Assembly: GCF_030068455.1 (NCBI RefSeq)
Contig: NZ_JAQOSQ010000029.1
Span: forward strand, 1 to 44,187
Length of the DNA stretch: 44,187 nucleotides
Source: Roseofilum casamattae BLCC-M143
GTDB lineage: Bacteria; Cyanobacteriota; Cyanobacteriia; Cyanobacteriales; Desertifilaceae
Reading direction: 5' to 3'
Positions 1-44,187 of this stretch are shown here, piece by piece. A program made the position numbers and the translations under genes. Under the pieces are notes generated by a model, which did no database searches, had not been told where the DNA came from, and saw nothing but the letters and a program-made list of their open reading frames with translations. Every line of letters starts with the position of its first letter. The first letter of the stretch is position 1.

Positions 1-289
1 TACTATACTGTGATTTGTTCTCCTGAAGACGAACTTGACATCGGAGTTTCTCATTGATTTGAGTCCAGACTCTTTTCTTCTGCCATTGTCGATAGTATTT
101 ATACACGGTTGAATAGGGAGGAAATTCTTTCGGAAGATATGCCCACTGACAGCCTGTTTTCAGATGATAGAAAATCCCATCACAGATAGCCCTCATATCA
201 GTAGTTCGGGGTCTTCCACCGGTTTTGGCATCGGGAATGAGAGGACGAATAATTTCCCACTGTTGGTCAGTTAAGTTACTGGGGTACAT
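1..289 (-). CDS. IS5-type transposase, N-terminal part (cut by window edge)
   Basis: This is the first 96 codons of an insertion-sequence transposase whose remainder lies left of the window. It reads from ATG at 289 without a frameshift and begins MYPSNLTDQQWEIIRPLIP. It contains the helix-turn-helix-like DUF4096 pattern of IS5-group transposases: GGRPRTTDMRAICDGIFYHL, then GCQWAYLPKEFPPYSTVYKY. In that group the region binds the terminal inverted repeat, and the DDE catalytic domain follows. Downstream of position 300 I see no gene until XisI at 523, so the element's end probably falls within about 300-345, but I could not identify its inverted repeat. It may be intact beyond the edge. Confidence 0.88.
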   Translation of the reverse strand, partial: MYPSNLTDQQWEIIRPLIPDAKTGGRPRTTDMRAICDGIFYHLKTGCQWAYLPKEFPPYSTVYKYYRQWQKKRVWTQINEKLRCQVRLQENKSQYS

Positions 290-522
290 TATTTTATTTT
301 ATACGGAACATCGGAAATATCGGAAACATCGCACTACCACTTTACCGATCGCTCTTCTCTTCGGGTTTTTCCTTTATTCTTTCTTTATAAATAGGCTCTT
401 AGAACTGAGATCTTGATGAACTGGTGATTCGGGAACAGTCTATTCTCTAAAGACTGGCGATGAAGGCTGAATGCTTCTGTAAATTGAGTAGTATGGACTG
501 CCTCGTAAACATAAATCTCACT

Positions 523-864
523 ATGGAATCCCGATATCGCTACCTAAATATCCTCGAAACCATCATCCGCGATTACTACAACTGGGTGAATGATGCCAAT
601 AATGATACTGACGAATATTGTTTGATTATTGACCGGGAGCGAGGTTATTTTCTGTTGCATAGTATTAGTTGGGAAGGCGATCGCCGTTACGACCGCACGA
701 TGATTTTTGTTCGTCTGAAAAACGATAAAATCTGGATTGAAACCGACGAAACCAAGCGTGGAATCACCCCCGATCTATTGCAAGCGGGAATTCCCAACAC
801 TGAGATTGTTCTCGGCTTCCTGCCCCCCTCCAAACGTCCCCTATCTGACTTTGCACTTTGTTAA
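523..864 (+). CDS. xisI: XisI family protein (orphan, no XisH beside it)
   Basis: This 113-residue protein matches the XisI family, named after the Anabaena fdxN-element excision controlling factor. Family-like segments are the start ESRYRYLNILETIIRDYY, the middle DRERGYFLLHSISWEGDRR, KIWIETDETKRGITPDLLQAG and the close EIVLGFLPPSKRPLSDFA. I start it at the ATG at 523, because the family begins just before the YxxI helix; an upstream in-frame ATG at 460 would add 21 unusual residues. XisI normally lies directly downstream of XisH, an endonuclease-fold partner, but no xisH is present here and the gene is flanked by IS fragments on both sides. It is probably a stranded half of a XisH-XisI pair. 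Its present role is unknown. Confidence 0.88.
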   Translation: MESRYRYLNILETIIRDYYNWVNDANNDTDEYCLIIDRERGYFLLHSISWEGDRRYDRTMIFVRLKNDKIWIETDETKRGITPDLLQAGIPNTEIVLGFLPPSKRPLSDFALC

Positions 865-1000
865 TGAGGCTATTACGATTTTGAGCGAAAGAGCGAAGAA
901 AGGATTTAAGCTGTGACCACCAAAGCTCAATGGGATTAAAATCAGGAGAGTAGGGAGATAGATACTGCGAGCATCCCGTAATGGAGCCGGATGAATCGGG
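836..1000 (-). pseudogene. IS630-type transposase C-terminal remnant
   Basis: On the minus strand, one frame between about 1000 and 836 reads QYLSPYSPDFNPIELWWSQL followed by KSFLRSFAQN. This is the signature C-terminal block of IS630/Tc1-type transposases, in which the last catalytic acidic residue lies in the Y-PYSPDxNPIE motif. The upstream transposase domains are absent, so this is a fossil. It overlaps the last codons of xisI and ends close to the operator in front of thrS, so the thrS upstream region was probably remodelled by this insertion. Confidence 0.65.
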
Positions 1001-1023
1001 AATATTTAAGGTAGGATTGAGAA

Positions 1024-1038
1024 TGATAATCATTATTA
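1024..1038. promoter_or_regulatory. Zur/Fur-type operator upstream of thrS
   Basis: The sequence TGATAAT-C-ATTATTA is a 7-1-7 inverted repeat with one mismatch to TGATAAT-N-ATTATCA, the form described for cyanobacterial Zur. It also matches the general Fur box. It lies only 14 bases before the thrS ATG, so bound repressor would cover the start region. Related boxes precede folE and hemB in this window. Zur is preferred over Fur because of the identity of the three target genes; that part is inference. Confidence 0.72.
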
Positions 1039-1052
1039 AAAATTGAACGCAT

Positions 1053-2915
1053 ATGGTGAGTTCAACCCAGTCTCCCCAAAAAAACTTGCCCCCTCGGGAC
1101 GATCGACAGACCTTGCTGCGAATTCGGCATACCTGTGCCCATATCTTGGCAATGGCAGTGCAGACCTTATTCCCCGAAACCAAAGTTACGATCGGTCCCT
1201 GGACAGAGACTGGGTTCTACTACGATTTCGATCGCCCCACACCCTTCGTCCCTGAAGACTTAGAGAAAATTGAAGCAGAAATGCGGCGGATCGTTCGTGC
1301 CAACCTGCCCGTCATCCGAGAAGTCGTAGATCGGGAAGACATTCGGGCGGAAATTGCCACGCTCCAAGAACCCTACAAGCAAGAAATTCTGGACGGTATT
1401 CCCGGCGACGAACCCATTACTCGCTACTTCATCGGCTCCCCTGATGCTGGGTTTACCTCCCATCCAGAGGTCGAACCCTCCTTGATTCATCCCGTTGCCG
1501 TGCCCCCGACAGAGGTATGGTGGGATCTTTGTGCCGGACCTCATCTCAACTTTACCGGAGAGATTGACCCCGATGCCTTTGCTCTGGAAAGCGTAGCGGG
1601 AGCCTACTGGCGCGGGGACGAGACCAAGTCCCAGTTGCAGCGCATCTATGGTACGGCCTGGGAAACCCCCGATCGACTGCAAGCCTATCTACAGCAGAAA
1701 GAAGAAGCCAAGCGCCGCGATCATCGGAAGCTGGGGCAAGCGTTGGATTTGTTCAGCATTCAAGAAGATGCTGGAGGTGGGTTGGTGCTCTGGCATCCGA
1801 AGGGCGCGCGGATGCGGTTGGCGATCGAGGATTACTGGCGTTCGGCCCATCTGGCAGCAGGTTACGATCTGTTGTATACCCCCCATGTGGCGAATTTGGA
1901 CTTGTGGAAGACTTCGGGGCATGTGGATTTCTACCGGGAGAATATGTTCGATCCCATTGAAGTTGAGGCGCAACAGTATCAGCTCAAACCCATGAATTGC
2001 CCGTTCCACGTGTTGACCTATCAAAACACATTGCATTCCTATCGCGAGCTGCCGCTCCGCTGGGCCGAGTTGGGAACGGTGTATCGTTACGAGCGATCGG
2101 GGGTATTACACGGACTGATGCGGGTGCGGGGCTTTACCCAAGATGACGCTCACATCTTTTGTCTCCCAGAACAGGTGGCGCAGGAAATTTTGGGAGTGCT
2201 CAATCTGACGGAGAAAATTTTGTCGGACTTTGGGTTTCCCGAGTATGAGGTCAATCTTTCGACTCGTCCGGCCAAGTCGGTGGGAGCGGATGATATTTGG
2301 GAACTGGCCACCGATGCTTTAGTGGAAGCTTTGAATACTAAGGGTTGGGAGTATGTGACTGATGAAGGTGGGGGCGCATTTTACGGTCCCAAAATCGATA
2401 TCAAAATTAAGGATGCGATCGGGCGGCTCTGGCAATGTTCGACCATTCAGGTGGATTTCAACCTGCCGGAACGCTTTGATATGAACTATGTGGCGGCAGA
2501 TGGCTCGCGCCAGCGTCCGATTATGATTCATCGGGCTATTTTTGGATCTTTGGAGCGCTTTTTTGGCATTTTGGTGGAGAACTATGCGGGTGATTTTCCC
2601 CTGTGGTTAGCCCCCGTCCAAGTACGCTTGCTGGCAGTCAGCGATGCCCAGCGTCCCTATGCTGAGGACACTGCTCGAAAACTCCAAGAGCATGGCTTTC
2701 GGGTAGAGATCGATGGGAGTGGCGATCGCCTCGGCAAGCAAATTCGCACGGCTGAGTTGGAGAAGATCCCGGTGGTTGCGGTTGTGGGCAAGCGCGAGGT
2801 CAATTCCGAGACCTTAAGCATTCGTACCCGTCTGAACGGCGATCTGGGGGCGCTAACGGTGTCTGAGGTCGTCGAGAAATTGCAAGGGGCGATCGCTCAA
2901 AAGTCTGCCTGTTAG
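1053..2915 (+). CDS. thrS: Threonyl-tRNA synthetase lacking the TGS domain
   Basis: This class II enzyme charges tRNA-Thr with threonine. It has 620 residues. The first domain is the N2 editing domain, with HTCAH (H26, H30) and DLCAGPH (C160, H164), so all four canonical editing residues are present. The catalytic core follows, with zinc ligands C316 (KPMNCPFH), H367 (DDAHIF) and H493 (MIHRAIFGS). The C-terminal part (about 515-610) is the anticodon-binding domain. About 60 N-terminal residues forming the TGS domain of E. coli ThrRS are missing. No Shine-Dalgarno sequence is visible before the ATG at 1053, which sits right after a Zur-like box. In Anabaena a second ThrRS (T2) is induced by zinc shortage through Zur. 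This gene is a candidate for that paralogue, but a housekeeping copy elsewhere cannot be seen from here. Confidence 0.96.
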   Translation: MVSSTQSPQKNLPPRDDRQTLLRIRHTCAHILAMAVQTLFPETKVTIGPWTETGFYYDFDRPTPFVPEDLEKIEAEMRRIVRANLPVIREVVDREDIRAEIATLQEPYKQEILDGIPGDEPITRYFIGSPDAGFTSHPEVEPSLIHPVAVPPTEVWWDLCAGPHLNFTGEIDPDAFALESVAGAYWRGDETKSQLQRIYGTAWETPDRLQAYLQQKEEAKRRDHRKLGQALDLFSIQEDAGGGLVLWHPKGARMRLAIEDYWRSAHLAAGYDLLYTPHVANLDLWKTSGHVDFYRENMFDPIEVEAQQYQLKPMNCPFHVLTYQNTLHSYRELPLRWAELGTVYRYERSGVLHGLMRVRGFTQDDAHIFCLPEQVAQEILGVLNLTEKILSDFGFPEYEVNLSTRPAKSVGADDIWELATDALVEALNTKGWEYVTDEGGGAFYGPKIDIKIKDAIGRLWQCSTIQVDFNLPERFDMNYVAADGSRQRPIMIHRAIFGSLERFFGILVENYAGDFPLWLAPVQVRLLAVSDAQRPYAEDTARKLQEHGFRVEIDGSGDRLGKQIRTAELEKIPVVAVVGKREVNSETLSIRTRLNGDLGALTVSEVVEKLQGAIAQKSAC

Positions 2916-3173
2916 GCGCCATCCTCCTCCAGAAGCAGCGCTATCCGTTATTTTGACCTCGATTCACAAAGACAGACTGTTGCTCTTTGCCGAACCAGAT
3001 CCCCTAAACGAGCGTTTACTTCTGATGTGCTTGAAATATGGAGTCTTCTGATGCTCCAAGCCTTAAAAGCAGTTACCGTAGTGGTACATTTATTCTTCAA
3101 ACAGACAGACGGTAGCTAACTCAGCTAAGTTAACGGTTTGTTGTGATGCACGGTAATTGTAAGGAGGTCATTT

Positions 3174-3755
3174 ATGTTTGCTGCAATTGAATTAAAAACC
3201 GATCGCAAGATCTGGACAGATGAAGAATTTATGTCCCTGCCCCAAGAAGGTCATCGCTATGAAATTGTGAATGGAGAGTTAGTCGATATGGGAAATTCAG
3301 GCGCATTACATGGCAATCTTGCCATTATCCTCAGTTCTGCTCTCTTTGCTATTGTCAATGCCCAAAAACTAGGAGCTTTGTTTGACTCCAGCACTGCCTT
3401 CAAAATGAAAAACGGCAATAAGCGATCGCCCGATATTTCCTTCTTTGCCAAAGAGCGTTTGCAAGGTATGACTGAATTGCCAACTGGCTTTCTAGAAGGC
3501 GCACCCGATCTTGCAGTAGAAATTTTATCCCCCGGCAATACAGTAGAGGAAACAGAAGCGAAAATTACTGAGTATTTTGACAATGGTGCCCGCTTAGTTT
3601 GGGTAATTAGCCCAACACAGCACTATGTACTGGTCTATCGCTCTGCCCAAGAACCCGATCGCCTACTCAAAACAATCGATGCTCTCGATGGAGAAGAGGT
3701 GATTCCCGGATTCACCTTACCCGTGGCCGATCTATTTCAACAACTCTCGTTCTAA
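3174..3755 (+). CDS. Uma2 family protein (DUF820, restriction-endonuclease fold)
   Basis: The 193-residue protein fits the Uma2 family, which is greatly expanded in cyanobacteria and has a PD-(D/E)XK-like nuclease fold. Visible family landmarks are the N-terminal WTDEEFMSLPQEGHRYEIVNGEL, the central RSPDISFFAKERL, and DLAVEILSPGNTVEETEAKI, with its conserved E and K positions, ending in the usual GEEVIPGFTLPVADLFQ. A strong ribosome binding site (AAGGAGGT) stands a few bases before the ATG. The 258 bases between thrS and this gene hold nothing I recognise. It converges on the peroxiredoxin-like gene. The biological role of Uma2 proteins is unknown. Confidence 0.9.
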   Translation: MFAAIELKTDRKIWTDEEFMSLPQEGHRYEIVNGELVDMGNSGALHGNLAIILSSALFAIVNAQKLGALFDSSTAFKMKNGNKRSPDISFFAKERLQGMTELPTGFLEGAPDLAVEILSPGNTVEETEAKITEYFDNGARLVWVISPTQHYVLVYRSAQEPDRLLKTIDALDGEEVIPGFTLPVADLFQQLSF

Positions 3756-3802
3756 CTTAAAGTGCGGCAGAGCTTGCCTTGCTGTTACACGCTTTCAACA
3801 AC

Positions 3803-3841
3803 TAATACCAATTATTAATTGTTAATTATTAATTGATATTG
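3803..3841. repeat. AT-rich TTAATT-type simple repeat between convergent genes
   Basis: This short tract of repeated AATTATTAATTG and TTAATTATTAAT units lies between the Uma2 stop and the stop of the convergent peroxiredoxin-like gene. It can fold on either strand and might end transcription from both sides. Such tracts are common between cyanobacterial genes. The function is a guess. Confidence 0.35.
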
Positions 3842-4610
3842 AATCTAGGGAGAGAAAAGACAGAGGACGACTCATATTTTCCGCAAAACCGAGAATTCCC
3901 CGATCGCGATGTTCGTAGAGCAAATTTCCTCCACCGTCAAACAAGAAAGTGCCACCTCGTTGGGTCATATATGCAGCATCGGGGACATAAGTTTTCCAGT
4001 TTCCCAGCACTTCGCTCATGTTCCGCAGTCGCAAGGTTGCCAGTTCAAAGGGACGCTGAAACCCAGTCCCTCCTGCTAGGTTGAAAAACGAACCTTTAAG
4101 AGCGGGTAATGGTGTCGCCTTAATTGTTTCTCGATCGTCAATTAATTGGGGAGCTTGCCGATCGCCTCGATAACCGCGAAACACTTCTGCTAAAGTCCCC
4201 GGACTGGCTATCCCGGCACACATTAACATTAAGTTGATCCAAGCATTTTGTCCTGGAGATAAACCGGGGAATTTTAACGATAATCCTGGATAAAGTTCTA
4301 ATTTTTGGTGCAGTTCTGCTGTGGGATCGACAAATAGCCATTCTGAGGGAAATCCGGTGTAGTCGCAAAATTTTAATCCCGAATCGCGATCGCCAATTCC
4401 CACTGCCCGAATCGTAATCCCCAGCGATTGCAGTGTTTCTGCTTCTCGTTGCAACCACCAAGCATATTCGAGACTATCGAAATCCCCCAATTGCGACCAG
4501 ACTAAGATGAGAAGGCGATCGGCTCCTGCACAATTACTGAGAATTGGGATAGTGGCGCGATCGCTCGCTCTTTGGCATTGAGTTTCTTGGAAAATAGTGT
4601 AAGGATTCAT
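3822..4610 (-). CDS. Peroxiredoxin-like (AhpC/TSA-related) protein
   Basis: This 262-residue protein resembles the peroxiredoxin-like family with a thioredoxin fold found in cyanobacteria and plastids. The fold is suggested by the beta strand LLILVWSQLGDFDSLEYAWWL, the pattern LGITIRAVGIGDRDSGLKFCDYTGFPSEWLFVDP, and the C-terminal GGTFLFDGGGNLLYEHRDRGILG. The usual peroxidatic Cys after the first strand is not in its normal place: the corresponding segment reads WSQLGDFDS, and the nearby C27 precedes the strand. A peroxidase function is therefore uncertain, as in other members of this subfamily. The gene starts at ATG 4610 and reads away from the MerR-type regulator region. Confidence 0.8.
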   Translation of the reverse strand: MNPYTIFQETQCQRASDRATIPILSNCAGADRLLILVWSQLGDFDSLEYAWWLQREAETLQSLGITIRAVGIGDRDSGLKFCDYTGFPSEWLFVDPTAELHQKLELYPGLSLKFPGLSPGQNAWINLMLMCAGIASPGTLAEVFRGYRGDRQAPQLIDDRETIKATPLPALKGSFFNLAGGTGFQRPFELATLRLRNMSEVLGNWKTYVPDAAYMTQRGGTFLFDGGGNLLYEHRDRGILGFAENMSRPLSFLSLDSISINN

Positions 4611-4655
4611 GGTGGAAGGGAAAAGCGATCGTCAGAATTTTACCGCGATCGCTGC

Positions 4656-4693
4656 TCTGGCGGGAACGAATAATTCTGGCGGGAACGAATAAT
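4656..4693. repeat. Tandem 19-bp direct repeat
   Basis: TCTGGCGGGAACGAATAAT occurs twice back to back (4656-4674 and 4675-4693) without mismatch. It lies between the peroxiredoxin-like start and the MerR-family stop. It looks like a recent slippage duplication and has no evident role. Confidence 0.85.
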
Positions 4694-4731
4694 ATAGCAG
4701 AGTGAAGTCAGCCATACCCGCATCTTTCTCC

Positions 4732-5901
4732 TCAGACACTGCTAAGCTGCTGCTTTAACTGCTGACAGTCTACTCCGCACTCTTGTAAAACGCGCATGGC
4801 CATACCACCACCCGTCTCGCCTTCTTGCAAAATGCCGAGCAGTAGATCTTGGGGATTTATCTGTTTGTGACCTTGCTGTTTTGCCTGTTCGGCAGTTAGC
4901 TCCAGCACCCGGTAAGCACGGGGCGTAAACGGAATTTCTGCTGGAATTTTTGTCGCAGGAACAGTACATTTAGCTAACCAGTTGCGGAAGAGGTTTTGCG
5001 CAATAATGAAGTCCACTCCGTGGTTTTTCAGAGCTTGTGCTGCTGAGGATGTTTCGATCGCTAGCAATCCTAAAAGTAGCCCTTCTGTACCGAACCAATT
5101 AAGATGTAGCTCCCGCATACTTTCCTGTCCTCGAGTCAACACTTCACGGGCTTCTGAGGTCAAGCGATCCAACGAAAACCCGACCATTTCTTCTCGAACT
5201 GACAGTAGCGCCACTGCCTTGAGAATATAGTCCAGCGTGGGGGCATCTAATGTACCCCAGCTCGCGGCTTCAGCTCCTTCTTTCTGATAGGTCTGGGCAA
5301 GGGCTTCATAGAGTTTTAGGTCACCACCGACAAATGACACGATACCATCACGCCAGTACCTGGCCAGTTGCTGTACCTCTGGAGAATTGAGGTCGCGACC
5401 TTGGGCAATCTGCGATCGCACCTGCTCCAGAAAATGGAGCCACTCGGTCTGCTCCTGATTCAATCGAGCTTCAAGCAAATCGTTTTGTTCTTGAGTCAAA
5501 TATTGTTGAGTCATGGTGAGGTTTTCCATTATCTGTAAGAGATCGTCAACCGCAACCGCTTGAGAGGTCTGGAGTTGTCGGGATAGGCTGCTGAGCTTGG
5601 CAAAGAGCAACTGCGACACAGCCATCTGCTCTTGGAGTTGCGCCAAATGCAGATCGATCGCATTAGGTAGAGAGAAGTCGGGATTCTCCAAACACTCGCG
5701 AACTTCCTTGAGTGCAAAACCCAACTGTCTCAACGACAGAATTTGCTGTAGCCGTGCAATGTCTGCTTCGCTATACAGTCGATACTCCGCCTCAGTGCGG
5801 TGCGAGGGCACCAGCAAGCCAATCTGGTCGTAGTACCTCAAGGTTCGGATAGATAGTCCGGTTTGTTTTGCCAACTCCCCGATTTGTAACAGCTTTGGCA
5901 T
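4732..5901 (-). CDS. MerR-family regulator with TipAS-like and Clp N-domain modules
   Basis: Residues 1-70 are a MerR winged-helix domain (LLQIGELAKQTGLSIRTLRYYDQIGLL), followed by a dimerisation coiled coil. Residues of about 140-225 resemble the TipAS/antibiotic-binding domain, with LNSPEVQQLARYWRDGIVSF and the WGTLDAPTLDYI tail. Residues 240-385 are two repeats of a ClpA/ClpC N-domain: LTSEAREVLTRGQESM...GTEGLLLGLLA and FTPRAYRVLELTAEQA...NPQDLLLGIL. I start at ATG 5901 because GAGG stands eight bases before it; a TTG at 5919 is the alternative. Upstream is a MerR-type promoter with a 19-bp spacer, so autoregulation is likely. The Clp N-domain normally binds adaptors or substrates of Clp protease, so the fusion could link proteolysis signals or a ligand to transcription. 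The ligand and targets are unknown. Confidence 0.88.
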   Translation of the reverse strand: MPKLLQIGELAKQTGLSIRTLRYYDQIGLLVPSHRTEAEYRLYSEADIARLQQILSLRQLGFALKEVRECLENPDFSLPNAIDLHLAQLQEQMAVSQLLFAKLSSLSRQLQTSQAVAVDDLLQIMENLTMTQQYLTQEQNDLLEARLNQEQTEWLHFLEQVRSQIAQGRDLNSPEVQQLARYWRDGIVSFVGGDLKLYEALAQTYQKEGAEAASWGTLDAPTLDYILKAVALLSVREEMVGFSLDRLTSEAREVLTRGQESMRELHLNWFGTEGLLLGLLAIETSSAAQALKNHGVDFIIAQNLFRNWLAKCTVPATKIPAEIPFTPRAYRVLELTAEQAKQQGHKQINPQDLLLGILQEGETGGGMAMRVLQECGVDCQQLKQQLSSV

Positions 5902-5948
5902 AAGTTGCCTCGAATCCAATTTCCCAGGAAATTACGGTTGATGACTGA

Positions 5949-5979
5949 ATCCTAAAGGATGACGTAACGTCAGACTCAA
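5949..5979 (-). promoter_or_regulatory. MerR-type promoter and operator of the regulator gene
   Basis: Reading on the minus strand, TTGAGT (5979-5974) and TAGGAT (5954-5949) are separated by exactly 19 bases. The spacer contains the perfect palindrome TGACGT-A-ACGTCA (5960-5972). A palindrome inside an overlong 19-bp spacer is the hallmark of promoters controlled by MerR-family activators. The predicted transcript would begin about 40 bases before the start codon at 5901. Confidence 0.7.
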
Positions 5980-6241
5980 GGGGCAAATGATAAAGATGGG
6001 TATCTCGATTAATTGAACTTTTTGGGATTTTTGACGGCCGATCCCGGTTATTACCACAGAGACTTTAACCGGCGAGGTGCTGACGCAGTCCTACATCAAT
6101 GAAGCGGCGTTGCTAAAAACCATATTGCCAATTTGCCTGCTGGTTGGCACGATAGATAAAGTTTGTGTAACCGGTAGATGATGCAAGGTATTTGTCTGAG
6201 CGATGAGTAAGCAAACAGGTCAGATTTAAGGAAGCGAGCAA

Positions 6242-6946
6242 ATGCAGTGGGCAATTTTGAGTGGAATTGAAGGGAATTTAGCTGCCTATGAGGCAGTGTT
6301 GCAGGATATTCGTCGGCAGCGCAGCCCGGTTACCGATCTCTACATTCTGGGAGATGCCATCGGGCTGAAGGGGGATAATGAGAAAACGATCGAGCGACTG
6401 CGATCGCCTCGCTCGGGAGAACTCGAACCCCAAGTCTGTATCGGTTGGTGGGAGGAGCAATGCTTTAATTTGCATGGCTTGAGTGGGTTGCCACATGCTC
6501 CAGAATTGATGGCACAATTTGGGGGTGATGGGGTCAAGCAACTGTGGGAGTCGGTATCGCGAGAGTCAGTGGGATGGTTGCGATCGTGCCACTTTGGTTT
6601 TCATGAATTGGACTGTCTGCTCATCCATGGCAGCACGGTGAGCTATGCCGACGAACTCACGCCAGAGACTCCAGCAATACGGTTGTGCGATCGCCTGATT
6701 CGTGCCGATGCGAATAATCTATTTTGCGGGCGATCGGGACTGACGTTTGAATGTTCGGTGACTCCCCAGGAACTGCGATCGACCGTTACGACCTTAGACG
6801 GCACGCAGGAGCCACAGCAACAGGGAAAAACCTCCCGCCGCGTCGTCGGCGTTGGTTCTGTGGGACGACTCCCCGGTCAAGCAACCTACGCCCAATATAA
6901 CCCTGGCAATGATGACGTAACCTTTAGCACTGTAACCTACGGATAA
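6242..6946 (+). CDS. Metallophosphoesterase-like protein with degenerate active site
   Basis: The 234-residue protein has the outline of a YfcE-type calcineurin-like phosphoesterase, but its metal ligands are replaced. The N-terminal D-x-H motif (usually SDIHGN) reads LSGIEGNLAAYEAVL. The GD motif survives in YILGDAIGL. The GNHD motif region reads VCIGWWEEQC. LLIHGS keeps one His, and the final GHTH motif reads CGRSGLTFE. It is therefore probably not a metal-dependent hydrolase and may act as a binding or structural protein. The start at 6242 has AAGGAAG upstream. The gene diverges from the MerR-type regulator but does not obviously share its operator. C-terminal residues 185-234 (GVGSVGRLPGQATYAQYNPG) match the usual beta-rich end of the family. 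Confidence 0.8.
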   Translation: MQWAILSGIEGNLAAYEAVLQDIRRQRSPVTDLYILGDAIGLKGDNEKTIERLRSPRSGELEPQVCIGWWEEQCFNLHGLSGLPHAPELMAQFGGDGVKQLWESVSRESVGWLRSCHFGFHELDCLLIHGSTVSYADELTPETPAIRLCDRLIRADANNLFCGRSGLTFECSVTPQELRSTVTTLDGTQEPQQQGKTSRRVVGVGSVGRLPGQATYAQYNPGNDDVTFSTVTYG

Positions 6947-7097
6947 GCTCTAATGGTTGGCTGTAGCGGAGCGCAAACTCAGGTTTCGGGAAGGCCGATC
7001 GTTTCGACTGCGCGCCCGCCTGCAAGAACTTGTTAAGCACAGGTGTAGAATTCAGAGTACCAATTGACTCAACATACTGACTCGCTCAAACTAAGTT

Positions 7098-7748
7098 TTA
7101 CCTTTGTTTGCGACGTAACGTTAATAAGCTCCCACCAAAAATGCCAAAAGCCAAGATAGACGATGGCTCGGGAACATTGGCTGAAACTCCAACTGCCTCT
7201 AGCCTTACATTATCAAAATAAGCATCTCCTGCTACCCCTTCAGAACCCCCAAAGTCCTCAAGCATAATACGAACGGCATTTGCAGTTGTAAATTCAAATG
7301 CATATGAATTCCAAGTCCCATCATCTGCAAGAACAGGATTTACCCCAGATGCTCCGGAAGTACCTGCTAGCCAAGTATGCGATCCTGGTAAGCCAAAACT
7401 ATATCCTGCAAAACCACCCAAATCGCCTGCAATACTTCCTGGCTGAGCTATGCCAAGATAATCAAAAGATAGACGGTAACTCCCCGAATCACTCAAAAGA
7501 GGTAGTGAACTGAATACGTCACCTCCTCCAGTGAGTGCAGTAAAATTCAAAACTTGATTTATAGGATTCAATGGATCTGTGATAATTTGACCGGAATGAG
7601 ATCCACCACTTTTCCCAACCCACTGTGACAAACCTGATTCAAAACTGTCGGAGAACAAAACTAGATCGGCAGCCTGGGCGGAGTGATATAAATTCAGCCC
7701 AATAAAACCAACACAAGTAATAGCAAAATACTGAAACGATCTAGCCAT
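7098..7748 (-). CDS. PEP-CTERM sorting-domain protein (secreted)
   Basis: The protein has 216 residues, with a signal peptide at 1-26 (hydrophobic core ITCVGFIGLNLYHSAQA, cut after AQA). The middle beta-sandwich-like region is rich in Gly, Ser and aromatic residues (FSDSFESGLSQWVG, YRLSFDYLGIAQPG, AYFDNVRLEAVGV), like carbohydrate-binding jelly-roll domains. The C-terminus is a classical PEP-CTERM anchor: VPEPSS, then the membrane segment ILAFGIFGGSLLTL, then basic RRKQR. Such proteins are exported and processed by the EpsH/exosortase system, usually in exopolysaccharide producers. Its partner in the envelope is unknown. It stands alone on this strand. Confidence 0.9.
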   Translation of the reverse strand: MARSFQYFAITCVGFIGLNLYHSAQAADLVLFSDSFESGLSQWVGKSGGSHSGQIITDPLNPINQVLNFTALTGGGDVFSSLPLLSDSGSYRLSFDYLGIAQPGSIAGDLGGFAGYSFGLPGSHTWLAGTSGASGVNPVLADDGTWNSYAFEFTTANAVRIMLEDFGGSEGVAGDAYFDNVRLEAVGVSANVPEPSSILAFGIFGGSLLTLRRKQR

Positions 7749-7904
7749 AATTAGCTATACCTCTGAAGAAAATACTGGTAACACTAGAGCTACTTAACAC
7801 ACCAAGATTCGCAAATGGGTATTTTTTTGCTACAAAGTGCTTATACAGTAGATTATCACTAGTTTCTTTTTTGTCAAGTCTAAGTGAGCGTATAATACAC
7901 AAAA

Positions 7905-8070
7905 TAACAATAGCCGATGCCCTGAGGAGTCCACAAGCAAATGGAATAAAACCGTCCTGCTCCTCGGGGGTAAGGGCATCCCAACGGTCTTGACGAACCC
8001 AGGCAGCATCTGGAGAGCGGTTTGCGCCATTGAGGAGTTCAAATCCTGTAGAAGAGTCAAAAGCTCGACC
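7905..8070 (-). pseudogene. Uma2 gene fragment
   Basis: On the minus strand this segment reads SFDSSTGFELLNGANRSPDA, then AWVRQDRWDALTPEEQDGFI. It is nearly the same as residues 84-122 of the intact Uma2 protein encoded just to its right (FDSSSGFELPNGANRSPDAS). No start and no C-terminal half remain, and similarity stops after GFIPF. It is a decayed partial copy. The surrounding stretch 7749-8165 holds no other gene that I can support. Confidence 0.8.
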
Positions 8071-8165
8071 TAGTAGGGTAGCGTTGGCTTAATACCAAAC
8101 ACTGAAGTTGACTGGTGATGCTGAGGTTGCGATGACCGGTGAAGCACAATAAAACCTTGTTTCCC

Positions 8166-8777
8166 TCATGCCCAAACCCGCTTCAGCGTCAGTGTAAACC
8201 CTGGCAAAACCGGCTCCCCAGATAATCTCATCGGATTCTCTAACACCTCAACCGCTTGACCCGGACGATAAATTTCCACCCGCTTATTTTTTGGGTCAAT
8301 TAACCAACCTAACTGCGCTCCATTCTCCAAATATTCCTGCATCTTTGCCCGCAGTTCCTTGAGAGTATCAGTTTCCGATCGCAATTCCACCACAAAGTCG
8401 GGACACAGGGGGGCAAAACCCTTGCGTTGCTCTGGGGTCAGAGCATCCCAACGCTCTTGAGGTAACCATGAAGCATCGGGAGATCGGTTTGCTCCATTAG
8501 GGAGTTCAAACCCACTCGAAGAATCAAAAGCCAAACCATGACCTCCTTCTTCTTCAATCCACCGGGCGAGGAAATAACTGAGTTTCAAGTTGCGATGGCC
8601 AGTTTCACTACCTGTTGGTGGTGTCACGATCAATTCTCCTGTTGCAGTTCTCTCAAATCCAAGTTCGCGATTCGCCGCAGCGAGCATCGCAAACTGCTCC
8701 GATGTCACGCGCAGGGTCAATTCCTGGGGAAGTTGGAGCCATAGGGGTTTGGATTGAGGGGGAACTTGGACAACCAT
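8166..8777 (-). CDS. Uma2 family protein
   Basis: This 203-residue Uma2 (DUF820) protein is of the subtype with an N-terminal LRVTSEQFAMLAAANRELGFERTATGELIVTPPTG. The nuclease-fold core follows: RSPDASWLPQERWDAL, then DFVVELRSETDTLKELRAKMQEYLENGAQLGWLIDP, where the E and K of the ELRS...K pattern match the PD-(D/E)XK-like site. It ends with EPVLPGFTLTLKRVW. It starts at ATG 8777. Fragments of the same gene occur at 7905-8070 (middle part) and 10208-10305 (start and upstream part), so this is the surviving member of a local duplication. Its cellular role is unknown. Confidence 0.9.
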   Translation of the reverse strand: MVVQVPPQSKPLWLQLPQELTLRVTSEQFAMLAAANRELGFERTATGELIVTPPTGSETGHRNLKLSYFLARWIEEEGGHGLAFDSSSGFELPNGANRSPDASWLPQERWDALTPEQRKGFAPLCPDFVVELRSETDTLKELRAKMQEYLENGAQLGWLIDPKNKRVEIYRPGQAVEVLENPMRLSGEPVLPGFTLTLKRVWA

Positions 8778-8984
8778 TATTGCTACCTCATACGACTATT
8801 GGGCCACTATTTTATCTTACCCTGGAAGCGTTACAGAAAAAAAATGCAAGGGGCGATCGCTAACAAATTAGACTTCTAGAGTACCCCTCAGAAATTGCTG
8901 AAGCGATCGATTTTGGCAACCCATGGATAACATATACTTGATTGTATTGGGTTAAACCAGCCTCGTTACCACTTGGGAGGAAAA

Positions 8985-9401
8985 ATGCTGTACGAAACTG
9001 ACATCATCCAATGGGTAGAACAACAAGTTAACCTCATCCGATCGCAACGATATAGTGAAATAGATTGGGTTAATATTATAGAGGAGATAGAAGATGTGAG
9101 TAAGCGAGAACGAGACCGCTTTTTATCTTCCATTCGCTTAATAATTCAACATCTTTTAAAATGGGAATATCAACCAGAAAAACGATCTCGGTCTTGGGAA
9201 ATCACCATCAAAAGAGAACGCAATCACCTGAAACGCTATCTGAGAGATGCTCCCAGCTTAAAGCGATACTGGACAGATCTATCAAAAGTATATGGTGATG
9301 GGAGAGCTGATGCGGCTAACGAAACCGGGATTGACGATTGGGATTTTCCAGAAGATTGTCCTTACTCCCCCGAACAAATTCAATCGGATTGGTTTCCCTA
9401 G
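8985..9401 (+). CDS. DUF29 domain protein
   Basis: This is a typical short cyanobacterial DUF29 protein of 138 residues: YETDIIQWVEQQVNLIRSQRYSEIDWVNIIEEIEDVSKRERDRFLSSIRLIIQHLLKWEYQP at the N-terminus, and the family-typical tail DDWDFPEDCPYSPEQIQSDW at the C-terminus. I start at ATG 8985, which has GGGAGG seven bases upstream. DUF29 genes are found scattered among Uma2 and toxin-antitoxin-like genes in cyanobacteria. No biochemical function is established. Confidence 0.9.
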   Translation: MLYETDIIQWVEQQVNLIRSQRYSEIDWVNIIEEIEDVSKRERDRFLSSIRLIIQHLLKWEYQPEKRSRSWEITIKRERNHLKRYLRDAPSLKRYWTDLSKVYGDGRADAANETGIDDWDFPEDCPYSPEQIQSDWFP

Positions 9402-9640
9402 AGGAGCTAGCGTAAAGCCCTAAAACCACTTAAATTTATTTAGGAGGGTGATGTTGATGCCAATGGCGAGCAATATCAACTCGATGGCAAATCCAAACGC
9501 GATCGCACCGTTGCACGTAATCTAAAAATCTCGCTAATGCGGCAGTTTTGCCAGGACGGCCGCATTGGCAGCAGTGCAATTCGATACTCATCATTTTGGG
9601 GCGGGTTTCCCCTTCGCAATAGAGTACATAAACTGAGTTT
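9398..9640 (-). pseudogene. 5'-truncated second copy of the puuE-like gene
   Basis: On the minus strand the frame ending at 9436 reads MMSIELHCCQCGRPGKTAAL, then ARFLDYVQRCDRVWICHRVD and IARHWHQHHPPK. It mirrors the C-terminal 60 residues of the intact gene at 10337-11245. Nucleotide similarity runs from about 9398 to 9628 and corresponds to 10303-10535, including sequence beyond the stop codon. The frame is still open but everything upstream is missing, so I call it a pseudogene. It shows that a segment carrying this gene was once duplicated. Confidence 0.82.
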
Positions 9641-9659
9641 AAATGTAGAATTTTAAAGA

Positions 9660-10181
9660 TTATCTACGTCCTGATGTATCCCAATAGGTGGGATGCATAA
9701 ACGGTTCTACAGCAATAGTTTCGCCGCTTAGGTGATTCCCAGACCCCGCATTCAGTTCAAGCATCATCCACGCTTCTGGCATTGTCAGAAGGTCAGGATA
9801 TGGTGTTTGTTTATCTGTTGCTACAAATCCATATTGTGGATAATATGTTGGCACTCCTAGTACGAAAATAGCATCTGTTCCAATAGATTTAAGGTGTTTA
9901 ATTCCGGTTTCAATCAGCTCTTTACCCACACCCTGTCGTTGATACTCGGGTAACACACCAAGAGGTGCTAGCAAGTAACACTTCCTTTCAGGGCTATCTT
10001 TAAATGCAAATGGGGTAAAGAGTACATTACCGACAATCTTCCGATCGCGCTTGACGCTGATTGAAATAGTTTCTGGCAATTTGAGGAAATCTTCTGCAAG
10101 TTTAGCGATTTCCTCTCCTTCTTCTTCACCAAATGCTAAAAAATGAATATTTTTGATAATTTTTTTCTCGGAATGATTCAC
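9660..10181 (-). CDS. GNAT family N-acetyltransferase (YhbS-like)
   Basis: This 173-residue acetyltransferase is of the GNAT fold and uses acetyl-CoA. The key acetyl-CoA-binding motif A is LLAPLGVLPEYQRQGVGKEL (about residues 70-89), followed by GTDAIFVLGVPTYYPQYGF, which is typical of the YhbS subgroup, and LELNAGSGNHLSGETIAVEPFMH. The first strand is short, so the start may be slightly trimmed. It sits between a fragment of the puuE-like gene and a fragment of the Uma2 gene, so it lies inside the duplicated stretch. Its acceptor substrate is unknown. Confidence 0.87.
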   Translation of the reverse strand: MNHSEKKIIKNIHFLAFGEEEGEEIAKLAEDFLKLPETISISVKRDRKIVGNVLFTPFAFKDSPERKCYLLAPLGVLPEYQRQGVGKELIETGIKHLKSIGTDAIFVLGVPTYYPQYGFVATDKQTPYPDLLTMPEAWMMLELNAGSGNHLSGETIAVEPFMHPTYWDTSGRR

Positions 10182-10207
10182 TTCTACTTAACCTCCTAAA
10201 AAAGCCA

Positions 10208-10305
10208 GGGTTAATTCCTGGGGAAGCTGGAGCTATAGAGATTTAGCTCGGGCGATCGTCATTGCTACCTTATATGGCTATTTCGCCACTATCTTATATT
10301 AACCC
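10208..10305 (-). pseudogene. Uma2 gene 5' fragment with its upstream region
   Basis: This stretch is a diverged copy of about 8708-8823, the first codons plus upstream region of the Uma2 gene. Shared blocks include TTCCTGGGGAAG, ATTGCTACCT and CCACTAT-TTAT. At about 10303 it passes directly into sequence shared with 9398 onward, marking a recombination junction at CCCTGGA/CCCTAGA. It has no coding capacity. Confidence 0.7.
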
Positions 10306-10336
10306 TGGAGGAGATAGCATCAAGCCCTAAAACCAC

Positions 10337-11245
10337 TTAAATTCCTTTAGGAAAGTGATGTTGATGCCAATGGCGAGCGATATCGACTCGACGGCAAATC
10401 CAAATGCGATCGCAGCCTTGCACGTAATCTAAGAATCTTGCCAATGCCGCCGTTCTGCCAGGACGGCCGGCCAAGCGGCAGTGTAATCCGACACTCATCA
10501 TTTTTGGGCTGGTCTCCCCTTCCTGATAGAGCACGTCAAAGGCATCCCGGAGATAGGCAAAAAACTGATCGCCGGAGTTAAAACCCGCATAGGTTGCAAA
10601 GCGCATGTCATTATTATCGAGGGTATAGGGAATGACGAGATGAGGCTTGCCATAGTCATGTACCCAGTAGGGTAGATCGTCGGCATAGCTGTCGGCATCG
10701 TACAGAAACCCACCTTCCTCGACGACTAAACGACGGGTATTGGGACTTAAGCGACCCTGGTAAAACCCGAGGGGGCGACTGCCAGTGACTTCAGTCTGGA
10801 TCGCGATCGCCTTGCGAATATGCTCGCGCTCGGTTTCTGCACCCACATATTGATAATCAATCCAGCGATACCCGTGACTGGCGATCTCCCAACCGGCCTC
10901 CACCATGGCTTTACCCGCTTCCGGGTTGCGTTCCAGGGCCATGGCTACGGCATAGACAGTGACGGGGAGCGATCGCTCCATGAATAAGCGATGCAACCGC
11001 CAAAAGCCAGCCCTGCTCCCATACTCGTACATGGATTCCATATTGAGATTGCGAACGCCGAGTAAGGGTGCTGTACCCACAGACTCCGACAAAAACGCTT
11101 CCGATGCTGGATCGCCATGCAAAATACAGTTCTCGCCCCCTTCCTCATAATTGATGACAAACTGCAGTGCTAATCGAGCATTATTCGGCCATTCAGGATG
11201 GGGTGGGTTCTGGCCGTAGCCAATGAGATCGCGGGGGTAAGTCAT
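10337..11245 (-). CDS. puuE: PuuE-type polysaccharide deacetylase family protein (putative allantoinase)
   Basis: The start at ATG 11245 gives MTYPRDLIGYGQNPPHPEWP, the characteristic beginning of the PuuE group (302 residues). The NodB-like fold is visible in LALQFVINYEEGGEN, the SMYEYGSRAGFWRL segment, VTVYAVAMALERNPE, and GWEIASHGYRWIDY with its conserved His. PuuE of Pseudomonas is an allantoinase analogue that opens the allantoin ring without the metal used by classical allantoinases. No other purine-degradation gene is nearby, so the substrate is inferred from the family only. A Zur-like box lies about 180 bases upstream in the divergent region shared with folE. A truncated copy of this gene's 3' end lies at 9398-9640. 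Confidence 0.82.
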   Translation of the reverse strand: MTYPRDLIGYGQNPPHPEWPNNARLALQFVINYEEGGENCILHGDPASEAFLSESVGTAPLLGVRNLNMESMYEYGSRAGFWRLHRLFMERSLPVTVYAVAMALERNPEAGKAMVEAGWEIASHGYRWIDYQYVGAETEREHIRKAIAIQTEVTGSRPLGFYQGRLSPNTRRLVVEEGGFLYDADSYADDLPYWVHDYGKPHLVIPYTLDNNDMRFATYAGFNSGDQFFAYLRDAFDVLYQEGETSPKMMSVGLHCRLAGRPGRTAALARFLDYVQGCDRIWICRRVDIARHWHQHHFPKGI

Positions 11246-11384
11246 AGATTTAGCGGTCAGAGTTCGCAGTAGATAGGATCTTGCCAAGTTTCGGCGATCT
11301 GTGAGAAGAGGCGATCGGGTTTGTTGAAGATTCAACACTGTAATTTTATAACAACGCAAAGAGCTGTATGTGAAATCTTAACTC

Positions 11385-11414
11385 TTAACAATTCATAACA
11401 ATATGGTGTAGTAT
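11385..11414 (+). promoter_or_regulatory. Possible promoter for the folE side
   Basis: TTAACA (11385-11390) and TAGTAT (11409-11414) are spaced by 18 bases. The Zur-like box begins about ten bases after the second hexamer, so a repressor bound there would cover the expected transcription start. This is a visual match only. Confidence 0.4.
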
Positions 11415-11423
11415 ATTCAAGAA

Positions 11424-11438
11424 CGATAATCATTCTCA
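11424..11438. promoter_or_regulatory. Zur/Fur-type operator between puuE-like gene and folE
   Basis: CGATAAT-C-ATTCTCA is a 7-1-7 near-palindrome with two differences from TGATAAT-N-ATTATCA. It lies in the divergent gap, 144 bases before folE and about 180 before the puuE-like start, so it could control one or both. It is the second of three such boxes in the first 12.4 kb. Confidence 0.68.
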
Positions 11439-11444
11439 ACCTGC

Positions 11445-11584
11445 GTGTCGAAGGGGAAGCGATCGCGCTGCACGATGATGCTGCGATATCTACTCCACAC
11501 AGGCAAGCAAACGTTCCACCCAAAAACGGCTGAATTGTTCGACGAATACGTTACTACCCATTTACTGACTGAACTCGATCTATG
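11445..11584 (+). CDS. Possible small ORF overlapping the folE start
   Basis: A short open frame starts at GTG 11445 (or ATG 11475) and ends with a TGA that shares ATGA with the folE start codon at 11582. The last residues read [16 protein letters not shown] four-base stop/start overlap often means translational coupling, and the frame begins right after the operator. I recognise no family and see no strong ribosome binding site, so it may be a leader peptide or chance. Confidence 0.3.
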
Positions 11585-12220
11585 ACCGTATCCATTTCAC
11601 CCGACGATATCCGCAAGCAAGCTCTCCTGACGGAACCCAAAGCTCCCGTCTCGGACGAGGAAATGCGGCAAGCGGTTCGCACCTTGCTCCTCGGTTTAGG
11701 GGAAGATCCCGATCGCGAAGGACTGCGCGACACGCCCAAACGAGTCGTGAAAGCACTGAAATTTCTCACCTCTGGTTATAACCAATCCCTGGATGAATTG
11801 TTGAATGGGGCTGTATTCCACGAAAATACCAACGAAATGGTATTGGTGCGCGATATTGACTTGTTTAGCTCCTGCGAACACCATATCCTGCCGATTTTAG
11901 GACGCGCCCACGTCGCCTACATTCCCAATGGCAAAGTTATTGGTTTATCTAAGATTGCCCGAATTTGTGAAATGTACGGTCGTCGCTTGCAAGTGCAAGA
12001 ACGGCTGACTCAACAAATTGCTAATGCATTGCAAGGACTATTGCAACCGCAAGGAGTTGCCGTGGTAGTAGAAGCGAGCCACATGTGTATGGTCATGCGC
12101 GGAGTACAAAAACCGGGTTCCTGGACCGTCACCAGTTCCATGCAAGGAGTGTTTGCAGAGGATACCAGTGCCCGTCAGGAGTTTATGAATTTAATTCGAC
12201 ATAGCCCATCGTTGCACTGA
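11582..12220 (+). CDS. folE: GTP cyclohydrolase I (type IA)
   Basis: This enzyme converts GTP to dihydroneopterin triphosphate and formate, the first step of folate and pterin synthesis; cyanobacteria also use it for pterin glycosides. The protein has 212 residues. The zinc and catalytic residues are in place: C98, H100 and H101 in SSCEHH, and C169 in [11 protein letters not shown], flanked by the signatures [22 protein letters not shown] and [13 protein letters not shown]. It is thus the zinc-dependent type, not the zinc-independent FolE2. A Zur-like box lies upstream; in Anabaena a folE paralogue belongs to the zinc-deficiency response. It is followed by hemB, which has its own operator, so the two are probably separate units despite the 129-base gap. 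Confidence 0.97.
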
Positions 12221-12237
12221 AGATTTTCTCTGGATCG

Positions 12238-12260
12238 GGGGTAAGACTGAACTCTTACCT
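12238..12260 (+). terminator. Weak hairpin after folE
   Basis: GGTAAG (12240-12245) and CTTACC (12254-12259) can pair around an 8-base loop 20 bases after the folE stop. No T-tract follows. A 16-bp perfect palindrome built on HIP1 (AAGGGCGATCGCCCTT) lies slightly downstream. It is a possible terminator at best. Confidence 0.3.
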
Positions 12261-12280
12261 CCTCCATCAATAAATTTTGA

Positions 12281-13411
<1,131 letters not shown>

Positions 13412-13652
13412 TTTAACCTGCGTATCCAATGCGCTCACACACTTTTTCCCTCTCGGGAGGCTAGGGGTGGGTAATTCCCTCCTGGAAGATGTTGGCGATC
13501 GAAGTCAGGGCTGATGAGGTAGTTTTCGGCAACGACATCGCCATGACTGCTCGCCAAAACTCAAGTAAGGTTTGGCGATCGCCCCCTGCCCCGAGACCAA
13601 CCGTTTTGTAGCACAATGAGTATGAGTCTTTGCTTGTTGGAATTCACAAAAA

Positions 13653-16600
13653 ATGGCTGGGGTTCGCAATAATTGGATAGACCGCTATACCTTGCTGCTG
13701 GAAAGCTATTTGCAACGGGGTACGGATTCACCTGCACTGCAAGAATGGGTTGAAGACGCGATCGCCCATGACATTCCCCTCTCCACTCTTTCTCACTGGC
13801 ATCATCGCAGTTTAGCGCAATTAATTCATCGCGATCGCCGCGAAGAGCAAGAGAACTTGGAACTGCTCGACCGAGCCGGCCAGTTCCAAGCTCGTCTACT
13901 CAGTTTGTGGACTCAAACTTTCTCGAATCTGCTCTTAGTCCGCCATGTGGGCGGAATTGCCATCGATCGTCGAGACCTGACAGCGCAAAAGGAGCAAGAG
14001 CAAAGCCAATACCAACAGCTCCAGTTTGCGCAGTTACTCGAGTCGCTTTCGAGTCAATTGGATCGACTGACGGCTGAAGATTTAGATTGGGGAATTGAAG
14101 AGGCATTGCGAGAGCTAGCAGAATTCGATGGCTGCGATCGCGCCTATCTATTCGAGTTTAATCCCGATGATTCCGCTGCAGTCTTGCGCTGTCAATGGCA
14201 TTCTCCGCAGTTCGGCCCCCTACCTCCTCTCTGGCATCAAATTCCGGTGGAGTTAACTCCCTGGTGGTTGCAGCAATTACAAGAGCAAGGTCACGTCTGT
14301 TATTCTTCCCTGGAAGACTTTCCAGACCGGGCGAAAACCGAGCGGGCGATCGTTTCCTCTATCCCCATGGAATCCTCCTTATTGCTGCCTTTGACGGACG
14401 GATCGTCTTTGCTGGGATACATAGGATTTGCGACGGTAAAAGAGCGTAAAAGTTGGTCGGACGATCGCATCGCACAATTGCAACGAGGGAGCGAATTATT
14501 AACTCATGCACTCCAGCGACAGCGAGTAGAACTCACCCTCGAACACCTAAATGAGGAAATAGATCTTCAGATCGAACATCGCATGGAAGAGTTGCAACAG
14601 ATGAATCAGCAACTCGAAGCCGAAATCCTGGAACGCCAGCAAATGGAGCGCGCTCTGCGGGAGAGCGAGGCCAGATTTCGGTCAATTTTTGAAGATAACC
14701 CCCTGGGAATTGCAATTATTAACCCCGACTATGGCTTAGAGCGGGTGAATGCGGCCTTATGTCGGATGCTGGGATATACGACGGTTGATTGTCAGTCTCT
14801 GACACTACTCGATTTGCTCTCTCCAGAGGATCGAGAAGTGGGAGAGATGCTCTTAGAACGCTTAATGACTGGTATCATTCCTTCGTTTCAGGTGAAACAA
14901 CGCTTTGTTCATCATCGCCAACATCTGTTGTGGGTGAAGGCTATGGCTTCGGCAATTGTTTCAGCGCAACCGACTGCTGGCGGAAAAATGGGCAAAAGGC
15001 AACCCGTCTATGGCGTTGCAATTATTGAGGATATTACCCAGAACAAGCAGGATGAGGAACGGTTGCAGTTGATTCAATTTACCTTGAATCGGGTGATGGA
15101 TTCGGTGTTGCTCGTCGATGCGAGAGGACAATTAATTTATGTGAACGATCGCGCCTGTCAAACGTTGGAATACCCTCGCGAAGAGCTATTGCAAATGCAA
15201 ATCGGCCAGATCGATCGCTATTGCTCCGATGCAATTTGGTCGATGTATTGGCAACAGGTGAAAAAATACGGGTTTATTCGCGTGGATTCGACTTATTCAA
15301 CGCGATCGGGACATCAGATTCCAGTGGAGATTAATTTTAATTTCTTTAAGTATAAGGGGTTAGAATACGGCTGTGCCATCGCCCGCGATTTGCGCGATCG
15401 CCAACAAGCTGAAGCCAATTTAGCCAAAAGTCAACAACTGTTAGCGGCGGCTCAAAAAGTCGCTGGATTGGGCAGTTGGGAGTTCGATCTCTCCAGCGAA
15501 CGGATTTTTTGGTCCGATCGAGTGTTTCTCATTTTTGGTCGAGACCCCACTTGGGATTGCGCGCCAACTTATCTCGAATACGTGGAACACTATCATCCTG
15601 AAGACCGCCAAGTATTTCAGCATACGATGGCTCGGGCGATTTCGGAAGGAGCTGAGTTTAGTTTAGAGTTGCGAATTGTTCGTCCTAGTAGTGAGATTCG
15701 CAGTATTTGGGTTCACGGACACCCCATTCTCGATCGCCGAGGGAAAACCATTAAGCTATTTGGCATTATCCAAGATATTACTCAGCGCAAGCAAGTGGAG
15801 ATTGCATTGCGCGAAAATGAAACTCGCTACCGCACGTTAGTGTCTCATATTCCCGGAGCTATTTACCGGTCTTTGGTGGATGAGAATTGGACGATCGAAT
15901 TTATTAGCGATGCGATCGCGACGATTACTGGATATAGCGCGCGGGAGTTAATGTCACAAACGGTTTCCGGACTGGCACGACTCGTCTATCCGGAGGATCT
16001 AAGCCGGATTCGCCAGGAGATTGAGACCGCACTTAGTGAGGCGATTCCATTTGAATTAGAATATCGCATGGTGGCGCGCGATGGAACGATTCATTGGGTC
16101 TATGGGAAAGGACAGGGGGTTTGGAACGAGCAGCAGGAGTTGGTTTATCTGGATGGAGCAATTTTCGATGTGAGCGATCGCAAAAAGACCGAAACTCAGT
16201 TAAAGGCATCTTTGGCTGAAAAAGAGGTATTATTACGGGAGATTCATCACCGAGTTAAGAACAATTTGAATATTGTTTATAACTTGTTAGATATGCAATC
16301 GAAAACTGCGGAGGCTCCAGCTATAGAAGAATTACTGGAAGATAGCAAAAAGCGTCTGGAAACCATGGCGCTGATTCATCAAAAACTCTACCTATCGAAT
16401 AGCTTATCTCATATTAATTTTGCTGAATATATTCATAGTTTAGTTCAGAGTATTTGGGCGTCCTATGGCGCGCGAACTCAGGGAATAGATTTGCAAATTG
16501 AGGCCGAACCGGTGGATTTAAATATCGAAACGGCAATTCCCACGGGGTTAACGATCAATGAATTAGCAACCAATGCCCTCAAACACGCCTTTCCCGAGGG

Positions 16601-16826
16601 GCGAAGCGGCACGGTTTGGATTAAATTTCGGCAAATCGAAAACGAACAACTCGATTTGAAGGTGATCGATGATGGCATCGGTTTCCCCTCCGATCGCAAC
16701 TGGCAAACCTCTCCTTCTCTGGGAATGCATTTGGTGCATATCTTAGCCGAACAGTTAGATGGAAAATTGGAAATAACGTTGCAAAACGGGACGATTTTTC
16801 ATTTAGTATTTAAACAACGTTGTTAA
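13653..16826 (+). CDS. Multi-PAS/GAF sensor histidine kinase (HisKA_2 type)
   Basis: This soluble sensor kinase of 1057 residues shows no membrane segment. Domains in order: a roughly 110-residue N-terminal region; a GAF domain (about 115-290: ALRELAEFDGCDRAYLFEFN...GYIGFATV); a coiled coil (295-335); then four PAS or PAS/PAC domains (about 335-455, 460-580, 590-705 and 720-845), each ending in the usual GVAIIEDITQNKQ or LFGIIQDITQRKQ. A HisKA_2 dimerisation motif EIHHRVKNNLNIVYNLLDMQ follows with phosphoacceptor H866, and the HATPase domain has NELATNALKHAF and DDGIGF. The next gene encodes a REC-histidine kinase 18 bases downstream, presumably in the same operon and a likely partner. The input signal is unknown. 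Confidence 0.93.
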   Translation: MAGVRNNWIDRYTLLLESYLQRGTDSPALQEWVEDAIAHDIPLSTLSHWHHRSLAQLIHRDRREEQENLELLDRAGQFQARLLSLWTQTFSNLLLVRHVGGIAIDRRDLTAQKEQEQSQYQQLQFAQLLESLSSQLDRLTAEDLDWGIEEALRELAEFDGCDRAYLFEFNPDDSAAVLRCQWHSPQFGPLPPLWHQIPVELTPWWLQQLQEQGHVCYSSLEDFPDRAKTERAIVSSIPMESSLLLPLTDGSSLLGYIGFATVKERKSWSDDRIAQLQRGSELLTHALQRQRVELTLEHLNEEIDLQIEHRMEELQQMNQQLEAEILERQQMERALRESEARFRSIFEDNPLGIAIINPDYGLERVNAALCRMLGYTTVDCQSLTLLDLLSPEDREVGEMLLERLMTGIIPSFQVKQRFVHHRQHLLWVKAMASAIVSAQPTAGGKMGKRQPVYGVAIIEDITQNKQDEERLQLIQFTLNRVMDSVLLVDARGQLIYVNDRACQTLEYPREELLQMQIGQIDRYCSDAIWSMYWQQVKKYGFIRVDSTYSTRSGHQIPVEINFNFFKYKGLEYGCAIARDLRDRQQAEANLAKSQQLLAAAQKVAGLGSWEFDLSSERIFWSDRVFLIFGRDPTWDCAPTYLEYVEHYHPEDRQVFQHTMARAISEGAEFSLELRIVRPSSEIRSIWVHGHPILDRRGKTIKLFGIIQDITQRKQVEIALRENETRYRTLVSHIPGAIYRSLVDENWTIEFISDAIATITGYSARELMSQTVSGLARLVYPEDLSRIRQEIETALSEAIPFELEYRMVARDGTIHWVYGKGQGVWNEQQELVYLDGAIFDVSDRKKTETQLKASLAEKEVLLREIHHRVKNNLNIVYNLLDMQSKTAEAPAIEELLEDSKKRLETMALIHQKLYLSNSLSHINFAEYIHSLVQSIWASYGARTQGIDLQIEAEPVDLNIETAIPTGLTINELATNALKHAFPEGRSGTVWIKFRQIENEQLDLKVIDDGIGFPSDRNWQTSPSLGMHLVHILAEQLDGKLEITLQNGTIFHLVFKQRC

Positions 16827-16844
16827 TCAGGTGCAGGCAACATT

Positions 16845-17951
16845 ATGGGTGCGATCGAGAAAATTTTAATTGTCGAAGATGAGTTAATTGCAGCATATAA
16901 TCTTGCCGATAATATCGAGCGATTGGGATATGAAGTCTCCGGAATTGTCAAAACTGGAGAAGCCGCACTGGCGAAGGTATCGGACAATCCTCCCAATTTG
17001 ATTTTAATGGATATTAAGCTACAAGGAGAGATGAGTGGGATTGAAACCGCTCGTGCTTTGCAGGAATATGAAATTCCAATTATCTATTTAACGGCATTTA
17101 ACGATACGGCGACTTTAGCAGAAGCAGTAGAAACTTACGCTTATGGGTATCTGAATAAGCCGGCTAAACTGGAAGACATTCGCTCGGCAATTTCCCTGTC
17201 CCTCTCGAAACATCAACGCGATCGAACGATCGAGTCTATTTTGACTCAAGAGCAGCAATTAAACCAAATGAAATCTCGATTCGTTGCCATGGTTGCTCAC
17301 GATCTGCGCGCTCCATTAACGCATATGCTGGTTTCCTTGGAGATTCTCAGAAAATATGGCGACGAGCTAAACCCAGACCAAAAAGAGAAACAGTTTAACC
17401 AGATGCAAATAGCGATCAAAAATATGACGCTGCAATTGGAAGAAATGATGACTATTGACCGAGTTGAGTCGGGTAATTTTGTTCTCAAACCTCAGGTAAT
17501 AGATTTAGTCCGATTTTGTGAAGAAAGACTTGATTTTTTTGATACAGTTGCTCGACATAATTATAATCTAGTCTTTAAACATGAAGGACAGTGCAGTTGC
17601 CTGTGTTTGGATGAAGACATTTTGCAACATGTTTTAAATAATCTAATTTCTAATGCGATTAAATATTCGCCAAAAGGTGGAGATATTCGACTTCATTTAG
17701 TCTGTAAAGACCGTAAAGTTGTCTTAGAAATTAGCGATCGCGGAATTGGCATTCCTCCCGAAGAACTGGAAAAACTCTATCAGCCCTTTGAACGTGCTAG
17801 TAATGTGGGGAATATTAAAGGGACGGGAATTGGTATGTATATTGTGAAACGTGCCATTGAGTGTCATCACGGTCAGATTGCTGTCTCGAGCGAGGTTGGA
17901 GTCGGTACTACATTCAAAATTAGTTTGCCTTACCTACAACCCGAGCAATAA
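16845..17951 (+). CDS. Response regulator-histidine kinase hybrid (REC-HisKA-HATPase)
   Basis: The protein has 368 residues. The N-terminal receiver domain (1-122) has acidic ED11-12, phospho-acceptor D56 (NLILMDIKLQG), T83 (YLTAFND) and K105 (YLNKPAK), a complete active set. A HisKA helix follows with H152 in AMVAHDLRAPLTHML, then the ATPase with NLISNAIKYSPKGG, DRGIGIP and GTGIGMYIVKRAIE. Putting the receiver at the N-terminus suggests that phosphotransfer from an upstream kinase gates this kinase; the HisKA_2 kinase gene lies 18 bases upstream and is the obvious donor. The start has no strong Shine-Dalgarno sequence. The stop codon overlaps a short ORF in a TAATG arrangement. Confidence 0.93.
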   Translation: MGAIEKILIVEDELIAAYNLADNIERLGYEVSGIVKTGEAALAKVSDNPPNLILMDIKLQGEMSGIETARALQEYEIPIIYLTAFNDTATLAEAVETYAYGYLNKPAKLEDIRSAISLSLSKHQRDRTIESILTQEQQLNQMKSRFVAMVAHDLRAPLTHMLVSLEILRKYGDELNPDQKEKQFNQMQIAIKNMTLQLEEMMTIDRVESGNFVLKPQVIDLVRFCEERLDFFDTVARHNYNLVFKHEGQCSCLCLDEDILQHVLNNLISNAIKYSPKGGDIRLHLVCKDRKVVLEISDRGIGIPPEELEKLYQPFERASNVGNIKGTGIGMYIVKRAIECHHGQIAVSSEVGVGTTFKISLPYLQPEQ

Positions 17952-18127
17952 TGGTTACAAGAGTAAAATGTTCTATCTTTGTCAAGAAATACAACGAATT
18001 CAAGGATAAATTTCTATCTGAGAGCGGTATGATAGGAATAGCAATTAACGTTGGGGTTTGGTGTATCTACACTGAGAGACTATCCTGGAAGCATCATTCA
18101 GTTCTTGTTCTTGGATGGATGAGTTAA
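17951..18127 (+). CDS. Possible 58-residue ORF coupled to the preceding kinase
   Basis: An open frame begins at the ATG of TAATG, where TAA ends the preceding kinase, and runs to 18127. It starts MVTRVKCSIFVKKYNEFKDK and ends VLVLGWMS. The overlap suggests re-initiation, but I recognise no family. The 209-base gap to the next kinase could simply be non-coding. Confidence 0.28.
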   Translation: MVTRVKCSIFVKKYNEFKDKFLSESGMIGIAINVGVWCIYTERLSWKHHSVLVLGWMS

Positions 18128-18160
18128 GCAAATGACTTATGAAGTGTATAGGAATAAATA

Positions 18161-19630
18161 ATGATGAAACCAAATGGGGAAGAGGAAATGACTCTGACAT
18201 GGAATCGAGCGGCAAAAGATGTGCGCAACCTTATGTCAAGCGATCGCATTATATATTACCATATATTAGTTGATGTTATTACCCAAATTCGCTCGTCATT
18301 AGATTTAAAAACCACATTACAAACAGCTACGGCACAAATCCGACACGTCCTCGACACAGACCGCGTTGCCATATTCCAATTTTATCCTGATTTAGTCTCT
18401 CAGGGTCGAGTGGTTTATGAAGATGTGCGATCGCCCTGGAAACCGGCAGCAACAATTGACATCATCGACCATTGCTTTGGCGAACAATTTGCCCAGGAGT
18501 ATATGCAAGGTAGAATAGGTGCGATTGGCGATATTCGTAGTGGTGAGATTAGTGAATGCTATCGCCAAATTCTCGAACAATTTCAAGTACGTGCCAATCT
18601 AGTTTGTGCGTTATCTAAAGGGGATCGACTCTGGGGTTTGCTCTGCATCCATCAATGCAGCAGACCGAGAGAATGGACTCCCACAGAAATTGAATTTATC
18701 GGTCAAATCAGTCAACAGTTGAGCGTAGCCATTCAACAATCTGAATTATTGCAGAAAAGTAAAAATCAGGCAGAAGAATTGCAAACCACTCTGGTGCAAC
18801 TCCAAAAAACGCAAGCGCAAATGATTCAAACTGAAAAAATGGTAAGCTTGGGACATTTGGTTGCTGGAGTTGCCCATGAAATTAATAATCCAATTAGTTT
18901 TATTGCTGGCAATTTAAATTATGTGGAACAGTATGCAAACGACTTGCTAGCGGTCTTAGATGGCTATCAACAGGCTTATCCCGATCCGGTAACCTCAGTC
19001 AAAAAGGTACTGGAAAAGTATGAGATTGATTTCGTGCGCGAGGATTTACCAGAAACCCTGGCATCCATGAAACAAGGAGCTAAGCGCATTCAGCATATTG
19101 TCAAGTTATTGCGCAGCTTTTCGAGATTGGACGAAGCAGAACTCAAAGATGTGGATATTCACGAAGGTATTGACAGTACTCTAACTCTGTTTAATCATCG
19201 GTTGGAATCGGAAGAGGAACAGGAAGGAGAAAGAATTCAGATCGTTAAAAATTACAGTCAATTACCATCAATCTCCTGTTATCCAGCGCAACTGAATCAA
19301 GTATTCATGTATCTGATTGGTAATGCCCTCGATTCCTTAGATGATTCTCACTCTAGTCATCCCATCATCGAGATTACAACTGAAATAGAAAATGATGAAA
19401 TTACTATTTCTATTCGCGATAATGGATTGGGGATTCCAGAATCAATTCAAGCTTATATTTTCGATCCATTTTTTACCACAAAACCACCAGGAAAAGGCAG
19501 GGGTTTGGGATTGTCAATTAGCTATCAAATTATCGTCGAACAACATCAAGGCGACTTAAGATTTGAGTCATTAGGAGGGCAAGGTACAACTTTTTCGATT
19601 AAGTTACCGCGAAAAGCACATCTTAGGTAA
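18161..19630 (+). CDS. GAF-domain sensor histidine kinase, cyanobacteriochrome-like
   Basis: This 489-residue protein has one GAF domain (about 45-195) and then a kinase module. The GAF domain follows the bilin-binding cyanobacteriochrome pattern. IIDHCF (C105) matches the DXCF motif, YMQGRIGAIGDI is typical, and SECYRQILEQFQVRANLV places C133 where the conserved chromophore Cys lies, but followed by Tyr instead of the usual His. The end LWGLLCIHQCSRPREW is also family-like. The kinase has H239 in VAGVAHEINNPISFIAG, NQVFMYLIGNALDS and DNGLGIP...GKGRGLGLSI. Light sensing is inferred, not shown; many GAF domains of this shape carry no pigment. It converges with the TPR membrane gene, with four bases between the stops. 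Confidence 0.92.
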   Translation: MMKPNGEEEMTLTWNRAAKDVRNLMSSDRIIYYHILVDVITQIRSSLDLKTTLQTATAQIRHVLDTDRVAIFQFYPDLVSQGRVVYEDVRSPWKPAATIDIIDHCFGEQFAQEYMQGRIGAIGDIRSGEISECYRQILEQFQVRANLVCALSKGDRLWGLLCIHQCSRPREWTPTEIEFIGQISQQLSVAIQQSELLQKSKNQAEELQTTLVQLQKTQAQMIQTEKMVSLGHLVAGVAHEINNPISFIAGNLNYVEQYANDLLAVLDGYQQAYPDPVTSVKKVLEKYEIDFVREDLPETLASMKQGAKRIQHIVKLLRSFSRLDEAELKDVDIHEGIDSTLTLFNHRLESEEEQEGERIQIVKNYSQLPSISCYPAQLNQVFMYLIGNALDSLDDSHSSHPIIEITTEIENDEITISIRDNGLGIPESIQAYIFDPFFTTKPPGKGRGLGLSISYQIIVEQHQGDLRFESLGGQGTTFSIKLPRKAHLR

Positions 19631-19633
19631 ACG

Positions 19634-20368
19634 TTAATTGGATCGGGTTGCTAATTCTACATTTTCAATGGCTTGGAGCGCGTAACGATCGCGAGGGCGC
19701 TCTTGTAAGGCATTTTGAAAGTATTGCCGCGCGATCGCATAATGTTTTTTATCGAAGGCTTGGTATCCAGAATTCATCCAGTCCGTATAGCTCCGATCGC
19801 CGAATTTTTCGATGGTGTTTTCAATGGCTTTCAAGGCATAGGGATTATTGGGTTGCGCTTCCACAGCCTGTTGAAAATTAATCAATGCCGTGTGGTAATC
19901 TTTCACATCGAAGGCATGATATCCAACTTCCATATACTGCCGAAATTGCGATCGCGATGTATAGGCTTTGAGGGAGATGGTTGGTTCGTCGGGTTGGACT
20001 GGCTCTAGGGTTGTTGGTGGTTTGGTGTTTGCAGTATCGCTGACGGTAACTTGAGTCACGCGCGCGAACAAATAGGGCTGGGGCAGAAAGCGAGCGATCG
20101 CTTTTTGTACGCTCCAATTTTGCATAATCGTGGCGATCGCGCTGCCAACGAGCAAAATGAACCCAGCCACTTGCAGAAAAACGCTGATTCTGACCGACTT
20201 GCGATGCCATTTCATCATGATAAATAGCAATGCACCAACGATCGGAAGACAGAGATATCCAACTCCCCAGAAAATATGTTCGGTAAATGAGATCGTCATA
20301 GTCCAGATGGCACCAAATCCGGCCAAACCCAGACCCAGTAGAAAGCAACAGAGAAGAATAATTTCCAT
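19634..20368 (-). CDS. Membrane protein with C-terminal TPR repeats
   Basis: In this 244-residue protein, the N-terminal half has three hydrophobic segments: 2-22 (IILLCCFLLGLGLAGFGAIW), 32-52 (IFWGVGYLCLPIVGALLFIM) and 60-84 (ISVFLQVAGFILLVGSAIAT). The second half carries two tetratricopeptide units: FRQYMEVGYHAFDVKDYHTALINFQQAVEAQPNNPYAL and YTDWMNSGYQAFDKKHYAIARQYFQNALQERPRDRYAL. Each has the A/G-Y-A spacing of TPRs. The soluble part probably binds another protein at the membrane. I do not recognise a named family. Confidence 0.8.
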   Translation of the reverse strand: MEIILLCCFLLGLGLAGFGAIWTMTISFTEHIFWGVGYLCLPIVGALLFIMMKWHRKSVRISVFLQVAGFILLVGSAIATIMQNWSVQKAIARFLPQPYLFARVTQVTVSDTANTKPPTTLEPVQPDEPTISLKAYTSRSQFRQYMEVGYHAFDVKDYHTALINFQQAVEAQPNNPYALKAIENTIEKFGDRSYTDWMNSGYQAFDKKHYAIARQYFQNALQERPRDRYALQAIENVELATRSN

Positions 20369-20489
20369 AACCTAGTTGGCTGGGTTGGTTAATAGCGAAT
20401 AGAGTATCTTACCCCTCACCTATTATCTCACTGTTATATCATCTCCACGAAAGCTACCGCATCAACCGAACGGGAATGGATAGAATAAA

Positions 20490-20924
20490 ATGAACTTAAG
20501 CGTGACGGTGAAATTGATGAACAACATTGGGAAATGGATGGGAAAATTAATAGCGATCGCCTTAGTCATGCTTCTCGTAGCTTGCAGTTTGAGCAACAGC
20601 AATCCGGATCGCGCCTTAGTGAAAAAAGCGATCGCCTTGCAACTGCATTTGGCACGAGAGCAACTTAACTCCTCGCAGCCGATGGAGGAAACCTTCAAGG
20701 GAGAGATTAAGAAGCTCGAGATTGACCGCAGCGATCGCCTTTTGGATCGGCGTTTACCCACCTTTCATGTGCAAGGAACCTATCAACTATCGGCGCAACT
20801 GTCGGTAGGAACTCGCAAACAAAAGAATAGTCCGTTTGAGATTTATCTACAACAACAGATTGAACGGAAAACCTGGCGACTGTTGCGTTCCGAAGCTGGA
20901 GAATGGTTGAGCTATCAGCTTTAG
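20490..20924 (+). CDS. Small predicted lipoprotein
   Basis: The protein is 144 residues from ATG 20490; a second in-frame ATG at 20517 would give a more typical signal peptide length. A positively charged start is followed by IAIALVMLLVAC, a lipobox with the Cys (C32) likely lipidated after export. The mature part is mostly charged and amphipathic with a beta-rich middle (FHVQGTYQLSAQLS...PFEIYLQQQIERKTWRLL), ending EAGEWLSYQL. No family is recognised. It is preceded by a short gap from the divergent TPR membrane gene and followed by a MITE-like element. Confidence 0.75.
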   Translation: MNLSVTVKLMNNIGKWMGKLIAIALVMLLVACSLSNSNPDRALVKKAIALQLHLAREQLNSSQPMEETFKGEIKKLEIDRSDRLLDRRLPTFHVQGTYQLSAQLSVGTRKQKNSPFEIYLQQQIERKTWRLLRSEAGEWLSYQL

Positions 20925-21004
20925 CGATTGGAGTATGAGTTTAGAAAAGGCTTACCAGTTGGCATTAGATAAGTTGAATCTGTCTTTTTCCCAATGTATG
21001 GGTA

Positions 21005-21123
21005 ATACCAAATCCGTTTTATTGAGGATGTTTTCAGGGTCTGCAGTAGAGACAAGGCATGCCTTGTCTCTACTGGGTTTCGGTTAATTCTTGAATATAG
21101 TCTGTGGTAACTGGATTTGGTAT
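21005..21123. mobile_element. MITE-like element with 11-bp terminal inverted repeats
   Basis: ATACCAAATCC at 21005-21015 is exactly inverted as GGATTTGGTAT at 21113-21123, giving a 119-bp element without coding capacity. At its centre is a 32-bp perfect palindrome (21044-21075), built on GTAGAGACAAGG and its reverse complement. It fills most of the gap between the lipoprotein gene and the fusion protein gene. Such non-autonomous elements are frequent in cyanobacteria. The palindrome may also act as a terminator on either strand. Confidence 0.72.
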
Positions 21124-21227
21124 AACAGCTTTCGTCAGACCGTAGTAGGTATATGTTCTCACCAGAAAATGAATGGAGTTGCACTCGCAGAGCTATCCCC
21201 AATCCCATAAGCCTTGCTCGATGGCGT

Positions 21228-23714
21228 TTATTCTTTAATCAACCCTAGAGTTTTCTTTAATTGTACCCATTTCATCCGCAACCGCCAGGCTTTGTTTGCC
21301 TTCATCGCTGCCAGTTCTAAATTGCGGTGATGCACTTGCGAGTTCAAATCTTGCAGTTGACTGTTCAATTCCGTTTGAATTTGGCCGGAAACTGCATGAA
21401 CGTTTTGTAACTCGGCCGTTGTTTGAATCAGTTGGTGATTCATTTGCACGGCTTCCGCATGAGATTGCTGTAGTCGAGCTTCGGTATCTTCGAGTCGATA
21501 TTGAGCTTCTTCCAATTGCGATCGCAATCGCCGAGCCGTATTTTTATACTCTTCGCACTCCGCTTGCATTTGCTCGAATTGAACTTTGCAATCTTGCGCA
21601 TTCTTTTGGATTAGTAGCTTCTGATATTCCGACTCCTCATAGCGCGATCGCATCCGTCGTAATTCTTCTTCTTCTGCTTCCAGTTCTTTTTGCTTCAAGG
21701 TTAACAATTTCTGGTACTTTGAGGCACTGCCGACCTCTTGCCAACTGGTAAATGCCCAATCTTGGGAGCTATAGCTTTCCAGAGCTTTTAATCCCGTTTC
21801 ATAATCAATTTCCACATTACTTTTCCAAGTACCGGCAGCAGTTTGCAGTTCCTCATAGATTGCGATCGCCTCGGGGAAACAGGCTTTAATAATTGCCGGA
21901 CGATAGGATTGGGATACTTCGCGATTGAGTAGTTCTGGTTCGATAGGATTCGTTTGCGGAATGCCGAGGGAAAGCTGCCACTGTTCTTCGATGCGAGCGA
22001 TCCAACCTTCCGGATTGCTGACAATAGCATCTAAATGAGCTAAGAAACAGCGATCGCGATTGGCTCGATAAAACTCGAGCATTTTCCGATTGTAATGCAT
22101 CCATAGTTCTACTGCTTTTTCGGGATAGGTGGCGACCACTTCATCGGAACCGCGACGGTAGAGAGAATCGACCACTTCCCAAGGCGAGCGATAGACTAAA
22201 ATAAAATAAGCATCCGGTACTAACGCTGCCCAAAAATCGAGAAATAACGTCGTGCGCGGATCTTTCCATCCCCACAGAGAGCGCTCGGATTTTTCCGCGA
22301 GCAATTGCTGTGCGGTTTTATGATAGCGAGTGGCGATCGCCAATTGTTCGGCGAGAGTTAATCCATCGATTTCCAAACCCTGAGAACGCAACACATTTTG
22401 ATGGAATTCAACAAAGTCTAAATCTTCAAAATGACCGCGATCGTTACCCACTTTTGCCCCCACCAAGCGATCGCCCAAATGGACGCCCACTTCATTTAAT
22501 AACGAAGCCGTCAGAGAGGTTCCCGAACGATGCATTCCAGCTAAAACAAACACGCCTTTCTCCGTACCCTTACTGTTATTGCGATCGCGGCGAGCGAGAT
22601 CTTCTAAAGTTTGGCAAGCAATAGTTCTTTCCAAAGCCAGATCCCCAGCATTAATCGCTTTAATCGTAATAATATCCTCATTGCTCACTTGAGAATGATT
22701 CAAATGACAAACCCAAGACCATTCTCGGTCAGTTCCCGGACGAGGTAGCGATCGGTGAATTGGCTTATTATTTACTCGCAATTCAATCGCTTGAATGGGA
22801 AGATCGGCATTTAAACTGGAAACCCGACCTTTCAATTCCCAATCGCCAGCAGAATTAAGTTGTATGCTTTCCAGAGAACCTTGGGGATGATGCTCGAAAG
22901 TCAAGTTAGACCAGTCGGGAGTTGTATTTTTCGTAATTAAATACAAGTCTTGGTGTTCGGCTAATCCTTTCGGAATGCGATGGTAAGTGGCATTCGCTCC
23001 GAGAACTTGGTTGAGGCTATGTTGAATAAATTCTTCGCTGACATACGTGCTCCCGTAAACCGAGGGATCTAAGCTGCGGCTTTCACTTTGGGGAATGAAA
23101 TGAATGCCAGATTCGGAAAGCGCGAAGGGGTTGGGAGCGAGGGTCACGTCGTGGGTACTGAAAATCAGCAATCCTCCGTCAGCCAGACTATTGTAGAGAG
23201 TTTTCAGCCAGGGAGTAAAGTTGCGTTCGGGGACATGGCTAAAGAAGGAGCTAGCGAGAATGCAGTTAAAGGGTTGTCCGGGTTTATATTCGTTCGGTTT
23301 TGCGGTTGAAGGAATGCCGTTGACTTGGAACTGTTGCGTTTGAAAGTTAACCGCTTCGGGATAGATATCGGAGACCGAAATGCGATCGCTCGGGATGGTA
23401 TTGGCCAGAAACCGAGTAAAGCGTCCGTATCCTCCCGCGAAGTCGAGAAAGCTGGTAATGTCATCCCAACCGCCAAAGTAGTAATTCGCGATCTGTTCGA
23501 CGGCTTGGAAGATGCGCAGCCCATTGCCATAGTAGCGGATAGCAGCTTGGACTGGGTCGCCTTCCGCATTCGCCAGCGCCGAGAGATACATTTCATCTTC
23601 AACCGCGATCGCGCCATTGAACGTCTGGGAAGATGGAACCATCGCAGTGAGGAACGACCGGACGACGCGATCGGTTTGCACGTCCTCAACTTGTTCAATT
23701 TCTCTGATACTCAC
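21228..23714 (-). CDS. Methyltransferase-sulfotransferase-coiled-coil fusion protein
   Basis: This 828-residue protein reads as several modules. Residues 65-260 form a class I SAM methyltransferase, with motif I FLDFAGGYGRFTRFL and SSFFSHVPERNFTPWLKTLYNSLADGGLLIFSTHD. Residues 275-370 are beta-rich. Residues of about 388-620 form a PAPS-dependent sulfotransferase-like domain: the 5' phosphosulfate loop is FVLAGMHRSGTSLTASLL and the 3' phosphate-binding motif lies in YFILVYRSPWEVVDSLYRRG. Residues 650-800 are a long coiled coil rich in Glu, Gln and Leu, ending in a basic tail KAWRLRMKWVQLKKTL. The domain order suggests a tailoring enzyme for surface polysaccharide or glycan; the substrate is unknown. 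Confidence 0.85.
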   Translation of the reverse strand: MSIREIEQVEDVQTDRVVRSFLTAMVPSSQTFNGAIAVEDEMYLSALANAEGDPVQAAIRYYGNGLRIFQAVEQIANYYFGGWDDITSFLDFAGGYGRFTRFLANTIPSDRISVSDIYPEAVNFQTQQFQVNGIPSTAKPNEYKPGQPFNCILASSFFSHVPERNFTPWLKTLYNSLADGGLLIFSTHDVTLAPNPFALSESGIHFIPQSESRSLDPSVYGSTYVSEEFIQHSLNQVLGANATYHRIPKGLAEHQDLYLITKNTTPDWSNLTFEHHPQGSLESIQLNSAGDWELKGRVSSLNADLPIQAIELRVNNKPIHRSLPRPGTDREWSWVCHLNHSQVSNEDIITIKAINAGDLALERTIACQTLEDLARRDRNNSKGTEKGVFVLAGMHRSGTSLTASLLNEVGVHLGDRLVGAKVGNDRGHFEDLDFVEFHQNVLRSQGLEIDGLTLAEQLAIATRYHKTAQQLLAEKSERSLWGWKDPRTTLFLDFWAALVPDAYFILVYRSPWEVVDSLYRRGSDEVVATYPEKAVELWMHYNRKMLEFYRANRDRCFLAHLDAIVSNPEGWIARIEEQWQLSLGIPQTNPIEPELLNREVSQSYRPAIIKACFPEAIAIYEELQTAAGTWKSNVEIDYETGLKALESYSSQDWAFTSWQEVGSASKYQKLLTLKQKELEAEEEELRRMRSRYEESEYQKLLIQKNAQDCKVQFEQMQAECEEYKNTARRLRSQLEEAQYRLEDTEARLQQSHAEAVQMNHQLIQTTAELQNVHAVSGQIQTELNSQLQDLNSQVHHRNLELAAMKANKAWRLRMKWVQLKKTLGLIKE

Positions 23715-23949
23715 GGCGATTGACTATCCTTTTTTACGATAACTGTACGATCGAATCGTAAACCATTCTGTCATTGTTGCAGCTTCAATGCAATCTGTGC
23801 TGGGGAATGGGGGTATACTACAAGCAGGAAACTCATACTCCATGCAAGCCAGAAGTGCTATGTAATTGCGGCGATCGCTAGGCCGTGACGTGCTCTCCAC
23901 ACTTCTAAGGTAGATTAGCGTACTAAATCTGGAAAGGAAATATAAGATT

Positions 23950-25017
23950 ATGTCAATTCAATCCATTTGGGCTTTCCTACGTCAATTCATTGCTCTGACT
24001 TTTTTTATTCTGGCGTTGTGTAGTATTGCATTGGGACGATTCAACGTTTGGGTTTACTTAGGTTGTGTCTTCATCCTGATAATGGTAATAAACTTCGATT
24101 GGGTTTGGATTGAGTTATGGGAGAAGATTCAATATCAAGAAATTCATATTCGTGCCGAGAACGGAGATAGCCAATGGGTGAAAGAGTATCTCGAACAAGG
24201 GGGAAATTCAGATCCCAAAACCGTTAAAGACATTACTCCTTTATACTTAGCTGCCAGAGAAGGTCATGTTGAGGTTTTTCGGCTTTTGGTCGAATACGGA
24301 GCAGATCCGAATCACAAAGTCTTGGATATGTCCCTGGATTCTACTCCGATTTGGATAGCCATGTATAAGAAACACGATGAAATTATAGACTTTCTTTTAC
24401 AATACGGTGTAGAGAAAGATGTTTTCTTTGCAATCTATTCCGGAGATTTGGAGGTCTTAAAGCAATCGATCGCAAACGAAGAAGACATAAATTTAATTCG
24501 CAGTAAAGAGCTGAGCAAGACTTGCCTAAGAGAAAAAGATTTATTGCATATGGCAATGCCACGAGATTCGGCTAATGCGGTTAAGTTTTTGCTAGAAAAA
24601 GGAGCGGACGTTGATATTCAAGATGAACGGGGGTTTTCTCTCCTACACTATGCCGCCATTAACAATGCATTAACCGTAGCCCAAGTATTACTCGAGCAAG
24701 GGGTTGCTGTTGATGCTGTTCCTTCTCATCACTCCCTAACACCACTGCACGAGGCATCTACTGGCGGTCATATAAATGCGATCGAACTGTTGCTAGATAA
24801 TGGAGCTGAGATCGACGCCCAAGAGTCTGTTACTTCTTATACGCCGTTACATCTGGCGATCTCGGGAAATTTTCCAGAAGCTGTCAAAGTTTTGATTTCC
24901 CGTGGGGCTTCTGTCAAGCTCGAAGATAGTTCCGGCCGGACTCCATTAGCTCATGCCGAACATTTAGGGAACCGAGCAGAAATTATTCAAATATTAGCCG
25001 ATCGCGAAGCCGAGTAA
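23950..25017 (+). CDS. Ankyrin-repeat protein with N-terminal membrane segments
   Basis: The protein has 355 residues. Two hydrophobic stretches near the start (about 10-30 and 32-52) anchor it in a membrane. From residue 65 on it is made of ankyrin units of about 33 residues: TPLYLAAREGHVEVFRLLVEYGADPN, TPIWIAMYKKHDEIIDFLLQYG, SLLHYAAINNALTVAQVLLEQG, TPLHEASTGGHINAIELLLDNGAEID, TPLHLAISGNFPEAVKVLISRGASV and TPLAHAEHLGNRAEIIQIL. It probably binds another protein at the membrane. Its final eight codons and the following DNA belong to a 79-bp direct repeat whose second copy lies 2.5 kb downstream, beyond the RiPP-type cluster. Confidence 0.9.
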   Translation: MSIQSIWAFLRQFIALTFFILALCSIALGRFNVWVYLGCVFILIMVINFDWVWIELWEKIQYQEIHIRAENGDSQWVKEYLEQGGNSDPKTVKDITPLYLAAREGHVEVFRLLVEYGADPNHKVLDMSLDSTPIWIAMYKKHDEIIDFLLQYGVEKDVFFAIYSGDLEVLKQSIANEEDINLIRSKELSKTCLREKDLLHMAMPRDSANAVKFLLEKGADVDIQDERGFSLLHYAAINNALTVAQVLLEQGVAVDAVPSHHSLTPLHEASTGGHINAIELLLDNGAEIDAQESVTSYTPLHLAISGNFPEAVKVLISRGASVKLEDSSGRTPLAHAEHLGNRAEIIQILADREAE

Positions 25018-25072
25018 TCTATCGATAATGTAGAGTGATATTGGCGGCGATCGCCACAACCCTATAGAAAAC
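24994..25072. repeat. 79-bp direct repeat, left copy
   Basis: This stretch covers the last codons of the ankyrin gene (LADREAE and stop) plus 49 bases beyond. It matches 27562-27640 with only three mismatches, same orientation and same length. The two copies bracket the cupin-maturase-peptide cluster. Confidence 0.92.
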
Positions 25073-25358
25073 TCTAATTGAGGAATGACATGAACCCCAA
25101 CATGCGAAAACCAACCCTTGGGTCATGCTTGCGTTCTCCCATGCTTGTTTAGACAGGAACGAGCGCACCCTCTAATGGGAATTAACGGAACTCACGCCAT
25201 TTTTCTTTCAACGTACCACCGATCGATTCTTGGGATACAAGGGGCTTCTAGCCCCTTGTTAAAGCACTTTGTTAGGCGATGAAATACACTACCAATCCGC
25301 AAGGACGGATCGCGAGCAATAGTGTAACTTCATTGCCACTGATTTTAGTGCTTCAGTA
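25073..25358. other. Non-coding region downstream of the peptide gene
   Basis: This is a 286-base stretch without a supported gene. It holds a 9-bp stem with a 3-base loop, CAAGGGGCT-TCT-AGCCCCTTG at 25238-25258, about 100 bases past the stop of the repeat peptide gene on the minus strand. No clear T-tract follows on either strand, so it is only a weak terminator candidate for the cluster. Confidence 0.5.
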
Positions 25359-25502
25359 TCAAACCACCCCATTGCAGGATAGTTTTTGAGTAGCGAACTC
25401 TCTAACCACCCCATTGCAGGATAGTTTTTGAGTGGCAAATTCTCTCACCACCCCATTGCAGGACAGTTTTTGAGTAGCGAACTCTCTCACCACCCCATTG
25501 CA
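25359..25502 (-). repeat. 42-bp in-frame tandem repeat (3.4 copies)
   Basis: Three complete and one partial 42-base units encode CNGVVREFATQKLS. The second unit is the most diverged, with changes in its Glu, Phe and Ala codons. The Val codon differs between the first two units and the last two, and the Leu codon differs between the first unit and the rest. All changes are silent. Confidence 0.95.
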
Positions 25503-25577
25503 GGGGGAACTAATCATCTGGTTATTACTTGATGTTTCGATTCGAGATTCTTGTTTGGGAAGATCGATGTATTGCAT
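25359..25577 (-). CDS. Repeat-containing candidate RiPP precursor peptide
   Basis: The 72-residue peptide starts at ATG 25577 with AAGG eight bases upstream. Residues 1-25 (MQYIDLPKQESRIETSSNNQ, then MISSP) look like a leader. Residues 26-67 are three exact copies of the 14-mer CNGVVREFATQKLS, and 68-72 is a fourth partial copy, CNGVV, just before the stop. Each unit contributes one Cys. The 42-base DNA units differ at five codons (Val, Glu, Phe, Ala, Leu), and every difference is a synonymous third-base change. It lies 63 bases downstream of a radical SAM/SPASM maturase gene on the same strand. This is the layout of a ribosomally made, enzymatically modified peptide with repeated core units. 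I do not recognise the family. A thioether or other Cys-linked crosslink is only an inference; a tandem-repeat protein without modification is the alternative. Confidence 0.75.
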   Translation of the reverse strand: MQYIDLPKQESRIETSSNNQMISSPCNGVVREFATQKLSCNGVVREFATQKLSCNGVVREFATQKLSCNGVV

Positions 25578-25640
25578 AAGAATACCTTAATGCTATTGAC
25601 TGTAAATTTACCACAGTATGCTGATAATGTAAACTAAAAA

Positions 25641-27041
25641 TTATTTCTTAACACCTGCTTTCAGGGTACTGATATCGGTAGCTGAAATTTCATCATTCCA
25701 ATCCGTAGATCGAGAAACCATACCCTTACCTTCCGCCATCCAAAACAACTTTTCGTGCAGTTTATGTTTCCAACTCGGACAAGGAAGAGCTGCTTCTCCT
25801 TGCAGATTTTCAGGATTGAGATACTTTTGAGCGCAGGAACCAGAACAGGTAGGCAGGAGTTTACAATTCGTACAAGTTTTTTCTTGAAATGGAGACCAGT
25901 TCAGCCATTGTTGATAACGGGGATCGTTAACTAAATTTTTCAAAGCAAAAATCGAGCCAACTTTGTGGTGGTTCTCGGAAACTGTTTCCAGACATTTATG
26001 TAAATCTCCATTGGGAAGAATAACCAGATCGTCAACTTTCAAAGCAGTACAAATACCAGAAAACTGAGCTGGCTTAGGAATAACTGTTAATTTCTTTTCA
26101 TAGGCATAACGATAAAGTTCTACTTCCAAATCGCCATAATCTTTTTTGCCCATGGTAGAGCCACATACTCCATGGCACTCTTGAGTTCTAGATTCTACAG
26201 GTGCAAAATAGATATTCAAGTTATCGCGTCCGCTTAAGCCCTCTGATACCAAGTCATCAATTAGAGCAATGATACTCATTTTATTTCGATAATCAATGTT
26301 GATACGGATGGCGATGGATAGGGAAGTTGTCTCAAGCACTTCTTTAATATTTTGGATGATTTTTTGAAACGTGGGTTTCCCTCCCAAAAGATAACGTCGC
26401 CGATCGTGAAATTCTTCAGAACCATCAAGGGTTATTTGAATTGACTTAACTTGCCGGAGATCTAAGTCTTGAGCAATTTTGGCATTCAAAAACCAACCAT
26501 TAGTAATCATAGTTGAATAATAGATGATATCTTCCCGATCGCAAATCTCCAAAAGCCGATCGGATAGCGATCTAATAATCCCAGGCTCTAGTAGAGGTTC
26601 TCCGCCAAACCAATGAACAGACAATGCCTTGATTTTTTTTACTTTAGATTTGACAAACTCAACTATTGCATCTTGTACTTCTGGCAACATTTTCACATGA
26701 GGCTTGTCCGCTCCTTGAGTACAATAATCACAACCAAAGTTACAACTTACAGTTGGTAAAATGGTTAGACTCAATAACCCACTGGCATCTCTTTGGAGAT
26801 TATATTCGCTCTCAATCTCTGCTTTCTCATTAAACGAATCAGCAACAATGTAACCTCCTTTAACAAAATCTTGCAGTTGAGGAGCTTCAATATGTATAGA
26901 TTCTTGAGCAACCGAGTTATAAACATTAATATCCTCATTATCCCACAAAGAAAAGGCTTGAGTCTTAGTATTGTAGGCAAGAGTACGCCCTTGGTTTAGA
27001 GCAATAAAAACATTATAATCAGATTGAGATGCGAAGTTCAT
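25641..27041 (-). CDS. Radical SAM/SPASM peptide maturase
   Basis: The protein has 466 residues from ATG 27041; a TTG at 27113 would extend it into the cupin gene. The N-terminal 90 residues (YNVFIALNQGRTLAYNTKTQ and on to FVKGGYIVADSFNEKAEIE) resemble the peptide-handling N-terminal region seen in SPASM maturases. The SAM-cleaving 4Fe-4S site is CNFGCDYC (C100, C104, C107), followed by HWFGGEPLLEPG and ITLDGSEEFHDRRR. The SPASM part has C331, C350, C390, C393, C399, C403 and C421 (KTCTNCKLLPTCSGSCAQ, then ALPCPSW), enough for auxiliary clusters. Enzymes of this class install thioether, C-C or similar crosslinks in ribosomal peptides. The repeat peptide directly downstream is the probable substrate, and the cupin gene upstream is probably cotranscribed. 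Confidence 0.93.
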   Translation of the reverse strand: MNFASQSDYNVFIALNQGRTLAYNTKTQAFSLWDNEDINVYNSVAQESIHIEAPQLQDFVKGGYIVADSFNEKAEIESEYNLQRDASGLLSLTILPTVSCNFGCDYCTQGADKPHVKMLPEVQDAIVEFVKSKVKKIKALSVHWFGGEPLLEPGIIRSLSDRLLEICDREDIIYYSTMITNGWFLNAKIAQDLDLRQVKSIQITLDGSEEFHDRRRYLLGGKPTFQKIIQNIKEVLETTSLSIAIRINIDYRNKMSIIALIDDLVSEGLSGRDNLNIYFAPVESRTQECHGVCGSTMGKKDYGDLEVELYRYAYEKKLTVIPKPAQFSGICTALKVDDLVILPNGDLHKCLETVSENHHKVGSIFALKNLVNDPRYQQWLNWSPFQEKTCTNCKLLPTCSGSCAQKYLNPENLQGEAALPCPSWKHKLHEKLFWMAEGKGMVSRSTDWNDEISATDISTLKAGVKK

Positions 27042-27093
27042 GCGTTTAATCCAAATAAGTGGAAGGATTGGTGTCTTTAGTGTTAAATAAGCT

Positions 27094-27435
27094 TCAAAGC
27101 TCTTCTGGAGCAAAGTTATTTTTTTCGTCCAGATTAATTGGCATGGTTAACCCAATGAGCCGCTTAGATGGCTTGGTGATTTTAACACTATGAAGAGCAC
27201 GAGCTGGTATAAATAGGTAATCGCCAGCCCTGATAGGATTGGGATAATTTTGAGGATAGAGTAATTCAAACTCTCCGCTTAAAAGGTATATATGAGTATT
27301 CCATAGATGCCAATGTACATCATCTTGTTTGCCTGCATTAATCTCCTGGGAGAATGGCCAAAGATCTCGTTCCAGTATTTCTTGTAATGCCTGTTTTTTA
27401 CTAAAACAGTATGCTCTTTTTAAGTCTATTTGCAT
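27094..27435 (-). CDS. Small cupin-domain protein of the RiPP-type cluster
   Basis: This 113-residue single cupin has its first motif as DDVHWHLWNTHIYLLSGEFEL, with HxH and a His where the usual Glu stands. The second motif, AGDYLFIPARALHSVKI, carries the distal His. These residues could bind a metal. The protein starts at ATG 27435 and is the first gene of the minus-strand cluster, 53 bases before the maturase ATG. Cupins near peptide maturases can be oxygenases, epimerases or simply binding or stability factors; which applies is unknown. The sequence is not close to any named tailoring enzyme I know. Confidence 0.82.
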   Translation of the reverse strand: MQIDLKRAYCFSKKQALQEILERDLWPFSQEINAGKQDDVHWHLWNTHIYLLSGEFELLYPQNYPNPIRAGDYLFIPARALHSVKITKPSKRLIGLTMPINLDEKNNFAPEEL

Positions 27436-27561
27436 ACGGTTGGGAACTGAGACTGGCTGCTGCTAAATTAGCATAAACTATGACCTGTGCCTATTCCCTT
27501 TAGAATAATTTAACCCCTTGCCTTGTTCGCGATCGCTCTGTTCCAAGCCAAAGCTGTTAAC

Positions 27562-27640
27562 TTAGCCGATCGCGAAGCCGAGTAATCTACCGATAATGTA
27601 GAGTGATAGTGGCGGCGATCGCCACAACTCTATAGAAAAC
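27562..27640. repeat. 79-bp direct repeat, right copy
   Basis: This is the second copy of the 24994-25072 segment (76 of 79 bases identical), including codons for LADREAE and stop but without the rest of the ankyrin gene. It lies upstream of the cupin gene and ends 83 bases before ycf51. The rest of the 27436-27723 gap shows no gene. Confidence 0.92.
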
Positions 27641-27723
27641 CCGGAAGGGAGATCTATTGGTAATTTTGCCGTTTTAATTTTTAATCGATCTTACAGCCGA
27701 TTAGTCCAAGCACCACTTTAACC

Positions 27724-28245
27724 ATGCCAACCACCGAAGATTTTTTGCAGCTCACCCAATGGTTGGGAATTGCAACCCTCGTTAGTATTGCCTTTACCCT
27801 ACTCTGCTTCGCCTTTAAGTGGGGTTTCCGGTTTCGCTTTGTCGGAGTAAGTTCGTTCATGGGCGTTTTAACCGCTAGTGTTTTTGCCCTCAGTTTAGTT
27901 CCCTTCTCGCCCACTGTGGTTCCCGGAGCGGCGCGCTATTCGGTTGTTTTTGATAACGGGGCGACCCATACCGCGATCGCCGTTTCCTCGGATATTACGG
28001 CATCGGAACTGGAAGCGACTCTCAAGCAAGCGGCGATGAACCTAGCTTCCTACGGACGCTCTGGAGCGCGAAATGCACGTCTGACGGTTCTCGCACGAAC
28101 CATTACTCATCCCCAACCGAATGTCTCAGAACCGGTATACTTAGGAAAAGCAGAACAATCGCTCTATCAGCGCGATGACGAGCAAATCTCCATTGAGATC
28201 GATACCGAAAAACTCAACCAGCTCCATGCTCTGCAACCCTCATAA
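27724..28245 (+). CDS. ycf51: Ycf51 family protein
   Basis: This 173-residue protein has the Ycf51 (DUF2518) pattern: MPTTEDFLQLTQWLGIATLV at the start, two membrane helices (about 13-33 and 38-62: FKWGFRFRFVGVSSFMGVLTASVFALSL), and a soluble part VVPGAARYSVVFDNGATHTAIAVSSDI...LTVLARTITHPQPNVSEPVYLGKAEQSL. Ycf51 is conserved in cyanobacteria and some algal plastids; its function is not settled. The next gene (Fe-ADH type) follows after 21 bases on the same strand, so they may be cotranscribed. Confidence 0.93.
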   Translation: MPTTEDFLQLTQWLGIATLVSIAFTLLCFAFKWGFRFRFVGVSSFMGVLTASVFALSLVPFSPTVVPGAARYSVVFDNGATHTAIAVSSDITASELEATLKQAAMNLASYGRSGARNARLTVLARTITHPQPNVSEPVYLGKAEQSLYQRDDEQISIEIDTEKLNQLHALQPS

Positions 28246-28266
28246 TGTATCGGGAGACCTTCCTTA

Positions 28267-29424
28267 ATGACGCTCGAATCCCTTTCTACCTCAATGGCAG
28301 CTAAGACAACGACTGGACGTATGAAAGCTGGGACAGCCACCCCCACCTCAATTACGATCCAGGTTGCCCCAGCCCGAGTTATCCGAGGACGAGGCATTTT
28401 ATCGCAATCGGGAGAAGAATTGAGTCGATTAGGGTCGCGTCCCTTAATTATTGGGGGCGATCGCAGCTTAAACTTAATTGCAGACCGGCTTTCTCCATTG
28501 CTGGAAGAGCACCATCTCAGCAGCGAGAGCGCATCTTATCTTCCCGATTGTAGCGAAACCTCTTTGGAAACTCTGCACCAAGCGGCAGGCAACCATGAGG
28601 CAGATTTTATTATTGGGGTTGGGGGAGGCAAAGCCCTGGATACGGCGAAACTCGTCGCTCATCGCTGCAATCTGCCGATTGCAACCATACCGACTTCTGC
28701 TGCTACATGTGCGGCATGGACGGCTCTATCCAATGTCTATTCCGACTGCGGGGCATTTCTCTACGATGTAGCTCTGGCAAGATGTCCCGATCTGCTGGTG
28801 TTGGACTATGAGTTGATTTTAGCCGCGCCCCAGCGGACATTGGTGGCAGGCATTGGGGATGCGATCGCCAAATGGTACGAAGCCTCTATTAGTAGCGGCA
28901 CGTCGGAGAAAACTCTGATTATTGCTGCCGTGCAACAAGCAAGAGTCTTGCGCGATATCTTACTGCAAAATTCGGCAACCGCCTTGGAACAGCCCGGAAG
29001 CGAGATCTGGGAAGAAGTGGTAGATGCTTGCATCCTGATGGCTGGAGTCATTGGCGGGTTGGGGGGCGCCCAATGTCGTACGGTTGCCGCTCATGCGGTA
29101 CATAATGGCTTAACCCATATTCTCGGTCCCGAAAAGACCTTGCATGGGGAAAAAGTTGCCTATGGCATTTTAGTGCAACTGCGCCTAGAAGAAATGATTC
29201 AAGGGAAGAACTTAGCCGCTACCTCGCGACAGCAGTTAGTTGAATTTTACGATCGCATTGGGTTGCCGAAAACTCTGGAAGATTTGGGACTTTCCCAGAT
29301 AACGTTAGCGCAACTGCGACAAGCAGCGGCGATCGCCTGTCGGGAATCGTCCGATATTCATCATCTCCCATTCAACGTTCCTCCCGACCGACTGGTGGCT
29401 GCCATGGTTTCTACAGTTGATTGA
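28267..29424 (+). CDS. Iron-containing alcohol dehydrogenase / glycerol dehydrogenase-like protein
   Basis: This 385-residue NAD(P)-dependent, metal-containing dehydrogenase is of the GldA-like branch. The N-terminal 30 residues are an extra Ser/Thr-rich stretch. The nucleotide-binding part includes RPLIIGGDRSL, FIIGVGGGKALDTAKLVAH (GGGK signature) and the segment IATIPTSAATCAAWTALSNVYSDCG. Metal ligands are D in VAGIGDAIAKWYEA, H in TVAAHAVHNGL, and H in KTLHGEKVAYG, all present. The usual substrate class is glycerol or a related polyol; cyanobacterial members are mostly uncharacterised. It sits 21 bases after ycf51. Confidence 0.9.
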   Translation: MTLESLSTSMAAKTTTGRMKAGTATPTSITIQVAPARVIRGRGILSQSGEELSRLGSRPLIIGGDRSLNLIADRLSPLLEEHHLSSESASYLPDCSETSLETLHQAAGNHEADFIIGVGGGKALDTAKLVAHRCNLPIATIPTSAATCAAWTALSNVYSDCGAFLYDVALARCPDLLVLDYELILAAPQRTLVAGIGDAIAKWYEASISSGTSEKTLIIAAVQQARVLRDILLQNSATALEQPGSEIWEEVVDACILMAGVIGGLGGAQCRTVAAHAVHNGLTHILGPEKTLHGEKVAYGILVQLRLEEMIQGKNLAATSRQQLVEFYDRIGLPKTLEDLGLSQITLAQLRQAAAIACRESSDIHHLPFNVPPDRLVAAMVSTVD

Positions 29425-29450
29425 GCCGAAGAGCGATCGTTAAGCAGTTC

Positions 29451-30503
29451 CTAGAGGCGGGCTTCGAGAACTAAATTAAACGGCGTTTTCGTCACGCAGC
29501 GGAAGCTGTTAAATCCTCCTGCCATAGCCACTTCGCGCAGGCGTTGTTCTCCAGCTTGCGCTCCCAGGGCTGCACCGACTTCCTGAGCCAGGGAGGTGGG
29601 AACGCAAATCATGGTGGAACTGGAATAATACAGCCTTCCCACGGGATTGAAATTATCTTCTAGGCGATCGCCAGCCGCAGGTTCTATAATGGCACAAGTT
29701 CCATCCGGCGCGAGAGACTGGCGAATGCGAGCTAAGGTTCCAATAGGATCGCCGAAATCGTGCAAGCAATCGAACAAGGTTACCAAATCGTAAGTTCCGG
29801 AAATTTCTTTCGCTACAGCAGTCTCGAAACGCAGATTTTCGACATGGTGACTGCGAGCATGTTCTCGTGCGGCATCAATGGAAGCATCATGAAAGTCAAA
29901 GCCAATAAACTCAGAATTGGGAAAAGCTTGTGCCATAATTAGGGTTGAGAGTCCGTGACCGCAGCCAACATCAGCGACTTTTGCCCCTCGCTCTAATTTT
30001 TCGACAACTCCATCAAAAGCAGGAAGCCAATGTTGTACTAAGTTATGTTGGTAGCCCGGACGAAAGAATTTAGCAACGGCACAAGCCAAACAGGGAGCTT
30101 GCTGGTTCCAAGCGACTCCTTCTCCGGTTTGAAAAGCTTGTTGCACGGGAGTTTGATTCTCAAAAGCTGCGGCCGCGCAGTCAAAGGCAGGAGTCATGTA
30201 TGCTGGACTGTTTTCATCGGCTAATACAGCAGCTTGTTCGGGACTCAGAGCAAATGTTTCTGTTTCGGGGTGATACATGATGTAATTTGCCGCAGCTTGG
30301 GCTGCAAGCCATTCTCGCAGATATCGTTCTGCCAGGCCGGTAGCTTCAGCTAATTGCTTGGAGGTAATCGGGCCGCGATCGCGCAGGGTTTGGTATAGTC
30401 CTAAGCTATTGCCCAAACGAACCAAAGGAACGCTCAAAGCACTACCAATATCGCCGACAATTTGATTTAAGAGATTGTCTAATTTTTGGGGATTGAGATT
30501 CAT
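29451..30503 (-). CDS. Class I SAM methyltransferase with N-terminal winged-helix domain
   Basis: In this 350-residue protein, residues 20-95 form the winged-helix dimerisation domain typical of O-methyltransferase-like and Rv2258c-type enzymes (LGLYQTLRDRGPITSKQLAEATGLAERYLREWLAAQAAANYI). The Rossmann methyltransferase part follows, with motif I KVADVGCGHGLSTLIMAQAFP, acidic D in FIGFDFHDASID, and YDLVTLFDCLHDFGDP. The substrate is unknown. It converges with the dehydrogenase gene and diverges from the giant kinase gene. Confidence 0.9.
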   Translation of the reverse strand: MNLNPQKLDNLLNQIVGDIGSALSVPLVRLGNSLGLYQTLRDRGPITSKQLAEATGLAERYLREWLAAQAAANYIMYHPETETFALSPEQAAVLADENSPAYMTPAFDCAAAAFENQTPVQQAFQTGEGVAWNQQAPCLACAVAKFFRPGYQHNLVQHWLPAFDGVVEKLERGAKVADVGCGHGLSTLIMAQAFPNSEFIGFDFHDASIDAAREHARSHHVENLRFETAVAKEISGTYDLVTLFDCLHDFGDPIGTLARIRQSLAPDGTCAIIEPAAGDRLEDNFNPVGRLYYSSSTMICVPTSLAQEVGAALGAQAGEQRLREVAMAGGFNSFRCVTKTPFNLVLEARL

Positions 30504-30702
30504 TTAAAGCCAATGTAGTAACTTCACGCGGCGCGATCTTAGCATAAATATTTCTAAACATCAGCCAATAAGTCGTCGATCGTTTTTATTTCTTAAGAAA
30601 TTTTCAAGAAAAATCAAGCCTAGGACTTGTGTGACATAAAAATTATTGATTATAATATAACAACAATCATGACACTACAGCCAATAGTTCGGAGGGACAA
30701 CA

Positions 30703-33700
30703 ATGCCAGGGCCTCTTACTACACCGAATATTGAAAATTATCGCATTGAAGACCTCATCTATGAAAGCGATCGCACCCTCGTTTATCGCGGTCAAAACAT
30801 TAAAAACGAGCAACGAGTCGCGATCAAATTAATGCGAGATGAGTATCCTTCGGTCAACGAACTCGTTCAATTCCGCAATCAGTATGCGATCGCCAAAAAT
30901 CTTGACCTCCCAGGCATCATTACCCCTTATGCTCTAGAACGCTGCGAAAATCGTTATGCCCTCATTATGAAAGACGTTGGGGGTATTTCGTTAGCCGAAT
31001 ATCGAGGCACAAATTCCTTACCTTTGTCGCTATTTTTTCAGGTTTCGATCCAATTGGCAGACATTCTGCACCAATTGCATCAAAATCAGATTATTCATAA
31101 AGATATTAAGCCCAATAATATTTTAATTCATCCGGACACGCAAGAGGTTCAATTAATTGACTTCAGTATCTCCTCATTACTGCCAAAAGAAACGCAAACC
31201 TTGCAAACTCCGAATGTTTTAGAAGGAACTCTCATTTACCTCTCCCCGGAGCAAACTGGAAGAATGAATCGAGGCATTGACTATCGCAGCGATTTTTATT
31301 CTTTGGGAGTGACTTTTTACGAACTGCTTGCTGGAAAACCTCCCTTTACTAGCGAAGATTCTCTAGAGCTAATTCACGCCCATATTGCGATCGCTCCTCC
31401 CGCGATCGACCCTTCATTATCAATACCTCAATCCCTGAGCAACATTGTCATGAAATTAATGGCAAAAAATGCTGAAAATCGCTATCAGAGTGCATTAGGA
31501 CTCAAACACGATCTAGAGAAATGCGAGACTCAATATCGGGAAACCGGAACGATAGAACCGTTTGTTTTGGGAGAGCGAGACTTGTGCGATCGCTTCATTA
31601 TCCCGGAGAAGCTATACGGACGAGAAACCGAAGTAAAAAGCCTGCTCGATGCCTTTGAACGCGTTGCTGTAGGTCGTTCGGAAATGATGTTAGTCGCTGG
31701 ATTTTCCGGTATTGGCAAAACCGCTGTTATCAACGAAGTTCACAAACCGATTGTTCGCCAAAAAGGCTACTTTATCAAAGGTAAATTCGATCAATTTAAT
31801 CGCAATATTCCTTTCAGCGCTTTTGTACAAGCTTTGCGAGATTTGATGAGGCAATTACTCGGAGAGTTTGATACAGAATTAGCCTATTGGAAAAACAAAA
31901 TACTAGAAGCTGTCGGAGAAAACGGGCAAGTTCTCATTAACGTTATTCCCGAACTCGAACGGATTATCGGCCAACAGCCTCCCGCACCCGAACTATCAGG
32001 AACGGCATCTCAAACTCGCTTCAAACTCCTCTTTGGTAGATTTATTGCTGTCTTCACCACCAAAGAGCATCCCTTAACTCTCTTTCTTGACGATTTGCAG
32101 TGGGCGGATCTGGCTTCGCTCAATCTGATTAAATGGCTCATGGGAGACGCTCGATCCGGATATTTACTCTTATTGGGAGCCTATCGCGATAACGAAGTAT
32201 TTCCGTCCCACCCATTAATGTTAACTTTGACGGAAATTGAAAAGCAAAATACAACTATTTCCACGATTACTTTAGCGCCTTTGTCAATCCAAAATATCAA
32301 TGAATTAGTTTCAGAAACCTTGAGTTGTGCCTTGAGTTTAGCTGCTACGCTAACAGATTTAATTTACCAAAAAACTCAAGGCAATCCTTTTTTCTCGACT
32401 CAATTCCTCAAAGGATTGTATAAAGATGGATTAATTGCATTTAACCGAAATTTAGGATATTGGGAATGCGATTTAGTCCAGGTGCAAGATGCCGCTCTCA
32501 CCGATGATGTGGTGAAATTTATGGCAGGACGGTTACACAAGTTACCGGAGTCCGCGCAAAATATTTTAAAATTAGCGGCCTGTGTTGGCAATCAATTTGA
32601 TTTAGAGACCTTAGCAATTATTTGTGAAACCCCTGCTGAGGAAGTGGCTGCTATTCTCTGGAGCGCTTTGCAAGAAGGATTAATCTTACCTCAGAGCGAA
32701 ACTTACAAGTTATTCCAAGAATGGGAACAAGACAAAGATCGAGCGGAAGAGATTACGGTTGATTATCGCTTCTTACACGATCGCGTACAACAAGCGGCCT
32801 ATTCCTTAATTCCGGACGATCGAAAAGTACAGACTCACTTCAATATTGGTCAGCTTTTACTCAACACAATTGACCCTTCTCAGCGGGAAGAGCATATCTT
32901 TAATATCGTCAGCCATCTAAATTTGAGTCTCGAGTTAATTGGCGAACAGACCCAACGAAATGAGTTAGCTCAATTAAATTTAGTTGCAGCAAAAAAAGCG
33001 AAGTCCTGTACTGCTAATATAGCAGCATTTGATTACCTGAATATCGGGCTAAATTTATTGGCAGATGACACTTGGGAAGTCGAATATGAACTGACTCTAA
33101 ATTTGCACTTAGAAGCAACAGAAGTCAGCTATCTGAAAAGTGATTTCGATCGCATGGAGCAGTTAGGGAACATTGTTATCGATCGTGCTGGTACTGTTCT
33201 GGATCGGATTAAGGTCTATGAAACACAACTTCAGGCTTATTCCGTTCAAAACCGATTTATTGATGGTATTAATGTCGGGTTGCAATGCTTGCAGCTTCTC
33301 GGAGTTGAGTTACCGAATAATCCTGACTTAGCAGAAATTGGGTCATGGTTGGAGAGAACCCAAGTGGCTCTAGAGCCATTTACCTCAGAAGAATTACTCA
33401 ATCATCCCGAGATGAAAGACCTCAAAAAACTATCGGCAATGAAAATTTTATCGCGGTTAATTCCGTTAAGTTATTTTGGGCGTCCGAGTTTATTTCCCTT
33501 GATTTCTTGTCAGGGAATTTTGTTATCCTTAGAATATGGCATTGCCATCGATACACCAGTATCTTACGTCAACTATGCTTTGGTCTTATGCAATCCAGGG
33601 ATTGATAATTTTCGTCAAGCTTACGAATATGGAAAAATTGCCAAGCAAATTATTCAAAAGCAACATAATACTCTCCGTTATACTTTTATATGGAATAATT

Positions 33701-36102
33701 TTTACGCCCATGTCTCATTCTGGCGATCGCATTTACGCGATGGTATCGTTCCTCTGAGTGAAGCGTATCAAAAAGGTGTTGAAGTCGGCGATTTAGAATT
33801 TGCAACCTATGCACTCACAAACGGGCTGCTCTTAGCCTATGCTTCCGGAATAGAACTCGATATTCTAAAATTAGACTTAGAGAGAGCCATTGATTTTTCG
33901 CGATCGATTCGATTTGAAGGAACGAGTATCTATACGGCTTGTATTTTACAAGTTGTGTTTAACTTAATTAATGATGTGGAAGACCCTTGTGCCTTGCAAG
34001 GAGAGTTTTATGACGAAGAAGAAGCACTGGCTAGCTTTCAACAGAGCAAGAATTTCCTCGGATTGTTTATTCATAATTTGAGTAAATTGCAACTTAATTA
34101 TCTCTTTGGTAACCTTTCAGAAGCTAGATGTTTTATTCCAGAAGCCGAGAAGTGCTTAGCAGCGATTGGAGGATATTTGTTGCTGTCAAACTTTGCATTT
34201 CTCGGAGGATTAACTTATCTAGGATCGATAGATTTAGCCGAAGCGGAGGAAAAAGAAACCTATTGGCAGCGCATCAACCATTGGAGTACATGCCTCAAAC
34301 TTTGGTCGGAAAATGCTCCGATGAACTACCAGCATAAATCCGATTTGTTGGAGGCAGAACGGTTTCGAGTATTAGGAGAGCATTTGAGAGCCATGGAACT
34401 CTACGATCGCGCGATCGCTGGAGCTAAGCAAAATCAGTATTTACAAGAAGAAGCTTTAGCCAATGAACTGGCAGCTAAATTTTACCTGGATTGGGGCAAA
34501 GAAAAAATTGCCCGTACCTATCTGATTGATGCTTATTATTGCTATGTTCAGTGGGGAGCAAAAGCAAAAACTCAGGCTCTGGAAAAACATTATCCAGAAC
34601 AATTAAAACTAATTTTACAACGGGAGCGTCCGCCTTTATCCTCGATCATAAGTACTTCTCAAACGACAACTACATCTCATTCTCAAACAGCAACTGTTGA
34701 AAATATTTCTTCGATATTAAATTTTTCTTCCCTCTTAAAAGCGTCTCAAACCTTGTCTGGAGAAATTGAATTAGAACGCTTACTCTCCACTCTGATGAAG
34801 ATTATTCTCGAAAATGCTGGAGCAACCAAAGGGGCATTACTATTAATGGGTAAAGCCGGATTGACAGTAGAAGCGATTGCCACTCGTACCGATCTAGAAC
34901 AAGAATCACAACTCGACTTAGTCCATCAATCTATTCCTCTAAAGCATTACCAAGATTTGCCCACCAGCTTAATTAACACGGTTCTACGGACGCTGGAAAT
35001 GGAAATATTAGATGGGAAAACGGCAGAAACTAAATTTGTATCTGATGACTATTTACTCAATGTTTCCCCACAAAGTTTACTATGCTTACCGTTGCTGGAA
35101 CGGCAAAATCTAATGGGCATTCTTTACTTAGAAAACGACCTCACGGCTGATGCATTTACTAGCGATCGCATCGAAGTTTTAGATGCTCTTTGCGCGCAAG
35201 CCACAATTTCCTTAACCAATGCTCGTCTGTACCAACAAGCTCAACAAGCACTCGCCGATCTCCAAGAAACACAGTTGCAATTAGTTCAGAATGAAAAAAT
35301 GGCAACCTTAGGTAATTTAGTCGCAGGAGTTGCCCACGAAATTAATAATCCGGTCAGTTTTATTGCCGGAAATGTGGAAGCAGCCCAGGAACATTTGCAA
35401 GATTTACTCGATATTCTGGCTCTTTATCAAGACAATACCTCAATTTCGGAATCGGTTTCGGAAGAGATTGAAGACCTCGATCCGGAATTTATTACGGAAG
35501 ATTTTCCAAAACTGATTGCATCAATGGAAGAAGGTTGCGATCGCATTCGCAATATCAGCACTTCCCTGCGAACCTTCTGCCGTACGGATACCAGCCAAAA
35601 AATCGAATTTAATTTACACGATGGCATTGACAGTACCTTATTAATTTTGAAATATCGTCTCAAAGCCAATGACCATCGTCCGGCCATTACCATTGTCAAA
35701 AATTACAGCGAACTGCCTCAAGTCCAATGCTATCCCGGACAGCTTAATCAAGTGTTTATGAATTTATTAGCCAATGCGATCGATGCGTTAGATGAAAGCA
35801 ATGAAGGAAAAACATTTGCTGAGATAGAAAAGCAGCCTAACTGCATTACCATCGGCACCGAATTAAGTCGCGATACCAGAAGTGCGATCGTAAAAATTAC
35901 CGACAATGGAATGGGAATGCCGGAAGAGGTGAAAACAAAAATATTTCAGCAAGGATTTACCACGAAAGGAGTCGGTAAAGGAACCGGTTTAGGAATGGCG
36001 ATCGCGCAGCAAATCGTTATCGAAAAACATGGAGGCGAGATCCTTTGTCACTCTGAGTTAAACCAAGGTACAGAATTTATTATTTCTCTACCATTAAGCT
36101 AA
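30703..36102 (+). CDS. Ser/Thr kinase-ATPase-GAF-histidine kinase giant sensor (HstK type)
   Basis: This 1799-residue protein is of the HstK class described in Anabaena. Residues 13-270 are a Hanks-type kinase with Lys42, HKDIKPNNIL (Asp134) and DFSISS in place of DFG. Residues of about 300-650 are an AAA-like predicted ATPase with P-loop GFSGIGKTAVINEV near 329 and Walker B LTLFLDDLQWADL. A helical TPR-like region runs to about 1330. A GAF domain (about 1355-1520) follows, and the histidine kinase has H1545 in VAGVAHEINNPVSF and NQVFMNLLANAIDALDE. The start at 30703 has a good GGAGGG site. Members of this class have been linked to iron, nitrogen and heterocyst responses; the signal here is unknown. 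No membrane segment is seen. Confidence 0.95.
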   Translation: MPGPLTTPNIENYRIEDLIYESDRTLVYRGQNIKNEQRVAIKLMRDEYPSVNELVQFRNQYAIAKNLDLPGIITPYALERCENRYALIMKDVGGISLAEYRGTNSLPLSLFFQVSIQLADILHQLHQNQIIHKDIKPNNILIHPDTQEVQLIDFSISSLLPKETQTLQTPNVLEGTLIYLSPEQTGRMNRGIDYRSDFYSLGVTFYELLAGKPPFTSEDSLELIHAHIAIAPPAIDPSLSIPQSLSNIVMKLMAKNAENRYQSALGLKHDLEKCETQYRETGTIEPFVLGERDLCDRFIIPEKLYGRETEVKSLLDAFERVAVGRSEMMLVAGFSGIGKTAVINEVHKPIVRQKGYFIKGKFDQFNRNIPFSAFVQALRDLMRQLLGEFDTELAYWKNKILEAVGENGQVLINVIPELERIIGQQPPAPELSGTASQTRFKLLFGRFIAVFTTKEHPLTLFLDDLQWADLASLNLIKWLMGDARSGYLLLLGAYRDNEVFPSHPLMLTLTEIEKQNTTISTITLAPLSIQNINELVSETLSCALSLAATLTDLIYQKTQGNPFFSTQFLKGLYKDGLIAFNRNLGYWECDLVQVQDAALTDDVVKFMAGRLHKLPESAQNILKLAACVGNQFDLETLAIICETPAEEVAAILWSALQEGLILPQSETYKLFQEWEQDKDRAEEITVDYRFLHDRVQQAAYSLIPDDRKVQTHFNIGQLLLNTIDPSQREEHIFNIVSHLNLSLELIGEQTQRNELAQLNLVAAKKAKSCTANIAAFDYLNIGLNLLADDTWEVEYELTLNLHLEATEVSYLKSDFDRMEQLGNIVIDRAGTVLDRIKVYETQLQAYSVQNRFIDGINVGLQCLQLLGVELPNNPDLAEIGSWLERTQVALEPFTSEELLNHPEMKDLKKLSAMKILSRLIPLSYFGRPSLFPLISCQGILLSLEYGIAIDTPVSYVNYALVLCNPGIDNFRQAYEYGKIAKQIIQKQHNTLRYTFIWNNFYAHVSFWRSHLRDGIVPLSEAYQKGVEVGDLEFATYALTNGLLLAYASGIELDILKLDLERAIDFSRSIRFEGTSIYTACILQVVFNLINDVEDPCALQGEFYDEEEALASFQQSKNFLGLFIHNLSKLQLNYLFGNLSEARCFIPEAEKCLAAIGGYLLLSNFAFLGGLTYLGSIDLAEAEEKETYWQRINHWSTCLKLWSENAPMNYQHKSDLLEAERFRVLGEHLRAMELYDRAIAGAKQNQYLQEEALANELAAKFYLDWGKEKIARTYLIDAYYCYVQWGAKAKTQALEKHYPEQLKLILQRERPPLSSIISTSQTTTTSHSQTATVENISSILNFSSLLKASQTLSGEIELERLLSTLMKIILENAGATKGALLLMGKAGLTVEAIATRTDLEQESQLDLVHQSIPLKHYQDLPTSLINTVLRTLEMEILDGKTAETKFVSDDYLLNVSPQSLLCLPLLERQNLMGILYLENDLTADAFTSDRIEVLDALCAQATISLTNARLYQQAQQALADLQETQLQLVQNEKMATLGNLVAGVAHEINNPVSFIAGNVEAAQEHLQDLLDILALYQDNTSISESVSEEIEDLDPEFITEDFPKLIASMEEGCDRIRNISTSLRTFCRTDTSQKIEFNLHDGIDSTLLILKYRLKANDHRPAITIVKNYSELPQVQCYPGQLNQVFMNLLANAIDALDESNEGKTFAEIEKQPNCITIGTELSRDTRSAIVKITDNGMGMPEEVKTKIFQQGFTTKGVGKGTGLGMAIAQQIVIEKHGGEILCHSELNQGTEFIISLPLS

Positions 36103-36150
36103 CATCAGTTTGGGGTGAGGGAGCGCACCGCTCGAGAAATCGTCCGATCT

Positions 36151-36738
36151 TTACCATCTCCCGTTTAAAGTTCGTCCTGAGTGACGGGTTGCGGCCGCGG
36201 TTTCTACAGCTTGAGCCGAAGATCGAGCCGGTATGGCATCGCCGCCGTGCAAATGTCGCCCTAAAATGAGTAAATCTCGCCGATCTCCATCAAGATTGGC
36301 AATTTGGGGCAGATGACCCCAAGGTTCAAAACCGTGTTTCTCAAATAGAGCAATACTCGGGAGATTGTGGGCAAAGATAAAAGCAGTTAAGCTAAGAATA
36401 CCCAAACTCGGGCCGGATGCGATCGCCTCTGTCAACAGTTCGCGACCGATACCTCGACGATGGAAATTAGGATGGATGTAGATGCTCACTTCTGCAGTCC
36501 CCCGATAAGCGGGACGGCCATTTAAAAAATTATTTAAGCTCAACCACCCCACAATTTCTCCAGCACTCTCGCGCACCCATAGGGGACGAGAACGAGGAGA
36601 ATGGTCTTGATACCAGGGAAGGCGACTTTCAACAGAAATCGGATTTAAATCCGCAGTTGCCAGACGTTGAGGAACAGAAGCATTATAAATTTCGACGATT
36701 TTGGGTAAATCGGCTTCATTTGCATATCGGATGGTCAT
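36151..36738 (-). CDS. GNAT acetyltransferase, phosphinothricin acetyltransferase-like
   Basis: This 195-residue protein begins at ATG 36738 (TIRYANEADLPKIVEIYN, the usual PAT-type start; an upstream TTG would add 13 residues). The family landmarks are VGWLSLNNFLNGRPAYRGTAEVSIYIHP, the acetyl-CoA loop HRRGIGRELLTEAI, and SLTAFIFAHNLPSIALFEKHGFEPWGHLPQIA. Bar/Pat and YncA enzymes acetylate phosphinothricin or methionine sulfoximine analogues; the in vivo substrate here is not known. The C-terminal 30 residues (ARSSAQAVETAAATRHSG) are an unconserved tail. Confidence 0.9.
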   Translation of the reverse strand: MTIRYANEADLPKIVEIYNASVPQRLATADLNPISVESRLPWYQDHSPRSRPLWVRESAGEIVGWLSLNNFLNGRPAYRGTAEVSIYIHPNFHRRGIGRELLTEAIASGPSLGILSLTAFIFAHNLPSIALFEKHGFEPWGHLPQIANLDGDRRDLLILGRHLHGGDAIPARSSAQAVETAAATRHSGRTLNGRW

Positions 36739-36961
36739 GCCAAAGAGAGCGGTTGAGCCAGGTTTAAAGGAGGACAAATATTTAGAGAGAAGTATAACCG
36801 ATACAGCAAAATTGGACGTTAAGATCGATACGGAATTAAATTTCGCAGGTCGATCGCAGATATTATCCGAATAAGGGCGATCGATCGCGCGTCTGCCTCA
36901 AAGATGGCTCAGGATCCATAACTAGTTCATTCTCGGATACAAACCACTGGATACAAACACT

Positions 36962-37285
36962 ATGGATAACAATAATTTGATTAATCAACTGCTCATGCTT
37001 GGTGTCGGCACCACCTCCATTGTGGCGGAAAAGCTGAAAGAGGCTAGCGATGAATGGGTCAACAATGGCACCATTCAACCCGAGCAAGCCAAGACCATGA
37101 TGGATGACTTGGTGGATAAACTCAAGAACGAGCAAGGAAACTTTGACGAGCAATTCCAGCGCCAATTGCGTAATTTACTGATGGATCTGGGAGTTCCCCG
37201 GCAATCTGAGTTGGATGAGTTGCGCGGCCGGATAGACCGATTGGAACGTCTAGTGCGAGACTTGGAAAATAAAATGTGGCGTTAA
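36962..37285 (+). CDS. Phasin-like helical protein
   Basis: This 107-residue, fully helical protein resembles the small phasin-type proteins of cyanobacteria ([54 protein letters not shown]), ending in a short coiled coil ([23 protein letters not shown]). Phasins coat polyhydroxyalkanoate granules or act as helpers at surfaces, but no PHA gene is near. The FKBP gene follows 47 bases later on the same strand. Confidence 0.82.
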
Positions 37286-37332
37286 TGGCGCCAGGATTTA
37301 TTGTAAACCTGTTATTAGAGGAGATCTTGACT

Positions 37333-37887
37333 GTGAAAGAAATCTGGATTACGTTCGGCGTGATGGTTGCTTGTGCTCTGGTTTTAGTGGGAACGCAATT
37401 GTTTGGTTCTCCGAGTGCGGCGAATGCTGGTAAAGTATCGGAGGTTTTATCAGAGGTTTCTGCTCCAGAAATCGCAAACATTATCCCTGAAGGAGGAAAG
37501 GAACTGATGGCTAATGCAGAGAGTGAAAGCGATAAGTTATCTGCGGTGGAAATGACCGAGACTCCATCTGGCTTAAAATATACAGATTTGGTCGTTGGCG
37601 AAGGTGACAGTCCGCAAAAAGGCGATCGCGTTGAGGTTCATTATGTGGGAACCTTAGAAAACGGTTCTAAGTTTGATAGTTCTCGCGATCGCGGTCAGCC
37701 TTTTGTCTTTCAAATTGGGGTCGGCCAAGTGATTCAAGGTTGGGATGAAGGGGTTGCCTCTATGAAAGTTGGCGGCAAACGCAAGCTGGTAGTTCCTCCC
37801 GCATTAGGGTATGGTTCCAGAGGTATTGGACCCATTCCTGGCAATTCTACCTTGATTTTTGAAGTCGAGTTATTAGGGATTAAATAA
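37333..37887 (+). CDS. FKBP-type peptidyl-prolyl isomerase, membrane-anchored
   Basis: The protein is 184 residues from GTG 37333, which has GAGGAG about ten bases upstream; an upstream in-frame ATG would give an atypical start. An N-terminal hydrophobic helix (about 4-22, [20 protein letters not shown]) is followed by a roughly 60-residue linker. The FKBP domain (about 80-184) has all main binding residues: [37 protein letters not shown], and [30 protein letters not shown]. It catalyses proline cis-trans isomerisation, probably in the thylakoid lumen or periplasm. It converges with lepB. Confidence 0.92.
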
Positions 37888-37894
37888 CCCGTTG

Positions 37895-37929
37895 GTAGGT
37901 TGGGTTTTGCTTGGTTCAACCCAACCTAC
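37895..37929. terminator. Bidirectional hairpin between FKBP gene and lepB
   Basis: GTAGGTTGGGTT (37895-37906) and AACCCAACCTAC (37918-37929) form a perfect 12-bp stem with an 11-base loop between two convergent genes. The lepB stop codon lies inside the right arm. No long T-tract is seen, and GTAGGTTGGGTT units are also a widespread dispersed repeat of cyanobacteria, so it may be both. Confidence 0.65.
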
Positions 37930-38495
37930 AACCGATCGATGCGCTCTGGCGGCCAAAAGCGAAAGACCGCGCGGCCGATAATATTTTTTTGCGGTAAAAA
38001 CTTCCAAATATGGGAATCATTGCTATCATTGCGATTATCTCCCATGACAAATAACTGTCCTTCGGGCACTCGTTCCGGCCCCCATTGATATTCTGGCGGT
38101 TCGGCGATATATTCTTCAGCAATAGGTTGGTTATCCAGATAAACTCGACCTTCTTTTACTTCCACGAGATGGCCGGGTTCGCCAATAACTCGTTTAATAA
38201 ATGCTTGTTCTTTGCGATACCCTTGTGCTTGCAGTTGCGAGGGAGGTTCAAATACGACAATATCGCCTAAGGTTGGGGGATGGAAATGGTAAGAGACTTT
38301 TTCAATCACCAGACGATCGCCAATTTCTAAGGTGGGAAACATGGAGTCGGAGGGAATAAAACGGGGTTCGGCGATCGCAGCTCGCACGACTAAGGAAATG
38401 AAAACGGCGATCGCAATGACAGCGATGTTTTCTCGCTGTTGCTGCCATAGTGTTTTCCAACTGGATTGTGCTGAATCTGGTGAGTCTTTAACCAC
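37926..38495 (-). CDS. lepB: Signal peptidase I
   Basis: This 189-residue type I leader peptidase removes signal peptides after export. There is one N-terminal membrane anchor (about 24-42, IAVIAIAVFISLVVRAAIA). The Ser/Lys dyad is S51 in PSDSMFPTL and K101 in AFIKRVIGEPG, with the conserved boxes RLVIEKVSY, GDIVVF and VMGDNRNDSNDS. The start is a GTG at 38495 without a strong ribosome site; no in-frame ATG lies nearby. Neighbours are ftsY (upstream, same strand) and the convergent FKBP gene. Confidence 0.96.
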   Translation of the reverse strand: MVKDSPDSAQSSWKTLWQQQRENIAVIAIAVFISLVVRAAIAEPRFIPSDSMFPTLEIGDRLVIEKVSYHFHPPTLGDIVVFEPPSQLQAQGYRKEQAFIKRVIGEPGHLVEVKEGRVYLDNQPIAEEYIAEPPEYQWGPERVPEGQLFVMGDNRNDSNDSHIWKFLPQKNIIGRAVFRFWPPERIDRL

Positions 38496-38564
38496 GATAG
38501 AATTGGCTCAGATACGAGTAATTTAAACAAATTATACCCGATTTGGGTTGGCTTTTGTTTGGAG

Positions 38565-40145
38565 TTATCCGCTAATTAAGGCTTCCACAAACTCGTAGCT
38601 GGAAAAAGGTCGCAAATCTTCAATTCCTTCTCCAGCTCCAATGAAGCGAATGGGTAAACCTAACTGTTGTGAAACGGCTAAAGCAACGCCTCCTTTCGCC
38701 GTTCCATCTAACTTGGTTAAGACGACACCGCTCAGTTGCGCGGCTTCGGTAAAGACTTGCGCTTGACGCAACCCATTTTGACCCAAAGTTGCATCCAAAA
38801 CTAATAAAGATTCTACTTTTGCACCGGGGGCTTTCTTATCAATAATACGGCGAATTTTACTCAATTCTGCCATTAAATTCTTTTTGTTTTGCAGCCGTCC
38901 CGCTGTATCGACGAGCAATAAGTCTATGTCTCTGGCTTGCGCGGCGGCGATCGCGTCGTAAACGACGGCTGCCGGATCGATATTCTTACCCGGATTGGCG
39001 ATCGCTTCGGTTCCCGTTCGTTCTGCCCAAACCTTCACCTGCTCGACGGCGGCGGCGCGGAACGTATCGGCGGCGGCAATCAGACAGCGATAGTCCGACT
39101 GTTTAGCCATGTATGCTAATTTACCAACTGTTGTGGTTTTCCCCGCACCATTGACGCCGGTTAACAGCCAAATATTCAGGATTTCCGGTTCGGGAGCAAA
39201 GGTTGCATCGTAAGCTTGTCCGCCGGGATAATCTAAGATATCGCGGATAAGCTGTTTCAGGTAGGCGATCGCCGCTTCTGGTGGCAAGCTCTCTTCTTTC
39301 AGCTTACTTTGCAACTGCTCGATAATGCGATCGGTTGCCTCTACACCCACGTCGGCTTGTAGCAACAGCGACTCGACCTCCATCACGGCTTGTTCGTTCA
39401 ACGGCCCTTGACCGACCACTGACTTCAGTTGGTTGATTAAGCCCCTGCGTGTTTTGCCCAATCCTTGGCGTAACTGTTGCAACCAGTTGATTTCTTCAAT
39501 GGAGACTTCATCCGGACGCCTGCCGCCATCGGCAAGGACGCGCGCCGACCACAAAAAGTCTTCATCGAGTTCCTCTTCCACCGGTTGTGCAGCGCGCGCC
39601 TCCAGAGGCACCGGTTCGTCAACAGCTCGTTCCTTCAGCTCCTCTAAACGTCCCTCTCGCTCTGCCTTAGCGCGATCGAGGAAAGACATCGGAGCGATCG
39701 GCTCTTCCGCTGCTGTTTCCTCAACTTCCTCAACTTCCTCAGTTTCCGCAACCGTCGTCGGCTCCTCGTCTGTTTCGCTACTAGTAACTGCTTCTTCAGC
39801 GGCTGTTATTTCTGTCTCCTCAGCGAGAAGAACTTCCGCAGTTGCAGGAGCCTCCTCTTCCTCAGCGCTGGCAATAACCTCTGGCTCAGTTATTTCCTCG
39901 GCTGTCTCGGTTGCAACCTCTTCTGCCGCTTCTTCTACATCGTCCTCTTCAACCTCAGCCGCTTGCTGTTGTTGCACGTTCTGATAGGCAGCTTTCGCCC
40001 AAGCGAGATAGTCTACCGCTTCTGCCGGTTCCTCTTTCGGTTCTTCCACAGCAGGCGTTGTTTCGGCTGGGGTTTCTGGTTCTGGAGAGGGTTGAGCTGG
40101 AGCGTCAGAGCGATTAAACTGGCGGCGAAACCAATTGAAGACCAT
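38565..40145 (-). CDS. ftsY: Signal recognition particle receptor FtsY
   Basis: This 526-residue GTPase docks SRP-ribosome complexes at the membrane. The N-terminal A domain (about 20-180) is an extended Glu/Ala-rich acidic region with repeats such as EEVEEVEETAAEE. The NG domain follows from about 215: P-loop GVNGAGKTTTVGKLAY (near residue 335), the RCLIAAADTFRAAAVEQ box, DTAGRLQNKKNLMAEL, TKLDGTAKGGVALA and a final GAGEGIEDLRPF. The MVFNWFRRQF start helix may help membrane binding. It starts at ATG 40145. lepB lies 69 bases downstream on the same strand, so both export genes may share transcription. Confidence 0.97.
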   Translation of the reverse strand: MVFNWFRRQFNRSDAPAQPSPEPETPAETTPAVEEPKEEPAEAVDYLAWAKAAYQNVQQQQAAEVEEDDVEEAAEEVATETAEEITEPEVIASAEEEEAPATAEVLLAEETEITAAEEAVTSSETDEEPTTVAETEEVEEVEETAAEEPIAPMSFLDRAKAEREGRLEELKERAVDEPVPLEARAAQPVEEELDEDFLWSARVLADGGRRPDEVSIEEINWLQQLRQGLGKTRRGLINQLKSVVGQGPLNEQAVMEVESLLLQADVGVEATDRIIEQLQSKLKEESLPPEAAIAYLKQLIRDILDYPGGQAYDATFAPEPEILNIWLLTGVNGAGKTTTVGKLAYMAKQSDYRCLIAAADTFRAAAVEQVKVWAERTGTEAIANPGKNIDPAAVVYDAIAAAQARDIDLLLVDTAGRLQNKKNLMAELSKIRRIIDKKAPGAKVESLLVLDATLGQNGLRQAQVFTEAAQLSGVVLTKLDGTAKGGVALAVSQQLGLPIRFIGAGEGIEDLRPFSSYEFVEALISG

Positions 40146-40248
40146 AGTATTTCTTGCTGAGTTTCAGAATAAGGCGCGATCGGAATATATCAAAGTTTAC
40201 CATCCCCAGGACACCAGCAGTCAGGGAAGGGAGGTTGACTATAACAGT

Positions 40249-40278
40249 TGTAGGGGCGAACGGCCGTTTTCCCTTACA
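40249..40278. repeat. Imperfect dispersed palindrome
   Basis: This 30-base imperfect inverted repeat starts TGTAGGGGCGAACGGCCG and ends CCCTTACA. The TGTAGGGGCGAACGGCCG type of palindrome is a frequent dispersed repeat in filamentous cyanobacteria. Here the right arm is degraded. Confidence 0.6.
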
Positions 40279-40298
40279 GATTTTTGGATTGGGTATTA

Positions 40299-40433
40299 CT
40301 AATATTCTCGCCAGAGATGGTAGAGTAAAATCAATAGGCTAATGCCGAATCCGAGAGAGGCGTCGATGAGAAATCCGGCGAGATTGGGAATCAGGCATTC
40401 GCCAAGAAGAATTACGATTTTCCGTCGTTTCAT
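40299..40433 (-). CDS. Candidate 44-residue small membrane protein
   Basis: From ATG 40433 (AGGA nine bases upstream) the frame reads MKRRKIVILLGECLIPNLAG, then FLIDASLGFGISLLILLYHL and WREY to a TAG at 40299. A basic start, a hydrophobic body with one or two short membrane helices and a charged tail look like a genuine small membrane protein. No family is recognised. It is the only coding candidate in the 520-base gap between ftsY and the next gene. Confidence 0.5.
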   Translation of the reverse strand: MKRRKIVILLGECLIPNLAGFLIDASLGFGISLLILLYHLWREY

Positions 40434-40666
40434 AGCAATATTTCCTGCTACTGTTCGGGCATCACTCTTTTGGTTTTAGCTTGGATAACTGCTGCTGAAA
40501 ATGAGATCCGAACATGGCAGAATCGGGAATAATAAACAAAGAGAAATAAGGGTAAATCAAAATAAATAAAGAGAAATAAAAAAGCGGTTTTTGTGGCGCG
40601 ATCGCAATCTCCTTATGCTAGATTAGAGCAAACCCAAGAACTGCGCGCTGCCGCGAGGAGAGAGCC

Positions 40667-41527
40667 ATGGTGTATCCAACAGCAAAGACATTACAAGAAG
40701 AGTTTCTCTTGGAGATGATGCAGAACGTTTTTCCGAATTCGAGAAACTCTGCCGGGCAAAAGCTTTGTGGATGGTATCGTTTCCATCCGGAAAATGTAGA
40801 TGAGGGACATGGTGCGATCGCGCGCCTCATTAACCAGCAACTCAATGATGGATTTAACCGCGATTCGATTAACGCGACCATAAGCGAAGTCGTGAAAAAA
40901 ATCGCGAAGCAATTTGCGACGGAGATGGAAGCTGATGCCGTCAATCTGGATTTATTAAAGCCAAATAATCCCGGTTCTCCAGAGATTTCTCCGTGGAAAA
41001 TTTGTTACGATTGGTTGTGGGATAAATCGTTTCCGCGCTGGGTATTTTCCAAGGTGCGGCAGCAACCGGAAATGACCGTGCAACCGGGATGGTTGGAGTT
41101 CATTACTCCCGAAGACGCTCAAAAAATTGGCGGTACGCCGAAAGAACCGCCTCAGGTATTGCAACAAAATCTGGATTATTGGCTGCAAGTCAAAGTTCCG
41201 GTTCCGGGGACATTGTTGTTATTGAATAAATCTTACAGCAATACTTATTGTCTTTGTCCCTGTGTGGGGATGAGCAAAACTTATGAAATCTCCAAACCGG
41301 TGGAATTGATGCCCCATCCAGAAGCCGAGTTAGCGAGCGTCTACTTTGAGCATTTAGGGACGGAAGAATTCATCGCCATTTGGTTAGAGGAAGGCTGGCC
41401 ATTTGCCGATTTAGGTAAAGAAATTTTGCCGCAGCTAAATCGCGATCGCGCCCAACAAATTTGGGACGGACTGCAAGGCAAACAATGGCAAGGATTCCAC
41501 CGCCAAATCCAAGTCACCAGCCTCTAG
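40667..41527 (+). CDS. Hypothetical protein of 286 residues
   Basis: I do not recognise a named family. The N-terminal half is helical and charged (EEFLLEMMQNVFPNSRNSAG, then DGFNRDSINATISEVVKKIAKQFATEM). The middle has WKICYDWLWDKSFPRWVFSKVRQQPEMTVQPGW. The C-terminal part starts VPVPGTLLLLNKSYSNTYCLCPCVGM with a cluster of three Cys, and continues LMPHPEAELASVYFEHLGTEEFIAIWLEEGWPF. That last part recalls the DUF4384 layout (a beta domain of surface or effector-associated proteins), but only weakly. It starts at ATG 40667. A Uma2 gene follows after 59 bases. Confidence 0.75.
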   Translation: MVYPTAKTLQEEFLLEMMQNVFPNSRNSAGQKLCGWYRFHPENVDEGHGAIARLINQQLNDGFNRDSINATISEVVKKIAKQFATEMEADAVNLDLLKPNNPGSPEISPWKICYDWLWDKSFPRWVFSKVRQQPEMTVQPGWLEFITPEDAQKIGGTPKEPPQVLQQNLDYWLQVKVPVPGTLLLLNKSYSNTYCLCPCVGMSKTYEISKPVELMPHPEAELASVYFEHLGTEEFIAIWLEEGWPFADLGKEILPQLNRDRAQQIWDGLQGKQWQGFHRQIQVTSL

Positions 41528-41540
41528 AAACCGGGTTTCT
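41526..41540. repeat. AGAAACCGGGTTTCT repeat, copy 1
   Basis: This 15-base near-palindrome overlaps the stop codon of the hypothetical protein gene. Two more copies lie at 42290-42304 and 42338-42352 (the last inverted), so the Uma2 gene is bracketed by this dispersed repeat. Confidence 0.8.
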
Positions 41541-41586
41541 GGCTTCTCAGGGCAGCTTTTATTATTTAAGGATAGGAGGGAGAACT

Positions 41587-42273
41587 ATGGTTACGAATAC
41601 AGTGATGACGCGATCGCAAAATATTCCGCGATTAGAAAATGGCGATCGCCTTTCGCGGGCGGAATTTGAACGGCGCTATTCTAATATGCCGGAATTGAAG
41701 AAAGCGGAATTAATCGAAGGAGTGGTTTATATGGCATCACCGTTACGCATTAACCAACATGGCGAACCTCACTTTAACACGATCTTTTGGTTGGGAGCTT
41801 ATGCGTCTATGACTCCAGGGTGTCAAGGAGGAGATAATGCTACAGTGATTCTCGATAGTCAAAATGAACCACAACCTGATATTTTCCTCCGGGTTAAGCG
41901 AGACGGACAATCTATCGTTAATGATGCGGGATATGTGGTGGGAGCGCCGGAGTTCGTCGCAGAAATTTCAGCTTCTACAGTCTCTCTGGATATGCAAGAT
42001 AAATTGCAGGTTTATTGTCGCCATCAAGTGCAAGAATATTTGGTATGGCGGGTTGAGGATAATGCGATCGATTGGTTTCGCCTGAGAGCCGGTGAATATG
42101 AGAAACTGGAAGCCGACGAAGATGGGATAATTCGCAGTGAAGTCTATCCGGGATTGTGGTTAGATGTTCCGGCGTTGTTGAGCGGTAATTTAGCTCGGGT
42201 GTTGCAGGTATTGCAATCCGGAATAGCAACCGACGAACATCAACAATTCGTGCAGCTTCTATCGCAAAAATAG
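41587..42273 (+). CDS. Uma2 family protein
   Basis: The protein has 228 residues from ATG 41587, with AGGAGGG eight bases upstream. Family pattern: LSRAEFERRYSNMPELKKAELIEGVVYMASPL, then HGEPHFNTIFWLGAYASMTPG, QPDIFLRVKRDG, and VGAPEFVAEISASTVSLDMQDKLQVYCRHQVQEYLVWRVEDN, with the E...K residues of the nuclease-like fold. It ends YPGLWLDVPALL followed by a helical tail. This is the third intact Uma2 gene in the window and belongs to a different subgroup from the other two. It is flanked on both sides by AGAAACCGGGTTTCT repeats. Confidence 0.9.
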   Translation: MVTNTVMTRSQNIPRLENGDRLSRAEFERRYSNMPELKKAELIEGVVYMASPLRINQHGEPHFNTIFWLGAYASMTPGCQGGDNATVILDSQNEPQPDIFLRVKRDGQSIVNDAGYVVGAPEFVAEISASTVSLDMQDKLQVYCRHQVQEYLVWRVEDNAIDWFRLRAGEYEKLEADEDGIIRSEVYPGLWLDVPALLSGNLARVLQVLQSGIATDEHQQFVQLLSQK

Positions 42274-42289
42274 GCGCGTCAGGTGAGCC

Positions 42290-42352
42290 AGAAACCGGGT
42301 TTCTATTTATTGTTGGGTAAGGCAACAAATTTATCGTAGAAACCCGGTTTCT
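42290..42352. repeat. Inverted pair of AGAAACCGGGTTTCT repeats
   Basis: AGAAACCGGGTTTCT (42290-42304) and its exact reverse complement AGAAACCCGGTTTCT (42338-42352) form a 15-bp perfect stem separated by 33 bases. The structure lies between the Uma2 stop and the TPR gene start. It could act as a terminator or be a small palindromic repeat element. Confidence 0.8.
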
Positions 42353-42390
42353 TGATTCTTGGTTACTTTAGTGTTTTGGAGGAAAGAGAG

Positions 42391-43848
42391 ATGGACGGAC
42401 AACGGATTAATGCGTATTTAGAAGTCATCGCTAAGCTGCTGCAATGCAATGCGGGAGAAGAGATGGAGGTGTTGCGCGCCCATCAGGAGCTGCTGGATGG
42501 GGGGTTCGTGCAAGTGGGAATGGCAGTCGCGGAGCAGATGCGGAATGAGGGACGGGAAGAGCAGGGGTTGTGGTTGGCGCAGTTTTTGCAGGAGTTGGTT
42601 AACGCGCAGGAGAGCGAGCGTCCCCCTCGGGAAGACTATCGCGAGTTTATTGGAGATTTGATTTACGCAGAAGCCACGAAGAACAGACAACAAGTACAAG
42701 AGTTGTTGCGCGCTAACGTCCATTTATTGGATGAGAACTTTGCCGCTATTTTGCAGATTTTGGCTGAGGCGTATATTGCCCAACATCCGGAAGTAGAAAC
42801 TGATATGGTGGCGCTAGTGGAGAATCTCTGCGCTCGAATTAGCCAGTTTCCCTTGGGAGTATTTCGTATTAATCTGGAGATTGCTATTGCTGGCTATTTG
42901 TGGGTATTGCAGCATCGGGAAAAGAACCCGGAGCTATGGGCGCAAACGCAAAATAATCTGGGGGCTGCTTACTGGGATTTAGGGAAGGTTGCCAATACCG
43001 CAGAGAATTTAGAGAAGGCGATCGCAGCCTACCAGGAAGCTTTACGGTTTTACACCCCACAAGAGTATCCCCAATACTACGCCGGGACGCAAAATAATCT
43101 GGGGACTGCTTACAGCGACTTAGGGAAGCTCGCCAATACCGCAGAGAATTTAGACAAGGCGATCGCAGCCTACCGGGAAGCTTTACGGTTTTACACCCCA
43201 CAAGAGTATCCCCAAGACTACGCCATGACGCAAAATAATCTGGGGAATGCTTACGGTGACTTAGGGAAGCTCGCCAATACCGCAGAGAATTTAGAGAAGG
43301 CGATCGCAGCCTACCGGGAAGCTTTACGGTTTTTCTCCCCACAAGAGTATCCCCAAGACTACGCCATGACGCAAAATAATCTGGGGAATGCTTACGGTGA
43401 CTTAGGGAAGCTCGCCAATACGGCAGAGAATTTAGAAAAGGCGATCGCAGCCTACCGGGAAGCTTTACGGTTTCGTACCCCACAAGAGTATCCCCAATAC
43501 TACGCCACGACGCAAAATAATCTGGGGAATGCTTACAGCGATTTAGGGAAGCTCGCCAATACCGCAGAGAATTTAGACAAAGCGATCGCAGCCTACCAGG
43601 AAGCCTTACGGTTTCGTACCCCACAAGAGTATCCCCAAGACTACGCCATGACGCAAAATAATCTGGGGACTGCTTACTGGGATTTAGGAAAGCTCGCCAA
43701 TACCGCAGAGAATTTAGAGAAGGCGATCGCAGCCTACCGGGAAGCCTTACGGTTTCACACCCCACAAGAGTATCCCCAACAGTCTAAGTACAGGACAAAA
43801 GTTGTATGGGCTGAAAGAGAGAGTCAGAAAAAGAGAGCGGGTCAATGA
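42391..43848 (+). CDS. TPR-repeat protein truncated by an IS element
   Basis: ATG 42391 has GGAGG 12 bases upstream. Residues 1-185 are helical (EVIAKLLQCNAGEEMEVLRAHQELL...). From about 187 there are five complete and one partial 47-residue units of the form QNNLGNAYGDLGKLANTAEN, LEKAIAAYREALRFxTPQEY, PQDYAMT (42949 onward, 141-base units). The DNA units are nearly identical, with variation at a few positions (AYxDLG and RFxTP). The sixth unit stops at PQEYPQ near 43779; the next residues QSKYRTKVVWAERESQKKRA are read from the end of an inserted IS4-type element. The original C-terminus, and any effector domain there, is lost from this position. Confidence 0.85.
   Translation: MDGQRINAYLEVIAKLLQCNAGEEMEVLRAHQELLDGGFVQVGMAVAEQMRNEGREEQGLWLAQFLQELVNAQESERPPREDYREFIGDLIYAEATKNRQQVQELLRANVHLLDENFAAILQILAEAYIAQHPEVETDMVALVENLCARISQFPLGVFRINLEIAIAGYLWVLQHREKNPELWAQTQNNLGAAYWDLGKVANTAENLEKAIAAYQEALRFYTPQEYPQYYAGTQNNLGTAYSDLGKLANTAENLDKAIAAYREALRFYTPQEYPQDYAMTQNNLGNAYGDLGKLANTAENLEKAIAAYREALRFFSPQEYPQDYAMTQNNLGNAYGDLGKLANTAENLEKAIAAYREALRFRTPQEYPQYYATTQNNLGNAYSDLGKLANTAENLDKAIAAYQEALRFRTPQEYPQDYAMTQNNLGTAYWDLGKLANTAENLEKAIAAYREALRFHTPQEYPQQSKYRTKVVWAERESQKKRAGQ
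42949..43779 (+). repeat. 141-bp tandem repeats encoding TPR units
   Basis: Five full copies start at 42949, 43090, 43231, 43372 and 43513, and a partial copy starts at 43654. Each encodes a 47-residue TPR-type unit. High identity between units points to recent amplification by slippage or recombination. Confidence 0.93.
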
Positions 43849-44187
43849 AAAAGCGGCGCAGGAGGTCGAAACCATAACGAAATAGGCTATGGGCACGGCG
43901 ACCATGAGCCAGAATGATACGAATTGGCTTTTGAGCATGTCGCCAGATTCCGGCTTTCATCGCCCAGACAAAGGCCAGAGCTAAAAGAGCCAGAAGCTTA
44001 GACAGACGCTCGTTATCAGTAAAATGAGTCGATTCTAGGCAAAATCCTCGAGTCTTGAGTGCCCCAAAGAGGGTTTCAATGCCCCAACGACGACCATAGT
44101 CGGCCAAAGCGGTATGGGGGTCATGGTCAGTGATGATAATCAGAAAATCATCATCGCTCTTTTGTTTCTTCTGTTTCGGGTCAAGGC
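43784..44187 (-). CDS. IS4-family transposase, C-terminal part (cut by window edge)
   Basis: The minus-strand frame is open to the window end. It reads DDDFLIIITDHDPHTALADY, then GRRWGIETLFGALKTRGFCL, ESTHFTDNERLSKLLALLAL and AFVWAMKAG. The Y-(2)-R-(3)-E-(6)-K signature of IS4-family DDE transposases is visible in YGRRWGIETLFGALK, and the Glu is the third catalytic acid. The stop lies at 43784, so the element's end is within a few bases to the left, inside the TPR gene. The other end is outside the window, so the target duplication cannot be checked. Confidence 0.9.
   Translation of the reverse strand, partial: LDPKQKKQKSDDDFLIIITDHDPHTALADYGRRWGIETLFGALKTRGFCLESTHFTDNERLSKLLALLALAFVWAMKAGIWRHAQKPIRIILAHGRRAHSLFRYGFDLLRRFFIDPLSFSDSLFQPIQLLSCT

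Follow-up and report, generated by a model that had tools for sequence, protein, structure and literature searches.

A radical SAM maturase and a cysteine-repeat precursor peptide with an apparently new type of core on a Cef/TIGR04463 scaffold in Roseofilum casamattae

The 44,187-nucleotide stretch of Roseofilum casamattae BLCC-M143 DNA analysed here (the window) encodes, next to each other on the minus strand, a radical SAM/SPASM maturase and a 72-residue peptide, which we consider a genuine maturase-precursor pair with a core of a new type, built on the Cef/TIGR04463 scaffold. The original prediction had placed a RiPP maturase and a precursor with a repeated Cys core at this locus, and it is supported by the gene pair, by its conservation in another species of the genus (G001), and by an N-terminal tag that the peptide has in common with the precursors of related systems. 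The pair is probably a compact mobile RiPP unit, in which the tag-docked maturase modifies each Cys repeat, in the likeliest case by forming one thioether in each. That the cluster looked undescribed holds in part: the searches made found no described equivalent, but the kind of maturase has already been named and is closest to TIGR04463.

The maturase and its gene neighbourhood

Three minus-strand genes, coding for a 113-residue cupin, a 466-residue maturase and a 72-residue peptide, were found where they had been predicted. The features of the cassette are as follows (window coordinates; those of the CxxxCxxC and SPASM elements were worked out by hand from residue numbers).

24994..25072, plus strand: 79-bp direct repeat, left copy; the two copies bracket the cupin-maturase-peptide cassette
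25238..25258, no strand assigned: hairpin about 100 bp past the peptide stop, 8-bp stem, folds of -17.3 and -16.1 kcal/mol
25359..25577, minus strand: precursor peptide, 72 aa (open frame, counterpart in G001, near-synonymous repeats, N-terminal tag)
25362..25502, minus strand: core, three copies of CNGVVREFATQKLS and a terminal CNGVV
25503..25577, minus strand: leader MQYIDLPKQESRIETSSNNQMISSP, its first seven residues being the family tag
25641..27041, minus strand: radical SAM/SPASM peptide maturase, TIGR04463-type, 466 aa, from ATG
25779..26051, minus strand: SPASM region, whose seven cysteines (331, 350, 390, 393, 399, 403, 421) are invariant in a 22-maturase alignment
26721..26744, minus strand: CxxxCxxC radical SAM cluster site, residues 100-107 (C100, C104 and C107 invariant in 22 maturases)
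26778..27041, minus strand: RRE-like leader-binding domain, maturase N-terminus, residues 1-88
27094..27435, minus strand: small cupin, 113 aa (Pfam Cupin_2, 29.0 against 27.2 bits)
27562..27640, plus strand: 79-bp direct repeat, right copy, 96% identical

The ATG start gives a maturase of 466 residues; a TTG start would give 490. The predicted full CxxxCxxC site and seven SPASM cysteines are all present and invariant across the 22 aligned enzymes, which places the protein among the radical SAM/SPASM maturases. Its best NCBIfam match was TIGR04463, with 508.9 bits just below the membership cut-off of 525, followed by Clo7bot (254.8 against 600 bits) and CefB (235.8 against 600 bits). Residues 1-88 adopt a winged-helix fold like that of RiPP leader-binding domains, as in RRE-containing RiPP maturases, the N-terminal domain of TigE being the best match. 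The best full-length solved fold was 5why/5wgg, a sactipeptide thioether maturase according to its title, which we take to be CteB; a sulfatase maturase reached the same Z over maturase residues 88-442.

The precursor peptide and its repeat array

The peptide gene lies directly downstream of the maturase gene, on the same strand. The 3.4-copy repeat that had been read in it was recovered as a single array in the genome, with a 42-bp unit, 92% matches and a score of 244. The peptide has a Cys every 14 residues, followed by a Glu at CX5E spacing, and two valines recur in each of the five whole repeat units of the two species. Pfam and NCBIfam returned sub-threshold matches only (e.g. TIGR03000, 18.7 against 43.1 bits) and no convincing family, and no lectin or crystallin domain was matched in Pfam.

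Two of the six genomes of the genus carry the peptide, that of R. casamattae and G001. The G001 peptide is 58 residues long and has one repeat fewer: MKYIDLPKQQSQTQTLSNNQMISSP, CNAVVREFATQKLS and CNGVVREFATQKLS, followed by CNGVV. A frame broken in close relatives would have spoken against a functional precursor; in G001 it is intact. DNA similarity between the two species starts at the maturase ATG (27041) and ends near 25176, with 90% identity in the maturase, 73% in the intergenic segment, 89% in the N-terminal part of the peptide, 94% in the array and 75% in the downstream DNA. The maturases are 89% identical, with a dN/dS of 0.17. For the array codons dN/dS was 0.03-0.05 depending on the repeat omitted, with 8, 5 or 7 synonymous changes versus one nonsynonymous. 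No constraint was demonstrated in the 25 N-terminal codons, where dN/dS was 0.65 (2 versus 6 changes).

Variation between repeats was analysed in the five whole units, three from the window and two from G001, units within one array not being independent samples. One of the eight distinct substitutions was nonsynonymous in the peptide frame, a result equalled or bettered by random placement in 0.00035 of trials; in the other five frames 8, 8, 8, 2 and 7 of the eight changed a residue. The frame with two such changes (reverse frame -1) was ruled out by a stop in every unit. Because the repeats vary almost exclusively at synonymous positions, the peptide frame is very probably translated and selected. 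A second frame at 25289-25438, with an NYPAMGW-type repeat, was rejected as coding: it matched no family, and all eight substitutions were nonsynonymous in frame +1.

The precursor search returned two genomes among the 388 of the order, plus six weak matches. All six were inspected as protein and are put down to chance or to unrelated repeat arrays; for five, a comparison at the DNA level gave nothing better than E 0.07. The hairpin beyond the peptide stop, whose stem is kept and whose loop is altered in G001, possibly marks the end of the operon.

The N-terminal tag and the TIGR04463 relatives

A genome scan for relatives of the maturase yielded 25 loci. TIGR04463-level matches were rare. At E 1e-70 they occurred in six of the 388 genomes of the order, four of them above the cut-off, and a phylum draw of 386 genomes gave one, the window's own. 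Three of 14 control genomes were matched by the profile, none above the cut-off. A plasmid search gave 18 records, all below 60% identity, which were used for annotation only. Twenty distant relatives were aligned, and their maturases were 34-47% identical to that of the window.

Many relatives adjoin CefA-type precursors of about 190-910 residues with a Cys at every fifth position and C-terminal repeats of the CGAAACGADAC type. Four of the nine proteins submitted to NCBIfam exceeded the CefA cut-off (L034, L047, L040 and the second frame of L071), the L045 precursor stayed below it (23.7 against 30 bits), and L036, L042, L048 and the first frame of L071 gave no CefA match. Five precursors were searched against Pfam: L036 and L042 gave no match, and crystallin domains were recognised in the other three, accompanied by ricin-lectin domains in L034 and L047 and by fascin-like domains in L054. 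A Methylomagnum plasmid record is annotated with CefA, a TIGR04463 maturase and a RiPP maturation radical SAM C-methyltransferase; unlike in that record, no such methyltransferase was found among the window genes scanned in Pfam, a subset of 5 + 1 + 20 further frames. Two separate frames make up the CefA region of G313 in L071 (7769-10056). The precursors of L045 and L046 (Synergistaceae) and of L036 (Verrucomicrobiales) carry LSDxxLxxVAGG-like stretches, which we take to resemble the ends of Nif11/NHLP leaders.

The window pair resembles the TIGR04463/CefA systems (NF038108) in that the precursor adjoins the maturase, directly downstream in several loci, contains repeated Cys units and begins with the tag. 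It differs in the core: CefA-type precursors have a Cys every five residues, whereas the 72-residue window peptide has one every 14, and gave no match to NF038108 or to lectin/crystallin-type domains such as those found in L034, L047 and L054.

The tag can be written as M-x-[YFW]-[IVL]-[VD]-x-P. The window peptide starts with MQYIDLP and thus fits this pattern, which was defined in the present analysis; precursors of relatives start with MQFVVEP, MQYLVKP, MEYVDRP, MKYIVQP and the like, the MEYVDRP of L036 having Asp at position 5 in common with the window peptide. When all starts in the loci of 21 relatives were scanned with the pattern, which had been drawn from the same loci, it occurred at 16 of 10,663. 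Fourteen of these belong to neighbouring precursors, one in each of 14 loci, and all 14 lie beside the maturase, on its strand, in a frame with at least one Cys. No tag was found beside the maturase in the remaining seven loci (L042, L043, L044, L045, L046, L053, L054). In the window the pattern occurs at one of 1,566 starts, that of the peptide. A score matrix ranked the peptide first of 1,449 window starts (11.2 bits, the runner-up reaching 4.3); its 14 N-termini were hand-picked, several being internal starts chosen for fit. With a stricter matrix, built from the eight precursors whose longest frame begins at the N-terminus used, the scores were 11.07 and 5.75 bits.

Very short precursors also occur in this family. 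In three TIGR04463-like loci of Thermaceae (L048-L050), with maturases 34-35% identical to that of the window, precursors of 32-34 residues adjoin the maturase and start with the tag (MRWVVKP, MKWVVKP and MRWIVRP). Their cores are CGYNCGQNSGCGIN, CGARRPC or CGGRRPC, in contrast to the 14-residue repeats of the window peptide.

In the maturase tree the window enzyme and that of G001 group with the Verrucomicrobiales enzyme L036 (88/84, unstarred branch), and these three fall with 17 further maturases into a group of 20 rows (93/97, drawn open). At least 13 of the group's other maturases adjoin frames of the Cys-every-fifth type or an annotated CefA. Among sets of up to half of the rows, the window enzyme belongs to a single starred one, its pair with G001. 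Homologues of the maturase that consistently adjoin some other conserved precursor were to count as refuting the original prediction: the cores of the relatives do differ, but the leader does not, because 14 of 21 neighbouring precursors share the N-terminal tag of the peptide.

Database models already cover the enzyme scaffold, and the core appears new as far as these searches reach. One maturase lineage may use a constant tag to direct radical modification onto entirely different cores; on this tentative reading, to which we give somewhat less than even weight, the cassette is an evolved core swap in which a CefA-type precursor of hundreds of residues was replaced by a miniature one, whose 14-residue Cys repeats yield a string of identical rings. 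If so, such a string would be a RiPP topology not described before. A literature search by the TIGR04463 and CefA family names found no paper in the collection covered, so the chemistry of these families may be undescribed, and in a broader search no title or abstract opening described the maturase-repeat peptide unit. The cassette offers a minimal testable case, with one enzyme, one peptide of 58-72 residues and few repeats, in contrast to CefA-type precursors, which run to several hundred residues and include lectin-like domains. With the tag, precursors next to TIGR04463-type maturases can be located by a simple criterion, and peptide crosslinking gains a natural handle that is portable.

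Predicted chemistry, the cupin and the mobility of the cassette

In the mechanism that we propose, the RRE-like domain of the maturase would bind the M-[QK]-Y-I-D-L-P with which the precursor of 58-72 residues begins, and the radical SAM centre, aided by the SPASM clusters, would modify every CNGVVREFATQKLS repeat, either on its Cys or by way of that residue. With one Cys per repeat, and with Cys common to the cores of the relatives, Cys-centred chemistry appears likeliest. The likeliest product would carry one thioether per repeat, from the Cys sulphur to a carbon of the same repeat (Asn, Val or Glu), with a loss of 2 Da each, and the peptide would end up with a few equal rings in series.

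The freyrasin (PapA/PapB) and SCIFF/CteB systems provide a parallel, as they too combine a radical SAM/SPASM enzyme, a leader-binding domain and repeated Cys motifs. PapB, a characterised thioether maturase, is described as forming six Cys-Asp thioethers in CX3D motifs and accepting Glu; it tolerates spacings of 0-6 residues from Cys to Asp, although turnover is incomplete at the two extremes (PMC9413430). The window pair differs: PapA has CX3D motifs, whereas the window peptide has CX5E and no CX3D/E, and the maturase scored 114.7 bits against 340 with the PapB-family ranthipeptide model (NF047865) and 81 against 425 bits with the SCIFF maturase model.

The same enzyme and peptide could also carry out a non-thioether modification, with Cys as a spectator or later ligand; Val cyclopropanation is the main rival of this kind, beside epimerisation and a carbon-carbon crosslink. 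We consider this unlikely. The TvgA/TvgB and TigE systems share with the window pair a repeated core motif, TIGSVS in the TigE system, and the best match of the RRE-like domain is to TigE; the conserved valines of the repeat point the same way. TvgB is reported to act on the repeated Val motif TVGG and to make cyclopropylglycine (PMC9062424). The TvgA and TigE-system repeats contain no Cys, whereas each window repeat has one, and the match of the maturase profile to the TigE sequence was weak (64 bits). The listed precursors of the relatives are Cys-rich with regular Cys spacing, while Val is not fixed in them; the presence of all seven SPASM cysteines and the thioether maturase as best full-length solved fold also argue for the thioether.

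The cupin had been proposed as a pathway partner, and this part of the original prediction was not supported. It lies 52 bp upstream of the maturase on the same strand, within the same pair of 79-bp repeats, and its nearest solved relatives are quercetin 2,3-dioxygenase and YxaG (E 1.4e-7). A second tailoring step, e.g. an oxidation after crosslinking, would have parallels in a 2OG-Fe(II) oxygenase gene near the CefA cluster on a Methylomagnum plasmid and in the putative dioxygenase TvgC that accompanies TvgB (PMC9062424). The G001 cassette lacks the cupin, as the similarity begins at the maturase ATG; at E 1e-7 the cupin was matched in one of 388 order genomes, its own, and the cupin matches in G001 and G002 are weak (E about 0.005) and lie elsewhere in those genomes. 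A genuine tailoring role is improbable, and the cupin is at most an optional passenger or tailoring gene.

That the peptide is a degenerate CefA stub with a selfish 42-bp repeat, its maturase being substrate-less or acting elsewhere, is very improbable: some relatives have damaged precursors (e.g. L035), unrelated 42-bp arrays occur in cyanobacteria and the N-terminal part of the peptide shows no clear constraint, but the repeats vary almost synonymously in a frame kept in two species with differing copy number, and array DNA was found in only two of the 59 relatives searched (R. casamattae itself and G001), G008 having a 41% identical TIGR04463 maturase and no array. The same distribution, with one array in the genome, led us to reject a dispersed or selfish DNA repeat. 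Nor did a hidden CefA come to light: no window frame with four or more CxxxxC pairs was listed, and no CefA match was found in the own genome (G000) or in G001 at E 0.01 by a search that matched G117 above the cut-off and was not fully sensitive, because it missed the cassette-linked precursor of G008.

The maturase-peptide pair is kept in G001 amid other flanking genes; since these differ between the two species, the unit has moved. The 79-bp repeat has two copies in the R. casamattae genome, the left one beginning in the end of an ankyrin-repeat gene. An empty site was sought in five same-genus genomes and could not be demonstrated: no ankyrin match was found in the 6-8 kb around the DUF2518 gene, and no comparable repeat pair was found around the G001 cassette, where a 24-nt pair at 88% is present.

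In L035 (Microseira wollei) the precursor frame ends after a 121-residue N-terminal part and is followed by insertion-element-like genes (7500-10070), which, judged by eye, presumably belong to an IS607-type element. Elsewhere in the window, about 20 kb from the cassette, a MerR regulator is encoded at 4732-5919 (minus strand), which contains a TipAS antibiotic-recognition domain and has a C-terminus resembling Clp_N. An 828-residue methyltransferase-sulfotransferase fusion is located at 21228-23714 (minus strand), and 5.9 tandem copies of a 141-bp unit, with 93% matches, encode a TPR protein at 42352-43848.
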